A stretch of DNA of 64,000 nt, taken from contig NZ_JYFE01000032.1 of the NCBI RefSeq assembly GCF_000877395.1, forward strand, positions 1 to 64,000. Direction: 5' to 3'. The DNA is from Jannaschia aquimarina. GTDB taxonomy: Bacteria > Pseudomonadota > Alphaproteobacteria > Rhodobacterales > Rhodobacteraceae. A model generated the notes under the pieces. That model was not told the origin of the DNA. It saw only the letters and a program-made list of their open reading frames with translations, and did not search any database. The translations under genes were made by a program, and so were the position numbers. Positions 1 through 64,000 of this stretch are shown piece after piece; the stretch's first letter is position 1; each line of letters begins with the position of its first letter.

Positions 1-471
1 CGCCCCCGGGCGGGCCGCGAAAGGCGGCGCGCAACCGGTTCGGTGCCGATTGTGCAGACGGGGGGTGCACGGGGGGTGCACAGGGGGTGTACTGGGCTTT
101 CGGCAACAGTTGCGTTGCGGATCCGCCACAGGTGCCCTAGCCGGGTCCCGGACCGAACATCAGATCTCGCCTGGTTCCTGCGCCCCAATATGCGGGACGG
201 ACGAGGTTCCCCTTCAGGGTTCAGCCCAACAGTCAGGGTGCAATCCGGTCAGAGCGCAGCCCCATCACCCTGTCTCGCCAGAAGAAGACACCGGATCCCT
301 GGCCGTTCCGCCCGTCCACGCCCCGATTTGGACAAGAAGAACGGACATTTCGGCCCATTGCGTGTCCCCGACGCCATATCTAGCACGAAACCGTCACACG
401 CCCCCTCCTATGGAAGACCACCGTTCCCCATGTCATCCTGAGAGTGAAACGTATTCAGGAGGGACCAATTC
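1..471. other. Gene-free leader region
   Basis: No reading frame here looks like a real protein on either strand; the long frames have no recognisable motif and no ribosome binding site. It contains the GTGCAC repeat at 52-92 and, at its right end, the AGGAGG Shine-Dalgarno (457-462) of the first gene. A promoter for the plus-strand module must lie here, but no convincing -35/-10 pair with a 16-18 bp spacer was found. A gene to the left of the window could also have its start or end close to position 1. Confidence 0.5.
52..92. repeat. 11-bp GTGCAC tandem repeat, locus 1
   Basis: Three 11-bp units (60-70, 71-81, 82-92) read GGGGGGTGCAC or a close variant, preceded by GTGCAGAC at 52-59. The palindromic hexamer GTGCAC, or a one-base variant, therefore recurs at 52, 65, 76 and 87. 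A reverse-oriented copy of the same array lies at 41494-41534 between rnc and era. One unit per helical turn puts all hexamers on one face of the DNA, which suggests a protein-binding array rather than a coding repeat. The function is unknown. Confidence 0.75.
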
Positions 472-1542
472 TTGGCCAATCTCGACGCGCAGATCCGCGA
501 AAGCCAGGCCCAGGTGGCCGCCACGCAGCAAGAGATCATTCAGGTCACCAGCCGCATCAGCGAAGCGCGAGAGAAGCTGGAACAGGGCATCACCATCGAC
601 GTGGAGAACGCGACGCTGGAAGAGGTGCAGGCCCACACGGATGCGATGAACGCCAACATCGCCGAGCTGATCATGGGTCTCGACGATGTGACCGCCGGTT
701 TCTCCAAGGATTTCGACGAGATGCGTTCGAAGACGGGGATGGAGAAGCTCATCGGCATCTTCGCCAGCGGCAAGGCCGAGTCCATGCGCCAGGAGCGGCT
801 GCGCAGTGCCTCCATCGACGACAAGCTGCAGGACCTGATCTCGAAGTCGGACACGATCACACAGCTTCTGCAAGGCCAGTTGAAGGTGCTCGAGGATCAG
901 CGGACGCAGGTGGAACGGAACCTCTCCCTGACGCTGGAGGACCGGGAAGCCGCCGTTGCCGACCTGGAACAGATCCGCGCGCAGGTCCGGGAGATGGATC
1001 CCGAATTGATCGCGCTCGAGAACAAGATCGCTTCCGAGACGGATGCCGCCGCCCGGACCAAGCTGGAGTCCGATCTGGCCGAGATGAATACGCGCCACAA
1101 CGAGCTGGTGCAGCAGGAGCAGGTCAAGCTGGCCGAGAGCCAGACGCTCGAGCGCTATATCGAAAAGGGCAAGACCTGGGTCGACAGCCTTCAGAATCAG
1201 GCGGCCACGCAGATGGTGCTGATCAACAAGCTGGAGACCGACACCAAGCAACGGGTCGTCCTGTATGACGCGTTGTCCAAGTCGCTCAAGACGGCGCAGC
1301 AGCAGGACGTGGCACACCGGATCAACGAGATCGGCGTCAAGACAGACCAGGAGGCGCAGCAGGCCATGGCCGCCATCGGCGCGGCCACCAACACCCGCAT
1401 GGCCGAGATGCTGGAAGCGCATGAGGACCACATGGTTTTCGCCCGCGACGTCCTCGAGGCGAAGGCCAAGGCCGACGAACGCTTCGCGCGCCGCTTCGCC
1501 CAGATCGTCGAAAAGCACGACAGCAATCTCTACGGCGGGTGA
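472..1542 (+). CDS. Coiled-coil protein of unknown function, first gene of AAA+ module
   Basis: A 356-residue soluble protein with a TTG start placed 9 bases after a strong AGGAGG (457-462). It has no signal peptide or membrane segment. It is dominated by Glu/Gln/Leu/Ala-rich heptads (about residues 1-60, 95-180 and 190-260), so extended coiled coils are expected. The general character recalls TelA/KlaA-type proteins, but I see no motif that proves membership. Its stop overlaps the GTG start of the next gene, so the two are probably translationally coupled. Being first in a nine-gene run with an AAA+ ATPase suggests a substrate, scaffold or adaptor role; that is inference from position only. 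Confidence 0.7.
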   Translation: MANLDAQIRESQAQVAATQQEIIQVTSRISEAREKLEQGITIDVENATLEEVQAHTDAMNANIAELIMGLDDVTAGFSKDFDEMRSKTGMEKLIGIFASGKAESMRQERLRSASIDDKLQDLISKSDTITQLLQGQLKVLEDQRTQVERNLSLTLEDREAAVADLEQIRAQVREMDPELIALENKIASETDAAARTKLESDLAEMNTRHNELVQQEQVKLAESQTLERYIEKGKTWVDSLQNQAATQMVLINKLETDTKQRVVLYDALSKSLKTAQQQDVAHRINEIGVKTDQEAQQAMAAIGAATNTRMAEMLEAHEDHMVFARDVLEAKAKADERFARRFAQIVEKHDSNLYGG

Positions 1543-1694
1543 GCGATCCGCTCCATACCGAGCGCCGCGCGGCCGCGACGGGCCTGATCAAGCGCCTGTT
1601 GCTGATCGTGGTTTTCGCGGGCGTTTGCGGCGCGGGCGCGGCGGTCTTCGTGTCGGTCATGACGGCTGTCGAGGCCGAGCGGTCCCGCGAGTGA
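1539..1694 (+). CDS. 51-residue single-pass membrane protein
   Basis: A short gene with a GTG start overlapping the upstream stop codon by four bases and ending five bases before the next ATG. The product has a charged N-terminus (residues 1-19, several Arg), one hydrophobic helix (about residues 20-42) and a short Glu/Arg-rich tail. The perfect fit between two genes and the stop/start overlap are the main evidence that it is real. It probably anchors one of the soluble module proteins to the inner membrane; nothing in the sequence gives a biochemical role. Confidence 0.65.
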   Translation: MSDPLHTERRAAATGLIKRLLLIVVFAGVCGAGAAVFVSVMTAVEAERSRE

Positions 1695-1698
1695 CGCG

Positions 1699-2811
1699 AT
1701 GAGTCTGAAGGAAGACCTCGTCCGCGACCATGTCGGGCTGGCCGAGAACCGTCAGGCACGTCGGTACTTTGCCAAGTTCGAGACGATCCTGTCGCATCTG
1801 CCTGCGGTCGCCGAAGAGATGCGGGACCGTCGACGGCTGGACATGGCCGAGACCGAGATCGTCTCGGCTCATCTGACCCGCCTTGCCGGCACGTTTCGCG
1901 CTCTGAGCCACAAGTACCTGATGACGGGACGGGATACGGGGGTCTTTCTGGGATCCCTGACCGTCGACCGCTCGGCCAGCGGCTTTCCCGTCTTGCAGGA
2001 GTTGCTGTCCATGGCCGCCGATGCACGGAACGCGGGCGCGCATCTGTCCCGCCTGCCGTCCGCGGAGGATCTTAAGGAGGCGATGATCGCCCGCATCGTG
2101 GGCGAGCGGCGGATCCCGTCGGATCTTCAGTATGCCCTGTCCCAGCGGCTCTATCATCAGGCTCTCGCTGGCGACTTGTTTCTCGCGCGCAACGAGGTCG
2201 ACCTCATTCCGCTCGCGGGCACGGGGCAGGAATTCATCGCTCATTGGTCCGTCTGGGACGGGCGTCGGAACCTTCCCGTGATCTGGATGATGCGCTTCCG
2301 CGACAGCGGCCGAACCACGTTGGATCAGGACTCAGTGCGGCTGGAACGCGTCTCGGCGCATCTGATGGCGCAGGCCCTGCCGGAGTTGAAGCTGGTGACG
2401 GTGGCGCAGGGCGTGGACGATGATTTCGAGGGCGTGCATCCGATCTCGCTCAAGCGGCTGACGGTCGGACCGATGTATTCGTCGGCCTATACCCGTCAGA
2501 CAGAGGGGCTGGGGCCGGTTCTCGACCGAGCCCGCCCGCCGGTCGGACAGGATTGGGCACTGGCCTGGGCGCTCGAAGAGTTAGAGGCGGAGCGGACCGA
2601 GACGGAGCGGACGGGTTGGTTCTCGACCCGCGAGCGGACGATTTTTCGCCTGATCGGACCCGAGGCGGCCGAGACCGGTGCGACCCGGACGGAACGCGCC
2701 GCCATCCTGCCGGAACCCGTGTTTCAGACCTTCGCCGAGAGCCGCGCGCCCGGCTTCGATGGCGTCGAGATCTACGTCGCTGGAAAGGGCCGGCTTTGGC
2801 GCGCCGGGTGA
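1699..2811 (+). CDS. Conserved-looking soluble protein of unknown function
   Basis: A 370-residue protein without signal peptide or membrane helices. The first 130 residues are mostly helical and charged; the middle (about 170-270) contains alternating hydrophobic stretches typical of an alpha/beta fold. No catalytic motif is visible. It starts four bases after the 51-residue gene and sits directly upstream of the AAA+ ATPase gene, so it is likely cotranscribed with it. I half-recall Roseobacter DUF families at this position but cannot assign one from sequence alone. The 156-bp gap to the next gene is the only sizeable gap in the module and holds no supported gene. Confidence 0.65.
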   Translation: MSLKEDLVRDHVGLAENRQARRYFAKFETILSHLPAVAEEMRDRRRLDMAETEIVSAHLTRLAGTFRALSHKYLMTGRDTGVFLGSLTVDRSASGFPVLQELLSMAADARNAGAHLSRLPSAEDLKEAMIARIVGERRIPSDLQYALSQRLYHQALAGDLFLARNEVDLIPLAGTGQEFIAHWSVWDGRRNLPVIWMMRFRDSGRTTLDQDSVRLERVSAHLMAQALPELKLVTVAQGVDDDFEGVHPISLKRLTVGPMYSSAYTRQTEGLGPVLDRARPPVGQDWALAWALEELEAERTETERTGWFSTRERTIFRLIGPEAAETGATRTERAAILPEPVFQTFAESRAPGFDGVEIYVAGKGRLWRAG

Positions 2812-2967
2812 CCTCCGTCCCGGCGCAGCCGGCGATCGGTCCGGTGGACCGGTCGAGGAGGTCACGGGAGACGCCCCGGGATGCGCTGCACATTTGTGCC
2901 GCCCCAAGGAAGGCTGTGACCCAGCCTGGCCGCCCAGCGAATATGAGATGACCGGAAGGACCGACCG

Positions 2968-4887
2968 ATGAGCCAGACCGCAGATGCGATGGAGATGACG
3001 GAAGCGCAGATCGCGGCGCAGGCCGATGCGGCGATGCGGCTGCTGGACGGCTTCGACCACGCGCCGCGTCTCGGAAAGGCCGTCGAGGCGCCGCGGGCGG
3101 AGCGGTCGCCGGGAATTGGAACGCGATCGCGCTTCCGCTCGACCACGCCGGGTCTCGCCACCCGCCGCAGCGTGCCCGCCGGCGGCGTTCATCTGCGCGA
3201 GACGGTCGAGGGCGAGGGGCTCATCACGCCTGCGCGGGCAGGGGCGCTGAAGGCGCTCCATCGCGCGCTCTCGATCGCGCTGGCGGCCGGCGCCGCGTTC
3301 GAGGATCGCACGGGTCTCGACGCGCTGAAGGCCGCGAACATGGCCGGACGGCTGCCCGAGGCCGATGCGGCAAAGTTCCGGGAATTGCTCGAGGCGGATG
3401 CCCTGGCCGTGGGCCACAGCTTCGCCAATGCCTTGGCATTCCTCCTCGCGCCTCTCCGTGGGCCCGAAAGCCGGGAAGTCCCGCCGCCGGAGGAAGTGCT
3501 GACCGACAATGCGCAACTGATGCTCGAAGGTCTGGTCTGGGAGATTGACCAGCGGCTGGCCGGGGCAGGGGATGATGACGCCCTGATCGCCACGCTCGCC
3601 GCGCAGGCGGAGGTCGTGATGGCCCGCCTGGCCGACCGCGCGCGCCAATCTCCGCGCGCCGCCACCTTCGGAGAGGTCCGCTATCGGATCGAGGCCGACG
3701 ATCTGGTGCTCGACGGCTTCACGCCGGCAACGGCCGCGCGGGGCAAGCCGCTGGTGATGCAGTTCAAGAAACCGCACGAGGTCGTCGGAAACCACATCGC
3801 CAAGCATCAGGCGCTGAAACTGTCGAAGATGCTGATGGCCTACGATTTCGAGCGGCGGCTGAACCCCTTCGTCGATCTGGGCGGGTTCATCTTCACCTTC
3901 ATGGGGGACGGGGCGCCGGGCACGGGCAAGACGACCCTGATTCAGATGATGGCCGGGATGATCAACGAGTACTGCCAGGTCGCCGGCTACCCGTTCCGCT
4001 ACGAGAACCTGTCGACCGAGAGCATCGACAGCTATCAGGGCAAGTCCGCGCAGAACGCGAAGGCGTTCATCGACGGCGTACTCGACCCCCAGGTGATCGG
4101 CTTCGGAACGATCGACGATATCGACCAGCTCGCCGGCAAGCGCGGCGACCGGCAATCGAGCGCGGGACAGTTGGAGATCACGGCGGTGCTGATGCAAGCC
4201 TTCGCTGGTGCCAACACGGTCGTGCGCGGCAACTGCACCTTCGGCATGTTCTCGAACTACCCCGAGAATGTGGACGATGCGCTGCGTCAGCGGGCTGGGG
4301 CGCGGTTCCTCGTGGACGGACCCCAGACGCGAGAAGATTACATCGACATCCTCTCGCTGCTCCTGGGCAAGCGTCACGACATTCCGCTGGGCGACCATGA
4401 CCTCTTTGCCGCACAGGAACTGACCCGCGCCGTGGCCGAGAGCTTTGAGAAGCATTCGCAGCCCGCGGAGCGGAAGCTGGCTCAGGTCTTCGAAGACGTG
4501 CGCGGCCGGATCGGCGAGTTGGACACGATCGCCAAGATCGGCACCTATCTCAAAGGCATCCAGGAGGCGGACGAGCGCTTCACCGGCCGTGCGATCAAGA
4601 ACATCACCGACGCCGTGAAGGTCCGTTCGCTGGACGTGGAACTGCCCGACGAGTGGTTCGAGACCGCCGACGCCTTCATGCACCGTCCCTACGACGAAAA
4701 GCTGGCCCGGATCGAAGAGATGCGCGTGCCGATCACCGTCGAGATGGTGATCCAGGAGATCAACCGCTACGCCGACAGCGAATTCCGCTACGCCGACAAG
4801 TCCGACGAGGTCGCCATCGAGGACGCCGTCCGCGACATGGGCCGGATGGAGGAGGCGAAGCGCCGGTACATGGAACGGCGCGGATGA
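2968..4887 (+). CDS. AAA+ family ATPase, core of an uncharacterised operon
   Basis: A 639-residue protein. Residues 1-300 form a mostly helical N-terminal region with no known domain. An AAA+ module follows: Walker A GAPGTGKTT near residue 315, a Walker B-like stretch GFGTIDDID near 380, and a sensor-1/arginine-finger segment FSNYPENVDDALRQRAGARF near 430. The C-terminal 170 residues contain the helical lid and a charged tail. ATG start with a GGAAGGA sequence just upstream. AAA+ proteins of this kind hydrolyse ATP to remodel partner proteins; here the partners are probably the operon's coiled-coil and membrane proteins. The target is unknown. Confidence 0.85.
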   Translation: MSQTADAMEMTEAQIAAQADAAMRLLDGFDHAPRLGKAVEAPRAERSPGIGTRSRFRSTTPGLATRRSVPAGGVHLRETVEGEGLITPARAGALKALHRALSIALAAGAAFEDRTGLDALKAANMAGRLPEADAAKFRELLEADALAVGHSFANALAFLLAPLRGPESREVPPPEEVLTDNAQLMLEGLVWEIDQRLAGAGDDDALIATLAAQAEVVMARLADRARQSPRAATFGEVRYRIEADDLVLDGFTPATAARGKPLVMQFKKPHEVVGNHIAKHQALKLSKMLMAYDFERRLNPFVDLGGFIFTFMGDGAPGTGKTTLIQMMAGMINEYCQVAGYPFRYENLSTESIDSYQGKSAQNAKAFIDGVLDPQVIGFGTIDDIDQLAGKRGDRQSSAGQLEITAVLMQAFAGANTVVRGNCTFGMFSNYPENVDDALRQRAGARFLVDGPQTREDYIDILSLLLGKRHDIPLGDHDLFAAQELTRAVAESFEKHSQPAERKLAQVFEDVRGRIGELDTIAKIGTYLKGIQEADERFTGRAIKNITDAVKVRSLDVELPDEWFETADAFMHRPYDEKLARIEEMRVPITVEMVIQEINRYADSEFRYADKSDEVAIEDAVRDMGRMEEAKRRYMERRG

Positions 4888-5195
4888 TCGGCGCGCTGCT
4901 CTGGCAGGTGCCGCTGGCGATGGCGGCGGGTTGGGCAGTGCCCCGCCTGGCCGCGCGGGTGCTGCCCGAGGGCGTGGGATGGCTGATCCTGAACGGCGCC
5001 GTTTCGACGGTCGTTCTGGCAGGCCTGGCTGTCGTCGCGTTCGTCTGGCTCTACGGAGAGGCGGGCGACGTGGTCTGGTCGCAAGACCCATGGCACTTCG
5101 TCCGTCTGAGCGCGAGCGCCGCGATCCTGTGGGGGCCGATGATGGTCCTGTCACTGGCAGGCCTGCCGAAGCGCTGGAAGGAGGTGGTCTGGTGA
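4884..5195 (+). CDS. Small three-helix membrane protein
   Basis: A 103-residue protein beginning at an ATG that overlaps the ATPase stop codon (ATGA), a classic coupling arrangement. It has hydrophobic stretches near residues 1-20, 30-55 and 75-95, so two or three membrane passes are expected, and a basic C-terminus (KRWKE). Longer in-frame extension upstream would overlap the ATPase gene and is not supported. It is probably an inner-membrane component of the AAA+ module. No family recognised. Confidence 0.65.
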   Translation: MIGALLWQVPLAMAAGWAVPRLAARVLPEGVGWLILNGAVSTVVLAGLAVVAFVWLYGEAGDVVWSQDPWHFVRLSASAAILWGPMMVLSLAGLPKRWKEVVW

Positions 5196-5569
5196 TGGAA
5201 GGCCTCGACCAATTCGTCGTCCAGCCGATCTATCCGATCCCGCCATTTCCTGTCTGGCCCCTTGGCGCGATGATTGGACTGCTTGTGCTTGCCAGTCTTG
5301 AAGTCCCCGGTCCCTCGAAGGGTCGGACAAGTCGTCGCTTTGCCTGGATAGCCATCCTCGCTTTCTCTGGGGCCGTAGCCGCGGGGTTTCTCGTTCACGG
5401 GCTGAAGCTGCGGGAGATCGCATTCGAGCGATCCAAGTCGATTCCGAGCGGAGACTACACCTTGGAACCGGTCGCGTGGGGTGCCGGGCCGATCTGGCCT
5501 GTTTTCGCGGGTGCGGTCGCCTTCGCGGCAATACTTGTCCTGCTACAGATCCGCAGGAGGGCGTTCTAG
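5195..5569 (+). CDS. Small membrane protein of unknown function
   Basis: A 124-residue protein whose ATG shares one base with the upstream stop; an in-frame GTG three bases earlier is also possible. A strong AAGGAGG lies at 5178-5184. It shows three hydrophobic segments (about 22-38, 46-66 and 97-117) separated by a short polar loop that probably faces the periplasm. It ends directly before the next ATG, so it is tightly embedded in the operon. No family recognised. Confidence 0.6.
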   Translation: MEGLDQFVVQPIYPIPPFPVWPLGAMIGLLVLASLEVPGPSKGRTSRRFAWIAILAFSGAVAAGFLVHGLKLREIAFERSKSIPSGDYTLEPVAWGAGPIWPVFAGAVAFAAILVLLQIRRRAF

Positions 5570-6898
5570 ATGCATCGGCTGATCACCTCCGGTCTCATGT
5601 TCGGCGGCCTGTTCCACGTCGCCGCGCCCGCTCTGGTCGAGCGCTACAATCGGGCGCTAGATCACCTGACGGGCAGGCGGACGGAGTTGGAAGACTTCCA
5701 TGTCGATCTGTCGGGCTTCTCGCCCGAGATCGGGGACGAGTTCGAGGATATGGATTACCTGAATCCGGGCGGGTGCAACCGGCAGTTCATCCTTCTGTCC
5801 ACCCGGCAGGCCGATGCGCCGCTCTTGGAGATGAAGTTCTCCAATTCCGCCGATATCCTGCGTGAGTTCATCGCCGCCAACGAGGCGCAACTCTTCACGC
5901 TCACGGCGCGGGACGCCGTGGCGGGCGAGCTTCAGAACTCGGTCTGGTCTGTCGCGGATCCGGAGCGCCTGCTCGACATCCGCCGCGTCACGGTCGAGGC
6001 GGACACGACGTCGGGCACGGTGCGGGACGCCGAGACGCTTGATGCCCTCATCCGCCGCTTCCGCACGGAGCCGGATGCCTGGTGGGACGACGTCCTTGTC
6101 GCCAAGATGATCGACTTGGCGCGCCGGACAGGCGACGTGACCCGCGCGCCCGTGACCTTCGAGAACCCTTCCTTCGAGGCGCAGGACTTCTGGACTTCGC
6201 ATCACGGAGGTCTCTACGTTCTGCGGTCGGTCCCGAAGCCCGCGATCCTCGCCCGTGCCATGGATCGGGAGATCCTGGGCGACCTGCCGGTCCACGCGCT
6301 GTCCGACCGGGGGGCGGTGGCCGGTTTCCTCCGCGACAACGCCCTGGCCCAGCCCATCGTCGAGGGACGCGGCCCGGACGCCGTCGATATTCTGCGCGAG
6401 AAGATGGATATCCTTGCGATCGACGCCCTTGCGCAAGGCGGTCACCTTCCGGAGACCCCTGACCCGCGTGCCCTTCGCCGCGCCACGACGCGGCATGCCG
6501 ATGCGTTGCCTCCTGCGTTTCATTCTCTGGCCCGCGTCCTCTCCTGGGCGGAAGGCCGGGGCGACTGGCCCCGCATCGACAGCGACGACCCGGCCTATTT
6601 CCACACCCTGCGCGGGGCGCCCGGCCCGCTGCGCGACAAGGTCAACATGATGCTGGCCGAGATCGGACCCGAAGACTTTCGACAGCTTCACATCTGCCAC
6701 AAGTCCGCATTCTACGCCCGCTACGCGGCCATGCCGGAGATGTGGAAAGCATGGGTCGCGAACAATCTGGCGACGGGATACGCTGGTCAGACGGCGGATG
6801 TCTGGAGGCGGCTCTATGCATCGGACGCCGTCCCTCGGATGCCGAAGGTCCCGTTGCGGGAAGGTTGGCCGATCCGACGCGAAGGGCCATGGGATTGA
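5570..6898 (+). CDS. Unknown-function protein of AAA+ module (DUF6638-like, tentative)
   Basis: A 442-residue protein whose ATG follows the previous stop with no gap; CAGGAGGG upstream gives a good ribosome binding site. It has a hydrophobic stretch near residues 5-20 but no clear cleavage site and is otherwise soluble. Trp/Tyr-rich segments occur in the last 120 residues. I recall proteins with this start annotated as DUF6638 in roseobacters next to an AAA ATPase, but this cannot be verified here. No catalytic motif is apparent. Confidence 0.65.
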   Translation: MHRLITSGLMFGGLFHVAAPALVERYNRALDHLTGRRTELEDFHVDLSGFSPEIGDEFEDMDYLNPGGCNRQFILLSTRQADAPLLEMKFSNSADILREFIAANEAQLFTLTARDAVAGELQNSVWSVADPERLLDIRRVTVEADTTSGTVRDAETLDALIRRFRTEPDAWWDDVLVAKMIDLARRTGDVTRAPVTFENPSFEAQDFWTSHHGGLYVLRSVPKPAILARAMDREILGDLPVHALSDRGAVAGFLRDNALAQPIVEGRGPDAVDILREKMDILAIDALAQGGHLPETPDPRALRRATTRHADALPPAFHSLARVLSWAEGRGDWPRIDSDDPAYFHTLRGAPGPLRDKVNMMLAEIGPEDFRQLHICHKSAFYARYAAMPEMWKAWVANNLATGYAGQTADVWRRLYASDAVPRMPKVPLREGWPIRREGPWD

Positions 6899-6908
6899 GG
6901 ATGGAGAC

Positions 6909-7175
6909 ATGATCGGACTTGCACGCCTTGCCTTGATCCTGCTCGTAGTGCTCACGGTGATCTACTGGTCCCTCGTCTTCTATTTCCGGGCCGGCGAACG
7001 GGAGCGGCTGGAAAAGGAATGGCACGAAACGCAGCCCCCGCTGCCGATGGAGCGCTTTGTCGAGATCGGCATCACGGAATATCGCCAGTCCCTGCGAAGA
7101 AAGCTGCTCTGGGGGGTGTATGTGGTGCCGATCACGGCCATCTGCACACTGATCTACCTGGTCAACTACGCCTGA
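6909..7175 (+). CDS. Small two-helix membrane protein
   Basis: An 88-residue protein. The ATG at 6909 is preceded by a GAGG at 6897-6900; the longer in-frame extension would run into the upstream gene and lacks coding character. Hydrophobic helices lie at about residues 3-24 and 64-84 with a charged, Glu/Arg-rich segment between them. It is spaced ten bases from the gene before and five from the gene after, so it belongs to the operon. Function unknown. Confidence 0.65.
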   Translation: MIGLARLALILLVVLTVIYWSLVFYFRAGERERLEKEWHETQPPLPMERFVEIGITEYRQSLRRKLLWGVYVVPITAICTLIYLVNYA

Positions 7176-7179
7176 GGGG

Positions 7180-7839
7180 ATGCGCATGCGCTGGTTCAAA
7201 TGGATCTTCGGTCTGACGGTTGTCGCATTCTTCGGGGCGTGGCTGCACTACACCCTGCCGCAACACGACATCGTCCGCGTCGTGAATACCGAGATCCAGC
7301 GCGTCGATTACGGCGAGAACTCGATCTTCTGGCAGAGCGGCGATGTCGGGGCAGACGGAACGCTGAGCAATCGCGACGTGCGGTTCATCTTCACGATCCG
7401 GCCCAATGGCCGTGCGTCCGTCTACCGGAACGAGGATACGGGATGGGGTTGGCCGCCCTATTTCAAGCTCGACAGCTCGAACCTGCAGGCCGAGGCTTCG
7501 GACCTCATCAGCACCTCAGCCGACCCCCAGTGGGTTGTCCTGACCCATTACGGCTGGCGGTCGGAATTCCTGACCATCTTTCCCAACGCGGTCGGCGTCA
7601 GGCCCGTCGAAGGCCCCGACGTGACGATCGTTCCGTGGTTCAACATCGTCTTCCTGACGCTGCTCGCGGCCCTGCTCTGGGCGATTGGCGTCCGCATCCT
7701 GCGGTTCCGTCGCAGACGGATCGATCCGATGCTGGCCGCGGCGGACCGGGAATGGGACGAAGCGTCGGAGGCCATGGCCGAAAAGCGCCGCGGGTTCCGC
7801 GCCTGGCTCGATACCTGGAAGGGAAAACCGCGCGTCTGA
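7180..7839 (+). CDS. DUF1523 family membrane protein
   Basis: A 219-residue protein, last gene of the module. A signal anchor at residues 4-24 is followed by the segment LHYTLPQHDIVRVVNTE, which I recognise as the hallmark of DUF1523 proteins of Rhodobacteraceae. A second helix lies near residues 150-172 and a basic, Trp-containing cytoplasmic tail follows, so most of the protein is periplasmic. A second ATG six bases downstream is an alternative start. Its function is not established. The stop lies 14 bp from the convergent mnhG stop. Confidence 0.8.
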   Translation: MRMRWFKWIFGLTVVAFFGAWLHYTLPQHDIVRVVNTEIQRVDYGENSIFWQSGDVGADGTLSNRDVRFIFTIRPNGRASVYRNEDTGWGWPPYFKLDSSNLQAEASDLISTSADPQWVVLTHYGWRSEFLTIFPNAVGVRPVEGPDVTIVPWFNIVFLTLLAALLWAIGVRILRFRRRRIDPMLAAADREWDEASEAMAEKRRGFRAWLDTWKGKPRV

Positions 7840-7853
7840 AGCGCCGACGCGTC

Positions 7854-8204
7854 TCAGTCGTCGTTTCGGTGCGCGCCCAGCTTGGTGGAAGCGGTCGGAT
7901 CGACCACGGTCGAATCCCAAAGCTTGACGCCGGAGCGGAACGCCGCCCGCCCGATCATATGCGCGCCCACCGGGGCGGTCAGCAGCAGGAAGACCACGAT
8001 CAGAACCGCCAGCGCGATCGTCGGCGGGTCTGAAAAGACCACGGCGACGGCCAGCATCACAAGGCCGCTCGCCAGCGTTCCGGCCTTTGTCGAGGCGTGC
8101 ATGCGGATCAAGACGTCCGGCAATCGCAAGACGCCGAGACCCGCGATGAATGCGAAGAAGCCACCCAGCAGCACACAGGCCGACAGGAAGAGTTCGAGGA
8201 TCAT
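7854..8204 (-). CDS. mnhG: Mrp/Mnh Na+/H+ antiporter subunit G
   Basis: A 116-residue protein with three hydrophobic segments in the first 100 residues and the family sequence GVLRLPDVLIRMHASTKAGT. It is the last subunit of the seven-protein Mrp complex that exchanges Na+, and sometimes K+, for protons at the inner membrane. The start is at 8204, where ATG overlaps the stop of mnhF (ATGA); the longer open frame has no support. The C-terminus ends in a polar tail. Confidence 0.9.
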   Translation of the reverse strand: MILELFLSACVLLGGFFAFIAGLGVLRLPDVLIRMHASTKAGTLASGLVMLAVAVVFSDPPTIALAVLIVVFLLLTAPVGAHMIGRAAFRSGVKLWDSTVVDPTASTKLGAHRNDD

Positions 8205-8533
8205 CGGTCCTTCTCCGGCTCGGCGGCGGTGCGAAGGTGATCCTCTGGCGCGCGGGCGATCTTGCGCTCCACGAAGCGGGCGAGGGCCACGGTGGCCAGA
8301 AATCCGATCAGGGCCAGAACGACGGCCACATCGAGAAATGCAGTCACACCCGTTTGGAGTGTATAAAGCCCGCAAAAGGCCACGATGAGGACTGTCATGG
8401 CGTCCAGAGCGACGACGCGGTCCGGTAGCGACGGGCCCCTCACCAGACGCAGGAACGCAAGGACGACGCCGGACATCGTCAGAACGAACGAGACCTGAAT
8501 GGCGAAGTCGAGGATGGGCATCTCGTCGATCAT
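8201..8533 (-). CDS. mnhF: Mrp/Mnh Na+/H+ antiporter subunit F
   Basis: A 110-residue small membrane subunit with three helices and the family core RLVRGPSLPDRVVALDAMT around residues 33-51. ATG at 8533 overlaps the mnhE stop by four bases. MrpF is required for assembly of the hetero-oligomeric antiporter. It lies in the canonical order A-B-C-D-E-F-G. Confidence 0.9.
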   Translation of the reverse strand: MIDEMPILDFAIQVSFVLTMSGVVLAFLRLVRGPSLPDRVVALDAMTVLIVAFCGLYTLQTGVTAFLDVAVVLALIGFLATVALARFVERKIARAPEDHLRTAAEPEKDR

Positions 8534-9009
8534 GCCAGAGCCTCCCTCACCCATCGCTCCATGCCCGTCTCGATCTGCTTTCGGATCGCGGCCGGATCGT
8601 CAGCGAACATGGCGTGTACATAGAGCGTCCGGCAATCCTCCGTCACGTCAAGGCTCAGGGTGCCGGGCGTCAAGGAGATCAGGTTCGTGACCAACAATAC
8701 CTCCGCTTCGCCTTCCGCTTTGAGCGGGACGGCAATGATCCCCGGGCGGGCCCGATGGCGAGGCGTAAGAACATCCCATGCGACCGAGACCGAGGACACC
8801 ACCAACTCCCACAGGAAGAGCAACAGCAATTTCACCCAGCGGTAGACCCGCAGGAAATATCCGCCTCCGCGATCCTCGAAGAGGGGGGATACGAGAGCGA
8901 GCGCGCCGAAACCGATCAGGAATCCGATCGCAAGACCTGCGAGCGTGAAGCTGCCGGTCAAGGCGGCCCAAGCAACCGCGAGCAAGAGATTGAGGAGGAA
9001 AAGGCTCAT
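8530..9009 (-). CDS. mnhE: Mrp/Mnh Na+/H+ antiporter subunit E
   Basis: A 159-residue subunit with hydrophobic helices at about 1-50 and 56-80 and a soluble C-terminal domain containing VTNLISLTPGTLSLDVTED, the family hallmark. The ATG overlaps the mnhD stop (ATGA). Length and order match MrpE of other proteobacteria. Confidence 0.9.
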   Translation of the reverse strand: MSLFLLNLLLAVAWAALTGSFTLAGLAIGFLIGFGALALVSPLFEDRGGGYFLRVYRWVKLLLLFLWELVVSSVSVAWDVLTPRHRARPGIIAVPLKAEGEAEVLLVTNLISLTPGTLSLDVTEDCRTLYVHAMFADDPAAIRKQIETGMERWVREALA

Positions 9010-10499
9010 TCCGACACTCCCAATACAGCATCGAGATAGGGCGTCGGATCCAGCAATTCAGCCGCCGCCTGTTCTGCCAGGGCGAAGAAAGGCTCCGGCC
9101 AAACGCCGATGACGATCGTCCAGAGCGCCAGACCCGCAATCGGAAACAGGAAGGCAAAGCGGTCGGCTGCACTCAACTGCGAGAGACGCGGAACCGTCCC
9201 GGCGGGATGCGGCTTCCAGAAGGCGCGGCCCCAGATCTTGGTCATCGAGTAGATCGTCATCAGACCCACGGCGAGGATGAAGAACGCGACGATCCACATC
9301 GACAGATCCATCGACGCCTGCAGCAGCACGTACTTGGCCCAGAACCCCGAAAGCGGCGGAAAGCCGGCAAGGCTGAAGGCGGGAATCAGAAACAGGAAGC
9401 CGAGAAGGGGCGCGCCCTTGTAGAGGCCGCCGATCCTGTCGACATCGGTGCCGCCCGCAATCCGGTCCGCGACACCGGCGACGAGGAACAGGTTCGCCTT
9501 CACGACGATATGGTGGACGAGGTAGAACACGGCCCCCGCCATCGCCAGCGGTGTCAACAGCGCCAGTCCCAAGACCATGTACCCGATCTGACTGATGATG
9601 TGGAACGACAGGATACGCCGGAAATCGGTCTGAGCCGCCGCGCCCAGAACCCCGACGACCATGGTGGCGACGGCGACCCACAGCATCAGCTGATGGGTGA
9701 ACCCGACATCATGCACGAAGACCAGCGTGAACATCCGGATCAGAGCATAGACCCCGACCTTCGTCAGCAAGCCGGCGAACACCGCCGATACCGCGAAGGA
9801 CGGTGTATGATAGGAAGCCGGAAGCCAGAAGAAGAGCGGAAAGACGCCTGCCTTGATGCCGAACCCGACGAGGAAAAGACCGGCGATGACGGTCATCAGG
9901 CCAGGATCGGCCTCTGCGACCGCGCCCCTCAGATCCGCGAGGTTCAGCGTTCCCGTCGCACCGTAGAGCAGACCGATCGCGCTCAGAAAGAGGATCGTGG
10001 AGATCAGGTTCAGCGTGACGTACTTGATCCCGGCATCCAGCTGCGCGCGGCTCCCACCCATTGCCAGAAGGCCGAAAGACGAGATCAACATGACCTCGAA
10101 CCAGACGTAGAGGTTGAACAGATCGCCGGTCAGGAACGCGCCCGTCACGCCTGCGATCAAGACCTGGAACAGCGCGTGGTAGCCGAGTTCCTCGATCTCT
10201 TCACCGATGTCTGCAACGGCGTAGATCGACACGGCCAGCGCCGTGATCCCGGTAATCACGACCATCACGGCCGACAGCGTGTCCGCGACCAGCGTGATTC
10301 CGAAGGGTGCGGGCCAGCCGCCCATCTGCGCGGCGATCGGCCCGTTGCCCATGACCTCGAACAGCAGGGCCAGCCCCGCCCCCAGATGGACTGCGGATCC
10401 CGCCACGGAGATCCAGCGGCCTTCGCGGTTCCGTCGAAACAGGAATGCCAGAACCGCAGCGACGAACGTGGCGATCAGGGGAGCCGTCAGAAGGATCAT
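9006..10499 (-). CDS. mnhD: Mrp/Mnh Na+/H+ antiporter subunit D
   Basis: A 497-residue multi-pass protein homologous to the antiporter-like subunits of complex I (NuoL/M/N). Visible signatures are KAGVFPLFFWLPASYHTPSF in the proton-translocating core and the conserved Lys/Glu residues buried in hydrophobic helices. The start at 10499 overlaps the stop of mnhC; a longer open frame exists upstream but lies within mnhC. MrpD and MrpA are the two subunits thought to carry the ion translocation pathways. Confidence 0.93.
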   Translation of the reverse strand: MILLTAPLIATFVAAVLAFLFRRNREGRWISVAGSAVHLGAGLALLFEVMGNGPIAAQMGGWPAPFGITLVADTLSAVMVVITGITALAVSIYAVADIGEEIEELGYHALFQVLIAGVTGAFLTGDLFNLYVWFEVMLISSFGLLAMGGSRAQLDAGIKYVTLNLISTILFLSAIGLLYGATGTLNLADLRGAVAEADPGLMTVIAGLFLVGFGIKAGVFPLFFWLPASYHTPSFAVSAVFAGLLTKVGVYALIRMFTLVFVHDVGFTHQLMLWVAVATMVVGVLGAAAQTDFRRILSFHIISQIGYMVLGLALLTPLAMAGAVFYLVHHIVVKANLFLVAGVADRIAGGTDVDRIGGLYKGAPLLGFLFLIPAFSLAGFPPLSGFWAKYVLLQASMDLSMWIVAFFILAVGLMTIYSMTKIWGRAFWKPHPAGTVPRLSQLSAADRFAFLFPIAGLALWTIVIGVWPEPFFALAEQAAAELLDPTPYLDAVLGVSE

Positions 10500-10849
10500 T
10501 CGCGCGGCTCCGCGATCCGCATCTCTTCGCTGTCGAGCGTTCCGAGGTTCTGATAGCCGCGATAGACGAGGACCAGCGCGAAGGCGAACAGTCCGAATCC
10601 GATGACGATCGCGGTCAGGACGAGCGCTTGGGGCAGAGCGTTCGCAACGCCGCCCGGCGGGGCCGACGCGCCGTAGGCGATCAGGGGCGGTGCTTCGGGG
10701 GTCAGGCCACCAGAGCCAAAGATGACCAAGTTCGCCGCGTTCGAGATCAGGATCAGCCCGAACAGGAATCGCAAGACGTTCCGAGCGAGCATCAGATAGA
10801 CAGCCGCCGCGATCAGCGCCCCCACCATGAGTGCAAGGAGCGTTTCCAT
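10496..10849 (-). CDS. mnhC: Mrp/Mnh Na+/H+ antiporter subunit C
   Basis: A 117-residue NuoK-like subunit with three membrane helices; the segment LFGLILISNAANLVIFGSGG and the tail ALPQALVLTAIVIGFG are typical of MrpC. Its ATG shares one base with the mnhB stop (TGATG), which favours translational coupling. The longer open frame upstream overlaps mnhB and is a shadow. Confidence 0.92.
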   Translation of the reverse strand: METLLALMVGALIAAAVYLMLARNVLRFLFGLILISNAANLVIFGSGGLTPEAPPLIAYGASAPPGGVANALPQALVLTAIVIGFGLFAFALVLVYRGYQNLGTLDSEEMRIAEPRE

Positions 10850-11280
10850 CAGACCTCTTCCTCCAGCGCAAGAACGAGCGTCAGGACGGACCCGAGCACG
10901 ACGAGATAGACCCCGACGTCGAAGACGAGGATGTTCGACAGGGGAATTCCCTTGTCGTTCGGATCGGCCGGATCTGCGGCGAGAAAGAGCCACATCCCCT
11001 CGAAGAGGGCGTCTCCGATCATCATCGGTACGAGCCCAGCGAAGAGCGCGATGCCGAGACCGACCATCGCGATGGTCTGGGGCTCGACGCGCAAGGCCTC
11101 TCTCGCGGCGCGGCATCCATGCGCGATCGCGTAAAGGATGAAGCCGGTCGCCCCGATCAAGCCGCCGATAAAACCGCCGCCCGGTTCGTTATGGCCGCGC
11201 AGCAGCATGTAGATGGAGAAGACGAGCAGAAGCCCGACAAGGACGCGCGTGGCGGCGCGGACGATCAGAGACGTGCCCAT
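10849..11280 (-). CDS. mnhB: Mrp/Mnh Na+/H+ antiporter subunit B
   Basis: A 143-residue membrane protein with the MnhB signature [19 protein letters not shown] (about residues 26-44). The start is the ATG at 11280, one base after the mnhA stop. Separate A and B subunits distinguish this operon from those alphaproteobacteria where the two are fused. Confidence 0.92.
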
Positions 11281-11281
11281 G

Positions 11282-13525
11282 TCAGGTGTTCCTCCGCGTG
11301 CCCCGCAGGAGCGCGTAGGCCCCAAGCGCCGCGATGGCGACCACGGCGATCTCGCCAAACGTGTCGAGCGCGCGGAAGTCGACGAGGATCACGTTCACGA
11401 TGTTGCGTCCGTGCGCGATGGGCGCACTGGTCGCTTCGAAGAACTGCGTGATCCGCAGGTCCAGCGGCGTCGTCATGACCATCAACATGACGACCGTCGT
11501 CATCGCGCCGATGGACAGCGCCAGGATCAGATCCCAACCGCGGATCCGGCTCACGACATCCGGCTTCATGTGCGGCAGCTTCAGCATGGCGACCGCGACC
11601 AACACCACCTGAAGCACTTCGATCAGGAGTTGGGTGATCGCGACGTCGGGCGCGCCGAAGATGATGAAGACGAGGGCCACGCCGACGCCGACCGTGCCGA
11701 GGGCGGCGATCGCCGTCATCCGGCTGTTCGTGACGGCCGCAACGGCCGCACCCGCGGTGATGAAGATCAGGATCGACCAGTGCTTCAGGCGCAGATCGTC
11801 CAGAGGAGGCGCAGAGGGCAGGGCGCCGGTCCGCCATATCGTCGTCAGTAACACGGCGGCGAGCGTCAGGAACGTGATGAAGATATAAGTGCGGAGTGAG
11901 CCGGCCTGCACCGTCTTGGCCAGCCATTTCGATCCGCCGGCGACGCCGTCCATGATCCCGTCCCAGGCCGGATCCGCGCGATCCCGTAACCGGCCAAGGC
12001 CCCGCCGAATGGCGCGGTGTTTCCAGTAGAGCAGGAAGCCTGTCGCGAAGGTGATCAGCGACAGGATCAGAGCTGGGGTCACGCCTGCCCAGAGCTTCAG
12101 CTCGACCGGGACCGGTGCGCCCATGACTGCCGTCGCCGCCGGCTCCAGCACGATGGTCGAGAGGCTTGGGATCACGCCGAAGGCAACGCCCAGCGCGGCC
12201 AGGATCAGGGGGCCGATCCACATGCCCCATGGCCCCTCGTGCGGCTTGACCGGGGTTTCGGCCTTCGGGCCGACAAAGGGGCGCCACGCGACGATCCCGG
12301 CGGCCGCGACCATGAGTGCCGATGCCGCAAAGGCGCAACCGGCCACCCAAAGCACGCCGCCTCGGCTCAGCACGTCCTGTTCCAAAGCCGCGTCGTAGAG
12401 ATACTCCTTGCCGAGGAAGCCGAAGAGCGGCGGCAGCCCGGCCATGCTCGCACCCGCGACGATTGCGGCGATGAAGGTGATCGGCATGGCTTTCATCAAT
12501 CCCGAGAGGACATTCGCGTCCCGAGTTCCTGTGCCATGATCGATCAGGCCCGCGACCATGAACAGCGCCGCCTTGTAGAGGGCGTGGACCAGCAGGAACA
12601 CGACCATTCCCTTGATCGCCGCCTCGGTTCCCGCCCCGATGAACAGCGTCAACGTTCCCAGAGCCATCAGGGTCGTCCAGGCCAAGACCTGTTTGATGTC
12701 GGTCTGCTTGAGCGCCATGATGCTGGCAAAGACGGCCGTGACGCCTCCGAAGGCACACAGCGCGATGGTCCAGGCCTCGGAATTGCCCAGCGAGGGGTTG
12801 AGGCGCGCCATGAGGTACACGCCGCCCTTAACCATGGTCGCCGAGTGCAGATAGGCACTGACCGGTGTGGGGGCGGCCATGGCGTTCGGCAGCCAGAAAT
12901 GGAACGGAACCTGCGCCGACTTCGTGAACGCCCCTGCAAGCACCAGCACCAGGATCGCGGGATAGAGGACATGCTCCGAAAGGTCCGGAAGCTGCGAGAT
13001 CTGAAAGCCGCCACCTGCCGCGCCGATCAGGACGATGCCGGCCAGAAACGCCAATCCGCCCGTTCCGGTCACGACGAGCGCTTGCAGCGCGTTGCGCCGG
13101 GATGCCGGATCGTCCGCCTTGTACCCGATCAGCAAATAGGAAGAGATCGTGGTCACTTCCCAGAACACGAAGAGGGCCAGCAGGTTATCCGAAAGGACGA
13201 GCCCCAGCATTCCGACCATGAATGCCAGGAGATAGCAGACGAAGCGCGTGTAATGATCGTCCCCGCCCAGATAGGCGGAAGAGTAGAGCGCGACCAGCGT
13301 TCCGATGCCGGTGATGAGCAGTGCGAAGAGAAGCGACAGCCCGTCGATCCACAGGCCGATCTCGACGCCCAGGGAGGGGACCCATTCGACGGACCAGAAC
13401 AGGGGACCGTTCGCGACCTGCGGGATGAGGAGGCAGAACCAGGCGAAGGCCGCCGCAGGGAGCGCGATCGAGACGATGCCCGGGGTGCCCCCCAACGGGC
13501 GTCGTTTTGCGGATCCAGCGGCCAT
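11282..13525 (-). CDS. mnhA: Mrp/Mnh Na+/H+ antiporter subunit A
   Basis: A 747-residue, very hydrophobic protein, the largest Mrp subunit. Residues 1-500 are NuoL-like, with [19 protein letters not shown] and the Lys/Glu/His residues of the proton channel. The C-terminal 200 residues match the MbhD/MbhE-like extension of MrpA. It is the first gene of an operon in which every junction overlaps or is one base apart. The 106-bp gap to the divergent LysR gene must hold the promoter. The role is Na+ efflux and pH/salt homeostasis, fitting a marine bacterium. Confidence 0.94.
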
Positions 13526-13631
13526 TGATCTTCTCTATCGTCAGTCCAATTCCAGATAGCCAAAGACATTGACACGTCAAGCGGGACGCTACCTGTTTTC
13601 GACACGACCGGAGATAGAACTGGAGCAGATC

Positions 13632-14600
13632 GTGCCAACCCTCCAGCAATTCAGATATCTTGTGGCAGTCGCGGACACGCTGCACTTTCGGCGCGCCGCC
13701 GACGCGACCCATGTCACGCAGCCCACGCTTTCGGCCCAATTGAAGGAATTGGAGGCGAAGCTCGGCGTTCAACTCGTCGAGCGGTCCCGTTCGGGCGTGA
13801 CGCTGACGCCCATCGGAGCGGAGGTCGCGACCCGGGCCCGCGCCGTCCTGCGGGACGTTGCAGACATCCGAGCGCTGGCCCGTGCCGGCGCGGACCCTCT
13901 GTCTGCGACGATGCGGATCGGGATCGTCGGTTCTTTGGGCAGCTACTTCCTGCCTCTGATCATTCCGAACCTGCATTCCGCGCATCCGGATCTGAAGTTC
14001 TACGTCCGCGAGGGCACCGCCCTGGATCTGCTGACAAGACTTCGGGATGGCGGCTTGGATGCGCTGTTTTTCCCGTTGCCGCTGGATGCCACGGACCTGA
14101 CCGCCGCGCCGCTCTTCCATGAGCCGCTCCTGCTCGTCATGCCGTCCGACCACCATCTCTCCGCGCAGGCGGAGGTCCCGCGCACCGCTCTGCGCGGAGA
14201 GGTTCTCATGACGCTGGAGGCGGGGCACCGGCTGCACGATACCGTCGCGGCGCTGGCCGGAGAGGTCGGTGCGGAATTGTCGCTCGACTATGAAGGAACA
14301 TCGCTCGACACGCTCCGGCAGATGGTCGCGACGGGGTTGGGGCTTTCGGTGCTCCCCGCGCTCTATGTCCGATCCGAGGTCGCGCGCGAAGCGCTGGTCA
14401 CCGCCCGCCCGCTTAGCGATCCGGAGCCGGGTCGGGATATCGGGATGGTCTGGCGCAAGCGGGCTCCGCAAGCCACGGCGTTCGAGACCCTCGCCGCCGC
14501 CATCAGGACGACCCTTCGCAGGGAAGCGCCCGAGGTCCGCGTCATCGAACCCATCGCTGACGGATCCGAGGATGTGCTTGGCTACAGCGCTGGAGCATAG
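13632..14600 (+). CDS. OxyR-clade LysR regulator lacking all cysteines
   Basis: A 322-residue LysR-type regulator. The N-terminal helix-turn-helix (about residues 4-62) closely follows OxyR, with TLQQFRYLVAVADTLHFRRA, and the C-terminal effector domain aligns throughout, including TSLDTLRQMVATGLGLSVLPAL. In OxyR the peroxide-sensing cysteines sit in a GHCLRD...C segment; here it reads AGHRLHD...A, and no cysteine occurs anywhere in the protein. It cannot sense peroxide by a disulfide switch. I chose the GTG at 13632 because GGAG precedes it and the family starts there; a TTG at 13569 is less likely. It is divergent from mnhA and may regulate it. Confidence 0.85.
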   Translation: MPTLQQFRYLVAVADTLHFRRAADATHVTQPTLSAQLKELEAKLGVQLVERSRSGVTLTPIGAEVATRARAVLRDVADIRALARAGADPLSATMRIGIVGSLGSYFLPLIIPNLHSAHPDLKFYVREGTALDLLTRLRDGGLDALFFPLPLDATDLTAAPLFHEPLLLVMPSDHHLSAQAEVPRTALRGEVLMTLEAGHRLHDTVAALAGEVGAELSLDYEGTSLDTLRQMVATGLGLSVLPALYVRSEVAREALVTARPLSDPEPGRDIGMVWRKRAPQATAFETLAAAIRTTLRREAPEVRVIEPIADGSEDVLGYSAGA

Positions 14601-14672
14601 GCCGAACCTCTACACGCCGCGTCGCATCCCTGCCGGTGGCCTGCCTGTTGCACGCAGCCCGGCCGGGCCAGA

Positions 14673-15305
14673 CTAGCGCCGGTAGAGAGGCACCCCTGCC
14701 ATGATCGCCTCATCCAGCGCTGTCGCTTTCTCCCGGAGGGAACCGCGCGTCAGCCCGAGCCTCGCATAGCTCTCGATCTCGCCATGGTCCGGCCGGATCG
14801 CCTGCCCAGCGGCGTTCAAGTATCCGATCGGCAGGGCATAGCCGTCGCCGTATCGCAGTCGCGCAGCCCCGCCGGTCTCGAGCCAGATATCGACCCCCTG
14901 ATAGAACCAGATCTCCGTTCGTCCCAAGGTGGCGAAATATGCGGATTCGTGGGCATTGAACGCGATCTCGCGGACGGTCAGATCGCCTCCGACGAGCAGA
15001 ACGCCACCGCGCGTATTGACGAGACGATCACAGCTCAGGTCGCCCGTCACCACGAACACGGTCTCGCCATGGCCGCCGCCCATCTCGTACAGGTTCAGCG
15101 TGCCGTCGATGTGGAGATCCCCGTCAACGAAGACCGACCGGGTCCCTGACGGAGGCGGTGCATCCGGGTGCCCGCGCCCGATGACACACGGGCCACCGCC
15201 TTCGGGGCGCCCGAAGACCAGCCCCGCGATCAGGGTTCCCAGGGGCCCGTCGATCTGCCCCAACGTGTCCGAGAACGTCTGCGCCGCGATCTCTTGCCAA
15301 GTCAT
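14673..15305 (-). CDS. Putative beta-helical protein of unknown function
   Basis: A 210-residue protein whose ATG overlaps the stop of the aldehyde dehydrogenase gene (ATGA), so it is the last gene of that operon. The middle contains short repeats of the type FVDGDLHIDG, FVVTGDLSCD and LLVGGDLTV, spaced 20-40 residues, which suggest a right-handed beta-helix as in bactofilin-like or pentapeptide-like folds. There is no signal peptide. The function is not recognised. The longer open frame (to 15407) overlaps the upstream gene and is unlikely. Confidence 0.6.
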   Translation of the reverse strand: MTWQEIAAQTFSDTLGQIDGPLGTLIAGLVFGRPEGGGPCVIGRGHPDAPPPSGTRSVFVDGDLHIDGTLNLYEMGGGHGETVFVVTGDLSCDRLVNTRGGVLLVGGDLTVREIAFNAHESAYFATLGRTEIWFYQGVDIWLETGGAARLRYGDGYALPIGYLNAAGQAIRPDHGEIESYARLGLTRGSLREKATALDEAIMAGVPLYRR

Positions 15306-17611
15306 AGACCGAAGGGGATCCAGACCGTCTGGATTTCCGTCGCAGCCTCCAGCCATGGGGCGGCGTCCCGGCCGGCCCAGTCGCGCGAATGTCCGTTGTT
15401 GACCCATGTCCGCGTCAGTGCGGACGCGGCCTCCCGCTCGACCAGACCGGAGATATCGGCCGAGGAAAACGACCAGCAGGCGCCTATTCCGGCATGTCCG
15501 GCAAGGTGGGGCGCCAATTCCGCGTGGTCGCCGGTCAGGATGTTCACAACGCCCGCAGGGACGTCGGACGTGTCCAGGACCTGATAGAGGTCGGTCGCGG
15601 TCAGCGGCGCCGTCTCGGGTGCGACGAGGACGAGCCGGTTGCCGGTCGCAAGCGTAGCTCCGATGATCTGAGCCAAGCCGATCAGCGGGGCCTCTTCTGG
15701 CGCGAAGGCGCCGATCACGCCGACGGGCCTGTTAAGCGCGAGCGCGAGGCCGCCCATCGGAACGCCGACCACCCGGCCGTCATGCTTGTCGGCCCAGGCG
15801 GCCCAGCGGAACAGGTGGCGGACGGCCTGCGCCGCCTCGGGCTTCCCGCCCGTCTGAGCGGCGAGGCGGGTATCGAATTCGTCTGCGCGGGCCGACAGGT
15901 TCTCGGCAAGGTAGTACAGGATCTGTGCCCGCAGATGCGCCGTGGTCCCGGACCAGCCTCTTGCGCCGGACGCGGCTTCGACGGCATTGCGCACGTCCTT
16001 GCGGTTGGCGATCCCCACTTCCCCGACCATGCCCTTCGGTCCGGCAACGGGGCGGGTGTAGCCACCATCGGGCCGGGCCTGCTTGCCACCGATATACAGC
16101 TTCGCGGTCCGGTCGACCGCATCCGTCGGTGCGGGCCCTGCCTGATGCGTCCGTGGCGCCTTCAGCTTGGACCCCTGCTCGGGCCGAAGGTAGGCCGACA
16201 GCCCGGCGACGCCGCCCTCGCGCCCGAAGCCGCTCTCCTTCATGCCGCCGAACGGAGCGGCGGCGTCGAGCATGTTGGCCCCGTTCACCCAGACGACTCC
16301 CGCATCGATCCGCGGCGCGATATCGAGAGCATGGTCCAGATCCTGCGACCAGACGCTGCCCGCCAGGCCGTAGGACGTGTCGTTGGCCAACTGGACCGCC
16401 TCGGCCGGGGTGCGGAACGTCGTTGCGGCGAGGACGGGGCCGAACACCTCCTCCTGCATCAGCGGATCGGCTGAATGCAGCCCGCTGACCAGCGTCGGTG
16501 GCAGGAAGCAGCCGTCCGGCGCGGTTCCACGATGCACCTCACCCGCCGTCTGCGCCAGCAAGGCCTCGACCCGGGCCTTATGCTCCGAATGGACCATCGC
16601 GCCCATATCCACGGACTTGTCGAGCGGATCGCCCACGCGGATCTTGCCCATCCGCGTCTTGAGGCGCGACAGAAACTCTTCCGAGATGCCTTCCTGGATC
16701 AGAAGACGCGCCCCTGCGCAGCAGACTTGGCCCCCATTGAACCAGATCGCATCGACCAGCCCTTCGACCGCGCCGTCGATGTCGGCATCTTCGAAGACGA
16801 TGTACGGCGACTTGCCTCCGAGCTCGAGCGTCAGGCCGATGCCGCGCCCGGCCGTCTCGCGGCGCAAGGTCCGTCCGACCTCGGTCGACCCCGTGAAGGC
16901 AAGCTTGTCGATCTCGGCGCGCGCGAGCGCGGCGCCCGTGGCCCCGTCACCGGTCACGATGTTGACGACACCGGGGGGCACACCGGCCGTCTCGCAGATA
17001 TCCGCGAAGGCAAGTGCCGTCAGCGGCGTCCACTCTGCGGGCTTCAGAACGACGGAATTGCCCATCGCCAATGCTGGCGCGACCTTCCAGGCCAGCATGA
17101 GCAGCGGAAAATTCCATGGTACGATCTGACCGCAGACACCCCATGGCATGCGCCCGGGGACGAGTTCGCCGCGCAACTCGGCGTGCCCCGCGTGATGATA
17201 GAAGTGACGCGCGGCAAGCGCGACGTCGATGTCGCGTGCCTCGCGGATCGGCTTGCCCGTATCCAGCGTCTCGAGCACCGCAAAGAGGCGGGCGTGTTTC
17301 TGAAGGCCCCGCGCGATGGCGTAGAGGACGCGCGCCCGGTCGTGGTCGTCCAGCTTCTCCCAGGCGGGCTGCGCCTTCCGCGCGGCCTCCACCGCCCGCG
17401 CGACGTCGGCCTCTGTGCCCTGCGTGACCTGAGCCAGTTCTTCGCCATTGGCGGGGTTCACCGTCGCGAAGGTCTCACCCGGCTTGTCGCGCTTGCCTCC
17501 GATGAAGTGACCGAATGCCCGTCCATGGCTTTCGAGCCAGGCATCGGCCTCGTCCCTGGCCTCTGGGGCCGGGCCCCATTCCATGTTCTCGAAAATCTCC
17601 GCCACGTTCAT
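15302..17611 (-). CDS. Two-domain aldehyde dehydrogenase, ALDH16 type
   Basis: A 769-residue protein with two tandem aldehyde dehydrogenase domains. The first (about 1-490) has all catalytic parts: IVPWNFPLLMLAWKVAPAL, the base in LTLELGGKSP, and the nucleophile in GGQVCCAGAR near residue 296. The second (about 510-769) keeps the fold signature PVGVIGAFAPEEAP but has no active-site cysteine segment and is shorter, so it is probably a structural pseudo-domain. This matches bacterial ALDH16. It sits just downstream of deoC, so acetaldehyde released by DeoC is a plausible substrate; that is inference. Confidence 0.88.
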   Translation of the reverse strand: MNVAEIFENMEWGPAPEARDEADAWLESHGRAFGHFIGGKRDKPGETFATVNPANGEELAQVTQGTEADVARAVEAARKAQPAWEKLDDHDRARVLYAIARGLQKHARLFAVLETLDTGKPIREARDIDVALAARHFYHHAGHAELRGELVPGRMPWGVCGQIVPWNFPLLMLAWKVAPALAMGNSVVLKPAEWTPLTALAFADICETAGVPPGVVNIVTGDGATGAALARAEIDKLAFTGSTEVGRTLRRETAGRGIGLTLELGGKSPYIVFEDADIDGAVEGLVDAIWFNGGQVCCAGARLLIQEGISEEFLSRLKTRMGKIRVGDPLDKSVDMGAMVHSEHKARVEALLAQTAGEVHRGTAPDGCFLPPTLVSGLHSADPLMQEEVFGPVLAATTFRTPAEAVQLANDTSYGLAGSVWSQDLDHALDIAPRIDAGVVWVNGANMLDAAAPFGGMKESGFGREGGVAGLSAYLRPEQGSKLKAPRTHQAGPAPTDAVDRTAKLYIGGKQARPDGGYTRPVAGPKGMVGEVGIANRKDVRNAVEAASGARGWSGTTAHLRAQILYYLAENLSARADEFDTRLAAQTGGKPEAAQAVRHLFRWAAWADKHDGRVVGVPMGGLALALNRPVGVIGAFAPEEAPLIGLAQIIGATLATGNRLVLVAPETAPLTATDLYQVLDTSDVPAGVVNILTGDHAELAPHLAGHAGIGACWSFSSADISGLVEREAASALTRTWVNNGHSRDWAGRDAAPWLEAATEIQTVWIPFGL

Positions 17612-17647
17612 GGTCCGCCTCGCCTCTCGGACCGGGCCAGGGTCCTT

Positions 17648-17690
17648 ATCTCATCCGAAAACCATGGGGATCCGGGGCTGCGCCCCCGGC
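17648..17690 (-). repeat. GC-rich dispersed repeat, weak copy
   Basis: Carries the pattern CTCATCC followed by an A-rich gap, then a hairpin GGGGCTGCGCCCC. It resembles the better copies at 42531-42585, 43640-43705 and 43831-43889. It follows the deoC stop codon on the minus strand and may act as a terminator or mRNA-end hairpin between deoC and the aldehyde dehydrogenase gene. Confidence 0.4.
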
Positions 17691-17691
17691 T

Positions 17692-18657
17692 TCACCCCAC
17701 GGCGTGCCGGTAGCCTGCGGAGTACCGCCCGGTCACGTGATGCTCCAGTTGACGCTCGATATCCGCAAGGAGCGATGAGGCCCCGAACCGGAACAGGTCC
17801 GGGCGAAGCCAGCGGTCCCCCAACTCTTCCTTGAGTAGCGCGAGATACGTGATCGCGTCTTTCGCCTTCGAGATCCCGCCCGCCGGCTTGTAGCCGACCT
17901 TGAAGCCGGTCATCGCTTCGTATTCCCGGATCGCCCGCATCATGACGAGGCTGACCGGAAGCGTCGCGTTCACGCTCTCCTTGCCTGTCGACGTCTTGAT
18001 AAAATCCGCCCCCGCCATCATGCAAACCAGCGAAGCTTTCATGACGTTTCTCAAACTGCCCAGTTCTCCGGTAGCCAGAATCGCCTTCACGTGGGCGTCG
18101 CCGCACGCCGCGCGCATCTCTCGCATCTCGCCGTAGAGCGCCTGCCAGTCGCCGGTCAGCGCGTGGCGTCGCGAGATCACGATGTCGATCTCGGACGCGC
18201 CGGCCGCGACGCTCTCCTCGATCTCGGCCAAACGCAGCCGGAACGGCGACAGGCCCGCCGGGAAACCGGTCGAGACGGCGGCCACCGGAAGGCGTCCGGC
18301 CAGCGCGTCGACGGCGACCGGCACCATCTCGTGGTAGACGCAGACCGCGCCGACGGTCAGGTCGGGCAGCCCGATCGCATCCAGAAGGTCGTGCCGCACG
18401 GGGCGCAGTGCCTTGGCGCAGAGCCGCCGCACGCGTCCGGGCGTATCGTCCCCTGCCAGCGTCGTGAGGTCGATCATGCTCACCGCGCGGGCAAGCCAAG
18501 CGGCCTGCCAGTCTTTCTTCAGAGAGCGCCGCGCCCCGATCGTGCCGGCCCGTCGGAGCACGCCCGGAGTGTTGGTGCGCACGCCTTCGATGATCCCGGC
18601 ATCGAAGGGCAGTCCCTCATTGCGGGGCAGGGCGTTCGGACGGTCGGTCGGGGACAA
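17692..18657 (-). CDS. deoC: Deoxyribose-phosphate aldolase
   Basis: A 321-residue class I aldolase that splits 2-deoxyribose-5-phosphate into glyceraldehyde-3-phosphate and acetaldehyde. The Schiff-base lysine is in DFIKTSTGK and the second active-site lysine in VGYKPAGGI. The first 60 residues extend the usual bacterial core (about 250) and match the longer DeoC type. The neighbouring aldehyde dehydrogenase could oxidise the acetaldehyde, suggesting a deoxynucleoside salvage unit. Confidence 0.92.
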   Translation of the reverse strand: MSPTDRPNALPRNEGLPFDAGIIEGVRTNTPGVLRRAGTIGARRSLKKDWQAAWLARAVSMIDLTTLAGDDTPGRVRRLCAKALRPVRHDLLDAIGLPDLTVGAVCVYHEMVPVAVDALAGRLPVAAVSTGFPAGLSPFRLRLAEIEESVAAGASEIDIVISRRHALTGDWQALYGEMREMRAACGDAHVKAILATGELGSLRNVMKASLVCMMAGADFIKTSTGKESVNATLPVSLVMMRAIREYEAMTGFKVGYKPAGGISKAKDAITYLALLKEELGDRWLRPDLFRFGASSLLADIERQLEHHVTGRYSAGYRHAVG

Positions 18658-18680
18658 GGCTCACCTGTCGCAATCGTGGG

Positions 18681-18703
18681 CCCCGGTCGTCGCACGACCG
18701 GGG
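18681..18703. terminator. Perfect inverted repeat between permease and deoC
   Basis: A 10-bp stem (CCCCGGTCGT pairing with ACGACCGGGG) around a 3-base loop in the 90-bp gap after the permease stop on the minus strand. No T-run follows on either strand, so it is either a weak terminator or a stabilising mRNA 3' hairpin. Confidence 0.45.
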
Positions 18704-18747
18704 GATCCACGCAAGTCCGCCAGAGCGGAGGAGGTGGCTGCCGCCGG

Positions 18748-21276
18748 TCAGTCGCGCCCGCGGAGGACCCTCGCGGGACGCACCCCCAAGGGCCGCCAGG
18801 CGAAGGCGAGCCCTGCCAAAAGCGTAGCAATCGCGCCGCCCACCACGATGGCGAAGGCCGAAACAGGCTCGAAGCTATAGGGGGCTTCCATGACGAGGCG
18901 CATAATGCCCCATCCGGCCAACGCGCCGCCGATGATCGCCACGATACCTGCCGCGCCACCCAGAAGCGCAGAGCGCAGAGCAAAGCTCGCCAGGATCGTC
19001 CGCCGGGTCGCCCCGAGGGTCTTGAGCACGGCCGCCTCGAAGACGCGCGCCCGTTCTCCCGCCGCGGCGGCACCGATCAGGACGACGAAGCCGGTCAGCA
19101 GCGTGGCGCCTGCGCCCCAGGACGTGGCTGCCGCCAGCGCACCGAGGGCCTCGGTCACCAGCGCGACGGCATCGCGCACACGGATCGCGGTGATATTCGG
19201 GGCATCGGCCGCGACTTGCCGCAGGATGCGGGCCTCGGCCTCGTCTTCGGCGTAGACGGTCGAAAGCCACGTGTGGGGCGCCCCGGCGAGTGCCGCCTCG
19301 TTGAAGACCATCACGAAGCCGATCCCGCCGGACGAGAAGTCCACTTCCCGCAGACTGGTCACGGTAGCGGTTATGTCGCGCCCGAGGACGTTGATCACCA
19401 CTTCGTCGCCGAGTTCCACTCCCAACTCGTCGGCTTCCTCCTGCGCGAAGCTGATCTGCGGCTCTCCGGTATAGCCCTCCGGCCACCATTCGCCGCTCGT
19501 GATCCGGGTGCCTTCGGGCAAGGTGTCGGCAAAGCTGACACGCCGGTCGCCCCGGGTCACCCAATGGTCGATCTCGGAGGCGGGCCGGCCGCCCAGGGAC
19601 TGGACCACGCCGCCCAGCATCGGGGCGGTATCGACCCGCGTGACGGCAGGGTCGTTTTCGACCGTATCGAGAAAGCCCTCCAGCTGGTTGGGTTGGATGT
19701 CCACGAAGAAGTAGCTGGGCGCGACCTCCGGCAGATCGCGGTCGATGGCTGCGCGCATGTTGGCATCGATCTGGCCAACGGCGGCCAGCACGGTCAGCCC
19801 GAGACCCAGCGACAGGACGACCGCCGTGGCTTCGCCGCCCGGTCCGCCGACGGCGCCGAGCGCCGCTCGCAATGCCGGGCGACCCCGGACCGCCGGACTG
19901 CGCGACAGCCTTGCCGCCAGCCGGCGAAGGCCGAACGCGGCGAGGACGAGCACCGCCAGGGCCACCGCAATCCCGCCGGCTGCGGCGAGCGCAAGAATGG
20001 GAATGCCTGACAGCACGGCCGACAATGTCACCAAGACGGCCACAAGCGCGGCCAGAGCTGCCAGATAGGGCGGGCGCGGCAGGCCGCGCGACGGCCCGGC
20101 AGCATCCCGGAATAGCGAGGCAGCCCTTACGCCTTCGGTCCGCGCCAGCGGCCAGAGCGTGAAGATCAAAGCCGTCAGCGCGCCGTAGAGCGCGGCCTCG
20201 GCCAGCGGCTGGACATGGACGCCCAAGGCCACCGGGACCGGCAAACGCGCCTCGATCAGAGGTCCGGCGGCGAGGGGGATCGCGGTACCGAGGATCAGAC
20301 CCATGAAGATGCCCAGCGCGGCAAGCGCGGCGATCTGCATCATGTAGGCGGCGAAGATCGTTCTGCTTTCCGCCCCAAGCGTCTTCAGCGTCGCGATCAC
20401 CGGGGTTTTGGCCTCCAGATAGGCGCGGACGGCGGCCGAGACGCCGACCCCGCCCACGGCCAGCCCGGCGAGACCGACAAGCACGAGGAATGCGCCGATC
20501 CTGTCGACGAAACGCTCAACCTGAGGTGCGGCGTTCCGGCGATCGCGCCAGCGCATGCCGGTCCCTTCCAGCGCGGCCTCGACCTCCGCGCGCACGGCAT
20601 CCAGACGGGCATTGTCCGTCTCCGGCGGCAGGGCGAGACGATACTCGGTCTCGAAAAGCGACCCTGCGGACAAAAGGCCGGTCCCTTCCAATGCTTCGGT
20701 CCGCACCAAGGTCCGCGGCCCGAGCCCGAAGCCTGCCGCCCCCAGATCGGGTTCCCGAACGAGGCGGGCGGACAGCTCGAACGGCTTGTCCCCCATGTAG
20801 AGCGTGTCACCCACCTCGACGCCCAAGCGATCGGCGAGGACGGGATGCACGACGATACGATCTCCGGCCAACGCCTCTTCGAGCGGGATTGCGGGGTCGA
20901 GTTCCACCTCGCCGACGAGGGGGTAGGCGTCGTCGACCGCCTTCACCTGGGTGAGCGCCCGTTCGGCCTCAAGCCCGGTTCCCGTCGCGACCATGGACCG
21001 GAAGTCGACGATCTCCGAGACATCTGTGGTCAGGCGGTCGAGAAGCGCGCGCTCTTCCTCGCTGGCGAAGCGGTAGGCGATTTCGACCTCCGCATCGCCG
21101 CCCAGGATGTTGCGGCCCTCCCGCTCAAGTCCTTCGGTGATCGACACCCGAACGGAACCGACGGCCGCGATCGCCGCGACACCCAGCGCGAGGCAAGCCA
21201 GAAAGATGCGGAACCCGGCGAGGCCTCCGCGCAATTCCCTGACGGCGATGCGGCGTGCATTGGTCAAGGTGCTCAT
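18748..21276 (-). CDS. ABC transporter permease, YbbP/FtsX family
   Basis: An 842-residue membrane protein with the FtsX-type plan: an N-terminal helix (near residues 18-40), a large extracytoplasmic domain, clusters of helices near 265-470 and the last four helices at the C-terminus. The extracytoplasmic part includes GDTLYMGDKPFELSARLV. I start it at the ATG at 21276 because upstream sequence has no coding character. It pairs with the ATP-binding protein encoded 110 bp upstream in the same direction and with the divergent TesA esterase, the same trio as E. coli ybbA-ybbP-tesA. The transported substrate is unknown, probably lipid or lipoprotein related. Confidence 0.88.
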   Translation of the reverse strand: MSTLTNARRIAVRELRGGLAGFRIFLACLALGVAAIAAVGSVRVSITEGLEREGRNILGGDAEVEIAYRFASEEERALLDRLTTDVSEIVDFRSMVATGTGLEAERALTQVKAVDDAYPLVGEVELDPAIPLEEALAGDRIVVHPVLADRLGVEVGDTLYMGDKPFELSARLVREPDLGAAGFGLGPRTLVRTEALEGTGLLSAGSLFETEYRLALPPETDNARLDAVRAEVEAALEGTGMRWRDRRNAAPQVERFVDRIGAFLVLVGLAGLAVGGVGVSAAVRAYLEAKTPVIATLKTLGAESRTIFAAYMMQIAALAALGIFMGLILGTAIPLAAGPLIEARLPVPVALGVHVQPLAEAALYGALTALIFTLWPLARTEGVRAASLFRDAAGPSRGLPRPPYLAALAALVAVLVTLSAVLSGIPILALAAAGGIAVALAVLVLAAFGLRRLAARLSRSPAVRGRPALRAALGAVGGPGGEATAVVLSLGLGLTVLAAVGQIDANMRAAIDRDLPEVAPSYFFVDIQPNQLEGFLDTVENDPAVTRVDTAPMLGGVVQSLGGRPASEIDHWVTRGDRRVSFADTLPEGTRITSGEWWPEGYTGEPQISFAQEEADELGVELGDEVVINVLGRDITATVTSLREVDFSSGGIGFVMVFNEAALAGAPHTWLSTVYAEDEAEARILRQVAADAPNITAIRVRDAVALVTEALGALAAATSWGAGATLLTGFVVLIGAAAAGERARVFEAAVLKTLGATRRTILASFALRSALLGGAAGIVAIIGGALAGWGIMRLVMEAPYSFEPVSAFAIVVGGAIATLLAGLAFAWRPLGVRPARVLRGRD

Positions 21277-21385
21277 CGGATGCACCCGATGCCGGTCGTG
21301 GGGCGGCGCGACAACTCGGACGCCATTCCAGCGCGATCCGACACGGCGTGATGAGGTGCGATGCCCTGGTCGATGGTCGGGCCGG

Positions 21386-22072
21386 TCATTCCGCCGCCTC
21401 CGCCCGGCGGGTCTCTTCGGACAGGCGTCCGTCCACGAGGCGGATCGTCCGATCGCACCGCTCGGCAAGTTCTCGCGAATGGGTGACGAGGATCAGGGTG
21501 GAGCCGTGCCGGTCCCGCAATCCGAAGAGCAGATCCATGATCTGTTCCCCCGTCGCGGCATCCAGGTTGCCCGTCGGCTCGTCCGCCAAGAGGATGTCCG
21601 GACGCGGCGCGGCGGCGCGGGCGAGGGCCACGCGCTGCTGCTCGCCGCCCGACATCTGGGCGGGGTAGTGCCCCGTCCGATGACCGAGGCCGACCGCCTC
21701 CAGTTCCTCCGCGGCCCGGTCGAAGGCGTCCGCAACGCCAGCGAGTTCGAGGGGGGTGGCCACATTCTCCAACGCGGTCATCGTCGGGATCAGGTGGAAG
21801 GATTGGAACACCACCCCCATATGCTCCCGGCGGAAGCGGGCAAGGGCGTCCTCGTCCATCGCGGTGAGGTCATGGCCCAGCGCCATCACTTCGCCGCCAG
21901 TGGCGCGTTCCAGTCCGCCCATGACCATGAGGAGAGAAGACTTGCCGCTGCCCGAAGGTCCGACCAGCCCCACCGTCTCGCGCTCGGGAACCGAGAGCGT
22001 TATCCCATGCAGTATCTCGACCACCCCGGCATTGCCGTCGAGGGACAGGGAAACGTCTTTGAGATCGAGCAT
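21386..22072 (-). CDS. ABC transporter ATP-binding protein, YbbA/LolD type
   Basis: A 228-residue ABC ATPase: Walker A GPSGSGKSSLL, signature MSGGEQQRVALARA, Walker B ILLADEPTGNLD and the switch histidine in THSREL. The GNLD extension places it with LolD/MacB/YbbA ATPases that energise FtsX-like permeases. The start at 22072 gives the standard LDLKDVSLSL N-terminus; the longer frame overlaps the divergent esterase gene. Confidence 0.92.
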   Translation of the reverse strand: MLDLKDVSLSLDGNAGVVEILHGITLSVPERETVGLVGPSGSGKSSLLMVMGGLERATGGEVMALGHDLTAMDEDALARFRREHMGVVFQSFHLIPTMTALENVATPLELAGVADAFDRAAEELEAVGLGHRTGHYPAQMSGGEQQRVALARAAAPRPDILLADEPTGNLDAATGEQIMDLLFGLRDRHGSTLILVTHSRELAERCDRTIRLVDGRLSEETRRAEAAE

Positions 22073-22769
22073 CTGGGCGGAACTCCGGTCGTGGTGTGCG
22101 TCAATCGGATATGGGGCGGTCTCTGCGGCCCGCAAGCCGCTCCTCGCGGCTCTTGTCTGGGTTCCCGTCGCGGCCGGCGCACAGGAGGTGCGCGTTCTTG
22201 CGCTGGGCGACAGCCTGACCGCTGGCTACGGCCTGCCGGAAGGCGAGGGCTTCGTGCCGGTCCTGCAGGATTGGCTCGAAGACAAAGGGTATTCCGCCGA
22301 GGTCGTGAATGCAGGGGTATCCGGCGATACGACGGCCGGCGGCTTGGCCCGGCTGGACTGGGCGCTCTCTTCGGAACCGGATGCGGCCATTGTGGCGCTC
22401 GGCGGCAATGACCTGCTGCGCGGCATCGATCCGACGGCAAGTCGGGCCAATCTGGACGGGATCCTGTCGCGCCTGCGCGAAGAAGGCATCGAGGTGCTGC
22501 TGGTCGGTCTGGAGGCGCCCGGCAATTACGGCGCCGCCTTTCAGCAGGCCTTCGATGAGATGTATCCCGCCCTCGCAGCCGAACACGACGCGCTGCACGA
22601 GGTCAGCTTTCTGGGGCCCTTGACGGCCGAACTCCCGATGCAGGAAGCCCGCGCGCGATACCTTCAGGCCGACGGGATCCATCCCAATGCCGAAGGGGTC
22701 GAGGTCATCGTGGATGCCTTGGGGCCGCGCGTGGCGGAACTGGTCGAAAGGGTCGAGCCGGGCTCTTGA
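22059..22769 (+). CDS. tesA: Secreted GDSL arylesterase/thioesterase I
   Basis: A SGNH hydrolase: block I LALGDSLTAGYGLP, block III GGNDLLRG and block V DGIHPNAEG with the Asp-His pair. A signal peptide core LLAALVWVPVAAGAQ precedes the domain, so the enzyme is periplasmic. It hydrolyses acyl or aryl esters. The start codon is unresolved: no ATG or GTG lies in frame shortly before the signal peptide, and the TTG at 22059 (overlapping the divergent ATPase gene by 14 bp) is the nearest usable one. The stop codon overlaps the RpoH-type promoter of the next gene. Confidence 0.8.
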   Translation: MRSSIWAELRSWCASIGYGAVSAARKPLLAALVWVPVAAGAQEVRVLALGDSLTAGYGLPEGEGFVPVLQDWLEDKGYSAEVVNAGVSGDTTAGGLARLDWALSSEPDAAIVALGGNDLLRGIDPTASRANLDGILSRLREEGIEVLLVGLEAPGNYGAAFQQAFDEMYPALAAEHDALHEVSFLGPLTAELPMQEARARYLQADGIHPNAEGVEVIVDALGPRVAELVERVEPGS

Positions 22770-22793
22770 ACGCCGGAATAAGTCCACCCAAAT
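22765..22793 (+). promoter_or_regulatory. Sigma-32 (RpoH) type promoter of hsp20
   Basis: CTTGAA (22765-22770) and, after 14 bases, CACCCAAAT (22785-22793) match the RpoH consensus CTTGAAA...CCCCATNT closely. The -35 overlaps the tesA stop codon. Transcription would begin near 22800, immediately before the three-hairpin leader of the hsp20 gene. Confidence 0.75.
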
Positions 22794-22800
22794 CTCTGTC

Positions 22801-22887
22801 GTCGGACGCCGGTTTCGGGTCCGCAAGACACCGCCCCCGTCCTCGCCGGAGGGGGAAAGCAATGTATCGCTTCAAGAGGATGCAAAG
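22801..22887 (+). promoter_or_regulatory. ROSE-like RNA thermometer, hsp20 5' leader
   Basis: The 87-base leader folds by eye into three successive hairpins. Hairpin 1 (22803-22823) pairs CGGAC-CCG with CGG-GTCCG; hairpin 2 (22834-22855) pairs CCCCC-TCC with GGA-GGGGG; hairpin 3 (22863-22884) pairs TGTATC-CT with AGGATGCA. Each stem has one unpaired G. In hairpin 3 that G lies in TCGCT opposite the Shine-Dalgarno AGGA (22877-22880), exactly the U(U/C)GCU anti-SD element of ROSE thermometers. At low temperature the ribosome site, seven bases before the ATG, would be masked; heat would melt it. Confidence 0.8.
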
Positions 22888-23358
22888 ATGCGCACCTATG
22901 ACTTCACGCCGCTCTACCGTGCCACCGTTGGTTTCGACCGCATGGCCGACCTTCTGGACCGTGTCATGACGAACGACGTCGCGACGAACGGTTATCCCCC
23001 CTACAACATCGAGAAGACCGGCGATGACGCCTACCGAATCACCGTCGCCGTGGCCGGCTTTGCGCCGTCGGACCTGAACGTCGAAGTTCGGGAGAACGCG
23101 CTGATCGTTGCCGCGCGCAAGGAGAAGGGCGACGCCAAGCGCACTTATCTCCATCGCGGGATCGCGACCCGGGCTTTCGAGAAGACCTTCCAACTGGCCG
23201 ATCACGTTCACGTGACCGGAGCCCGCCACGAGGATGGAATGCTTCACATCGAACTGGAGCGTCAGGTTCCCGAAGCCCTGAAGCCCCGTCAGATCCAGAT
23301 CGCCTCGCACGGATCTGTCGACGCAAAGGCGATTGAAGGCCAGACGGTCGAAGCCTGA
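22888..23358 (+). CDS. Small heat shock protein, Hsp20/IbpA family
   Basis: A 156-residue chaperone of the IbpA type. The alpha-crystallin domain spans about residues 33-130, with YRITVAVAGF, the strand LIVAARKE and AFEKTFQLADHVHVTGARHEDGML. A C-terminal I-x-I motif (IQI) for oligomerisation is present. It binds unfolding proteins during heat stress in the cytoplasm. The start ATG is fixed by AGGA at 22877-22880. Regulation appears two-layered: RpoH promoter plus RNA thermometer. A strong terminator follows. Confidence 0.93.
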   Translation: MRTYDFTPLYRATVGFDRMADLLDRVMTNDVATNGYPPYNIEKTGDDAYRITVAVAGFAPSDLNVEVRENALIVAARKEKGDAKRTYLHRGIATRAFEKTFQLADHVHVTGARHEDGMLHIELERQVPEALKPRQIQIASHGSVDAKAIEGQTVEA

Positions 23359-23380
23359 TCGGGCCGTTGAACGGATCGAA

Positions 23381-23405
23381 GGCGCGCCATCAGGCGCGCC
23401 TTTTT
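23381..23405 (+). terminator. Rho-independent terminator of hsp20
   Basis: GGCGCGCC at 23381-23388 and again at 23393-23400 (a palindromic octamer, so the copies pair) with loop ATCA and a run of five T. It lies 22 bp after the hsp20 stop codon. Confidence 0.9.
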
Positions 23406-23481
23406 CGTGCCGACGTCGCCGAGCGTTGCGATGGCAAGGAATCATGCGGTCGATTTGGCGGAGGTGTCATCCCGACCGCGA

Positions 23482-23518
23482 CCCGGCACTTGTTACGCAG
23501 GTGCCGGGCGTTTTTTTT
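23482..23518 (+). terminator. Second strong plus-strand terminator
   Basis: An 8-bp stem, CCCGGCAC with GTGCCGGG, an 11-base loop and eight consecutive T (23511-23518). No plus-strand gene ends nearby except hsp20, which already has its own terminator 100 bp upstream. It is either a back-up terminator or the 3' end of a small RNA encoded between 23406 and 23518. Confidence 0.8.
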
Positions 23519-23568
23519 GGCGCGCCTGTGGTCTTGTCCTGCCTCAAGCTACCCCTGTGTTCTCCCCC

Positions 23569-24432
23569 CTAGAACCACTGTCCCGGTTCCATCAGGCCGA
23601 GATCCATGAGTTGCTGCGCGCGCCATTCGAACGGGATCGAACCCGGCCAGTCGAAACGTGCGATCCGGTTCCGGGAGAGCGGGTTCGCCGCAAGGGCTTT
23701 CGCCGCACGGAACGACGCCACCGCAGCCGTCATCGAATTATGCCACGGGCAGGCATAGGTGTTCATTTCCTCGTCGGTCAGGCGATGATCGGGCAGCAGA
23801 CGAAGTGCCGGTTTCGTGCGGAAGATCGCGATGCGGTCGATGCGCCGACGCGCGGGCGGCACGAATTCCTCGAACCGCCAGCGCAGACCTCCGTAGAAGT
23901 CGAGTTGACGTTCGAGCGTGTGGCCATCGCGTCGGCGGGCGAGCGCGTAATACCCGCTTTCGTCTAGAAAGGCTTCCTCTGGCGTAAGGCCGCCACTCTC
24001 GGACAGAGGGCCTTTGGGATAGAGATCCACGACGAAGGTCAGGACCGCGTCGCGCCGCTCTTCCGCGCAGAACGCCAGGGCTTCCCCGATGCGTCGCGTC
24101 TCTGCGAACGGGTAGAACAGGAACTCCGCATTGTAGGTGTAGGCGAGCCATGTGCCCGGAGGCAGTATGTCGATCATCTCGTTCACGCAGACCTCTGCCA
24201 GGTCGGCGGGGCGCTGCGCCAAGCGCAGGACATGGGCGCCCTCGGGAAGCCCGCCGAGGCCGGTGCCGACGCCAGGCGGAAGCGCGAGGATCACCGCGCG
24301 AAAGCCGATCCCGAGATGATGGGTCAGACTGCCCTCGATCCCGGCATCATCCTCGCACAGCACGAGGCAGACCGGTCCGGGTCCCAGCAGCCGGACACCG
24401 GCCCTGAGGTCGTCGAGAGAGGCGAACTCCAT
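23569..24432 (-). CDS. Hypothetical protein, 287 residues
   Basis: A soluble protein with an ATG at 24432; a longer frame upstream is antisense to miaB and is discarded. The sequence contains EMIDILPPGTWLAYTYNAEF near residue 100 and a conserved-looking C-terminal half rich in Arg and Trp (RRRIDRIAIFRTKPALRL; MNTYACPWHNSMTAAV). No signal peptide and no motif I can tie to a function. It is divergent from miaB with about 100 bp between them. Confidence 0.65.
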   Translation of the reverse strand: MEFASLDDLRAGVRLLGPGPVCLVLCEDDAGIEGSLTHHLGIGFRAVILALPPGVGTGLGGLPEGAHVLRLAQRPADLAEVCVNEMIDILPPGTWLAYTYNAEFLFYPFAETRRIGEALAFCAEERRDAVLTFVVDLYPKGPLSESGGLTPEEAFLDESGYYALARRRDGHTLERQLDFYGGLRWRFEEFVPPARRRIDRIAIFRTKPALRLLPDHRLTDEEMNTYACPWHNSMTAAVASFRAAKALAANPLSRNRIARFDWPGSIPFEWRAQQLMDLGLMEPGQWF

Positions 24433-24534
24433 GACGGTCGGATTGCCCGCCCCGCGACGCCGGCGCAAGTTGCACCGCTCCCGGCGGTAGGGTAGGGCGC
24501 CCAGACCGCTTGGAACCTGTGTCGAGGATGCGTC

Positions 24535-25857
24535 ATGTCCGCGCCCAAGAAGCTCCACGTCAAGACCTATGGCTGTCAGATGAACGTCTATGACAGCGAG
24601 CGCATGGCCGAGGCGATGGGCGCGCAAGGCTATGTCACGACCGACCGGCCGGAAGATGCGGATCTGATCCTGCTGAACACGTGCCATATCCGAGAGAAGG
24701 CTGCCGAGAAGGTCTATTCCGAGCTCGGACGGCTGAAAGGGCTGAAAGCGAAGAACCCCGACCTGAAGATCGGTGTCGCCGGTTGCGTCGCGCAGGCCGA
24801 GGGGGCCGAGATCGTGGCACGCCAGCCGGCCGTCGATCTGGTCGTCGGTCCCCAATCGTACCATCGCCTGCCCGATCTGGTCGCCCGCGCCGCGCCCGGT
24901 GCACCTGCGCTCGACACCGAGTTTCCGGACGAGGACAAGTTCGAGCATCTGCCCAAGGCCCGGACGCCGGCTGCCAGACCCACCGCCTTCCTGACCGTGC
25001 AGGAGGGATGCGATAAATTCTGTGCGTTCTGTGTCGTCCCCTATACACGCGGTGCCGAGGTCAGCCGTCCGGTGGCGCGCCTGCTCGACGAGACGCGCGC
25101 GCTGGTCGATCGCGGCGTGGTTGAGGTGACCCTGCTGGGCCAGAATGTGAACGGCTACCACGGCGAGGGGACCGATGGGCGGAGTTGGAGCCTTGCGGAC
25201 CTGATCCACACCCTCGCTGATATCGAGGGCCTGGAGCGGATCCGCTACACCACCAGTCACCCCAACGACATGACCGACGACCTGATCGCTGCCCATGGCG
25301 CGCAGCCCAAGCTGATGCCCTATCTGCACCTCCCGGTGCAGGCGGGCAGCGATCGCGTTTTGAAGGCGATGAACCGCAAGCATTCCGCTGAAAGCTACAT
25401 CGAGATCATCGACCGGCTACGTGCCGTGCGTCCCGATCTGGCCCTGTCGGGCGATTTCATCGTGGGCTTCCCCGGCGAGACGGATGCCGATTTCGAAGAG
25501 ACTTTGACGCTGGTCGAGCGGGTCCGCTACGCGCAGGCCTATAGCTTCAAGTATTCCGCTCGCCCCGGCACACCCGCAGCCGAGAGACCAGGTGTCGCAG
25601 CCGAGGTGGCGGCAGAGCGGCTGGCCCGGCTTCAGGCGCTGCTGTCGGCGCAACAGACCGAAGCACAGGAGGCCATGGTCGGGCGCGAGGTCTCTGTCCT
25701 GTTCGAGAAAGCAGGCCGGTTGCCCGGGCAGATGATCGGCAAGTCCGAGCACTTGATGGCGGTGCATGTACCCGCCCCGGACGAGATAAAGGGCCGCATC
25801 GCGCGCGTTCGCATAACCGAGGCCGCGCCACATTCGCTGGCGGGAAACCTGGTCTGA
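24535..25857 (+). CDS. miaB: tRNA-2-methylthio-N6-dimethylallyladenosine synthase
   Basis: A 440-residue radical-SAM methylthiotransferase that adds the 2-methylthio group to i6A37 of tRNAs reading UNN codons. The N-terminal domain carries [16 protein letters not shown] and AGCVAQ, the three cysteines for the auxiliary 4Fe-4S cluster. The radical-SAM motif is [16 protein letters not shown], and a C-terminal TRAM domain follows. The order miaB, phoH, ybeY, tlyC, lnt is the common alphaproteobacterial cluster, here with two extra small genes. Confidence 0.95.
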
Positions 25858-26042
25858 GAGCGGATAGGCGCCGAATTTCCTCCCCATGCTGATCAATCCA
25901 GGCGTATCGGGCCAATCGTTTCCAAAACGTGTCCTATCTGCCTAATATCCTTCACATCTTTGTCGGCACTGCTAGTGTCGGTCCATTCGGACGGGGCGTG
26001 CAGGCGTTCCGGAGGAGCGTCACGAGGAAGGATGGACTCATC

Positions 26043-26375
26043 ATGAACAAGGTCATCGCAACGGCTCTGCTCGCCGCTGCCGCAACGGTCGGATCCGCAC
26101 CCGCCGCCGTCGCGGACCACCACGCGTCGGGGCTTCGCCCTGGCGAGCAGATCACGATCAAATGCGCCCGCTACATCGCGCGCTCGGACAGGGTGATCTG
26201 GGACAGGCCCATGGCGGTCTTTCTCGATGATCTGCGGCGTATCGGTTACTCGCCGGAACGGGCGGAGGCGATCGGCAACCGCGTCTGCCGGGACGGTGCG
26301 CTCGTGAACAACGCCGAGGGCCTTGCGGCCACCATGCGCGAGATCTTGCGGACGACGCCCCCGACCGGTCGTTGA
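26043..26375 (+). CDS. Small secreted protein, 110 residues
   Basis: An ATG preceded by GAGGAAGG begins a clear signal peptide (MNKVIATALLAAAATVGSAP, cleavage near residue 24 before DHH). The mature protein has about 85 residues and two cysteines that could form a disulfide. No family recognised. The longer open frame starting at 25929 is not needed and lacks a signal. It is probably an independent gene: 185 bp separate it from miaB and 151 bp from phoH. Confidence 0.65.
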   Translation: MNKVIATALLAAAATVGSAPAAVADHHASGLRPGEQITIKCARYIARSDRVIWDRPMAVFLDDLRRIGYSPERAEAIGNRVCRDGALVNNAEGLAATMREILRTTPPTGR

Positions 26376-26526
26376 AGGCGCAGATCGCTGAAAGATCGGG
26401 CCGCGGTGGAAACGTTGCGGCCCTTGTGCGTTACGGGGGACCGAAAGGCCCGTCTCGCCGTGCATCGCGGGTTGCGCCCGATCTTCGCCGCAGGCACCCT
26501 GACGGCGAACCGCCAAGGAGACCTGA

Positions 26527-27531
26527 TTGGCCGACACGACCGATGCCGGGACACGGCTGGACCTGCCCGACAACCGCCTGATGATCGAGTTGACGGGGCC
26601 CCACGGCGCGCATCTTGCTCAGATCGAGCAGTTGATGGGCGTTCAGATCGCGCAACGTGGAAATGCGCTGACGGTTCACGGCGAGGCGGCGCCCGAGGCG
26701 ACCAGGGTGCTCGGCGCGCTCTATGCGCGTCTCGAGTCCGGAAAAGAGGTGGACATGGGGGCAATCGACGCATTGATCCGTCTTCGTGAAGACGACGGAG
26801 AGGCGCGCGACGGCGACCAGACGGAGATGTTCCCCGGCCCGTCGCTCGAAATCCGCACCCGCAAGAAGACGATGGAGCCGCGGACCGAGGCTCAGAAGGC
26901 CTACACGCGGGCGCTCCTCGAGAACGAGTTGACCTTCGGCATCGGCCCTGCCGGGACGGGAAAGACGTACATCGCGGTCGCCGTCGCTGTGTCGAAATTC
27001 ATCGCAGGAGAGGTCGACCGCATCATCCTGACCCGACCGGCCGTGGAGGCCGGCGAGAAGCTGGGCTTTCTGCCGGGAACGCAGGATGAGAAGGTCGATC
27101 CCTACATGCAGCCGCTCTACGATGCGCTGAACGACTTTCTGCCGGGCAAGCAATTGGCCAAGCTCCGCGAGGAAAAGCGTGTCGAGATCGCGCCGCTGGC
27201 CTTCATGCGCGGCCGGACGCTGTCGAATGCCTTCGTGATCCTGGACGAGGCGCAGAACGCGACGACGATGCAGATGAAGATGTTCCTCACCCGTCTTGGG
27301 CAGGGGAGCCGAATGGCCATCACCGGGGACCGCAGCCAGGTGGATTTGCCGCGCGGCGTCAGGTCCGGTCTGCGTGATGCCGAAGACATCCTGAATGGCG
27401 TGGGCGGAATCAGCTTCAATTACTTCACCGCGACCGACGTCGTCCGACATCCGCTCGTGGCGGCGATCATCGAGGCCTACGATGCCGATGATGCGCGGCG
27501 AGAGGCACGGCGTGCAGCCGACCCTGCCTAG
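26527..27531 (+). CDS. phoH: PhoH-like ATPase
   Basis: A 334-residue protein with a TTG start six bases after AAGGAG (26515-26520). An N-terminal KH-like region (about 10-95) precedes the ATPase domain: Walker A GPAGTGKTYIA near residue 141 and Walker B FVILDEAQNATTMQ near 240. Members of this family act together with YbeY in RNA metabolism and ribosome maturation; the gene is beside ybeY here. Confidence 0.93.
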   Translation: MADTTDAGTRLDLPDNRLMIELTGPHGAHLAQIEQLMGVQIAQRGNALTVHGEAAPEATRVLGALYARLESGKEVDMGAIDALIRLREDDGEARDGDQTEMFPGPSLEIRTRKKTMEPRTEAQKAYTRALLENELTFGIGPAGTGKTYIAVAVAVSKFIAGEVDRIILTRPAVEAGEKLGFLPGTQDEKVDPYMQPLYDALNDFLPGKQLAKLREEKRVEIAPLAFMRGRTLSNAFVILDEAQNATTMQMKMFLTRLGQGSRMAITGDRSQVDLPRGVRSGLRDAEDILNGVGGISFNYFTATDVVRHPLVAAIIEAYDADDARREARRAADPA

Positions 27532-27642
27532 TTTCGCCGCCAGCGCCGGCTCGGTGCAGGTGACGGGAGACGGGAAGACAGAGTGCCGTTGCGCTCTGGG
27601 CTGGTGGGAGGTTGAACGCGCGAAAGCTGAGGATGTGCTCCG

Positions 27643-28005
27643 ATGAATGTCGCGCTCACCGCGGGTCTTCTGACGCTGCTCTGGGCGATTGTGCATCTCT
27701 TCCTCGGCGGGCGAGAAGTGGCGCGACCTCTCCGGGAGGCCATCGATCTGCCCGAGCTGGTGCGTGCGACGGCCTGGATGTGTTGGCACATGGTAACGGC
27801 GACGCTGTTTCTCGTGGCGGCGCTTTTCCTCGTCGGAGGCTGGGCCGATCGTCCGGATCTCGTTGTCGCGGCCACGCTCTTGTCCGCGGGCATCGCGGTG
27901 GCCGGGATCCTGGCCGCTCCAGCCTTGGGGGTGAGCTACCGGACGCTGCCGCAGGGCTGGCTTTTTGTTCCTGTTTCAGGTCTCGGTCTATGGGCGATGT
28001 ATTGA
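27643..28005 (+). CDS. Four-helix membrane protein of unknown function
   Basis: A 120-residue inner-membrane protein with four hydrophobic helices (about 3-23, 44-66, 72-93 and 100-119) and conserved-looking His/Trp residues in helices 1 and 2 (WAIVHLFLGG, WMCWHMV). It interrupts the usual phoH-ybeY junction and overlaps the start of ybeY by 16 bases, so it is cotranscribed. No family assigned. Confidence 0.65.
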   Translation: MNVALTAGLLTLLWAIVHLFLGGREVARPLREAIDLPELVRATAWMCWHMVTATLFLVAALFLVGGWADRPDLVVAATLLSAGIAVAGILAAPALGVSYRTLPQGWLFVPVSGLGLWAMY

Positions 28006-28484
28006 TCGATGTGATCGTGGAGGATGACCGCTGGGTCGGACTTCAGGCCCTCGCCGACAGCGCCGTTCCGGCAGCACTTGGCGATCGGGGCGTGTCGGGC
28101 GAAGTCGTCGTGCTTGGCTGCGACGATACGCGGATCGCGGCGCTGAACGCCGATTTCCGCGGCAAATCCCGTCCTACCAACGTCCTGTCCTGGCCGTCGG
28201 CCGAGCGCGATCCGGGCTCGATCCCCGACGAGGAGGAACTCGGAGACATCGCGATCTCCTATGACACCTGCGCGCGGGAAGCCGCCGAGCAGGGCAAGGC
28301 ATTCGACGAGCACGTGATCCATCTTCTGATCCACGCGACCCTGCATTTGCTGGGCCACGATCACCAGAACGAGGCGGAAGCGTCGCGAATGGAAACGATT
28401 GAACGGAACGTGATGGCCTCTCTGGGGCTTCCCGATCCATATCGGGACGATATATTGCATGGGCCCTGTCTCGGGCCGGATTAA
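27990..28484 (+). CDS. ybeY: Endoribonuclease YbeY
   Basis: A 164-residue metalloprotein. The zinc site is the histidine cluster HLLIHATLHLLGHDH near residue 110, and the fold signature is RGKSRPTNVLSWP. YbeY takes part in 16S rRNA 3'-end maturation and 70S quality control. The ATG at 27990 lies inside the upstream gene; the product then has normal family length. Confidence 0.93.
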   Translation: MGDVLIDVIVEDDRWVGLQALADSAVPAALGDRGVSGEVVVLGCDDTRIAALNADFRGKSRPTNVLSWPSAERDPGSIPDEEELGDIAISYDTCAREAAEQGKAFDEHVIHLLIHATLHLLGHDHQNEAEASRMETIERNVMASLGLPDPYRDDILHGPCLGPD

Positions 28485-29399
28485 ATGGAGGCCCCGCACA
28501 GGGGCGGAATTGGAGAGATGGACGGATCGTCTAGCGCCGCGCCCGGCGCGCAAGAAAGTGACACGAGTGATGCGGCGACCATACGGTCCCGCCCCGGTTT
28601 TCTGGCCCGGCTCTTCGGGCCGCCCGACGAGGCGGAGACGCCCGAGGCGAAGGCGGGTCCGGCACACAGCTTGATGAACCTGAGGCTCAAGCGGCTGGAC
28701 GACGTCCTCGTGCCGCGGGCCGAGGTCGTCGCTGTTCCGGTCGATATCGAGCTGCATGATCTGATCGACAGGTTTCGGTCGTCCGGAAATACCCGGATCC
28801 CCGTCTTCGAGACCACCCTGGACGAGCCATTGGGTATGATCCACCTCAAGGATCTCGCTCTGAATCATGGCTTCAATGGTGACCGTGGCAAGCCGCTGGA
28901 CCTCCGGTCGCTGTTGCGGCCTTTGATCTACGCCCCACCTTCGATGCCGATCGGCGTCCTGCTCACCAAGATGCAGACTCAGCGGATTCACATGGCGCTG
29001 GTGATCGACGAATATGGCGGTGTCGACGGGTTGGTCACGCTGGAGGACCTGATCGAGCAGGTCATCGGCGAGATCGAGGATGAACACGATCAGGACGAGG
29101 GCCGGTATTGGCGGCAAGAGAAGTCGGGTTGCTACCTGGCCCTTGCCCGCACGCCCCTCGAAGAATTCGAGGCGGAAATCGGCCGCAAGCTGACCGAGGA
29201 TGGCGAAGAGGAAGAGATCGACACGCTGGGAGGGCTCGTGTTCATGCTGGCCGGCCGGGTTCCGGCGCGCGGTGAGGTGATCCCCCATCCCGACGGTATC
29301 GAGATCGAGGTGGTCGACGCCGATCCCCGGCGGATCAAGCGGTTGCGGGTCCGCATGCCCGAGGGCGGCTGGAACGGCTCGCAAAGCCCCGCCGCCTGA
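28485..29399 (+). CDS. tlyC: CBS-domain haemolysin C/CorC family protein
   Basis: A 304-residue soluble protein: two CBS domains (about residues 75-200; VPRAEVVAVPVD, TRIPVFE, MALVIDEYGGVDGLVTLEDLIEQVIGEI) and a C-terminal CorC_HlyC domain. It lacks the membrane DUF21 part, as expected for the short CorC/TlyC type found beside ybeY and lnt. It is thought to influence Mg2+/Co2+ efflux. ATG directly follows the ybeY stop; an internal ATG at 28518 is an alternative start. Confidence 0.9.
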   Translation: MEAPHRGGIGEMDGSSSAAPGAQESDTSDAATIRSRPGFLARLFGPPDEAETPEAKAGPAHSLMNLRLKRLDDVLVPRAEVVAVPVDIELHDLIDRFRSSGNTRIPVFETTLDEPLGMIHLKDLALNHGFNGDRGKPLDLRSLLRPLIYAPPSMPIGVLLTKMQTQRIHMALVIDEYGGVDGLVTLEDLIEQVIGEIEDEHDQDEGRYWRQEKSGCYLALARTPLEEFEAEIGRKLTEDGEEEEIDTLGGLVFMLAGRVPARGEVIPHPDGIEIEVVDADPRRIKRLRVRMPEGGWNGSQSPAA

Positions 29400-30970
29400 T
29401 GCGCCGTTGGACGCGGCCACGCGCCGCGCCAACCTCACCGGCCGCGCAGCCTCCACAGGCGGCCTACTCGGAAAGGAATGGAGCCTTGGACTGGCCCATC
29501 CGCATGCCGTCGCGGCAGACGCCATGGCGGGATACCCTCGTCGGGCTGGTTCTCTTGCCCATCGCGGGAGTTCTGGCAGCCTTGGGGCAGGCACCCTGGT
29601 CCCTCTGGTGGGTCGCGCTGATCGGCTGGGCCCTGGGTCTTGCCGTCATTGCGCGCAGCCCCGCTCCCACCTTGGCGGCCTGGGCGATGGGCGTCGTTCA
29701 CTTCGCCGTGGCGCTGCATTGGCTCACCGAGCCGTTTCAGGTCGATGCCGCCGCGACGGGCTGGCTGGCGATCCCGGCGATCGCGGGCGCGGCGGGCGGT
29801 CTTTCGATATTTTGGGCGGTCGGCGCGTTCTTCGGCGTCCGGCTGGGTGGGCCGGTCGGGATCGCCGTGGGTGTCGCGGTGGGCGAGCTGGCGCGAAGCT
29901 GGCTCTTCACCGGCTTTCCTTGGGCTCTTCCCGGGCATGTGCTGATCGACAGCGCTGCCCTGCCGGCTGCATCCTGGGGCGGAGCTCACCTTTTGGGCCT
30001 GTTCGTCCTGGTCGGGGCGGGCGCGGTCGCCACGTTGCGGCTGACGGGTTTGGTCTGCGGCGTCATGCTCTGGGCGGCGCCCTTCGGCATCGCCGCGACC
30101 CTTCCGCCGGCACCGCACATCGCCCCCGACGCTGCGGTCATCCGACTGATCCAGCCGAACGCTCCACAGCACTTGAAATGGGATCCCGACTGGGTCGGCA
30201 TCTTCTGGCGCCGCGCGCTTGAACTGACCGCAGCGGAGGGGGATGTGGACGCCGTCCTCTGGCCGGAGACGACGCTGCCCAGTCTGCTGGAGAACTCGGA
30301 GGACCTGCGCCCCATGATCGCGCGCGCGGCGACCGTCCCGGCGATCCTGGGCGTCCAGCGCTACGACGACCATGGGCACCCCCGGAACGGAGCCGTCCTG
30401 TTGGACCGTCAGGGCGACGTCACGGCCCTCTATGACAAGCATCGGCTCGTCCCTTTCGGAGAATATCTACCGCTGCCCGGACTCTTTCGTGCCATCGGCA
30501 TCGGGCCGTTGGCGGCGCAAATGGCGGGAACCTATGCGCCGGGAGACGGACCCGCGCTCTTCGAGCTTCCGGGGATTGGTCCAGTCCAGCCGCTCATCTG
30601 CTACGAGGCGATCTTTCCGCAGGATCTCCATCGGGTGCCCCGTCCGCGCGTGATCCTGCACCTGACCAATGACGCATGGTTCGGAGACGGGGCGGGGCCC
30701 CAGCAACATCTGGCGCTCGCTCGGCTGCGCGCGGCAGAACACGGTCTGCCGGTCCTTCGGGCTGCGAATACGGGGATCTCTGCCTCGATCGACGCGCGTG
30801 GCGCCGTTCTGGCGGCCCTTCCGCTGAACGAGGCGGGCAAGCTGGACGTCGCTCTCCCGTCTGCGCTGCCATCGACGCCCTACGCGAAGACCGGCGATCT
30901 GACGGCGCTTCTGTTGCTCCTGGCGCTCGCCACGGCGCTTTTCGCGCGGCGCCCGTCCGAGATGGGTTGA
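29399..30970 (+). CDS. lnt: Apolipoprotein N-acyltransferase
   Basis: A 523-residue inner-membrane enzyme that adds the third acyl chain to lipoproteins. About six hydrophobic helices in residues 45-250 precede the nitrilase-like domain with the catalytic triad: Glu in WPETTLPS, Lys in [11 protein letters not shown] and Cys in ICYEAIFPQ. The first 35 residues are poorly conserved in character; an internal ATG near 29504 may be the true start, although the first ATG overlaps the tlyC stop by one base. Confidence 0.92.
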
Positions 30971-30995
30971 GGCCAGGCTCATTCACCCGTACCGC
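30967..30995 (+). promoter_or_regulatory. Sigma-70 type promoter of metK
   Basis: TTGAGG (30967-30972), a 17-base spacer and TACCGC (30990-30995). The -35 overlaps the lnt stop codon. The predicted start of transcription, about 31002, falls just ahead of the riboswitch stem, which supports the assignment. Confidence 0.5.
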
Positions 30996-31005
30996 TGCGG
31001 TTCAG

Positions 31006-31055
31006 CGTCCCAACGGCTTCCTGACGGGACGGTTAGCAACTCTATCGGAGCGCCC
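31006..31055 (+). promoter_or_regulatory. SAM/SAH riboswitch upstream of metK
   Basis: CGTCCC (31006-31011) pairs with GGGACG (31026-31031), enclosing the loop AACGGCTTCCTGAC, which matches the conserved core of the SAM/SAH riboswitch class. The loop bases GCTTCC can pair with the downstream Shine-Dalgarno GGAG (31047-31050), forming the H-type pseudoknot that hides the ribosome binding site when S-adenosylmethionine is bound. This class occurs in Rhodobacterales, always before metK, as here. It gives translational feedback control. Confidence 0.88.
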
Positions 31056-32240
31056 ATGAGCAGTCGCCAGAACTACGCCTTCACCTCGGAATCCGTGTCC
31101 GAGGGCCACCCCGACAAGGTCTGCGACCGCATCTCGGACGCCGTGCTTGACGCACTCCTGACCGAAGAGCCGGAGGCCCGTGTCGCCTGCGAGACCTTCG
31201 CGACGACCAACTGCGTCGTCATCGGCGGAGAGATCGGTCTGGCGGACCAGTCCAGTCTCGGCCGGATGATGGATCGCATCGACGCCATCACCCGCGATTG
31301 CATCAAGGATATCGGCTACCGTCAGGACAAATTTCATTACGAAACGTGCGACGTGACGAACCTGCTCCACGAGCAGTCTGCCCATATCGCCCAGGGGGTG
31401 GACGCGACCAACGAGAAAGAGGAGGGGGCGGGAGATCAGGGTATCATGTTCGGCTATGCCGTCGACGAGACGCCTGAGCTGATGCCGGCCCCGATCCTCT
31501 ATGCCCACGCGATCCTGCGCCGGCTCGCAGAGGTCCGGAAGTCCGGCGAAGCGCCCCAACTCGGCCCCGATGCGAAGTCGCAGCTGACCGTCCGCTACGA
31601 GGACGGGCGCCCGGTCGGCGTCTCGTCCATAGTGGTCTCGACGCAGCATCTGGACGAAGACATGACCTCCGACGACGTGCGGGCGCTTATCACGCCCTAC
31701 ATATCGGAAGTTCTGCCGGACGGATGGCTGTCGTCCGAGACGGAATGGTGGGTCAACCCCACGGGCAAGTTCGTCATCGGGGGGCCTGACGGGGATGCCG
31801 GACTGACCGGGCGCAAGATCATCGTCGACACCTACGGCGGAGCCGCGCCCCACGGGGGCGGGGCCTTTTCGGGCAAGGATCCCACGAAGGTTGACCGGTC
31901 GGCCGCCTATGCCGCCCGTTATCTGGCAAAGAACGTGGTCGCCTCCGGGGTCGCGAAGCGCTGTACGCTACAGCTGTCCTACGCGATCGGAGTCGCCCGA
32001 CCGCTGTCGATCTACGTGGATACCCACGGCACCGGCGAAGCCCATGAGAGCGAGATCGAACGGGCGGTCGCCGAATGCATGGATCTTACGCCGCGCGGCA
32101 TCCGAGAGCATCTGAACCTCAATCGCCCGATCTATCAGCGCACCGCGGCCTACGGTCATTTTGGACGTGAGCCCGATGCCGATGGGGGCTTCTCCTGGGA
32201 GAAGGCGGACCTGGCTGAAGCACTTCGCAAGTCCATTTAG
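31056..32240 (+). CDS. metK: S-adenosylmethionine synthetase
   Basis: A 394-residue enzyme making S-adenosylmethionine from methionine and ATP. Visible family signatures are [20 protein letters not shown] at the N-terminus (ATP/Mg binding), [12 protein letters not shown] near residue 127 and [19 protein letters not shown] near 268. Length is typical. It is regulated by the SAM/SAH riboswitch in its leader. Confidence 0.96.
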
Positions 32241-32331
32241 TCGGCGGGGCGATGCAACTTTTTGCCGCCCCCGCGACTTTACGGGTTGAAGCCTGTGGTT
32301 CCGGGGGCCACTTTATTGGCAGGAGGACGCC

Positions 32332-32472
32332 ATGGCCGGTAAGCGTGGACCCATTGCGAAGATGATAGACGCCATCAAGGATGGTGTGTCCGACGTGCTT
32401 GACAGCATCAGCCCCGAGCCCGAGCGTATCCCGATCCCCGTCCGGAAAGATGATCGGGGCTTCCGCCGGTGA
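32332..32472 (+). CDS. 46-residue basic protein of unknown function
   Basis: A short gene with a strong AGGAGG (32321-32326) seven bases before ATG and a terminator 33 bp after its stop. The product begins MAGKRGPIAKMIDAIKDGVS and ends in an Arg-rich tail; residues 8-26 could form an amphipathic helix. It has no signal peptide. Ribosome site, spacing and own terminator make it a convincing small gene, but its function is unknown. Confidence 0.7.
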   Translation: MAGKRGPIAKMIDAIKDGVSDVLDSISPEPERIPIPVRKDDRGFRR

Positions 32473-32504
32473 CCGGCCCCTGACCTCGAAGAGACGCATC
32501 GGGA

Positions 32505-32530
32505 GGCGCCCGTCGGGGCGCCTTTTTTTT
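32505..32530 (+). terminator. Rho-independent terminator
   Basis: A 7-bp stem, GGCGCCC with GGGCGCC, loop GTCG and eight T. It terminates the 46-residue gene and probably also metK readthrough. Confidence 0.9.
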
Positions 32531-32638
32531 GTCTAAAATCAGTTCTCTGGCACCGCGAAGCTTGTGAAGGAGCACGCGACGCGCACCCTACAGTAAGCGG
32601 GCCAAAGCACCACCGCCCCGGCAGAGACGTACCCGATG

Positions 32639-33103
32639 TCAGGCTGCCTTGTCCGCCTTCTTCAGAAGCGGACCGGCAACCGGGACCTTTTTCGGCTTAC
32701 GCGCCAGCAGCTTCAAAAGATCTGCCAGTTCATCTTCATCGACAAGGTCGGCGGCTTTCTCGACGCCGAACCATCTGCGCACACGCTCGTCGCGTTCTTT
32801 CCAGTCGGATTTCAGCTTTTCGACAATCATCGGGTAGACGTCGACCTCGCAAGAAACCGTGTCGCCGTCATCCAGTCGCTTGTCATAGCTGTAAGTCCCG
32901 AGCACGTCCTTCGCGATGTGGCCCTTGGCGCCAGCCTCTTCCAGCGCTTCGATGGCAGCGGCCGCCCAGGGACGAACGCCTTTCATGGTCCAACCTTTTG
33001 GCACGACCCAACGTCCCGTGTCCCGGGAAGTGATCATGAGGACCTGTACACTATCCCCCTTCCATCGAAGTGGAAGGGCGGCAATCTGTTGCCGCGTCCG
33101 CAT
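32639..33103 (-). CDS. Nudix hydrolase, DIPP-like
   Basis: A 154-residue Nudix protein. The box region reads PKGWTMKGVRPWAAAAIEAL followed by EEAG: the last two Glu of the Nudix motif are kept, but the first Glu and the usual Arg of REUXEE are replaced (Val/Ile region). This degenerate box is a feature of the alphaproteobacterial diphosphoinositol-phosphatase-like group. It probably hydrolyses a nucleoside or polyphosphate diphosphate. I start at the ATG at 33103; an upstream ATG at 33157 gives 172 residues with a less typical beginning. Confidence 0.8.
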   Translation of the reverse strand: MRTRQQIAALPLRWKGDSVQVLMITSRDTGRWVVPKGWTMKGVRPWAAAAIEALEEAGAKGHIAKDVLGTYSYDKRLDDGDTVSCEVDVYPMIVEKLKSDWKERDERVRRWFGVEKAADLVDEDELADLLKLLARKPKKVPVAGPLLKKADKAA

Positions 33104-33192
33104 CGCTCTACCCCTTGTAGGGCCTATGTAATGCCCCTTGAACAGATAGTGCCACACGAAGCCGAATCACGCAAATGCGATATCCGTCAAGG

Positions 33193-33864
33193 TCAGGCCT
33201 TCCTGACCATCTCGCTTGTAAACGCTTGGGGAAGGTCGCTCATCGCCGACAGAACCAGTGCAGGTGGCGGGTCGCCGAGCGGGGCATTCAGATAGCCGCC
33301 TTCGAAGAAAGCGAAGGGAATTCCCGCGGCGGCGGCGGTCTGATGGTCGATCTCGCTGTCTCCGACATAGAGCGTATCGGATGCTGCGACGCCGAGGCGC
33401 CGCGCTGTCTCAAGCAAGGGGTCTGGATGTGGCTTTCGCAGCTTCAGCGTATCGCCGCAGACAACCGCACCGAAAGGGCCAAGCTCCAGTGCGTCGAGGA
33501 CGGCGCGGGTCGGCGCCTCGGGTTTGTTGGTGCACAGCCCCAGGGGCAGACCCATTTCTTGCAGCCGGGCGAGCATCTCCCGGACGCCGGGGTAGACCTC
33601 GTTGTCACCGGGAGACGCGCCATAGGCGGCTTCCATCTCTTCGACAGCGCGGCCGTGGAGCGACGGGTCCGCATTCGCCCACGCCAGAAGGCGCGTCATG
33701 GCCACAGGCACCCCGGCACCGACAAAGCCCTGGGCCGTCCGCAAGTCGGGCTTGGGAAGATCCAATGCAGCGCAGACCGAATGGAACGCCCGGAGTATGA
33801 CGGGCAGGCTGTCGATCAACGTGCCGTCCAGATCGAAGATGATGGCGCGCGGGGTCAGGGACAC
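33193..33864 (-). CDS. gph: HAD phosphatase, phosphoglycolate phosphatase-like
   Basis: A 223-residue HAD hydrolase: motif I FDLDGTLIDS, motif II CTNKPEAPTRA, motif III Lys in LRKPHPDPL and motif IV YVGDSEIDHQTA. The cap domain and overall sequence match phosphoglycolate phosphatase, which removes the phosphate of 2-phosphoglycolate from DNA repair or oxygenase activity. The GTG at 33864 overlaps the end of the cytochrome gene by 10 bases. Confidence 0.85.
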   Translation of the reverse strand: MSLTPRAIIFDLDGTLIDSLPVILRAFHSVCAALDLPKPDLRTAQGFVGAGVPVAMTRLLAWANADPSLHGRAVEEMEAAYGASPGDNEVYPGVREMLARLQEMGLPLGLCTNKPEAPTRAVLDALELGPFGAVVCGDTLKLRKPHPDPLLETARRLGVAASDTLYVGDSEIDHQTAAAAGIPFAFFEGGYLNAPLGDPPPALVLSAMSDLPQAFTSEMVRKA

Positions 33865-34370
33865 GGGGCGCCTGCCGCCTCCCAAGCGAGGATGGCATCC
33901 GCAAGAGCCTGAGGGGTGTCCGGTGCGGGCGCCCGGCCTTCGCCCGGCGCCCAGCCCCAGACGACAAGCGGATCGTGGACGATGTGGTCCGCGACTTCGG
34001 CCAGCGTCCTGCCGCCGTTGCGCTCTGGATCCTTGATCTGTTCGCAGATTTCCGTCGCTGTCCGCCCGGACCAGGCCATTTCCGGCGGTGGCAGAGCCCA
34101 GCCCTCGGCGCCGGGTGCGCCGCCCTGCACGGGCGCGTTCTGCGCGCGATGGCACGTCTCGCAGGGCAATGTTTCGATGCCCATGCGACTTTCGCCCGCG
34201 CGGATCGCCATGCCATGGGGAACGATCTCTCCGTCCACCGACCAGAGCGGGACATCGTTTTCCACGTGGCAATTCGCGCAGCGGGGGTGAGAGAATGCCT
34301 CGTAAACGGGATCGAAGCTCTGCGCGGCGGCCGGGCCGGCGACGAGAAAAGCCAGCAAGATCGCTCTCAT
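33855..34370 (-). CDS. Periplasmic dihaem cytochrome c
   Basis: A 171-residue protein with a signal peptide ([17 protein letters not shown], cleaved after AAQ) and two haem c sites, CANCH and CETCH. Its ATG overlaps the stop of the molybdopterin subunit gene (ATGA), so it is the electron acceptor encoded with an IorAB-type hydroxylase. Additional cysteines lie at ICEQI and at the C-terminus. It would carry electrons from the molybdoenzyme to the respiratory chain. Confidence 0.85.
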   Translation of the reverse strand: MRAILLAFLVAGPAAAQSFDPVYEAFSHPRCANCHVENDVPLWSVDGEIVPHGMAIRAGESRMGIETLPCETCHRAQNAPVQGGAPGAEGWALPPPEMAWSGRTATEICEQIKDPERNGGRTLAEVADHIVHDPLVVWGWAPGEGRAPAPDTPQALADAILAWEAAGAPCP

Positions 34371-36595
34371 GCGAAGCGGACGCTGCGGTCGAAGGGCATT
34401 TCGCGCAGGCGTTCCCCGGTCGCGGCAAAGATCGCGTTGGCGAGCGCAGGTGCGGCGGGCGGAACGCCGGGCTCTCCGGCCCCGCGGATCAGGTCAGTGG
34501 TCTCGAGCGCACGCACCCGAACCGGCGGAACTTCGTATTGCCGCAGGCTGAGGAAGGTGTCGAAGTTGCGCTGTTCGGGCACATGGTCGGCAAAGGTGAT
34601 CTCCGAGTGCATCGCGTGGCCCAGGCCGAACAGCGCCCCGCCTGAAAGCTGCGCTTCCAGATTGACCGGATCGAGGATGCGTCCGACCTCGGCCGCGACC
34701 CACAGCCCCGTCAGCCGTAGTCCCCTATCAGTCTGCTCGACCTCGACGATCTGGGCGCAGGGAACGCCGAAGGAGTAGCAGAACGCCACGCCCCGACCGT
34801 CGCGCGGACCGTCCCATCCGGCCATCTCGGCCACGGCCTCCAGCACGCGGGCAGATGGTTCGTGATCCATCAGGCGCAGCCGTTCCTCCAGCGGGTCGGC
34901 GCCGGCGGCGTGGATCGCTTCGTCCAGAAGCGACTCCAGGAAGAAGCCGTTATGCGATGCCCCGACCGACCGCCAGGACGACACGCCGACCCCGGCGGGC
35001 ACGCGGTAGCCGCTGACACGGAACGACGGGATCGCGTAGGGCGCGTCCCATGCGGCGGCGGTGATCGCCACGTCCGGTCCGATCGGCGGGAAGCCCTGAC
35101 GCGTAAGCTGGCTTTCGGCAACCGAATGGGCGGCGATGGACAGATCCAACCCGGTGACGCGGCCACCTTCGTGTGTTGCACGGCCCCGGGCCAGAGCCAT
35201 GGGGCGGAAATAGTCGCAGGCAGTATCCTGTTCCCTGGTCCAGGTCATGCGGATCGGGGTTCCGGGTCGGGTCTTGGCGATCTCGACCGCGGGGCGGACC
35301 TGATCGTCTTCGAGCCGTCGGCCGAAGCTGCCGCCTCCGGGTAGGGCGTTCACTTCGACCGCTTCGGGCGGCTGGCCGGTCATGCGGCTGACCGCGTCGC
35401 GAAGGAAGGTCGGCGCCTGGGTCGAGGTCCAGACCTGCGTGCGTTCGGGCGTGTAGATGACCGTCGCGTTCGAGGGCTCCAACGGCGCGTGCGCCAGGAA
35501 GGGGACGCGATACTCAACCTCGATGGCGGTGCCGGGTGCTGCGACGACATCGCCGTCGTCGCGGAATCGGCTGTCACGCGTGCCGTCGTCATCCAGGGCC
35601 GCGGCATGGGCGCCCCACATCTCGTCCGAGGTGGCGGGGTAGGCGGGCGTGCCCCAGGTCACGTCGACCTCTCGTGCGCCCCTGATCGCGGCCCAATCCG
35701 AAGTGCTCAGGACCGCGAACCCGTCTTCCACCGGCACGACGTCCTCTACCCCCGGGAGGAGACGTGCGGACACGTCGTCCAGCCGAGCGACGCCGCCGCC
35801 CCGCGCCGGGTTGGTGACCGCGGTCGCATGGATCATGCCGGGCAGCCGAATGTCGGTCCCGTAGGTGAAGGTGCCTGTCGACTTGGCGACGATGTCGGTG
35901 CGGCGTAGTTCGCGTCCCAGCAGGCGCCACTCGGACGCGTCCCGCAGATCCACGTCCTGAACCGCCTCCATTCCCGCCAGATCGGCAGCCAGATCGCCGT
36001 ACGGGATCGTGCCGCCGTCGGGCAGGATCACGGTGCCGTCCTCGGTGCGCAGGTCCCCGACGTTGACACCGGCACGGCGTGCAGCGGCCAGTTTCAGCGT
36101 TTCGCGAGCGGACGCGCCCGCCACGCGAAGACGGTCGTACATGTCGGGCACGGTCGTCGAGCCGCCGGTCAGGTGCAGGCCGACCAGCTTGCCCGCGATA
36201 TCGGCCCCCCGTCCGCGCATCGTGCGGCTGGACCACGCATCGTCCCATCCGGCGAAGGGCATCCCCTCACCGGCGACAATTCCGTTCCAATAGACACCCG
36301 AGGCGGGGCCCGGTGTCAGGCGGACAGCATGAGGGTCGACGTCAAGTTCCTCGGCCAGCAGATGCGCCTGGATGGACGCGGCGCCCTGACCCACATCGGC
36401 GCGAGGCGCGACCAGTGTCACGCCATCCGCATCGACGATGACGTAGGCATTCGGCGCGGCCTCGCCTTCGGCCAGTCCTTCGGTCAGCGGATTGCCCGGA
36501 TCGCGCAAGTACCGCCAGGCGCCGAAGGCTATGCCCGCGCCGACCGCCCCAGTGATGACCAAGAACGTGCGGCGGACGATCTTGCCCGCGCTCAT
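34367..36595 (-). CDS. Molybdopterin-binding subunit of aldehyde/isoquinoline oxidoreductase type
   Basis: A 742-residue protein of the xanthine dehydrogenase family, IorB-like: a twin-arginine-like N-terminus ([17 protein letters not shown]) and molybdenum-cofactor segments including [21 protein letters not shown]. The active-site glutamate is in [17 protein letters not shown] at the C-terminus. It oxidises aldehydes or N-heterocycles; the real substrate is not predictable. The start at 36595 overlaps the iron-sulfur subunit stop. Confidence 0.88.
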
Positions 36596-37050
36596 GTCCC
36601 CGTCTCCGTCTGAGCGCGTCGGATCGCGGCGCGGATCCGCGGGTAGGAGGCGCAGCGGCACAGGTTGCCAGACATGGCGGCGTCGATATCAGCGTCCGTC
36701 GGTTCGGGATTGCCCGCCAGCAGGCTGGCCGCCTGCATGATCTGTCCCGACTGGCAGTAGCCGCATTGCGCGACCTGTTCCTCGATCCAGGCGGCCTGGA
36801 CGGGATGCGGGTCGTCGGGCGTGCCCAGACCCTCGATCGTGGTGATCTCGGCGCCCTCCACCTCAGAGGCGCGGACCTGACAGGAGCGCACGGCGAGTCC
36901 GTCGAGATGCACGGTGCACGCGCCGCACATGGCGATGCCGCAGCCATACTTCGTGCCGGTCAGTCCGAGAATGTCACGCACAACCCAGAGGAGCGGCATG
37001 TCCGGCTCCACCTCGATATCGTGCTCGGTCCCGTTGACGTTGAATTTCAT
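36592..37050 (-). CDS. 2Fe-2S subunit of molybdenum hydroxylase
   Basis: A 152-residue IorA/CoxS-like protein with two clusters: a plant-type site ([16 protein letters not shown] plus a later Cys) and the helical site [10 protein letters not shown] with [11 protein letters not shown]. It relays electrons from the molybdopterin subunit to the cytochrome. First gene of the three-gene operon; the 128-bp gap to divergent pdxJ contains the promoter. Confidence 0.92.
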
Positions 37051-37178
37051 GGCTTCAAGTTACGCGCAGCCAGCCCATCGGTCCAGCCACACGGACGCGA
37101 CGTCCCGGCGCGGCGGTTCGGGATTTCCCCTGCCGTGCCCCTCCGCTATCCCGTGAGGGATCTGTGCGGAGGCCCGAG

Positions 37179-37925
37179 ATGGAAAAGCTGCGCCTGGGCG
37201 TGAATATCGACCACGTCGCAACGCTCCGGAATGCCCGGGGCGGAGACAACCCCGATCCGGTCCGGGCCGCGCTGATGGCACAGGAGGCGGGCGCCGACGG
37301 CATCACCGCCCATCTGCGCGAGGATCGCAGACATATCCGGGACGACGACATGCAGGCGATCGCCGACGCAATCGACATCCCGCTCAACTTCGAGATGGCT
37401 GCGACGGACGAGATGCGCGATATCGCCTTGCGCGTGAAGCCCCATGCCGTCTGCCTGGTCCCCGAACGGCGGGAGGAGCGCACGACCGAAGGCGGTCTGG
37501 AAGTGGCTGGGGACCAGAACCGGCTGACCAGCTATATCGCGCCGCTTGCCGATGCGGGTGCGCGTGTCTCGCTCTTCGTCGCGGCCGACCCGCGGCAGAT
37601 CGAGGCGGCCGCACGCGTGGGGGCTGCCGTGGTCGAGCTGCATACAGGGTCGTATTGCGATGCCGTGGCCGAGGGGCGGATGGAGCATGCAGCCGACGAG
37701 CTGACGCGACTGACCGCCGCCGCCCGGCAGGCCCATGCCGCGGGGCTGGAGGTCCATGCCGGCCATGGGCTGACCTATGAGAGTGTGACTCCCATTGCCG
37801 CGATCGCCGAAGTGGTCGAGCTGAACATCGGCCATTTTCTGATGGGCGAGGCGATCTTTCGCGGCCTGCCCGACGCGCTGGGGGAAATGCGCCGTCTGAT
37901 GGACGTCGCCCGGGGCGCGGCGTGA
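37179..37925 (+). CDS. pdxJ: Pyridoxine 5'-phosphate synthase
   Basis: A 248-residue TIM-barrel enzyme making pyridoxine 5'-phosphate in the DXP-dependent vitamin B6 pathway. Signatures: [17 protein letters not shown] at the N-terminus, [13 protein letters not shown] and [13 protein letters not shown], with the catalytic Glu/His residues. GGAGG seven bases before the ATG at 37179 fixes the start; an upstream alternative adds only five residues. Confidence 0.95.
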
Positions 37926-38530
37926 TGATCGACGGGACGCTCGCGATCCTTGCGGCCTTTGCCGTGGTGACCTTTGCGCCGGGCCCCGCGAACCTGGCCG
38001 TTGGCCTCACGGCTCTGGCACATGGCTGGGCGCATGCGCTTCCGATGGCGCTGGGGCTCGCCGTCGGGTTGGCGGCGTGGGGTGTGGTCGCTGCGGCGGG
38101 ACTGGGCGCGGTACTCGTCGCGTCGGAGACGGCGCTCTTCGTGCTGCGCGTGGTGGGCGGCCTCTATCTGCTCTGGCTCGCCTGGCAATCCGCACGGGTC
38201 GCGCTCCGTTCCGACACGCACGAGATGCCGACCGCCGGAGGGTTCGTCAGGGGCCTTCTGCTGAACCTCTCCAACCCGAAAGCCGTGCTGGCTTGGATCG
38301 CGGCCCTGTCGATGGGTCTGACGCCGGAGGCGGGGGCCGGCGCGGTGCTTTCGGTGACCTTCCTGTGTGCACTGATCGGGCTTGCGAACTATTTGTTCTG
38401 GGCGGCAGCCTTTTCGCGTGCGGGGGCGCGGTCTGCCTATGCGAGGTTTCGGCGCTGGATCGAGGGCGGGGCGGCCTTCCTTCTTGGCGCAGCCGGCATC
38501 GGATTGATGCGGCAGGGGCTGAGCCGATGA
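37925..38530 (+). CDS. LysE/RhtB family amino acid exporter
   Basis: A 201-residue membrane protein with five or six helices and the LysE hallmark FAPGPANLAVGLTALAHGW near residue 20, plus LLLNLSNPKAVLAW near 115. It probably exports an amino acid or related small molecule. The ATG shares one base with the pdxJ stop. A GTG three bases upstream is an alternative. Confidence 0.88.
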   Translation: MIDGTLAILAAFAVVTFAPGPANLAVGLTALAHGWAHALPMALGLAVGLAAWGVVAAAGLGAVLVASETALFVLRVVGGLYLLWLAWQSARVALRSDTHEMPTAGGFVRGLLLNLSNPKAVLAWIAALSMGLTPEAGAGAVLSVTFLCALIGLANYLFWAAAFSRAGARSAYARFRRWIEGGAAFLLGAAGIGLMRQGLSR

Positions 38531-38561
38531 CCCTATCCGGACGCTCCCTTCGGGCCGGCGG

Positions 38562-39035
38562 ATGAGCCGGACAATCGTCATTTCGACCAGGCTTGGCGCG
38601 GAACCGGACCGCGTTTGGGAAGAAGTGAACTCCCCGCGCCTTCTGCTCTTCGTCGCGGCCCCCATGATCCGCTTTCGCCCCGTCGATCCACCGGTCTTTG
38701 CGGAAAGATGGGCCGATGGGCCGCACGAGGTGGAGATGTATCTCTTCGGTCGGATCCCGCTTGGCCTTCAGGTGATCGACATCTCGCGCCCGGCGGCGGC
38801 GGGCGGGAAGTGGCGTCTCCGCGACAACGGGCGCAGCGCCTCGATCCCGCGGTGGGATCATTTGATCGAAGTCGCCGCAGGTCGGGACGGGACGATCTAC
38901 AGCGACACGGTCACCATCGAGGCCGGCTGGCGGACGCCTCTGGTTGCCGCGTTCGCGAAGCGGTTCTATGCCCATCGCCAACGCCGGTGGCGCGCCCTCG
39001 TGGCCGCCGATTTCGACTACGGAGCAGTCGGTTGA
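38562..39035 (+). CDS. SRPBCC-like (START-type) protein
   Basis: A 157-residue soluble protein. The start (SRTIVISTRLGAEPDRVWEEV) and the alternating strands are typical of polyketide-cyclase/START-like folds that bind hydrophobic ligands. No catalytic motif is visible. It lies between the LysE gene and a secreted protein and overlaps the latter's start by four bases. Confidence 0.7.
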   Translation: MSRTIVISTRLGAEPDRVWEEVNSPRLLLFVAAPMIRFRPVDPPVFAERWADGPHEVEMYLFGRIPLGLQVIDISRPAAAGGKWRLRDNGRSASIPRWDHLIEVAAGRDGTIYSDTVTIEAGWRTPLVAAFAKRFYAHRQRRWRALVAADFDYGAVG

Positions 39036-39493
39036 GCAAGGCGACCACACCATTTGCCGGCACCGTGCGGTGCGTCCCTGTCTGCCTGCTGGCTCTTCTG
39101 GGGATGCCGGCCTGGGCACAGGTCGTGGGTGATTGCGACACGTGGCAGGCCAATGCCCGCAACGTGGCCTGGTCCGACAATCGGGACGATGTCACCCGCA
39201 CGTTCGGGAACGGAGCGATCCGCCTGACGCTGCTGGACACCGAAGAGCCCGCGCTGGCCGCGTTCCACATCCTCGTGACTTATCCTGATCCCGACGCGAT
39301 CTCGCTTGAATGCCGTCTAGTCTCGGCCGGGGGCGGCCTCGGCTTTCCGTCGCTCTCACTCTCGCGCGCGTTCGGAACCTACGATCCCGCGCGAGGCCTG
39401 ACCGTCGAGGTTCCGGGTCTGACCGACGAAGGGGACGCGTTGCTTGTGACATTCACCATCAACCGCGCGACCGGCGAGGTCACGATCCCATGA
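39032..39493 (+). CDS. Small secreted protein
   Basis: A 153-residue protein with a TTG start overlapping the upstream stop and a signal peptide (hydrophobic stretch [14 protein letters not shown], cleaved after AWAQ near residue 28). The mature part contains two cysteines (GDCDTW, LECRL) and beta-rich sequence. It has no recognised family. Its stop overlaps the acpS start (ATGA). Confidence 0.65.
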
Positions 39494-39888
39494 TCCTGGG
39501 CATCGGGACCGACCTCGCGAATATCGAGCGGATCGAAGGCGTGCTCGACCGGTTCGGTGACCGATTCCGCAACCGCGTCTTCACCGAGACCGAGCAGCGC
39601 AAGGCGGAACGCCGCCATGACACCGCCGCCACCTATGCCAAGCGTTGGGCCGCGAAGGAGGCGTGCTCCAAGGCGCTGGGCACCGGATTGCGCATGGGGA
39701 TCGCCTGGAAGGACATGCATGTGACCAACCTGCGGACCGGACAGCCTGTCATGCATGTCACCGGTTGGGCGGCGCAGCGGCTGGAGCGGATGACCCCCGA
39801 CGGACACGAGGCGGTCATTCACGTGACCCTGACGGACGACCATCCCTGGGCGCATGCGATGGTCGTGATCGAGGCGCTGCCCTACTGA
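39490..39888 (+). CDS. acpS: Holo-[acyl-carrier-protein] synthase
   Basis: A 132-residue phosphopantetheinyl transferase that attaches 4'-phosphopantetheine to ACP. It has the N-terminal Mg-binding Asp in [14 protein letters not shown] and the second site [17 protein letters not shown]. The start ATG overlaps the upstream stop. It heads the acpS-lepB-rnc-era-recO block. Confidence 0.95.
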
Positions 39889-39954
39889 GCGGAGGTGCCG
39901 TTGACACCCCGCCGGGGCCGGGGCAGGGACGCACGAAATCGGGAAGGGCTGTTC

Positions 39955-40755
39955 ATGGCGGCGAAGGCGGAAAAGAAGGAAGGCATCTGGGAGACGATCA
40001 AGACGATCTTCTGGGCGCTCGTGATCGCGGGCCTGTTCCGCACGCTGTTCTTCCAGCCGTTCTGGATCCCGTCGGGCTCGATGAAGGACACGTTGCTGAT
40101 CGGCGATTTCCTCTTCGTCAACAAGATGGCCTACGGCTACTCGCAACATTCCTGCCCGTTCTCGATGTGCTTCTTCATCAACGGCCGTTGGTTCGGATCG
40201 GAGCCCGAGCGCGGCGACGTCATCGTCTTCCGTCATCCGGTCAACGGACAGGATTTCGTCAAGCGTGTCATCGGGATGCCCGGCGACACTGTTCAGATGC
40301 AGGGCGGGCTCCTCTACATCAACGGCGAGGCCGTCGAGCGCGAAGAGATCGAGCCCTTCGTCGAGATCAAGGAACCCCAAGGGCCCCAGGGCATCGTGCC
40401 GGCCTGTTCGAACGATCCCGTCGGTCTGGGCGGCGAGTGCATCAAGCGCCGCTACATCGAGACGCTTCCGGATGGCGTGAGCCACACGATCCTGGACATC
40501 GTCGAGGACAATCGCCGACGGTTCACCGACGATACCCCGCGTTATACCGTGCCGGAAGGACAGTATTTCTTCATGGGCGACAACCGCGACAACTCCTCCG
40601 ACAGCCGCGTTCCGCGCGAGTTGGAGGGCGTCGACATGGTCCCGTTCGAGAACCTGATCGGCCGGGCGGACCGGGTCGTCTTCTCGTCGGCCGGTCGCCG
40701 GATCCTGTATTTCTGGACCTGGCGCATGGACCGCTTCTTCGAGAAGATCGTGTGA
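39955..40755 (+). CDS. lepB: Signal peptidase I
   Basis: A 266-residue membrane-anchored peptidase: one helix at about residues 12-30, catalytic Ser in [13 protein letters not shown] and Lys in [11 protein letters not shown], and the signature [18 protein letters not shown] upstream supports the ATG at 39955 rather than the in-frame ATG at 39895. Confidence 0.95.
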
Positions 40756-40783
40756 CCCGGACCGGGGCGATCAACCGCGCGCC

Positions 40784-41464
40784 ATGAAGACCGCGCGCGA
40801 GTTGGCCGCGTTCGAGGCGCGGCTGGGCCACAGCTTCTCGGACCCGGCCCTACTGATCCGCGCCCTGACGCATTCGTCCATCTCGACCGAGCAGCGGCCG
40901 TCCAACGAGCGGCTCGAGTTTCTCGGCGACCGGGTGCTGGGCCTCGTGATGGCTCAGGCCTTGATGCAGGGCGACCGCAAGGCGGCGGAAGGTCAGTTGG
41001 CCCCACGTTTCAACGCCTTGGTCCGCAAGGAAACCTGTGCCGAAATTGCCCGCGAGATCGGTCTGGGCGAGGTGCTGCGGCTGGGCAAGTCCGAGCGGAT
41101 GACCGGCGGGCGCCGCAAGCTCGCCCTGTTGGGTGACGGATTGGAGGCGGTGATCGCTGCGCTCTATCTGGATGCCGGGCTGGAGGTCGCGCGGGAGGTG
41201 ATCCTGCGGCTCTGGGGCGACCGGCTGGACCGGGTCGCGGACGATGCGCGCGATGCCAAGACGGTCCTGCAGGAATGGGCGCAGGCCCAGGGCATGGCGC
41301 CGCCGACCTACAAGGTGGAGGGGCGGACCGGGCCGGACCACGCCCCGGTCTTCGTGATCCGCGCGACCCTGCCGGACGGGAGGTCGTCGACCGGGGAGGC
41401 GACCTCCAAGCGCGCGGCCGAACAGGCGGCGGCGCGCATCCTACTGGACGAGGTGACCCGTTAA
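40784..41464 (+). CDS. rnc: Ribonuclease III
   Basis: A 226-residue double-strand RNase processing rRNA and mRNA. Catalytic signature [15 protein letters not shown]; the second acidic pair is in [14 protein letters not shown] double-stranded RNA-binding domain occupies about residues 155-226. Confidence 0.95.
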
Positions 41465-41493
41465 CCTTCGTCTGCGAACCGGCGTTAACCGCT

Positions 41494-41534
41494 GTGCACC
41501 CCCCGTGCACCCCCTGTGCACCCCCCGTGCAGAC
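41494..41534. repeat. 11-bp GTGCAC tandem repeat, locus 2
   Basis: Three perfect 11-bp units GTGCACCCCC(C/T) at 41494-41504, 41505-41515 and 41516-41526 followed by GTGCAGAC at 41527-41534. GTGCAC-type hexamers recur every 11 bp. It is the reverse-oriented counterpart of the array at 52-92. GTTAACC motifs flank it at 41484-41490 and 41555-41561. It lies in the 124-bp gap between rnc and era and could bind a protein or structure the era leader. Confidence 0.78.
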
Positions 41535-41588
41535 AAAGGGCAGACCGACGCCCCGTTAACCCTTCTCGTCGCAGGTCGCGCGTCCTAG

Positions 41589-42509
41589 ATGCCCCTCATG
41601 AACGACACTCCCACACGCGCCGGATTCGCGGCCCTGATCGGCGAGCCCAATGCGGGCAAGTCCACCCTTCTGAACGCGATGGTCGGGGCCAAGATCTCGA
41701 TCGTCACCCACAAGGTGCAGACGACCCGCGCCCGCATCCGGGGTGTCGCGATGGAGGGCACGAGCCAGATCGTCTTCGTCGATACGCCGGGCCTGTTCCG
41801 GCCGCGGCGCCGGCTGGACCGCGCCATGGTCGCCGCCGCCTGGGGCGGGGCGGCCGATGCCGACGTGGTCGTCCTGCTGATCGAGGCCCATCGCGGCCTG
41901 ACCGACGGGGTGCGGGCGATCCTCGACCGGCTGGCCGAAGCCCCCCCCGCCGCGCCGGTCTGGCTGGCCATCAACAAGATCGACCGCGTGAAGGCCGAGG
42001 CGTTGCTGGCGCTGACGCAGGAGATGAACGCGGCCCATGCCTTCGCCGAGACCTTCATGATCTCCGCCGAGAAGGGGCATGGCGTGGCCGACCTCAAGGC
42101 GGCCCTGGCCGCCGCGATGCCCGAGGGGCCGCTCCTCTACCCGGAAGACCAAATCGCCGACCTGCCGGTGCGCATGATCGCCGCCGAGATCACCCGCGAG
42201 AAGCTGACCCTGCGCCTGCATCAGGAACTGCCCTACCAGTTGACGGTCGAGACCGAGACCTGGGAGGAGCGCAAGGACGGCTCGGTCCGGATCGAGCAGG
42301 AGATCTACGTCATGCGCGACGGTCACAAGGGCATCGTCTTGGGCAACAAGGGCGAGACCATCAAAGCCGTGGGCAAGGCCGCCCGCGAGGAATTGTCCGA
42401 GTTCCTGGGTCAGAAGGTCCACCTGTTCCTGCGCGTCGCGGTCCGGCCCAACTGGCTGGAGGAATCCGAGCGCTACGATGCCATGGGCCTCGACTTCCGG
42501 GATGCGTGA
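41589..42509 (+). CDS. era: GTPase Era
   Basis: A 306-residue GTPase that helps 16S rRNA maturation and 30S assembly. G1 GEPNAGKSTLL, G3 DTPG, G4 NKID and a C-terminal KH domain with GHKGIVLGNKGETIK. An ATG at 41598 is a second possible start, three residues shorter. Confidence 0.95.
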   Translation: MPLMNDTPTRAGFAALIGEPNAGKSTLLNAMVGAKISIVTHKVQTTRARIRGVAMEGTSQIVFVDTPGLFRPRRRLDRAMVAAAWGGAADADVVVLLIEAHRGLTDGVRAILDRLAEAPPAAPVWLAINKIDRVKAEALLALTQEMNAAHAFAETFMISAEKGHGVADLKAALAAAMPEGPLLYPEDQIADLPVRMIAAEITREKLTLRLHQELPYQLTVETETWEERKDGSVRIEQEIYVMRDGHKGIVLGNKGETIKAVGKAAREELSEFLGQKVHLFLRVAVRPNWLEESERYDAMGLDFRDA

Positions 42510-42530
42510 CGGCGCGCCCGGTCCGGCTCT

Positions 42531-42585
42531 GTCTTCTTCTCGGCACAAATACTCCGGGGGGGTCGGGGGGCTGGCCCCCCGCCCC
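42531..42585 (+). repeat. GC-rich dispersed palindromic repeat
   Basis: An AAATACTCCGGGGGGG core followed by the hairpin GGGGGGCTGGCCCCCC (42564-42580 region) between era and the DUF1491 gene. It shares core and hairpin with copies at 43640-43705 (inverted) and 43831-43889. It resembles the intergenic palindromes common in Rhodobacteraceae. Confidence 0.6.
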
Positions 42586-42592
42586 GTCTGAC

Positions 42593-42919
42593 ATGGCGCT
42601 GGCCGCGCATATCTGGGTCGCCGCCTATCGCAAGCGGCTGGATCTCCTTGGTATTCCCTGCATGGTGATCGCCCGGGGCGATGCGACGGCGGGAGCGGTG
42701 ATGGTGAAGGTCGCGACGATGGATGGCGCGGCGACGGTGCTTCACCGCAGCTTCGACCTGATGACCGGCGACCGCGCCTGGGTCGTCCTGACCGAAGGGC
42801 CGGAGCGCGATTGCGACGCCGCCATCGCCCGGCAGCGCGGCTTCGACCCGGATCTCTGGGTGCTGGAAGTGGAGGATCCGCGCGGGCGCCACCTTCTGGA
42901 CCAAGACGGGCTGGCCTGA
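42593..42919 (+). CDS. DUF1491 family protein
   Basis: A 108-residue protein with the family hallmarks IWVAAYRKR near the N-terminus, GDATAGAVMVKV and FDPDLWVLEVEDPRGRHLL at the C-terminus. DUF1491 proteins are widespread in alphaproteobacteria with unknown function. The last base of its stop is the first base of the recO ATG. Confidence 0.85.
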   Translation: MALAAHIWVAAYRKRLDLLGIPCMVIARGDATAGAVMVKVATMDGAATVLHRSFDLMTGDRAWVVLTEGPERDCDAAIARQRGFDPDLWVLEVEDPRGRHLLDQDGLA

Positions 42920-43638
42920 TGGAGTGGCGGGACGAAGGCATCGTGCTCGCCGTGCGGCGCCACGGCGAGACGAGCGCCATCGTCGAATTGCTCACCGACG
43001 CCCATGGCCGCCATCTGGGCGTCGTCCATGGCGGGACGTCGCGGCGGATGCGGCCCGTCCTGCAACCGGGCAACCGGGTCCAGGCGGTCTGGCGCGCGCG
43101 TCTCGAAAGCCATCTTGGCAGCTACTCGGTCGAGGCGTTGCGGACGCGGGCGGGGGACGTGCTGGCCGATCCGCTGCGGCTGGCAGGATTGGCGTCGCTT
43201 TGCGCGCTCTCCGGCTGGGCCCTGCCCGAGCGCGAGGCGGTCGCGGAATTCGCCGCGCGGACCGAGGCGCTGGCCGAGGCCGTCGCCGACGGAGCGGGCT
43301 GGCTGCGCGACTACGTCTTCTGGGAGATGGCGCTTCTGGAGATCGCCGGCTTCCGTCTGGACCTGAGCGCATGTGCCGCCGGGGGCGGGGCGAACGATCT
43401 GGCCTATGTCTCGCCCCGCACGGGCCGGGCGGTCAGCCGGTCGGGGGCGGGCCAATGGGCCGACAGGTTGCTGCCCCTGCCCGAGATGTTGATTGGCGGA
43501 ACCGCGACCCTGGACGGCGTGCGGGCGGCGCTGGACCTGACCGGCTTCTTTCTGCGCGAGCGCGTGGCCCCGGCCCTGGAGCGTCCGCTGCCCGCCGCGC
43601 GGGACCGCCTCATCATGGCGCTCGCGCGAGAAGGATAG
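42919..43638 (+). CDS. recO: DNA repair protein RecO
   Basis: A 239-residue RecFOR-pathway protein that loads RecA and anneals DNA. The OB-fold N-terminus (MEWRDEGIVLAVRRHGETSAIVELLT) and the downstream helical domain match RecO. The zinc-binding four-cysteine cluster of some RecO proteins is absent; only two Cys remain. The start is the ATG overlapping the DUF1491 stop. Confidence 0.93.
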   Translation: MEWRDEGIVLAVRRHGETSAIVELLTDAHGRHLGVVHGGTSRRMRPVLQPGNRVQAVWRARLESHLGSYSVEALRTRAGDVLADPLRLAGLASLCALSGWALPEREAVAEFAARTEALAEAVADGAGWLRDYVFWEMALLEIAGFRLDLSACAAGGGANDLAYVSPRTGRAVSRSGAGQWADRLLPLPEMLIGGTATLDGVRAALDLTGFFLRERVAPALERPLPAARDRLIMALAREG

Positions 43639-43639
43639 G

Positions 43640-43705
43640 GTGGAGGGGGCTCTGCCCCCCGCGCCCTCCGGTCGCGCCCCCCGGGATATTTGGAGCAGGA
43701 TGAGG
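43640..43705 (-). repeat. GC-rich dispersed palindromic repeat, inverted copy
   Basis: Contains GGGGGCTCTGCCCCC, then CCCCCCGGGATATTTGGAGCAGGATGAG. Read on the minus strand it matches the copy at 43831-43889 (CTCATCCTGC...ATATCCCGGGGGG). The two copies face each other around a CtrA-like box. It follows recO and may end its transcript. Confidence 0.65.
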
Positions 43706-43709
43706 ACCC

Positions 43710-43724
43710 TTAACCGCCCCTTAA
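43710..43724. promoter_or_regulatory. CtrA-type binding box
   Basis: A perfect TTAA-N7-TTAA (43710-43713 and 43721-43724) in the convergent recO/msrA gap, between two inverted repeats. CtrA controls cell-cycle and motility genes in alphaproteobacteria. No gene start lies close by on either strand, so the target could be an unrecognised small RNA. Confidence 0.5.
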
Positions 43725-43830
43725 CCACGGTTGTCCATTGATGACGTGCGGGACAGGCTGGGAAGCCGATGACCGTGCAGGGTGAGAACGTCTCTGGACA
43801 TCTTGCCGGGGTGGGGCCGCGTGCCCCGCC

Positions 43831-43889
43831 CCTTTCTCATCCTGCAAGATATATCCCGGGGGGGCCTGGGGGGCTGGCCCCCCAGCCCG
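43831..43889 (+). repeat. GC-rich dispersed palindromic repeat
   Basis: CTCATCCTGCAAGATATATCCCGGGGGGG followed by the hairpin GGGGGGCTGGCCCCCC, close to the copy at 42531-42585. It ends six bases before the msrA stop and may terminate that minus-strand gene. Confidence 0.65.
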
Positions 43890-43894
43890 ACCTC

Positions 43895-44539
43895 TCAGGC
43901 GCCGGTGCCGATGGGGCAGGTCACGCCGGTGCCGCCGATCCCGCAATAGCCGTTCGGGTTCTTTGACAGGTATTGCTGGTGATAATCCTCGGCGTGGTAA
44001 AAGGCGGGGGCGTCCACGATCTCGGTCGTGATGGCCCCATATCCGGCGTCGCGCAGACGGGGCGCCATCTCGTCGCGTGTCCGCTCGGCCGCCGCTTTCT
44101 GGGCGTCGGAATAGGTATAGATCCCGCTGCGGTACTGGGTGCCGCGATCGTTGCCCTGGCGCATGCCCTGGGTCGGGTCGTGACCCTCCCAGAAGACCTT
44201 GAGCAGATCTTCGTAAGTCACAATTGACGGATCATAGATCACGCGCACCACCTCGTTGTGGTTGGTGCGGCCCGAGCAGACCTCTTCGTAGGTCGCGTTG
44301 GGCGTCTGGCCGCCCGCATAGCCGACGAGGGTCATGTGGACGCCGGGGATCTGCCAGAACATCCGTTCGACCCCCCAGAAGCAGCCCATGCCGAACATGG
44401 CTTCCTCCATGCCGTCGGGCACTTCGTTCGAGAGCGGCGTGCCGAAGACGTGATGCGTTGTAGCGGTCGGGATGGGGTAATCGCGGCCGGGCAGGGTGTC
44501 GTCGGTAAGCTCGGCCGGTTTGCGCTTGAGCAGGAACAT
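43895..44539 (-). CDS. msrA: Peptide methionine sulfoxide reductase MsrA
   Basis: A 214-residue enzyme reducing methionine-S-sulfoxide. The active-site motif is [13 protein letters not shown] near residue 52; resolving cysteines are in the C-terminal [15 protein letters not shown]. No signal peptide, so it is cytoplasmic. It is 33 bp downstream of the MFS gene and probably cotranscribed. Confidence 0.95.
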
Positions 44540-44572
44540 GAGCGTCTCTCCTTTCGGAGGGATATGGGGTCG

Positions 44573-45796
44573 CTACTCGGCTGCTGCCAGTCGGGGGGCG
44601 AGGACGGTCTCGTGCCCCGCGACGGGATGGCGCGGCACCAGCGTCGAAAGTCCGAGCGACACCGCCGCCATTCCGGCCGCGAGCACAAAGACGGTAATCG
44701 GCGAGGACAGCCACAGATAGCCCAGCGCAGCCGGCAGGAACACGGCCGCGATGTGGTTGATCGTGAAGGCCACGGCGGCGGTCGGGGCGATGTCTCCGGG
44801 ATCGGCGATCTTCTGGAAGTAGGTCTTGATCGCCAGCGCGAGGCTGAAGAACACGTGGTTCGCCACGTAGAGGGCCGCCGCCATCCACACGCCCCAGTCG
44901 AAGACGTAGAGTCCGGCATAGAGTACGAAGATCGTGCCCAGCCCCGCATATTCGACGATCAGCGCCGCGCGTTCGCCGAAGTGGCCCACGGCGCGGCCCA
45001 CCGCCGAGGCAGTCAGCATGTTGATCACGAGCGTTCCCATGAAGAGCGCTGTCACCTGATGGACGTCGAGGCCGTAACGCTCGACCATCATGAAGCCCGC
45101 AAACACGATGAAGATCTGGCGCCGCGCGCCCGACATGAATTGCAGCGCGTAATAGAGCCAGTAGCGGCGGCGCAGGATGAACTTCTTGGTCTGGGGGTGG
45201 GGGCTCTCGAATTGGGGGAAGACCAGCCAGGCGATCACGGCGATGGCGGCCGTGGCGCCGCCGGCAAGCCAGTAGACGGTATCGTAGCTGAGATCGAAGG
45301 CACGCCATGTCAGCACGATCGCGCCGTATGCGAGCAGCGTGCCGCCCGATCCGATGGCGAGAAGGGTGCCCAGCATGCGCGGCGCGCGGTCCTTGGGCAG
45401 CCACTGGAGCTGAAGGCTCTGGTTGACGGTCTCGTAATAGTGGAAGCCGATCGAGCTGAGCAGGGTGATGAACAGAAGGCCGCCCAGCGACGGAAATTGC
45501 GCCGTCAACGCTGTGGCCACCCCCAGCAGGATCAGCGAGACGAGCGCGAGCACCTGTTCGCGCACGAAGAGAATGACGAAGATCACCCCGATGGCGAGGA
45601 AGCCGGGGATTTCCCGCACGGTGTGGAGCCAGCCGATATCGGCGCCGTCGAAGCCCGCCATCTCGATCGTGAAGTTGTTCAGGAGCGCCGACCACGTCGC
45701 GAAGGCTAGCGGCATGGCGAAGGCCATCAGCATCAGGAGCGCGGCGGGGCGCCGCCAGGGGGGCAGTTCGGAGGCGCGGTCGAGCGGGAACGTCAT
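44573..45796 (-). CDS. MFS transporter
   Basis: A 407-residue protein with about twelve hydrophobic helices in two halves separated by a basic loop (HPQTKKFILRRRYW near residue 204). The family motif A is poorly kept. The substrate is unknown. It starts at the ATG at 45796, divergent from the YcxB-like gene. Confidence 0.85.
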   Translation of the reverse strand: MTFPLDRASELPPWRRPAALLMLMAFAMPLAFATWSALLNNFTIEMAGFDGADIGWLHTVREIPGFLAIGVIFVILFVREQVLALVSLILLGVATALTAQFPSLGGLLFITLLSSIGFHYYETVNQSLQLQWLPKDRAPRMLGTLLAIGSGGTLLAYGAIVLTWRAFDLSYDTVYWLAGGATAAIAVIAWLVFPQFESPHPQTKKFILRRRYWLYYALQFMSGARRQIFIVFAGFMMVERYGLDVHQVTALFMGTLVINMLTASAVGRAVGHFGERAALIVEYAGLGTIFVLYAGLYVFDWGVWMAAALYVANHVFFSLALAIKTYFQKIADPGDIAPTAAVAFTINHIAAVFLPAALGYLWLSSPITVFVLAAGMAAVSLGLSTLVPRHPVAGHETVLAPRLAAAE

Positions 45797-45882
45797 GGGA
45801 CCGGGCTACGCCCGTCGAGCCGTCCTGTCCATTGCGCATGGGCGCACTGGCGCTTGCGCGGGATGCCGGGCAAGGAAGGGGG

Positions 45883-46878
45883 ATGGAGACGCTGCGCTAC
45901 GAGTTCGACCTTCGGGGCTTCGACCTGAACCGGGTCGGCACGAGCATCTCGATGCGCGAGGGTGCGGCCGTGGCGATGACGCTCCATCTGGGTGCCTTCG
46001 TCCTGGCATTGGTCGCGCAAGCCGTCGCGGATCTATGGGTCTGGCTGCCTCTGGTCGTGCTGATCGCGGGCGCGGCAATCTATCCGATCCACAGGTCCCG
46101 CCAGATGCGCGCCGCGGGGGGCGGGCCGCTCTTGGGAGGTCCGGCGCGCGTGCGATTGGACCCGGACGGATATCGGCGGCGGGGCGAGGCGACGTTGAGC
46201 GAGGGTAGCTGGACGGCGGTCGAGGGTGTGACCCGGATGCGGCACCATATCGTGTTGCGCTTCGGGACGGGCTCGATCCTGCCGGTCAGCCACGACGCGC
46301 TGTCGCCGCTGGACCCCGACGAGGCCGCTGACCGGATCGAAGGTTGGATCGCGGGGTCGCCCGCCGGAGCCGCCATCGACGTGGCCGACGAGATCATGGC
46401 CGGGGACGTGCCGGCGATGATGTCCGCCGCCAACCGGCATCGGGCAGGGCACAGGCTGTGGAAGCCGCTGCTGTCGGCTGTCGGAGGCGTCTTGGCGATG
46501 GTGCTGTTCGCCAGCGTGTCGATGGCGCTGGGGCTGTCGGATTGGGTGGTGCTGGCGTTGATCGCCGCGATCCTGGCCGCGTTCCTGTGGTGGACGCGGC
46601 GAGAAGGCGCGCGGTTGAACGACGAGGCGAGCCGCTCTGCCCCGTTCAACGGTGCGTTGTCGGTCGTGCTTGCGCCCGAGGGATGGTCGGTGGACGGGCC
46701 GGGCTGGCGGCTGGCCGGAGAGTGGCGGCCCGACATCCGGGTGCAGGCCATCGCTGGTGCGGCTGTGCTGCGGATCGGTGCCGGGTTCTTTCTGCCGATC
46801 CCGAAGACCGCCCTGGCGCCGCATTCGGCGAAGGACGTGGCCACTTATGTGGAGCGGATGCGGCGCCGGGAGGGATAG
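45883..46878 (+). CDS. Membrane protein with duplicated YcxB-like unit
   Basis: A 331-residue protein built of two similar units: two helices (about 30-68) then a beta-rich cytoplasmic domain, and again two helices (about 195-240) then a second such domain. The domains share the theme of a value-X-proline loop before FxLPI/LPVSH (ILPVSHDALSP; FFLPIPKTALAPHS), typical of YcxB-like proteins. GGAAGGGGG precedes the ATG at 45883; the upstream ATG at 45832 is less likely. The function is unknown. Confidence 0.65.
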   Translation: METLRYEFDLRGFDLNRVGTSISMREGAAVAMTLHLGAFVLALVAQAVADLWVWLPLVVLIAGAAIYPIHRSRQMRAAGGGPLLGGPARVRLDPDGYRRRGEATLSEGSWTAVEGVTRMRHHIVLRFGTGSILPVSHDALSPLDPDEAADRIEGWIAGSPAGAAIDVADEIMAGDVPAMMSAANRHRAGHRLWKPLLSAVGGVLAMVLFASVSMALGLSDWVVLALIAAILAAFLWWTRREGARLNDEASRSAPFNGALSVVLAPEGWSVDGPGWRLAGEWRPDIRVQAIAGAAVLRIGAGFFLPIPKTALAPHSAKDVATYVERMRRREG

Positions 46879-46937
46879 GGTGGGCGCGGGCAATGTCCTG
46901 TCCAGCCCTTCCAACCTCCGCCCCGGGGCATCCGCCG

Positions 46938-46970
46938 CAAAGAAGAAGGCCGCCCCCGGAGGAGCGGCCC
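46938..46970 (-). terminator. Terminator of rpsD
   Basis: On the minus strand GGCCGC...GCGGCC with a 10-base loop is followed by a T-rich run (TTCTTCTTT). It lies about 35 bp after the rpsD stop. Confidence 0.75.
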
Positions 46971-47004
46971 GTTCCGGTCCAGCGGACCATTATCTGCGCC
47001 CGGA

Positions 47005-47625
47005 TCAGTTCTGGGCGTAGTATTCGATGACGAGGTTCGGCTCCATCTGGACGGCGTAGGGCACATCCGACAGGCCGGGGGTGCGCACGAAGCTGGCGCG
47101 CATTTTGGAGTGGTCGACTTCGAGGTAGTCGGGCACATCGCGCTCGGCGAGTTGGCTGGCTTCGAGCACGAGGGCGAGCTGCTTGGACTTGTCGCGCACC
47201 TCAATGATGTCGCCTTCCTTCACGCGGTAGGAGGGGATGTTGGTGCGGACGCCGTTCACCAGCACATGGCCGTGGTTCACGAATTGACGGGCGGCGAAGA
47301 TCGTCGGCACGAACTTGGCGCGGTAGACGACGGCGTCGAGGCGACGCTCCAGCAGGCCCATCAGGTTCTCACCGGTATCGCCCTTGACCCGCGCGGCCTC
47401 GGCGAAGATCCGCTTGAACTGCTTTTCCGTCAGGTCGCCGTAATAGCCCTTGAGCTTCTGCTTGGCGCGAAGCTGGAGGCCGAAGTCGGACATCTTGCCC
47501 TTGCGGCGCTGGCCGTGCTGGCCGGGACCGTATTCGCGGCGGTTCACGGGGCTTTTCGGGCGGCCCCAGATGTTTTCGCCCATGCGGCGGTCGAGCTTAT
47601 ACTTGGCAGAGGTGCGCTTGGTCAC
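47005..47625 (-). CDS. rpsD: 30S ribosomal protein S4
   Basis: A 206-residue primary rRNA-binding protein, standard length. It shows the N-terminal [18 protein letters not shown], the S4 RNA-binding domain [16 protein letters not shown]...[14 protein letters not shown] and the C-terminal EYYAQN. A GTG start is preceded by AAGGAGA. S4 often represses its own operon; a 160-base leader here could hold such a site. Confidence 0.96.
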
Positions 47626-47791
47626 CGTCTGATCTCCTTCAGATATGGTGCCTTCCCGGCCGATCCGGCGATCAGAGGCCATCAGCCCGAGAAGCGCCGA
47701 CCCCGCTGAGAGGGCGTCGAAGGGCGTTGTCCTTTGCCTTGCGGCCGACAGGCATCCCCTTGCGGGGGCCACCAACACCAATGGAAATCGC

Positions 47792-47820
47792 CGCCTACGG
47801 CGACCCTCGCCGGGTGTCAA
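47792..47820 (-). promoter_or_regulatory. Sigma-70 type promoter of rpsD
   Basis: On the minus strand TTGACA (47815-47820), a 17-base spacer and TAGGCG (47792-47797). It would give a leader of roughly 160 bases before the GTG start, room for an S4-binding structure. Confidence 0.55.
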
Positions 47821-47841
47821 GCGGTTTGGCCAGGTCCGAGA

Positions 47842-48903
47842 TCAGGACAGGCGCGGGGGCGCCGCATGGGAGAGGATCGCAAGCTCTCCGGCCGTCAGAC
47901 AGCGCCGTGCATGGGGGCCGTAGAGATGCGGGTCCGCGTCGATGCCGGGCGCCATCTCCAGCAGCGCGGAGCGGTCCGCCGGCGTGAGATGCGACAGGTC
48001 CGCGTCGCCGGGATGGAAGCTTTCGGCCCAGATGCCGTTGGCGCGCAAGACATGGTGCGAGGCCAGCAGGAGATGGACGTAGGTCACCGAACGAGCGGCG
48101 TGATCCACGAGGATCCGGCGGTCGTCGATCAGATCCTGCGCGCGGACCAGTACCTCCTGCTCGCCCCAGAGCGCGCGGCTTGCGTCACCGCCGATCAGCA
48201 GGCGGTGGCCGGGAGAGACGACGAGATCGGGCTGCGGCGCGCGGTGGCCGAATGCGTTGGCGCGGATGCGGACGGGACGCAGTTCGGGCCGGGCGGCCAT
48301 GGCGAAATCCGCGACCGTCCGGGTGCCGACCCACAGCACGGTGCGCGGGCCGTCGTCGCGCGTCACGACGCGGTCGCCCGGCAGCAGCTCTTCGACCGGC
48401 AGGGGGCCGTCGGGCGTCGCGATCAGGGTTCCGGCGGTGAAGCAGATCGGGGCCTTGCCGGACGTCCGGCGGGCGCGAGCGGGTTCGGGGGCCCGGACGA
48501 CGAGCAGATCGGTCTCGGCCGGCGGTGTTTCGTCGAAGACCCAGAGCGCGTCGCCCGCCCTGGTCACCGGGATGGCGGTCCAGCGGTGAGGGCCGAGCGC
48601 GAGCACGATCCGTGCGTCATCGGGGTCGTCAGGAGCCGCGTCGTCGGCCTGGGTGACGGGGGGCTGTTCGTTTCGGGCGCGCGCTAGCTTGCCGACCGAC
48701 CTGCGGCAGCGGCGGCGCAGTTCGCCCAGATCATCCGGAAGCGGAAGGGGTAGCGCATCGGTGCGATCGTCGAGGCGGAGTTCGGTCCCGCTCCACCGCC
48801 ACACGGCGCCTTCGGGAACGGCGGAACGGGCCGATGGAACCTGCCCATCGACCCGCATCTGCCTGGTGGAAATGACATGCGCGCGCGCGCCTGTCCCTGA
48901 CAT
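47842..48903 (-). CDS. Hint-domain protein (Hint_2 type)
   Basis: A 353-residue protein. The C-terminal half begins with CFTAGTLIATPDGPLPVEEL, the N-terminal splicing-like motif of Hint domains, and contains VVSPGHRLLIGG. These proteins are abundant in Rhodobacteraceae; self-cleavage is presumed from the Hint fold but not shown. The ORF is open to 49035, but I start at the ATG at 48903, leaving the CtrA-type box at 48960-48974 upstream. The N-terminal 150 residues are Arg/Asp-rich. Confidence 0.75.
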   Translation of the reverse strand: MSGTGARAHVISTRQMRVDGQVPSARSAVPEGAVWRWSGTELRLDDRTDALPLPLPDDLGELRRRCRRSVGKLARARNEQPPVTQADDAAPDDPDDARIVLALGPHRWTAIPVTRAGDALWVFDETPPAETDLLVVRAPEPARARRTSGKAPICFTAGTLIATPDGPLPVEELLPGDRVVTRDDGPRTVLWVGTRTVADFAMAARPELRPVRIRANAFGHRAPQPDLVVSPGHRLLIGGDASRALWGEQEVLVRAQDLIDDRRILVDHAARSVTYVHLLLASHHVLRANGIWAESFHPGDADLSHLTPADRSALLEMAPGIDADPHLYGPHARRCLTAGELAILSHAAPPRLS

Positions 48904-48959
48904 GCCTGCCTGTCCGCTACCGCGTTTTTTGCTTTGTTTTGCGGCCACTGCCCGACCGC

Positions 48960-48974
48960 TTAACGGTTTTTTAA
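48960..48974. promoter_or_regulatory. CtrA-type binding box upstream of Hint gene
   Basis: A perfect TTAA-N7-TTAA (48960-48963, 48971-48974), 57 bases before the predicted start of the Hint-domain gene on the minus strand. The surrounding 48904-49066 is AT-richer than its neighbours and otherwise gene-free. This is the usual arrangement for CtrA-activated promoters. Confidence 0.6.
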
Positions 48975-49066
48975 ACCGGGTTCGAATCGTTGGTAAACCC
49001 CCTGATTCGCACCAGACGAAACTTTTTTCGGCCATATATGGTTAACTCTTTCGGCTGTCAGGGAAA

Positions 49067-49606
49067 TCAGCCCGGTGGAGTTTCCCGGAGCGCGTCGAGG
49101 CGGTAGCCGTTGAACTCCAAGACCGTCCTTGCCGCGGCCCGCAAATCGGCGCGAAGCCGCCGATCGCGGGCAAGAATCCACCCGGCCCGGCCGTCCGGCT
49201 GGCCCAGAACGGCGACCCTGTAATCGGCGTCCGTCCACAGGATCCAGAGCGGGGCGGAGAAGGGGACGCCGGACAATTCCACATCGAGCCGGCCAGGGCC
49301 GTCCGGGGTGGCCGTCCCGGTAATCGCGCGGATCGGGTCGCCTTGTGGGCCGAGGCAGGTGTTGCGCACCGCCAGGGTACCATCGGGGCGCGGCGCGTAT
49401 TCCGCGGTCGCAGAAGCGCATCCGTTCTGGAACGGCACCGGATATGCGGCGATCTGGTACCACCGTCCGGCAAAGCGGGCGGGGTCGAAATCCGCCTTCG
49501 ACGCGATCGGGACGGAGGCGTCGCGGTAGCTTGGCAGCAGCGGGGCCAAAGGCGTGCCCCCGCACGCCGCCAGCACCAAACATAAAAGGGCAGCCGCGCG
49601 CCTCAT
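49067..49606 (-). CDS. Lipocalin family outer-membrane lipoprotein (Blc-like)
   Basis: A 179-residue protein with lipobox LVLAAC (lipid-modified Cys at residue 15) and the lipocalin signature FAGRWYQIAAYPVPFQNGC near residue 45. The barrel continues to the C-terminus. Such proteins bind lipids or other hydrophobic ligands at the outer membrane. Its start overlaps the pdeM stop. Confidence 0.85.
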   Translation of the reverse strand: MRRAAALLCLVLAACGGTPLAPLLPSYRDASVPIASKADFDPARFAGRWYQIAAYPVPFQNGCASATAEYAPRPDGTLAVRNTCLGPQGDPIRAITGTATPDGPGRLDVELSGVPFSAPLWILWTDADYRVAVLGQPDGRAGWILARDRRLRADLRAAARTVLEFNGYRLDALRETPPG

Positions 49607-50268
49607 CTCGGCATCGGGATCTCGACCATCGGCTGGCCGGCCAGGATGGCGCGCGCGTCGGGCGCCATCAGGCCGCTCAGCGCCCGGTCGCGGGACCGCA
49701 GCCCCCCGGTATAGGTGCCGTAGGCCGGCAGGATCAGCCGCGTGGCGTCGCGCAGGAAGCAGGGGCGCGAGACGTGGCGTCCGCGAAGCGACAGGCTGGC
49801 CTTGGGGTGGTAATGCCCCGAAACCTCGTGCCGGCCGGTTCGGGTCGCGATATGAACGAAGGAGAGCGGGCCGCAGGTCAGGCCTTCTGCCGCATGGCCA
49901 CCAAAGGCGACGGGGGCGGGGTCGTGATTGCCAGTGACCCAGGTCCAGTCGCGCCCCTCGATCATCGCGGCGATCCGGTCGCGGGCGTCGGCATCCAGCG
50001 CCGTCGCCGCCTCCATGTCGTCAAACGCATCGCCCAGCGAAATGACGGCGGCCGGATCCAGTGTCTCCAGATCGGCCTGAAGGCGGCGCAGCGTGTCCCG
50101 TACCTCGTAAGGCGGCAGGAGCGCGCCGCCCCGGCGGGCCATCCGTTCCGACTTGCCCAGATGCATGTCGCTGACGCAGAGCAGCGAGGCCTCCGGCCAC
50201 CAGAGCGCGCCGGAGGGCAGGGCGACCAGTGTCTCGCCCGCGAAGGTGAAGCTGTGCTCGTTCCGCAT
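49603..50268 (-). CDS. pdeM: Ligase-associated DNA damage response endonuclease PdeM
   Basis: A 221-residue metallophosphoesterase: SDMHLGKSERM, GDAFDD, GNHDPAP and GHYHPKASL supply the metal-binding residues. Members of this family are encoded with Lhr-type helicases and a ligase in bacterial DNA repair gene sets. The start at 50268 gives the standard length; upstream sequence is not coding. Confidence 0.88.
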   Translation of the reverse strand: MRNEHSFTFAGETLVALPSGALWWPEASLLCVSDMHLGKSERMARRGGALLPPYEVRDTLRRLQADLETLDPAAVISLGDAFDDMEAATALDADARDRIAAMIEGRDWTWVTGNHDPAPVAFGGHAAEGLTCGPLSFVHIATRTGRHEVSGHYHPKASLSLRGRHVSRPCFLRDATRLILPAYGTYTGGLRSRDRALSGLMAPDARAILAGQPMVEIPMPR

Positions 50269-50362
50269 GTGTTCCGGTCCCTCGCCTCTAGGAATCACGG
50301 GCGGGGGCCCGGTGCAAGGGGCGGTGCGCGGTGACGTCATTTCATGCGGGGAAGGGGCGCGC

Positions 50363-52786
50363 CTAGGCCGGCAACGCGCCCAGCCCGGCCTCCTCCATCA
50401 GGCGTGCGGCTTCCTCTTCGATCAGGCGATTTTCGCCTTTGCCGGCGATGGGGACGCGACCCGGTTCCAGAAAGAGGGGCGCGGAGAGCGGCGAGACGCG
50501 GTCGAGCGCGATCTGGTCGATCCGGTCCCCGACCGTCTTTAGCAGAAGATCGACCCGGCCGAAGTCGATATGGCCGCGCATCGCCTCTTCCTCGGTGATC
50601 TTGAGCATCAGGTGATCGGGATCGTAGCGGTGCAGCGTGTCGTAGAGGATATCGCTGCTGAAGGTGGCCTGCCGTCCGGTCGTCCGCTTGCCGGGAAAAT
50701 TCCGGTCGATCAGGCCCGAGATGACGGCGGCGGCGCGGAAGGTGCGCTTCATGACGGCATTGCCCGCAAGCCAGCTTTCAAGCGCGTCATGCACCCCGTC
50801 ATGGGAGAGGAAGGGCCGCACGTCGCGCACCGGCTGCAGCCCCCAGATCAGCACGGCGTAATCCGTCGCCACCAGACCCATCGGATCGAGGCCGGCCTCC
50901 TCCATCCCCTTGGTCACGAGCAGGCCCAGCGTCTGGTGCGCGTTGCGGCCTGCGAATCCGTAGAGGCAGAGATGGTGGCGGCCGTCGCGCGGAAAGCTCT
51001 CGACCAGCAGGCGGCCGGGTTCGGGCAGGAGCGAGTTCTCGCGTTGGAGCGCCAGCCATTCGCGGGTGTGCCAGGGCAGGGCGTCCCAGCGGCCGGGATC
51101 GTTGAGGATCTGCTGGATGCGTTCGGCCAACTGGATCGAGAAGGTCTGCTTGTAGCCGATATAGGTCGCGATGCGCGGCTCCTTGTCGGGGCGCGGCGAA
51201 ACCTCGACGGTCATCTGGTTCAGGCCCTCGTAGCGGACGACCTGCCCGCCCATCAGGAACGTCTCGCCGGGCGTGAGCGTGGCGGCGAACCCTTCCTCGA
51301 TCTCTCCCAACGGCTGGCCGCCTCGTCCGCGGAAGCGCACCTTCAGCGTGTCGGTGTCGATGATCGTGCCGAGGTTCATGCGGATCTGGCGTGCGGCGCG
51401 GGGGTCGCGCAGGGACCAGAGGCCAGGCTCCCGCTCTTTCAGGCGCTGATAGCGGTCGTAAGCGCGCAGGGCGTAGCCCCCAGTGGCCACGAAATCGAGG
51501 CACTCGTCGAAGGCCGCGCGGCTGAGATCGGCATAGACGCCGACGGTCTTGATCTCGGCAAAAAGGTCGGCGTCCCGAAAAGGCCCGGCGCAGGCGACGA
51601 GCGCGATATGCTGGCAGAGCACGTCGCGCGGGCCGTCGCGGCGCAGGTCGCCGTCGAGTTGGCCCTCGCGCACCGCTTCGAGTGCGGCGCGGCACTCGAT
51701 GACCTCGAAGCGGTTCGCGGGGACGAGCCGGGCCTTGGAGGGGGCGTTGTAGCGGTGGTTGGCCCGGCCGATCCGCTGCACGAGCTGCTTGACCTTCTTG
51801 GGCGCGCCGACCTGGATCACGAGATCGACGTCGCCCCAATCGATGCCGAGGTCGAGGCTGGAGGTCGCCACGATGGCGCGCAGATCCCCTGCGGCCATGG
51901 CCTGTTCGACCCTGTGCCGCTGCTCGCGCGCGAGGGCGCCGTGGTGGATGCCGATGGGCAGATCGTCCTCGTTGGCGAGCCAGAGCGCGTGGAAGAACAG
52001 CTCCGCCTGGGCCCGGGTGTTGTGGAAGATCAGCGTCGTCTTGTGCGCTTTCACCTCCGAGAGGATCGTCGGGATCGCGTAGCGGCCGCCCGCGCCCGCC
52101 CAGGGCGGGATCTCGTCCGTCCGCAGGATGTCGATATCGGGCGGCGGACCCGGATCGGCGTGCAGAATGGGGCAGGGGTCGGGATGGCGCGCGAGGTAAT
52201 GCGCGATGGCGGCCGGATCGTCGACCGTCGCCGACAGGCCCACGCGGCGCAGGCCGGGAGCGAGCGTCTGGAGGCGGGAGAGGGCCAGCATGAGCTGATC
52301 CCCGCGCTTGTTCTCGGCCAAGGCGTGGATCTCGTCGACGATCACCCGCTTGAGGCCTTTGAACGTGCGGTCGGCATCCGGGTAGCTCATCATGAGCGCG
52401 AGGCTCTCGGGCGTCGTCAGCAGGATGTGGGGCGGGTCGGCGCGCTGGCGTTTGCGCGCCGTCTGGGAGGTGTCGCCGGTACGGTCCTCGACGCGGATCG
52501 GCAGGCCTGCTTCGTCGATCGGAATGCGCAGATTGCGCCGGATGTCGTTGGCCAGCGCCTTGAGCGGTGAGACGTAGAGCGTATGCAGCCCCTCATGCCC
52601 GTTCGCGGAGATGTCCGCGAGGGTCGGCAGGAACCCGGCGAGCGTCTTGCCGCCGCCGGTCGGCGCGATGAGTAGCAGCGCGGGTTCATCGGCGCGGTCC
52701 AGCATCTCGTGCTGGTGGGGGTGGAGAGACCAGTGGCGGCTGGCGAACCATTCGGCGAGGGAGGGGGGCAGTTCCATCGCCCGCAT
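50363..52786 (-). CDS. Ligase-associated DNA damage response DEXH-box helicase (Lhr family)
   Basis: An 807-residue superfamily-2 helicase: motif I APTGGGKTLAGFLP, motif II DEIH, motif III-like LSATVDDP, and motifs IV-VI including TSSLDLGIDWGDVD and QRIGRANHR. A C-terminal extension (about 380-807) is typical of Lhr helicases. It precedes pdeM by 95 bp on the same strand; the usual third partner, the ATP-dependent ligase, is not in the window. Confidence 0.92.
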   Translation of the reverse strand: MRAMELPPSLAEWFASRHWSLHPHQHEMLDRADEPALLLIAPTGGGKTLAGFLPTLADISANGHEGLHTLYVSPLKALANDIRRNLRIPIDEAGLPIRVEDRTGDTSQTARKRQRADPPHILLTTPESLALMMSYPDADRTFKGLKRVIVDEIHALAENKRGDQLMLALSRLQTLAPGLRRVGLSATVDDPAAIAHYLARHPDPCPILHADPGPPPDIDILRTDEIPPWAGAGGRYAIPTILSEVKAHKTTLIFHNTRAQAELFFHALWLANEDDLPIGIHHGALAREQRHRVEQAMAAGDLRAIVATSSLDLGIDWGDVDLVIQVGAPKKVKQLVQRIGRANHRYNAPSKARLVPANRFEVIECRAALEAVREGQLDGDLRRDGPRDVLCQHIALVACAGPFRDADLFAEIKTVGVYADLSRAAFDECLDFVATGGYALRAYDRYQRLKEREPGLWSLRDPRAARQIRMNLGTIIDTDTLKVRFRGRGGQPLGEIEEGFAATLTPGETFLMGGQVVRYEGLNQMTVEVSPRPDKEPRIATYIGYKQTFSIQLAERIQQILNDPGRWDALPWHTREWLALQRENSLLPEPGRLLVESFPRDGRHHLCLYGFAGRNAHQTLGLLVTKGMEEAGLDPMGLVATDYAVLIWGLQPVRDVRPFLSHDGVHDALESWLAGNAVMKRTFRAAAVISGLIDRNFPGKRTTGRQATFSSDILYDTLHRYDPDHLMLKITEEEAMRGHIDFGRVDLLLKTVGDRIDQIALDRVSPLSAPLFLEPGRVPIAGKGENRLIEEEAARLMEEAGLGALPA

Positions 52787-52864
52787 GTAGCGCGCCGCGC
52801 GCCGATGTTGAATCGCATCGGCGCGCGTCCCGTCATTCGTGGCGCCCGGCTCTCGGGCGCGGGC

Positions 52865-53332
52865 TCAGCTTGCCGGTGTGTCGGCGCGCCGGGCCAATTC
52901 CGCGGCGTGGAAGCGCGCGATCGCTTCATCCGCCATGGCCTGTGCGGCGAGACGGGCGCGGATCTCGGGTCGGTCGGCGCCGGAAGCGTCATAGCGGGCG
53001 AGGGTCGCCTCGCTTTGCGCGGCGATGGCCTGGGTCAGCGCCTCGGCCTCTGCGAGTTCGTCATCCGTCATCGCGGGCAACCCGGCGCGAAACATGTCCA
53101 CGAGGTCGGACGCGTCGCAGCCCGTCACCGCGCAGGCATCAGCCAGGGCCGCGGCCAGATCGGGGACGTTGAACGACGTCATCTGAACGTTGGCCAAATC
53201 GCTCCGGTCGAGCGATCCGGCCCGTTCGGCCCGCCCGTCGAACGCCACCCAGAGCATGGCGGCGGCCGCGACGACGACAATGAATAGGGGTCGCACGCGG
53301 ATTGGTGCGCGGTGTTCGGGGGTGGTCTTCAT
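52865..53332 (-). CDS. Membrane-anchored hypothetical protein
   Basis: A 155-residue protein with a basic N-terminus, one hydrophobic helix (about residues 15-30) and an Ala/Asp-rich helical domain with two cysteines (ACAVTGC). It is likely anchored with its C-terminal domain in the periplasm. No family recognised. The following 53333-53459 holds no gene I can support. Confidence 0.55.
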   Translation of the reverse strand: MKTTPEHRAPIRVRPLFIVVVAAAAMLWVAFDGRAERAGSLDRSDLANVQMTSFNVPDLAAALADACAVTGCDASDLVDMFRAGLPAMTDDELAEAEALTQAIAAQSEATLARYDASGADRPEIRARLAAQAMADEAIARFHAAELARRADTPAS

Positions 53333-53459
53333 GCCACGCCTCCTTCTTGTCCTGCCTCGGACAGAAGGATCGGGGCGGAATGTGGCGGCTTTGGGGCAGG
53401 CGCGCCGCGATCGGGCGCGCGGGGCCTGCGGCGCGGCATGCGCGCCACAGGCATGTCGG

Positions 53460-54782
53460 TCAGTGGACGATGTCTACTTCGCGGACGTAGAGGTTTTCCC
53501 AAGCGCGGTCGATCAGATCTGGCGTCATCTCGTAGGGCTGCCCCTCGAAGTCGCAGATCGCGATGATCTGATCGACGAGGAACGGTGCGTGGTAGTTCGC
53601 GTAGATGTTCTTGATCGTCGGGTACTTGTTCTTCAACAAGTGAACGAGCGAGGCTTCATTCAGCTTCACCTTCTTCTTCTTGGCGACCATCGCGAAGATC
53701 TTGAGGAAGTCCGACTGGCTGGGCCCGTCGATCATCACCTTGAAGAAGATTCGCCGCAGGGCCGCGACGTCGAAGATCTTGTTCGGGTGGAAGTTGGTGG
53801 AAAACACCACGAGCGTGTCGAAGGGCACTTCGAACTTCTCGCCAGATTGCAGGGCAAGGATGTCGTAGCCCATCTCCATCGGGACGATCCAGCGGTTGAT
53901 GAGCGCCTGCGGCGGCTCTTCCTGGCGGCCAAGGTCGTCGACGATGAAGACGCCGCCGGAGGATTTGAGCTGGAGCGACGCCTGATAGGTCCGCGCCACC
54001 GCGTTGTAGTTCAGGTCGAGCATAGAGAGCGACAGTTCCCCGCCCGTCATCACAGTCGGGCGGGTGCAGAGGATATAGCGTTCGTCTACGCGTGCGCCCG
54101 ACTTGCGGAGGCTCTCGGCCTCTTGGACGCGGGGGACGATGTCATGCACGATCGGGTCGTACATCGTGATGACCTGACCGGCATATTCGATCGCGTGGGG
54201 GATCCAGATATTGTCGCCAAGTGCGGCGCGGATGCCTTCGGCGATGGAAGATTTGCCGTTGCCCGGAGGGCCGTACATCAGCACGGAACGCCCGGATCCC
54301 ACGGCCGGGCCAAGCTGGTCGATCAGATCCTCGGGCAGGATCAGGTGCCCCATCGAGGCCATCAACCGCTCTCGCGAGATGTGAATGTTTTTGACTGACT
54401 GCGCCTTCACCTGGGCCTTGTAGTCCTCGAGAGGAACGGGGAGGGCACCATAATACTCGGACTGGGCGAGCGCGTCGGCGGCGCGGGCCTTGCCCCCATC
54501 GGTCAGCTGGAAGCCCATCTCGCCGGAACTGCCGGCATGCATCGTACCGGTGGACTGCATGAGGCCGGCATCGCGGCACTGGTCGACGAGCTGCGTGACC
54601 AGCGGGACCGAGAGCTTCATCGCGGCAGAGATCTCGCGCGCCGTCTCGACCGACTGGCGGAACATGGTCTTGAGCAGGATATCCCGCAGCATCACGTTCG
54701 AAAGACCGGTTTCGGCCAGCGTCTTCGGCGGTTTCGGGGCGGGAACCTCGCCCGAAAGGGCGGGATCGACGTGCATGTTCAT
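53460..54782 (-). CDS. AAA ATPase associated with tad pilus locus
   Basis: A 440-residue protein: an N-terminal helical part with a winged-helix-like stretch (about 40-110), then a P-loop ATPase (Walker A GPPGNGKSSIA near residue 173, Walker B GVFIVDDLGR near 280, arginine-rich segment ALRRIFFKV near 365). It is a different family from the module ATPase at 2968. It follows the prepilin peptidase gene by 22 bp, so it is probably part of the tad operon. Its role in pilus assembly is inferred from location. Confidence 0.8.
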   Translation of the reverse strand: MNMHVDPALSGEVPAPKPPKTLAETGLSNVMLRDILLKTMFRQSVETAREISAAMKLSVPLVTQLVDQCRDAGLMQSTGTMHAGSSGEMGFQLTDGGKARAADALAQSEYYGALPVPLEDYKAQVKAQSVKNIHISRERLMASMGHLILPEDLIDQLGPAVGSGRSVLMYGPPGNGKSSIAEGIRAALGDNIWIPHAIEYAGQVITMYDPIVHDIVPRVQEAESLRKSGARVDERYILCTRPTVMTGGELSLSMLDLNYNAVARTYQASLQLKSSGGVFIVDDLGRQEEPPQALINRWIVPMEMGYDILALQSGEKFEVPFDTLVVFSTNFHPNKIFDVAALRRIFFKVMIDGPSQSDFLKIFAMVAKKKKVKLNEASLVHLLKNKYPTIKNIYANYHAPFLVDQIIAICDFEGQPYEMTPDLIDRAWENLYVREVDIVH

Positions 54783-54804
54783 GGCGCGTGTCCTTCCGGG
54801 TGGC

Positions 54805-55317
54805 TCAGATGCCGCCTGCGGCGGCGATGAAGAAATAGCTGGAGAGCGTCGGGGCGAGACCCACGCCCAAGGGGATATGGCCGCGGCCCTCTTCGAGCCA
54901 GATCCAGCCCGGCGCGGCGGTGCGCAGGGCCGGGAGGCGGCGCGCGATCGTCATGGCGACCAGGAGCGACAGGACCCAGGCGATGTAGAGCAGGCCCACC
55001 ATCGTCGCATCCGACAGCGGAACGAACGGGGCCATCGCCGCGGCGAGTTTCGCGTCGCCCGCACCGAGGCCGGTTCCGACATGCATAAGAAAGCCGATCA
55101 CCAAGACGACGGCGAAATGGGCGTAGCGCCAGAGATACTCGTCAAGCGGAAGTAGGAAGAACCCGGCCACGGCGAAGATCGCGAGCAACGCGAGAACGGC
55201 GGCGTTCTTGATCTTCATCTCCCGCAGGTCCGTCCAGATGATCCAGAGACAGACGGGCAAGCTCAGCAGGCCGAAGACGAGCCCCTGAAGCGGAAGTGTG
55301 ACCGGGTTGAATTCCAT
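54805..55317 (-). CDS. cpaA: Prepilin peptidase (CpaA/TadV)
   Basis: A 170-residue membrane protease that cleaves type IVb prepilins. The two catalytic aspartates are in WTDLREMKIKN (near residue 30) and GAGDAKLAAAM (near 85). It lacks the methyltransferase domain of full type IV peptidases, as CpaA/TadV does. Confidence 0.92.
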   Translation of the reverse strand: MEFNPVTLPLQGLVFGLLSLPVCLWIIWTDLREMKIKNAAVLALLAIFAVAGFFLLPLDEYLWRYAHFAVVLVIGFLMHVGTGLGAGDAKLAAAMAPFVPLSDATMVGLLYIAWVLSLLVAMTIARRLPALRTAAPGWIWLEEGRGHIPLGVGLAPTLSSYFFIAAAGGI

Positions 55318-55334
55318 GGCGTCCTCCGGAAGCC

Positions 55335-56171
55335 TTAGGCCGACATCGCCTGAAGCGCGCGGACCGCAGCTTCGAAGTGACGCGGGTGTGTGTCGATCGC
55401 ATCTTCGAGAAGATTACGGCCGATATCGGTATCGCCTTGCTTGATCGCGGCAAGCGCGGCGGTGTGGAGCAGCTGCGCCCGCTCTTCCTGCGACATGGGG
55501 ATGCCGGGGAGCGCGTAGGCACGGCGCGTTGCGCGCGCGAGGACCAGGTTGTTCTTGGCGGTGAACAGCGTGCGGTCGTAGGTCAGAGCCTCTGCGAAGA
55601 GCCGCTCGGCCGCTTGGGTGTCGCCACGCGAAAGCTTGGAATAGCCCCAGTTGTTCAGCACGTTGGCGGGCGTCGTGGTCAGGCCGACCGCCGTCTCGTA
55701 GAAGCTGTCGGCGCGCTTCCAGTCCCGCTGGCTGTCGGCAACCATCGCCTCAAGCCGATAACGCTCGAAGCTTTCGTGGGTCGGGGGGATGGCGTCGAGC
55801 GTCGCCTTCGCGCCCGCCCAGTCAGACGTGCGGATCTGCGCATCGGCAAAGTTGACGAGGTCTTCGTTCGTGGCGTTCGGGTTCGAAGCGACTTCTTGCC
55901 AGACGCGCGCGCCTTCGGAGGCTTTCTTCGACCGGACGAGTGCCGAAGCGAGGCCACGCTGGTGCGTGATCTCGCCGGGCTCTTCGGCGAGACGCTTGCG
56001 GAAGAAGGCCACGGCCTCCTGGGGCGGCGCGACGCTGAGCATGATCTCGTCAATCTCACGCTGCTCTTTCTCTCCGCTGAGCGCACGGGCGACGTCACCG
56101 TCGCGGCCTGCACAAGCCGACAGCATCATGGTGCCCCCTGCCAGGAGGGCGATAACGATCTTATGGCGCAT
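55335..56171 (-). CDS. TPR lipoprotein (TadD-like)
   Basis: A 278-residue lipoprotein: lipobox MLSAC around residue 20 followed by TPR-like repeats over about residues 80-260 (NVLNNWGYSKLSRGDTQAAE is the clearest). TadD-type proteins help tad pilus assembly at the outer membrane. I start at the ATG at 56171 where the signal peptide begins (MRHKIVIALLAGG). Confidence 0.82.
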   Translation of the reverse strand: MRHKIVIALLAGGTMMLSACAGRDGDVARALSGEKEQREIDEIMLSVAPPQEAVAFFRKRLAEEPGEITHQRGLASALVRSKKASEGARVWQEVASNPNATNEDLVNFADAQIRTSDWAGAKATLDAIPPTHESFERYRLEAMVADSQRDWKRADSFYETAVGLTTTPANVLNNWGYSKLSRGDTQAAERLFAEALTYDRTLFTAKNNLVLARATRRAYALPGIPMSQEERAQLLHTAALAAIKQGDTDIGRNLLEDAIDTHPRHFEAAVRALQAMSA

Positions 56172-56212
56172 TTGCCTGCGTCCTTCTCTGCTCTGGCCCA
56201 TCGCTGATCATT

Positions 56213-56770
56213 TCATTCGGGCGAATGGAGACCGAAGACTCCATCCGGACGACGCGTCAGCGTAAAGGCACTTTCCTCTTCCTCAGGGTAGCGCATCGCC
56301 TCCATCATGGATAGCGAGCGCGTCAGATTTTCCTTGATTTCTGGTATTGATGCATCAAGCGCAAAGGCCCTTCGAAACGTCTCATGCGCCTCGCCGGTCT
56401 GGCCCCGTTCCAGCAGGATGACACCCAGATCGTTCCAGGCGCCGGCATCGCGCGGCTCCTCCTCCAGATACTGGCGAAGCAGGCGTTCGCTCTGACCGAG
56501 TCGTCCGAGGCGAAGGTTCGCCGCGGCCATCCCGCGCAGAAGGGGAGGGGTGAGGCCCTGCTCGCTGGCGGCCTTGATATAGGATGCAAGCGCCAGCTCC
56601 GGTTCGCCCCCGTCAAGGAGACGATCGCCCACGATCATCGGATCGACGCCCCCGTCATCCGCGAAGCCGGGCGCGGCGAGCGGGTCGTCCGTCAGCGCGC
56701 GGGACGGCAGGCCCGCCTGACAGGCGGTCAGTGCGATCATCGCGACCATGGGAATGAGCGTGCGGGCCAT
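56213..56770 (-). CDS. TPR lipoprotein, second tad-associated
   Basis: A 185-residue lipoprotein with lipobox ALTAC (Cys near residue 17) and TPR motifs, e.g. AWNDLGVILLERGQTGEAHETF. It resembles a shorter TadD. It precedes the TadD-like gene with a 42-bp gap and follows tadC with 10 bp. Confidence 0.78.
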   Translation of the reverse strand: MARTLIPMVAMIALTACQAGLPSRALTDDPLAAPGFADDGGVDPMIVGDRLLDGGEPELALASYIKAASEQGLTPPLLRGMAAANLRLGRLGQSERLLRQYLEEEPRDAGAWNDLGVILLERGQTGEAHETFRRAFALDASIPEIKENLTRSLSMMEAMRYPEEEESAFTLTRRPDGVFGLHSPE

Positions 56771-56780
56771 GCCGTTCCTC

Positions 56781-57752
56781 TCAGAAGCCGACGCCGCCGG
56801 ACAGGGTGGTGGCGATGCCGTGTATCGACGGGCCGATCAGAATGATCAGCAATGGAGGCACACAGAACATCATCGTCCCAACAGTCAACTTCGTGGGAAG
56901 AACGTTGGCTTTTTCCTCGGCGCGCATGACTCGTTTGTCACGCATCTCGGACGCGTAGACCCGCAGGGCGTCAGCGATGGACGTACCGAAACTTTGCGAC
57001 TGGATCAGCACGGTCACGAATGAGGTGATATCATTCAGGTCGCACCGCTCGGACATGGCGCGGAGCACCTCGCCCTTGTCCTTGCCGGCCTTCATTTCGT
57101 GGCTGACGAGCAGGAACTCCTGGGCGAGTGCCGGATAGCTGGGCTCGATCTCCTTCGCCATCCGAATGATCGACTGATCGAGGGACTGGCCGGCTTCGAC
57201 ACAAACCAGCAAGAGGTCGAGCGCATCGGGGAAGCCGTCTTGGATCTCTTCTTGGCGCTTGGCCACACGCTTTTGCAGCCAGTATTTTGGCGCGTAGTAG
57301 CCGGCTGCACCCGGACCGAGGATGTAGAGGGCCATCATTGCCGGATCCAGATCCTCGCTGAGGACGAGGACGTAGAAAGCCCCGACGGTCAGGAGGCCAA
57401 GGCCCAGGATCATCTGAGCGGCATGAAGCGTTCGCACAGCGTCCCGATGGCCGTAGCCCGCCCGCAGGAGCATCATCCTCGTTTTGGACAGCTCCTCTTC
57501 GTTGTCGGGTTCGAGATAGGAGGCGTATTTCGCCAGGAGCTCGTTCGAGGCACCGTGGCGCTTGAGCCGCTGGTTGTCGTCGACACTCCGCGCGCCGCCA
57601 CGGCTCGGGTTGATCCGGTCGAACGGATCCTTCTCGCGCTTCATCACGATCGGCAGGGCGATCAGGATCAGCAGGAGACCCGCGCCGCCGGCCAGATAGA
57701 TCATTCCATCGGGACCGAGGAGGCCTTCGATAATGGGGGCAATAACTTCCAT
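56781..57752 (-). CDS. tadC: Tad pilus inner-membrane protein TadC
   Basis: A 323-residue type II secretion F-like platform protein with four hydrophobic helices (near 15-35, 110-130, 135-155 and 295-315) and the family sequence FGTSIADALRVYASEMRDKRVMRAEEKA. It forms the inner-membrane platform with TadB. Four bases separate it from tadB. Confidence 0.92.
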   Translation of the reverse strand: MEVIAPIIEGLLGPDGMIYLAGGAGLLLILIALPIVMKREKDPFDRINPSRGGARSVDDNQRLKRHGASNELLAKYASYLEPDNEEELSKTRMMLLRAGYGHRDAVRTLHAAQMILGLGLLTVGAFYVLVLSEDLDPAMMALYILGPGAAGYYAPKYWLQKRVAKRQEEIQDGFPDALDLLLVCVEAGQSLDQSIIRMAKEIEPSYPALAQEFLLVSHEMKAGKDKGEVLRAMSERCDLNDITSFVTVLIQSQSFGTSIADALRVYASEMRDKRVMRAEEKANVLPTKLTVGTMMFCVPPLLIILIGPSIHGIATTLSGGVGF

Positions 57753-57755
57753 TGT

Positions 57756-58724
57756 TCAGACCTTGATGTTGACCATCATGCGCATGAAGAAGACGTTGAC
57801 GATCAGGAAGACGACGACGATGGCAGCCATCGGGATGAACCAGGTCGAGTCTTTCACATCATCGTAGTAGTCGGGCTGCATGACATTGATCCCGACCAGT
57901 GCGAGGATCGGGAATGCCGACAGGAATATCCCGGACCAGCGCGCCTCGGCAGTGATCGCCTTGACCTTGCGGAAAAGCTTGAAGCGAGCCCGGACCACGT
58001 TCGACAGTCCTTCGAGGATCTCGGCGAGGTTGCCGCCCGATTTCTGCTGGATCGCCACGGCGACCGCGAGGAAGCGCATGTCCTGAAGGCCTGTCCGCTC
58101 GGCGAGCGCGCGCAGGGACTCCGAAACGTCCCGGCCGTACGCCGCTTCGTCCGCGATGAAGCCCATTTCGGACCCGAGCGGGTCAGCGACCTCTTTCGCG
58201 ACGATGCCGATCGCGGAATTCAGGGGGTGACCGACGCGCAGACTGCGGACAATGAGTTCGATCGCGTCCGGAAGCTGTTCTTCCATAAGCGACAACCGCT
58301 TCTTTGCGGCCCGGTTCACCCAGACAAAGACGGATCCGACACCGAACACGATCGAGAGCACGCCGAGCATCGCGGAATTGGCGGTGGTGAAGAAACTGAG
58401 CAGGAAGAAGCTGACGACCGTCAGCAATGCCATGACCCCGATCAGCATGCCGGGCGTGAATGCCAGGTTGGCCTTCTGCGCCTTTTCCGCAAGCAGCGAA
58501 TAGAGCGGAATGCTTTTTGCCTTGTCGTGCTGGCTCATCTCCTTGCGGAGCTGGGCCATGACCTGGTCGCGCGTATTGCCCTTCTCCATAAGGGTCAGGC
58601 GCCGGTTCACACGATTGTTGAGCTTAATGCTCTTGCCGAAGATCAGCAGGTAGATGCCGCCGATCAGCAGATAGACGGCGCCGAAAATCGCCAGATAGAT
58701 CAGTGGCTCGATCGACAATTGCAT
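57756..58724 (-). CDS. tadB: Tad pilus inner-membrane protein TadB
   Basis: A 322-residue F-like platform protein paired with TadC. The signature GGNLAEILEGLSNVVRARF and the helices at about 10-30, 100-130 and 270-310 match TadB. One base separates its ATG from the cpaF stop. Confidence 0.92.
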   Translation of the reverse strand: MQLSIEPLIYLAIFGAVYLLIGGIYLLIFGKSIKLNNRVNRRLTLMEKGNTRDQVMAQLRKEMSQHDKAKSIPLYSLLAEKAQKANLAFTPGMLIGVMALLTVVSFFLLSFFTTANSAMLGVLSIVFGVGSVFVWVNRAAKKRLSLMEEQLPDAIELIVRSLRVGHPLNSAIGIVAKEVADPLGSEMGFIADEAAYGRDVSESLRALAERTGLQDMRFLAVAVAIQQKSGGNLAEILEGLSNVVRARFKLFRKVKAITAEARWSGIFLSAFPILALVGINVMQPDYYDDVKDSTWFIPMAAIVVVFLIVNVFFMRMMVNIKV

Positions 58725-58725
58725 G

Positions 58726-60171
58726 TCAGTTGCTCCCGGCGGGTTCGTAGATCGAGGCCGGGAGGTCGTAGCCCCAGGCCTTGAAGCGGTTCGCGTAGTG
58801 GCTGCGAATGCCGGTCGCCGTGAAGCGACCGATGATCGTTCCGTCCGACTCGAGGCCGAGACGTTCGTAGCGGAAGACCTCCTGGAGGGTGATGACTTCG
58901 CCCTCCATGCCCGTCACCTCGGTGACCGAGACCATCCGGCGGGAGCCATCCTGAAGACGCGAGGCCTGCACGATCAGGTTCACAGCCGACGAGATCTGTG
59001 CGCGGACGGCCTTGATCGGCATCTCGATCCCGGCCATCGCGATCATGTTCTCCAGGCGCGAGACCGCATCGCGGGCCGAGTTGGCGTGGATCGTGGTCAT
59101 GGAGCCGTCGTGGCCGGTATTCATCGCCTGAAGCATGTCGATGACTTCCTCGCCACGCGTCTCACCGACGATGATCCGGTCAGGCCGCATCCGCAGCGCG
59201 TTCCGAAGACAGTCCCGCTGAGTGACGGCGCCCTTTCCCTCCACGTTCGGCGGACGGCTTTCCATCCGGCCCACGTGATCCTGCTGGAGCTGAAGTTCCG
59301 CCGTGTCCTCGATGGTCAGGACGCGCTCGGCATGGCCGATGAAGCTGGACAGCGCGTTCAGCGTGGTCGTCTTACCGGAACCCGTCCCGCCTGACACGAT
59401 GACGTTCAGCCGTGTCGCTACAGCGGCCTGGAGATAGGCCGCCATCTCTTCGGTGAAGGCGCCGAACGTCACCAGGTCGTCGACGGCCAGCTTTTCCTTC
59501 TTGAATTTCCGGATCGAGACCAGCGATCCATCTACCGCGACCGGCGGAACCATCGCGTTGAAGCGCGACCCGTCCTTTAGACGGGCGTCCACGTAAGGGT
59601 TTGACTCGTCGACGCGGCGTCCGACAGCCGAGACGATCTTGTCGATGATCCGGAGAAGGTGACGCTCATCCTTGAAGCGGATGTCGGATTTCTGAAGCTT
59701 GCCGGCACGCTCGATATAGATGTTGTGAGGGCCGTTCACGAGAATATCGTTGACGCTCTCGTCCTTCAGAAGCGGTTCGAGCGGGCCGAGGCCCATCACC
59801 TCGTCGAACAACTCCGAGTTGAGGATATCGCGGTCCTCTCGACCGAGGATCACCCCCATGTCGGACAGCTCTTCGCTCGTGATCGAGACGATCTCCGCCC
59901 GGAGCGCGCCAGACTCGGCCGTGTCGAGTGCGGCGAGGTTCAGGTTGTCGAGCAACCTGTGGTGCATCTCGGTCTTGAGTTCTTCGATCCGCTCGCGGCG
60001 CTTCATGTCCTTGTCGACCGGTGCAGCCTTGGCGGGCGCCTTCGCGGGCGCGGCCTTCTTTGGCTGTTCCGGGGCCGGGGCAGGGGCAGACGCGGCCTTG
60101 GTATCCTGAGCCGGGGCTTGGCTAATCGGTCGCGCGGCCTCGATCTGGGGCTTCTTGTATCTCGAAAACAT
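58726..60171 (-). CDS. cpaF: Tad pilus assembly ATPase CpaF/TadA
   Basis: A 481-residue secretion ATPase. It has a proline/alanine-rich N-terminal 60 residues, then the VirB11-like domain: Walker [17 protein letters not shown] near residue 260, Asp box and Walker B in [15 protein letters not shown], and a His box THANSARDA. It powers pilus extension. Confidence 0.95.
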
Positions 60172-60186
60172 TTTAGTATCCGTATG

Positions 60187-61512
60187 TTAGCCGAGCTTGA
60201 TGCCGAAGATCGGCTTCTTCTTCGATCCGGTTTCCGCAGATGCAGCAGAGCTGCCCAGCCCATCAGCCAGTTTGGCTAGCTCCTTGCGAAGCGGGCTTCG
60301 CGCGGCCGCGGTCGACAGGGGCAGGGCCTGATCGTTCGCTTCGGTGACGGCCTTTCCGCCATCGGGCAGCACTGCGTCGAACTTGACCTCGAGCGTCTCA
60401 CCGAGCTTCTGGATCCGGCCTTTCGCCTGAAGGTCGGTCTTTCCGGGCGCCCGGTTGAGGATCCAGCCCAGGCGATCCATCGCGATTTCTTCACCGGTCA
60501 TGAGCCGGATCAGACGCATCGCGTTCTGCGCGGCGCGCACCTCCAGTGGCAGGACCAGATGGTAGCGATCCGCTGCCCCGATCACGGTGTCGGTCCACTG
60601 CGTCAGCGTTTGCGGCATGTCGATGATGACGACGTCGAAGCATTTGCGCGCAAGATCGATAAGCGCGGTGACATCTTCGGGACCGATCAGGTCGAGCGGC
60701 AACAGTTCGGCCGGGGCGGTGAAGACCTGCAGCCTTGGATTGACTTCCTGAAGCGACTGACGAAACGCCTCCTCGTCCATGGAGGCGGTGTCGGTCAGGA
60801 TCTCGTAGATGTTGTCCTTGCAGGATACGTCCGTGTAGGTCGCGACGGACCCGAATTGCAGACCGAAATCCATCAGGCAAACCGATGGGGATGCCGATTT
60901 GGACGCGGTCGAGAGTTCCCAGGCGACATTCACCGCGATCGTCGATGCGCCAGCGCCTCCGACGACGCTCTGGAAGGCGTAAAGCTCGGAGCCGCTGCCA
61001 CGACCGCCGCCGGTCGATGTCGGCGCTTGACCCGCTTCTGACTGGCCGCCGGGAGGACCGGCTTCGGCCGTGGCGCTTCGCATCGCGTCGGACATACCCA
61101 TCTTGGGCGACCGGGCGCGGGCGACGGCATCGGCGAGCGCACTCTCTGGAAGAGGGTAGGGTGCGAAATCGTCCGCCCCTGCGCGCAGCAATTCATGCAA
61201 TTCCATCGGACCGAGGCCGTCCGCGACGAGAATGACCTGCAAGCCGATTCGCTTGGATTGCTTGATGATCGCCGCGATCCGTGTCAGCTCGCTCTCGTCC
61301 CGGTGGTCGATCGCCACGACGACGAACCGCATCTCCCGCGCCTCGTCTGTGCGAAGGAACTCTGCCGCTTCGGAGAAGGTCAGGTCGCCCCAGGCTTCGC
61401 CCAGTTCGGCCTCCATGTCTTCGATCAGCAGGTCGAATTCCTGGATATCCCGCGATACCGTGACTGCCTCGAGCGGTGCCGGTTCCGGCTCAATCGCCAA
61501 TTCTGCGCTCAT
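60187..61512 (-). CDS. cpaE: Tad pilus protein CpaE/TadZ, degenerate P-loop
   Basis: A 441-residue protein with a receiver-like N-terminal domain (about 20-150) and a MinD/ParA-like domain (about 195-430). The P-loop reads VVGGAGASTIA: both the signature lysine and the canonical P-loop lysine are replaced, as in TadZ-type proteins. It localises the pilus machinery. The gene begins after a strong hairpin (61705-61737) that separates it from the ompA gene. Confidence 0.88.
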   Translation of the reverse strand: MSAELAIEPEPAPLEAVTVSRDIQEFDLLIEDMEAELGEAWGDLTFSEAAEFLRTDEAREMRFVVVAIDHRDESELTRIAAIIKQSKRIGLQVILVADGLGPMELHELLRAGADDFAPYPLPESALADAVARARSPKMGMSDAMRSATAEAGPPGGQSEAGQAPTSTGGGRGSGSELYAFQSVVGGAGASTIAVNVAWELSTASKSASPSVCLMDFGLQFGSVATYTDVSCKDNIYEILTDTASMDEEAFRQSLQEVNPRLQVFTAPAELLPLDLIGPEDVTALIDLARKCFDVVIIDMPQTLTQWTDTVIGAADRYHLVLPLEVRAAQNAMRLIRLMTGEEIAMDRLGWILNRAPGKTDLQAKGRIQKLGETLEVKFDAVLPDGGKAVTEANDQALPLSTAAARSPLRKELAKLADGLGSSAASAETGSKKKPIFGIKLG

Positions 61513-61704
61513 CGCTCTTCATCCTCTTAACGGTCACGGTGCTCGGTTTCCCGGGCGGCAACGCTTGCAGGGCACAACAACCCCTTCCCCATGTTCCTGA
61601 CCCGTAATCTGGGCGACAATGGGACCGAAAAGCTGAAAATGTCGGTAAGATCAGTGGGGGCATTCGTCTTGAATGCGCCACATCGCTGCCTTTCGGAAAC
61701 GAGA

Positions 61705-61737
61705 ACGGCCCCCTGCCGTCGTAGGGCAGGGGGCCGT
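61705..61737. terminator. Strong hairpin between ompA-like gene and cpaE
   Basis: A 13-bp perfect stem (ACGGCCCCCTGCC with GGCAGGGGGCCGT) and a 7-base loop in the 256-bp gap 61513-61768. T-rich sequence follows on the plus strand; on the minus strand, the direction of the operon, only TTCTCGTTT follows. It should reduce transcription from cpaC-ompA into cpaE-cpaF-tadB-tadC. The rest of the gap holds no supported gene. Confidence 0.75.
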
Positions 61738-61768
61738 CTTTTGCTTCTTGCGTGTGGTCGGCGACGCC

Positions 61769-62455
61769 TTACTCGCCGCCTCCGCCCGAGAACTCGCCGC
61801 CGCCCTCGAAGCCTTGGTTCGAGACCGTGGCCGCGCGGCCCGAGCTGCCGACGTAGTTCCGGTAGATCACCTGGGCATACTTGCCGTCGAGGATCAGCGG
61901 ATGGCTCTGAACGAAGCCGGTCACCTTGGTCACCGTGCGGCGGTTGGCTCGCTCACGTCCTTCGGTGGGAACGACCGGGTCGGTCTCGCCGCGAGAGACG
62001 AGGGCCTCCAGGCGGTCCTTCGACACACCGCGTGCGGAGATGTAGTTGACCGCGGCGCGAGCCCGGCGCAGGCCGAGACGCCGGTTATAGGCGTTCGATC
62101 CAACCAGGTCGGTGTGACCGTAGACGCTGAAACGGACCTCCGGGAAGGTGCGGATGAAGTCCGCCTGCTGCTCCAGGATGGCACGGGCATCCGCGTCCAG
62201 TTCGGCCGAGTTGAAGGCGAAGGTCACCGTGGTCGGAACGGACGCCTCGAAGCGTTCGCCGAGATGGACCAGAGCCGTGATCTCACCGTTATGCACGCCG
62301 ATGTTGTTGCGCGTCGCGGCACCGAACCCATCGATCGTGTAGCCTTCGCCAGCCGGATCGTTGAAGCCGTTCCGGCCACAGCCGGCCGCGGTGAGGGTGA
62401 AGCCGGTCAGGCCCAGCAGGGCGGAGCGGCGCGAGAGTTTGCGATCCATCGCCAT
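61769..62455 (-). CDS. OmpA-family lipoprotein of tad locus
   Basis: A 228-residue lipoprotein: signal with lipobox TAAGC (Cys near residue 26) and a C-terminal OmpA domain (VRFSVYGHTDLVGSNAYNRRLGLRRA) that binds peptidoglycan. The last 20 residues are Gly-rich. The ATG overlaps the secretin stop (TAATG). Such proteins accompany CpaC in alphaproteobacterial tad loci. Confidence 0.88.
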   Translation of the reverse strand: MAMDRKLSRRSALLGLTGFTLTAAGCGRNGFNDPAGEGYTIDGFGAATRNNIGVHNGEITALVHLGERFEASVPTTVTFAFNSAELDADARAILEQQADFIRTFPEVRFSVYGHTDLVGSNAYNRRLGLRRARAAVNYISARGVSKDRLEALVSRGETDPVVPTEGRERANRRTVTKVTGFVQSHPLILDGKYAQVIYRNYVGSSGRAATVSNQGFEGGGEFSGGGGE

Positions 62456-63858
62456 TACTCCAGAACGTAGCCGTAATTGCCCGAGAAATCCTGATCGGCT
62501 GCGGCATTGCGGGCCGAACGGGACGTGCTGCTGGTCTCACCCGACAGGCGGCCGGAGAGGAACAGTTCGTTCTCGGTGGGGGGGCGGATGCGGTCGGTGG
62601 GCAGCGCGATGGCGGCACCGCTGACCGGTTGCACGAGGTGGGCCGTGATCACGACGACCAGCTCGGTCTGGTTGCGCTGATAGCCGGAGGACCGGAACAG
62701 CGAGCCGATGACCGGCACATCTCCGAGCCACGGAACCTGGTTCACGCTGTCGCGGAACTCGTCCTGAAGCAGACCGCCGATGGCGAAGCTCTGACCGTCG
62801 CGCAGTTCGACCGTCGTGGTCGTCTGGCGGCGGCTGAAACCCAGCACTTCGGCGCCGTTGATGCTCGTGGTGACCGACTGGTCCAGCGCCGAGACGGATG
62901 CATCAAGCTGAAGGTTGATGATATCCTGATCGACGACCGTCGGCGTGAAGGTCAGCTCGACGCCGAAGGGGCGGTACTCAACACCAACCTCGGTGCCGTC
63001 ATCCCCATCTCCGATCACAGGGATCGGATACTCGCCACCTGCCAGGAAGCGGGCCGGCTGGCCGGAGAGCGCCGTGACGTTCGGTTCGGCCAGAGTGCGG
63101 ACGAGGCCCTTGGTCTCGAGCGCTTCCAAGGCGAGCTGGACAGCAGTGGAGCCGATGTCGAATCCGACGACCGCGAGGTTGTTCGCGCCCGGGACATCGG
63201 ACAGCGTGGAGACGAAGCCGCCGTCCTCGCCGACATCCAGAAATCCGTCCGTTGCGCGATTGGATGCGATGGTCGTCTGCGAGCCGAGGTTCTTGCTGAC
63301 CTGGCGCGACATTTCCGCAAAGCGGACCTGCAGCATCACCTGCTGGACGCCACCGACGCTCATGAGGTTCAGTACGCGCTCGGGGGCGTAGCGTTCGGCT
63401 ACTTCCAATGCGTCCTGCAGCTTGGCCGTCGAAGAGACGGTGCCCGACAGCACGATGCCGTCATTGGCCGTCCGGACCTCGATATGCTCGTTCGGGAGCA
63501 GCTCGCGGAGACGCTCCTTGAATTCCGCGATATCGGGGGTCACGCGGACCTCGACATTGGTGATGAGCCGGCCATCGGGGCCCAGCAGCGTCAGCGTCGT
63601 GCGGCCGGGCGCCTTGCCCAGGACGTAGACCGTGCGCTCGGACAGGGTCGCGATATCCGCGATCAGCGGGTTGGCGACGCTCAGTTCGGCGAAGGGCGTG
63701 TCGCTTTCCAGCACGATGGCGCGGTTCAGCGGCACCCTCAGTGCGGATTGCGTGGCGCCCTGCGCCAGGCGAAGTGTTTCAGCGAATGCCGGGGCCATTG
63801 GAACGGCGCCCACCATCGCCCCGAGCATGAATGCCCGGAGGACGTTCTTGAAATTCAT
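62455..63858 (-). CDS. cpaC: Tad pilus secretin CpaC/RcpA
   Basis: A 467-residue outer-membrane secretin: signal peptide (cleaved after AFA near residue 26), N-terminal pilus-binding domain, a BON-like domain (about 105-180) and the secretin domain (about 245-420) with VPWLGDVPVIGSLFRS near the C-terminus. It forms the pore for the pilus. It is preceded on the minus strand by a probable CpaB gene. Confidence 0.94.
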   Translation of the reverse strand: MNFKNVLRAFMLGAMVGAVPMAPAFAETLRLAQGATQSALRVPLNRAIVLESDTPFAELSVANPLIADIATLSERTVYVLGKAPGRTTLTLLGPDGRLITNVEVRVTPDIAEFKERLRELLPNEHIEVRTANDGIVLSGTVSSTAKLQDALEVAERYAPERVLNLMSVGGVQQVMLQVRFAEMSRQVSKNLGSQTTIASNRATDGFLDVGEDGGFVSTLSDVPGANNLAVVGFDIGSTAVQLALEALETKGLVRTLAEPNVTALSGQPARFLAGGEYPIPVIGDGDDGTEVGVEYRPFGVELTFTPTVVDQDIINLQLDASVSALDQSVTTSINGAEVLGFSRRQTTTTVELRDGQSFAIGGLLQDEFRDSVNQVPWLGDVPVIGSLFRSSGYQRNQTELVVVITAHLVQPVSGAAIALPTDRIRPPTENELFLSGRLSGETSSTSRSARNAAADQDFSGNYGYVLE

Positions 63859-63914
63859 GTGACCTGCCTCTCAGTTCACTCTGCTCATGTTTGGCCCATA
63901 CCGCCGACGGGCCA

Positions 63915-64000
63915 TTATTCTGGCGGCTCTTCTGTCCGCTCCGGACCTCGCCACAACGATGGCGGCGAGTTCCCGCTCACGATGGAGAATGGCCGGCGGG
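63915..64000 (-). CDS. Partial frame, possible CpaB C-terminus
   Basis: An open frame that runs off the right edge and ends in TAA at 63915-63917, 56 bp before cpaC. CpaB normally lies just upstream of cpaC. The visible 27 residues are too few to confirm it, and a second frame is also open from the edge to a TGA near 63873, so the assignment is weak. Confidence 0.3.
   Translation of the reverse strand, partial: RRPFSIVSGNSPPSLWRGPERTEEPPE

Follow-up and report, generated by a model that had tools for sequence, protein, structure and literature searches.

The leader of the hsp20 mRNA of Jannaschia aquimarina is, very probably, a ROSE-like RNA thermometer of the type known from Escherichia coli ibpA, carried by a transcript that would be driven by RpoH. 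The leader is located in a stretch of 64,000 nucleotides of genomic DNA (the window), to which all coordinates refer unless a locus is named. A first-pass annotation had proposed the combination of an RpoH promoter with a ROSE-like element on hsp20, and comparison with relatives supports this proposal. The evidence beyond chance for the hsp20 leader is comparative, and the three-hairpin structure is shown by covariation.

The hsp20 Locus and Its Promoter

The hsp20 gene (22888–23358, forward strand) starts with the ATG at 22888 and encodes a protein of 156 amino acids that belongs to the IbpA class (Pfam HSP20, 70.4 bits). It is preceded by an open reading frame at 21756–22769, which by its appearance we take to be an SGNH esterase. 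The stop codon of this frame is overlapped by the −35 element of a putative promoter of the sigma-32 (RpoH) type, CTTGAA (22765–22770, forward strand). The −10 element CCCAAAT (22787–22793, forward strand) is assigned from the sequence and from pattern counts among relatives. It lies within CACCCAAAT (22785–22793), which is separated from CTTGAA by 14 bases. The 5′ end of the hsp20 transcript would be expected at ∼22800. No sigma-70-like site was found in a scan of 22650–23450.

For comparison, we used the window together with the best 80 of at least 588 confirmed hsp20 candidates, a set of 81 leaders. The pattern TTGA-N15–19-CCHANNT is present in 69 of the 81 hsp20 leaders (window plus best 80 of 588 relatives) and in 1 of 79 control stretches located 0.7 kb downstream of hsp20 starts, whereas the strict form CTTGAA-N15–17-CCCAVAT is present in 42 leaders of the same set and in none of the 79 controls. 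The close sigma-32 match with a 14-bp spacer claimed by the first-pass annotation stands. Agreement with the consensus quoted in PMC3669281 suggests that RpoH is used at hsp20. A sigma-32 promoter upstream of the leader is a usual, but not required, trait of ROSE elements and is found here as a sequence pattern.

Elsewhere in the window, a SAM/SAH riboswitch (RF01727) at 31002–31052 on the forward strand scores 46.9 bits and exceeds its cut-off of 40.

Three Hairpins with Unpaired Guanines

The leader can be drawn as three hairpins on the forward strand. In hairpin 1 (22803–22823), positions 22803–22807 pair with 22819–22823 and 22809–22811 with 22816–22818, leaving G22808 unpaired. Hairpin 2 (22834–22855) is organized in the same way, with 22834–22838 paired to 22851–22855, 22840–22842 paired to 22848–22850, and G22839 unpaired. 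The C5 and G5 arms of this hairpin can slip, and its lowest-energy fold features a G·G mismatch instead of the unpaired G. In hairpin 3 (22864–22883), UCGCU (22867–22871) faces the Shine-Dalgarno sequence AGGA (22877–22880), with G22869 unpaired. The AGGA, 7 bases upstream of the ATG at 22888, is invariant among the leaders. Hairpins 1 and 2 make no contact with the Shine-Dalgarno sequence, yet they are conserved.

A UYGCU–AGGAT pair of motifs close to the start codon is present in 81 of 81 leaders (window plus best 80 of 588 relatives). Within the same set, a hairpin of the form G-CC loop GG, flanked by four or more outer pairs, is found in 75 leaders, and a second one of this type in 79. All three hairpins are found in 73 of the 81, and hairpin 1 or 2 is missing in 8, in a mechanical count made without a shuffled control.

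After removal of eight near-duplicates by eye, 73 of the 81 leaders were aligned (alignment A1). UYGCU and AGGAT are both present in all 73 rows, and the unpaired G of hairpins 1, 2, and 3 is kept in 73, 72, and 73 rows, respectively. We then used permutation tests on all 73 rows, which were anchored on the conserved motifs while the partners were permuted. Outer pairs 2–6 of hairpin 1 are formed in a fraction of 0.90–0.99 of the rows, compared with 0.47–0.87 for permuted partners; pair 1 is formed in 0.96 in both cases and hence uninformative. Hairpin 2 has a mean of 4.99 contiguous outer pairs versus 2.36 (S.D. 0.16) after permutation, with at least four such pairs in 68 of 73 rows and 0 or 1 in five rows. 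The pair just inside UYGCU–AGGA is C-G in 61 rows, T-A in 9, and T-G in 3, with no mismatch.

A smaller alignment (A2), from which the covariance model R1 was also built, consists of 52 of 68 rows retained at a 72% identity cut. The 16 rows outside it include all five with a weak hairpin 2 (L003, L044, L045, L062, and L080). In the 52 chosen rows, 95.4% of the cells in the named structure are paired versus 85.0% after shuffling, sliding the partner by one column lowers this value to 58%, and 131 double-sided changes are seen versus 41 (S.D. 8) after shuffling. These counts lean toward the structure because the five weak rows are left out, so the 73-row permutation test is the fairer one. RNAalifold, unaided, predicts the same three helices.

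Two structural claims of the first-pass annotation are thereby upheld. The three consecutive hairpins with one unpaired G each are seen in the sequence and in the 73-row alignment, and UCGCU opposite the Shine-Dalgarno AGGA, with the G opposed, is confirmed by comparison across all 81 leaders (window plus best 80 of 588).

Distribution of the Leader

The model R1 (52 leaders, window included) scores the window element with 53.8 bits, and the next best place in the same genome with 15.1 bits. Within the family, 135 of 149 genomes contain a match (a single one in 134), although part of these species may also be represented in the training set; no match was obtained in the other 14. Each of the 30 best-scoring among the 136 family places is followed by hsp20. 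In a sample of the class, 68 of 289 genomes were matched, 4 of which belong to the family. R1 also finds the ibpA leader of E. coli K-12 (41 bits, E 2.8e-9), at a site that overlaps the Rfam ROSE_2 place (100.4 bits). We also aligned 78 R1 matches, most of which lie outside the family, by fitting them to the model itself. Where a row has a letter at the position, the three unpaired guanines are kept in 77 of 77, 63 of 64, and 76 of 77 cases, respectively.

We checked the gene behind 77 places, comprising the class-search places outside the family, six family-search stretches, E. coli ibpA, and the second hsp20 of the genome. An Hsp20 relative lies downstream of 70 of these (phmmer E below 1e-5). 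The remaining seven are two clpB (L155 and L181), two dnaK (L184 and L188), L179, L183, and L187. By eye, L179 precedes an hsp20 that was overlooked by the start finder; no clear gene follows the R1 match at L183 and L187. The L187 element (824–886, forward strand) scores 22 bits and contains UCGCU followed by AGGAGGAT. The matches that precede clpB and dnaK belong to other alphaproteobacteria and score 22–38 bits; L184 stems from a genome of 0.8 Mb and L188 from the family of the window itself.

Rfam does not annotate this leader. The window reaches 18.0 of the 45 bits demanded by RF00435 and 17.7 of the 43 bits demanded by RF02523 (ROSE_3), which presumably represents the short ROSE-like element of Pseudomonas ibpA; both values are below the gathering scores. 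With RF01832 (ROSE_2), no match to the window appears even at E up to 10. Among 20 of the best 80 of 588 relatives, none reaches a cut-off, and four yield a ROSE match below it when E values up to 1 are admitted. The scan with Rfam ROSE models that the first-pass annotation had suggested as a check therefore failed to return any of the 21 sequences (window plus 20 relatives) at cut-off. We set Rfam aside as an arbiter, as it places the window and 20 of 20 relatives below cut-off. A search of the own genome with RF00435 gave nothing; the model was also silent in all 14 control genomes, so this result says little.

Possible Regulation by the Hsp20 Protein

The near-invariant unpaired G of hairpins 1 and 2, away from the ribosome site, poses the question of whether it serves folding, melting, or protein binding. 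According to PMC10474464, IbpA of E. coli represses its own translation via the 5′-UTR, for which R93 is essential and an aromatic residue at the position of Y34 is required, and the authors suggest the same for alphaproteobacteria. It is therefore possible, and we entertain it tentatively, that the main regulator of the hsp20 leader is a protein: Hsp20 would bind its own leader and repress it until aggregates titrate the protein away, and temperature would act mostly via this titration. Such a role would fit the conservation of the first two hairpins, neither of which contacts the Shine-Dalgarno sequence. It would also fit the equivalents of R93 and Y34: arginine and tyrosine occupy these positions in the window Hsp20, in 80 of 80 relatives (best 80 of 588), and in the genome's second Hsp20, although these residues could also be retained for chaperone function. 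Of two further basic residues that are needed in E. coli, R97 is replaced by K (tolerated there) and K98 by T. Moreover, self-binding is compatible with thermal opening, and both can act on one leader.

Folding Energy and Predicted Opening of the Shine-Dalgarno Sequence

The folding energy of the leader is unremarkable (z −1.13), and 27 of 200 shuffled sequences fold as well. In the minimum-energy fold of the window sequence, AGG pairs with codons 2–4 (GCACCU) from 15 to 60 °C, 37 °C included. The folding that the first-pass annotation had proposed as a check hence gave a divided answer: the Shine-Dalgarno sequence is mostly paired, but in the lowest-energy fold its partner is codons 2–4 and not UCGCU. 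Taken at face value, this minimum-energy choice for a single sequence would mean that in this species the ribosome-binding site is hidden mainly by codons 2–4. We consider this improbable. Hairpin 3 is close in energy to the codon pairing, with a probability of 0.34–0.53 between 15 and 45 °C in the window sequence. The codon pairing is not conserved, as CCT occurs within codons 2–4 in 14 of 80 relatives (best 80 of 588), while UYGCU–AGGA is invariant and the neighboring pair covaries.

In the energy model, the mean unpaired probability of the window Shine-Dalgarno sequence rises from 0.12 at 25 °C to 0.21 at 42 °C. The median for the 81 hsp20 leaders (window plus best 80 of 588) is 0.13 and 0.23, compared with 0.27 and 0.28 for 44 control ORFs of the window. 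At 25 °C, the hsp20 leaders are more hidden than the controls (rank test, p 0.03), with one-quarter of the controls matching the hsp20 median in this respect. Our positive control, the ibpA leader of E. coli, hardly opens in such calculations (0.03 at 25 °C and 0.06 at 42 °C). Because this control behaves likewise, single-sequence folding, with its z of −1.13 and little melting from 25 to 42 °C, was dropped as proof.

That the hairpins terminate or attenuate transcription of the upstream gene is highly improbable and was rejected: they closely follow the upstream ORF and are G+C-rich, but a terminator scan of 22650–23450 found none, and the leader is kept in 80 loci that extend at most 1.5 kb upstream of hsp20 and give no tblastn match (E 1e-5) to the final 184 amino acids of that ORF.

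We thus favor a thermometer, in which the hairpins that hide the ribosome-binding site probably open on warming. Judging from the promoter, RpoH would transcribe hsp20 on heat shock. Hairpins 1 and 2 would be folded at normal temperature, with ribosomes kept from starting by the UCGCU–AGGA pairing of hairpin 3. This third hairpin, which is weak and contains an unpaired G, would open as the temperature rises and allow Hsp20 to be made, as expected from ROSE elements tested elsewhere.

Relation to Known ROSE-like Thermometers

Waldminghaus reportedly surveyed alpha- and gamma-proteobacteria in 2005. ROSE-like thermometers with RpoH promoters are well established on small heat-shock genes (PMC3669281 and PMC4166951), and joint control by RpoH and ROSE is established for Pseudomonas putida ibpA (PMC3669281). 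Within the roseobacter clade, ibpA and hspD of Nautella R11 were described in 2011 to carry typical ROSE-like motifs (PMC3230580), the only report that we found on RNA thermometers in Rhodobacterales. Given these reports, the ROSE-like kind is already known and the taxonomic group is not new. The first-pass expectation that two-layer heat control would be notable in a Rhodobacteraceae-like genome is thus not sustained, the Nautella R11 motifs having been known since 2011. What is new are the comparative proof, the gap in Rfam annotation, and the three near-invariant unpaired G.

The hallmark of ROSE-like thermometers is a U(U/C)GCU that blocks the Shine-Dalgarno sequence in the 3′-proximal hairpin (PMC3669281). 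In the hsp20 leaders, this motif pairs imperfectly with the Shine-Dalgarno sequence in the 3′-proximal hairpin in 73 of 73 rows, although the minimum-energy fold of the window differs. ROSE-like elements are further described as leaders of small heat-shock genes with 2–4 stem-loops in the 5′-UTR (PMC3669281 and PMC4166951); the window leader belongs to such a gene and has three stem-loops, which covary. A relation in sequence and structure to a known member is provided by the R1 match to E. coli ibpA (41 bits).

The E. coli ibpA leader (RF01832, ROSE_2) shares with the window UCGCU opposite the Shine-Dalgarno sequence, a sigma-32-like sequence upstream, and a small heat-shock protein gene. Drawn by eye, the E. 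coli leader can likewise adopt three hairpins, every one with its unpaired G; loop lengths and sequence are unlike those of the window. When the E. coli sequence is folded singly at 25 °C, hairpin 1 is drawn, but other pairs form downstream. Rhizobial ROSE (RF00435) aligns over its whole model at 18.0 bits and has in common hairpin 1 with an unpaired G and a UYGCU hairpin at the Shine-Dalgarno sequence. In contrast to RF00435, hairpin 3 of the window is shorter and stops short of the start codon, and hairpin 2 contains an unpaired G that is not found in the RF00435 consensus. The short ROSE-like element of Pseudomonas ibpA also combines UYGCU at the Shine-Dalgarno sequence, an RpoH promoter, and a small heat-shock protein gene, but it has two hairpins only (PMC3669281), and the second hsp20 of the genome resembles it more. 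The leader of this second hsp20 (L082, 1904–1956, reverse strand) has the sequence CTTG..CCCACAT and is a short ROSE-like element with hairpins 1 and 3 only, which scores 15.5 bits with R1 and 23.7 bits with ROSE_3 (cut-off 43). The likeness to Nautella R11 ibpA and hspD (roseobacter clade, small heat-shock genes, and ROSE-like motif) is drawn from the description in PMC3230580. ROSE-G elements, as presented in PMC12857270, have an unpaired G in the anti-Shine-Dalgarno strand as well; they differ in featuring CUGCU, a second unpaired G in the Shine-Dalgarno strand, and a location on ABC transporter genes. The hsp20 leaders have UYGCU and a consensus AGGA that is fully paired, so that the ROSE-G signature (CUGCU with an unpaired G on both strands) is not found in it.

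Leaders of clpB, dnaK, and groES

The ROSE family has been described as always associated with small heat-shock genes (PMC4166951); later, ROSE-like elements were reported on ABC transporter genes (PMC12857270). Judged by titles and abstract openings, none of the papers that we found reports such an element on alphaproteobacterial clpB or dnaK.

The clpB leaders of the family (L194–L223; that of the own genome is L209, C50:93062–93147) assume a different conserved structure, in which an outer stem of AG-GCCCG with CGGGC-G-CUU surrounds a hairpin of the hairpin 1 type. Alignment A4 comprises 29 of 30 clpB loci (L197, whose leader looked different, was omitted); at each of the two positions, 28 of the 29 rows have the unpaired G. 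We counted 48 double-sided changes versus 14 (S.D. 3) after shuffling and 90% of cells paired versus 80%, values that lean toward the structure, as it was drawn by RNAalifold from the same rows. A model of this leader (R2) matches 81 of 100 family genomes, namely all 29 row sources and 52 of 71 others, and 6 of 190 genomes in the class sample, three from the family and three weak. Among 61 genomes with clpB located, 48 of 50 R2 matches end 13 bases upstream of the clpB domain match, a distance that is fixed because the model ends at the start codon. No Rfam family was found at this structure in 8 clpB loci at E up to 1, and R1 matches one of the 30 loci (L211). Since the Shine-Dalgarno sequence is not hidden in the consensus fold, the clpB leader does not qualify as a plain ROSE thermometer.

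For dnaK, weak R1 matches of 9.7–16.6 bits were obtained in 14 of 30 loci, 11 of which end 7–9 bases before the ATG. Some dnaK leaders look ROSE-like (L226, L229, L230, L237, L239, L240, L244, L247, L251, L253, and others of L224–L253), with ATCGCY opposite AGGGAT or GAGGAT and, in several, a preceding hairpin with an unpaired G. In a motif count, the mean number of outer pairs is 3.2 for hairpin 1 versus 0.8 in plain shuffles, and 3.8 versus 2.3 for hairpin 3; 0 or 1 outer pairs of hairpin 1 are formed in 11 of 29 loci, including that of the own genome (L252). The MAFFT alignment A5 (29 of 30 loci, L242 being missed by the start pattern) is poor, and RNAalifold gave no ROSE-like consensus for it. 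In two relatives, the Ruegeria Cis2 sRNA (RF02645) is located upstream of dnaK on the opposite strand (L226:3617–3764 and L240:1–152).

At groES, R1 gave a match at E up to 10 in 1 of 25 loci (L258, 14.7 bits, just upstream of the gene). The site contains the inverted repeat GCACTCG..GAGTGC, which we take to be CIRCE, and the match was therefore set aside and groES rejected as a ROSE gene.

Implications for Heat-shock Control in the Family

The comparison places hsp20 of the family among the genes with ROSE-like leaders in 135 of 149 genomes, where Rfam reports nothing, and R1 ties the alphaproteobacterial leaders to E. coli ibpA. With the covarying clpB leader, the disaggregation machinery may be under RNA control in more than its small heat-shock genes. 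From the sequences, one may speculate further, as an unlikely scheme, that the hsp20, clpB, and, in some genera, dnaK mRNAs of Rhodobacteraceae share an unpaired-G hairpin tag (Y-G-CC loop GG-R), which would be bound by the small heat-shock protein via R93 and Y34 and keep the mRNAs silent until aggregates draw this protein away. If true, one aggregate sensor would set the translation of the whole disaggregation team, on top of RpoH and thermal opening.
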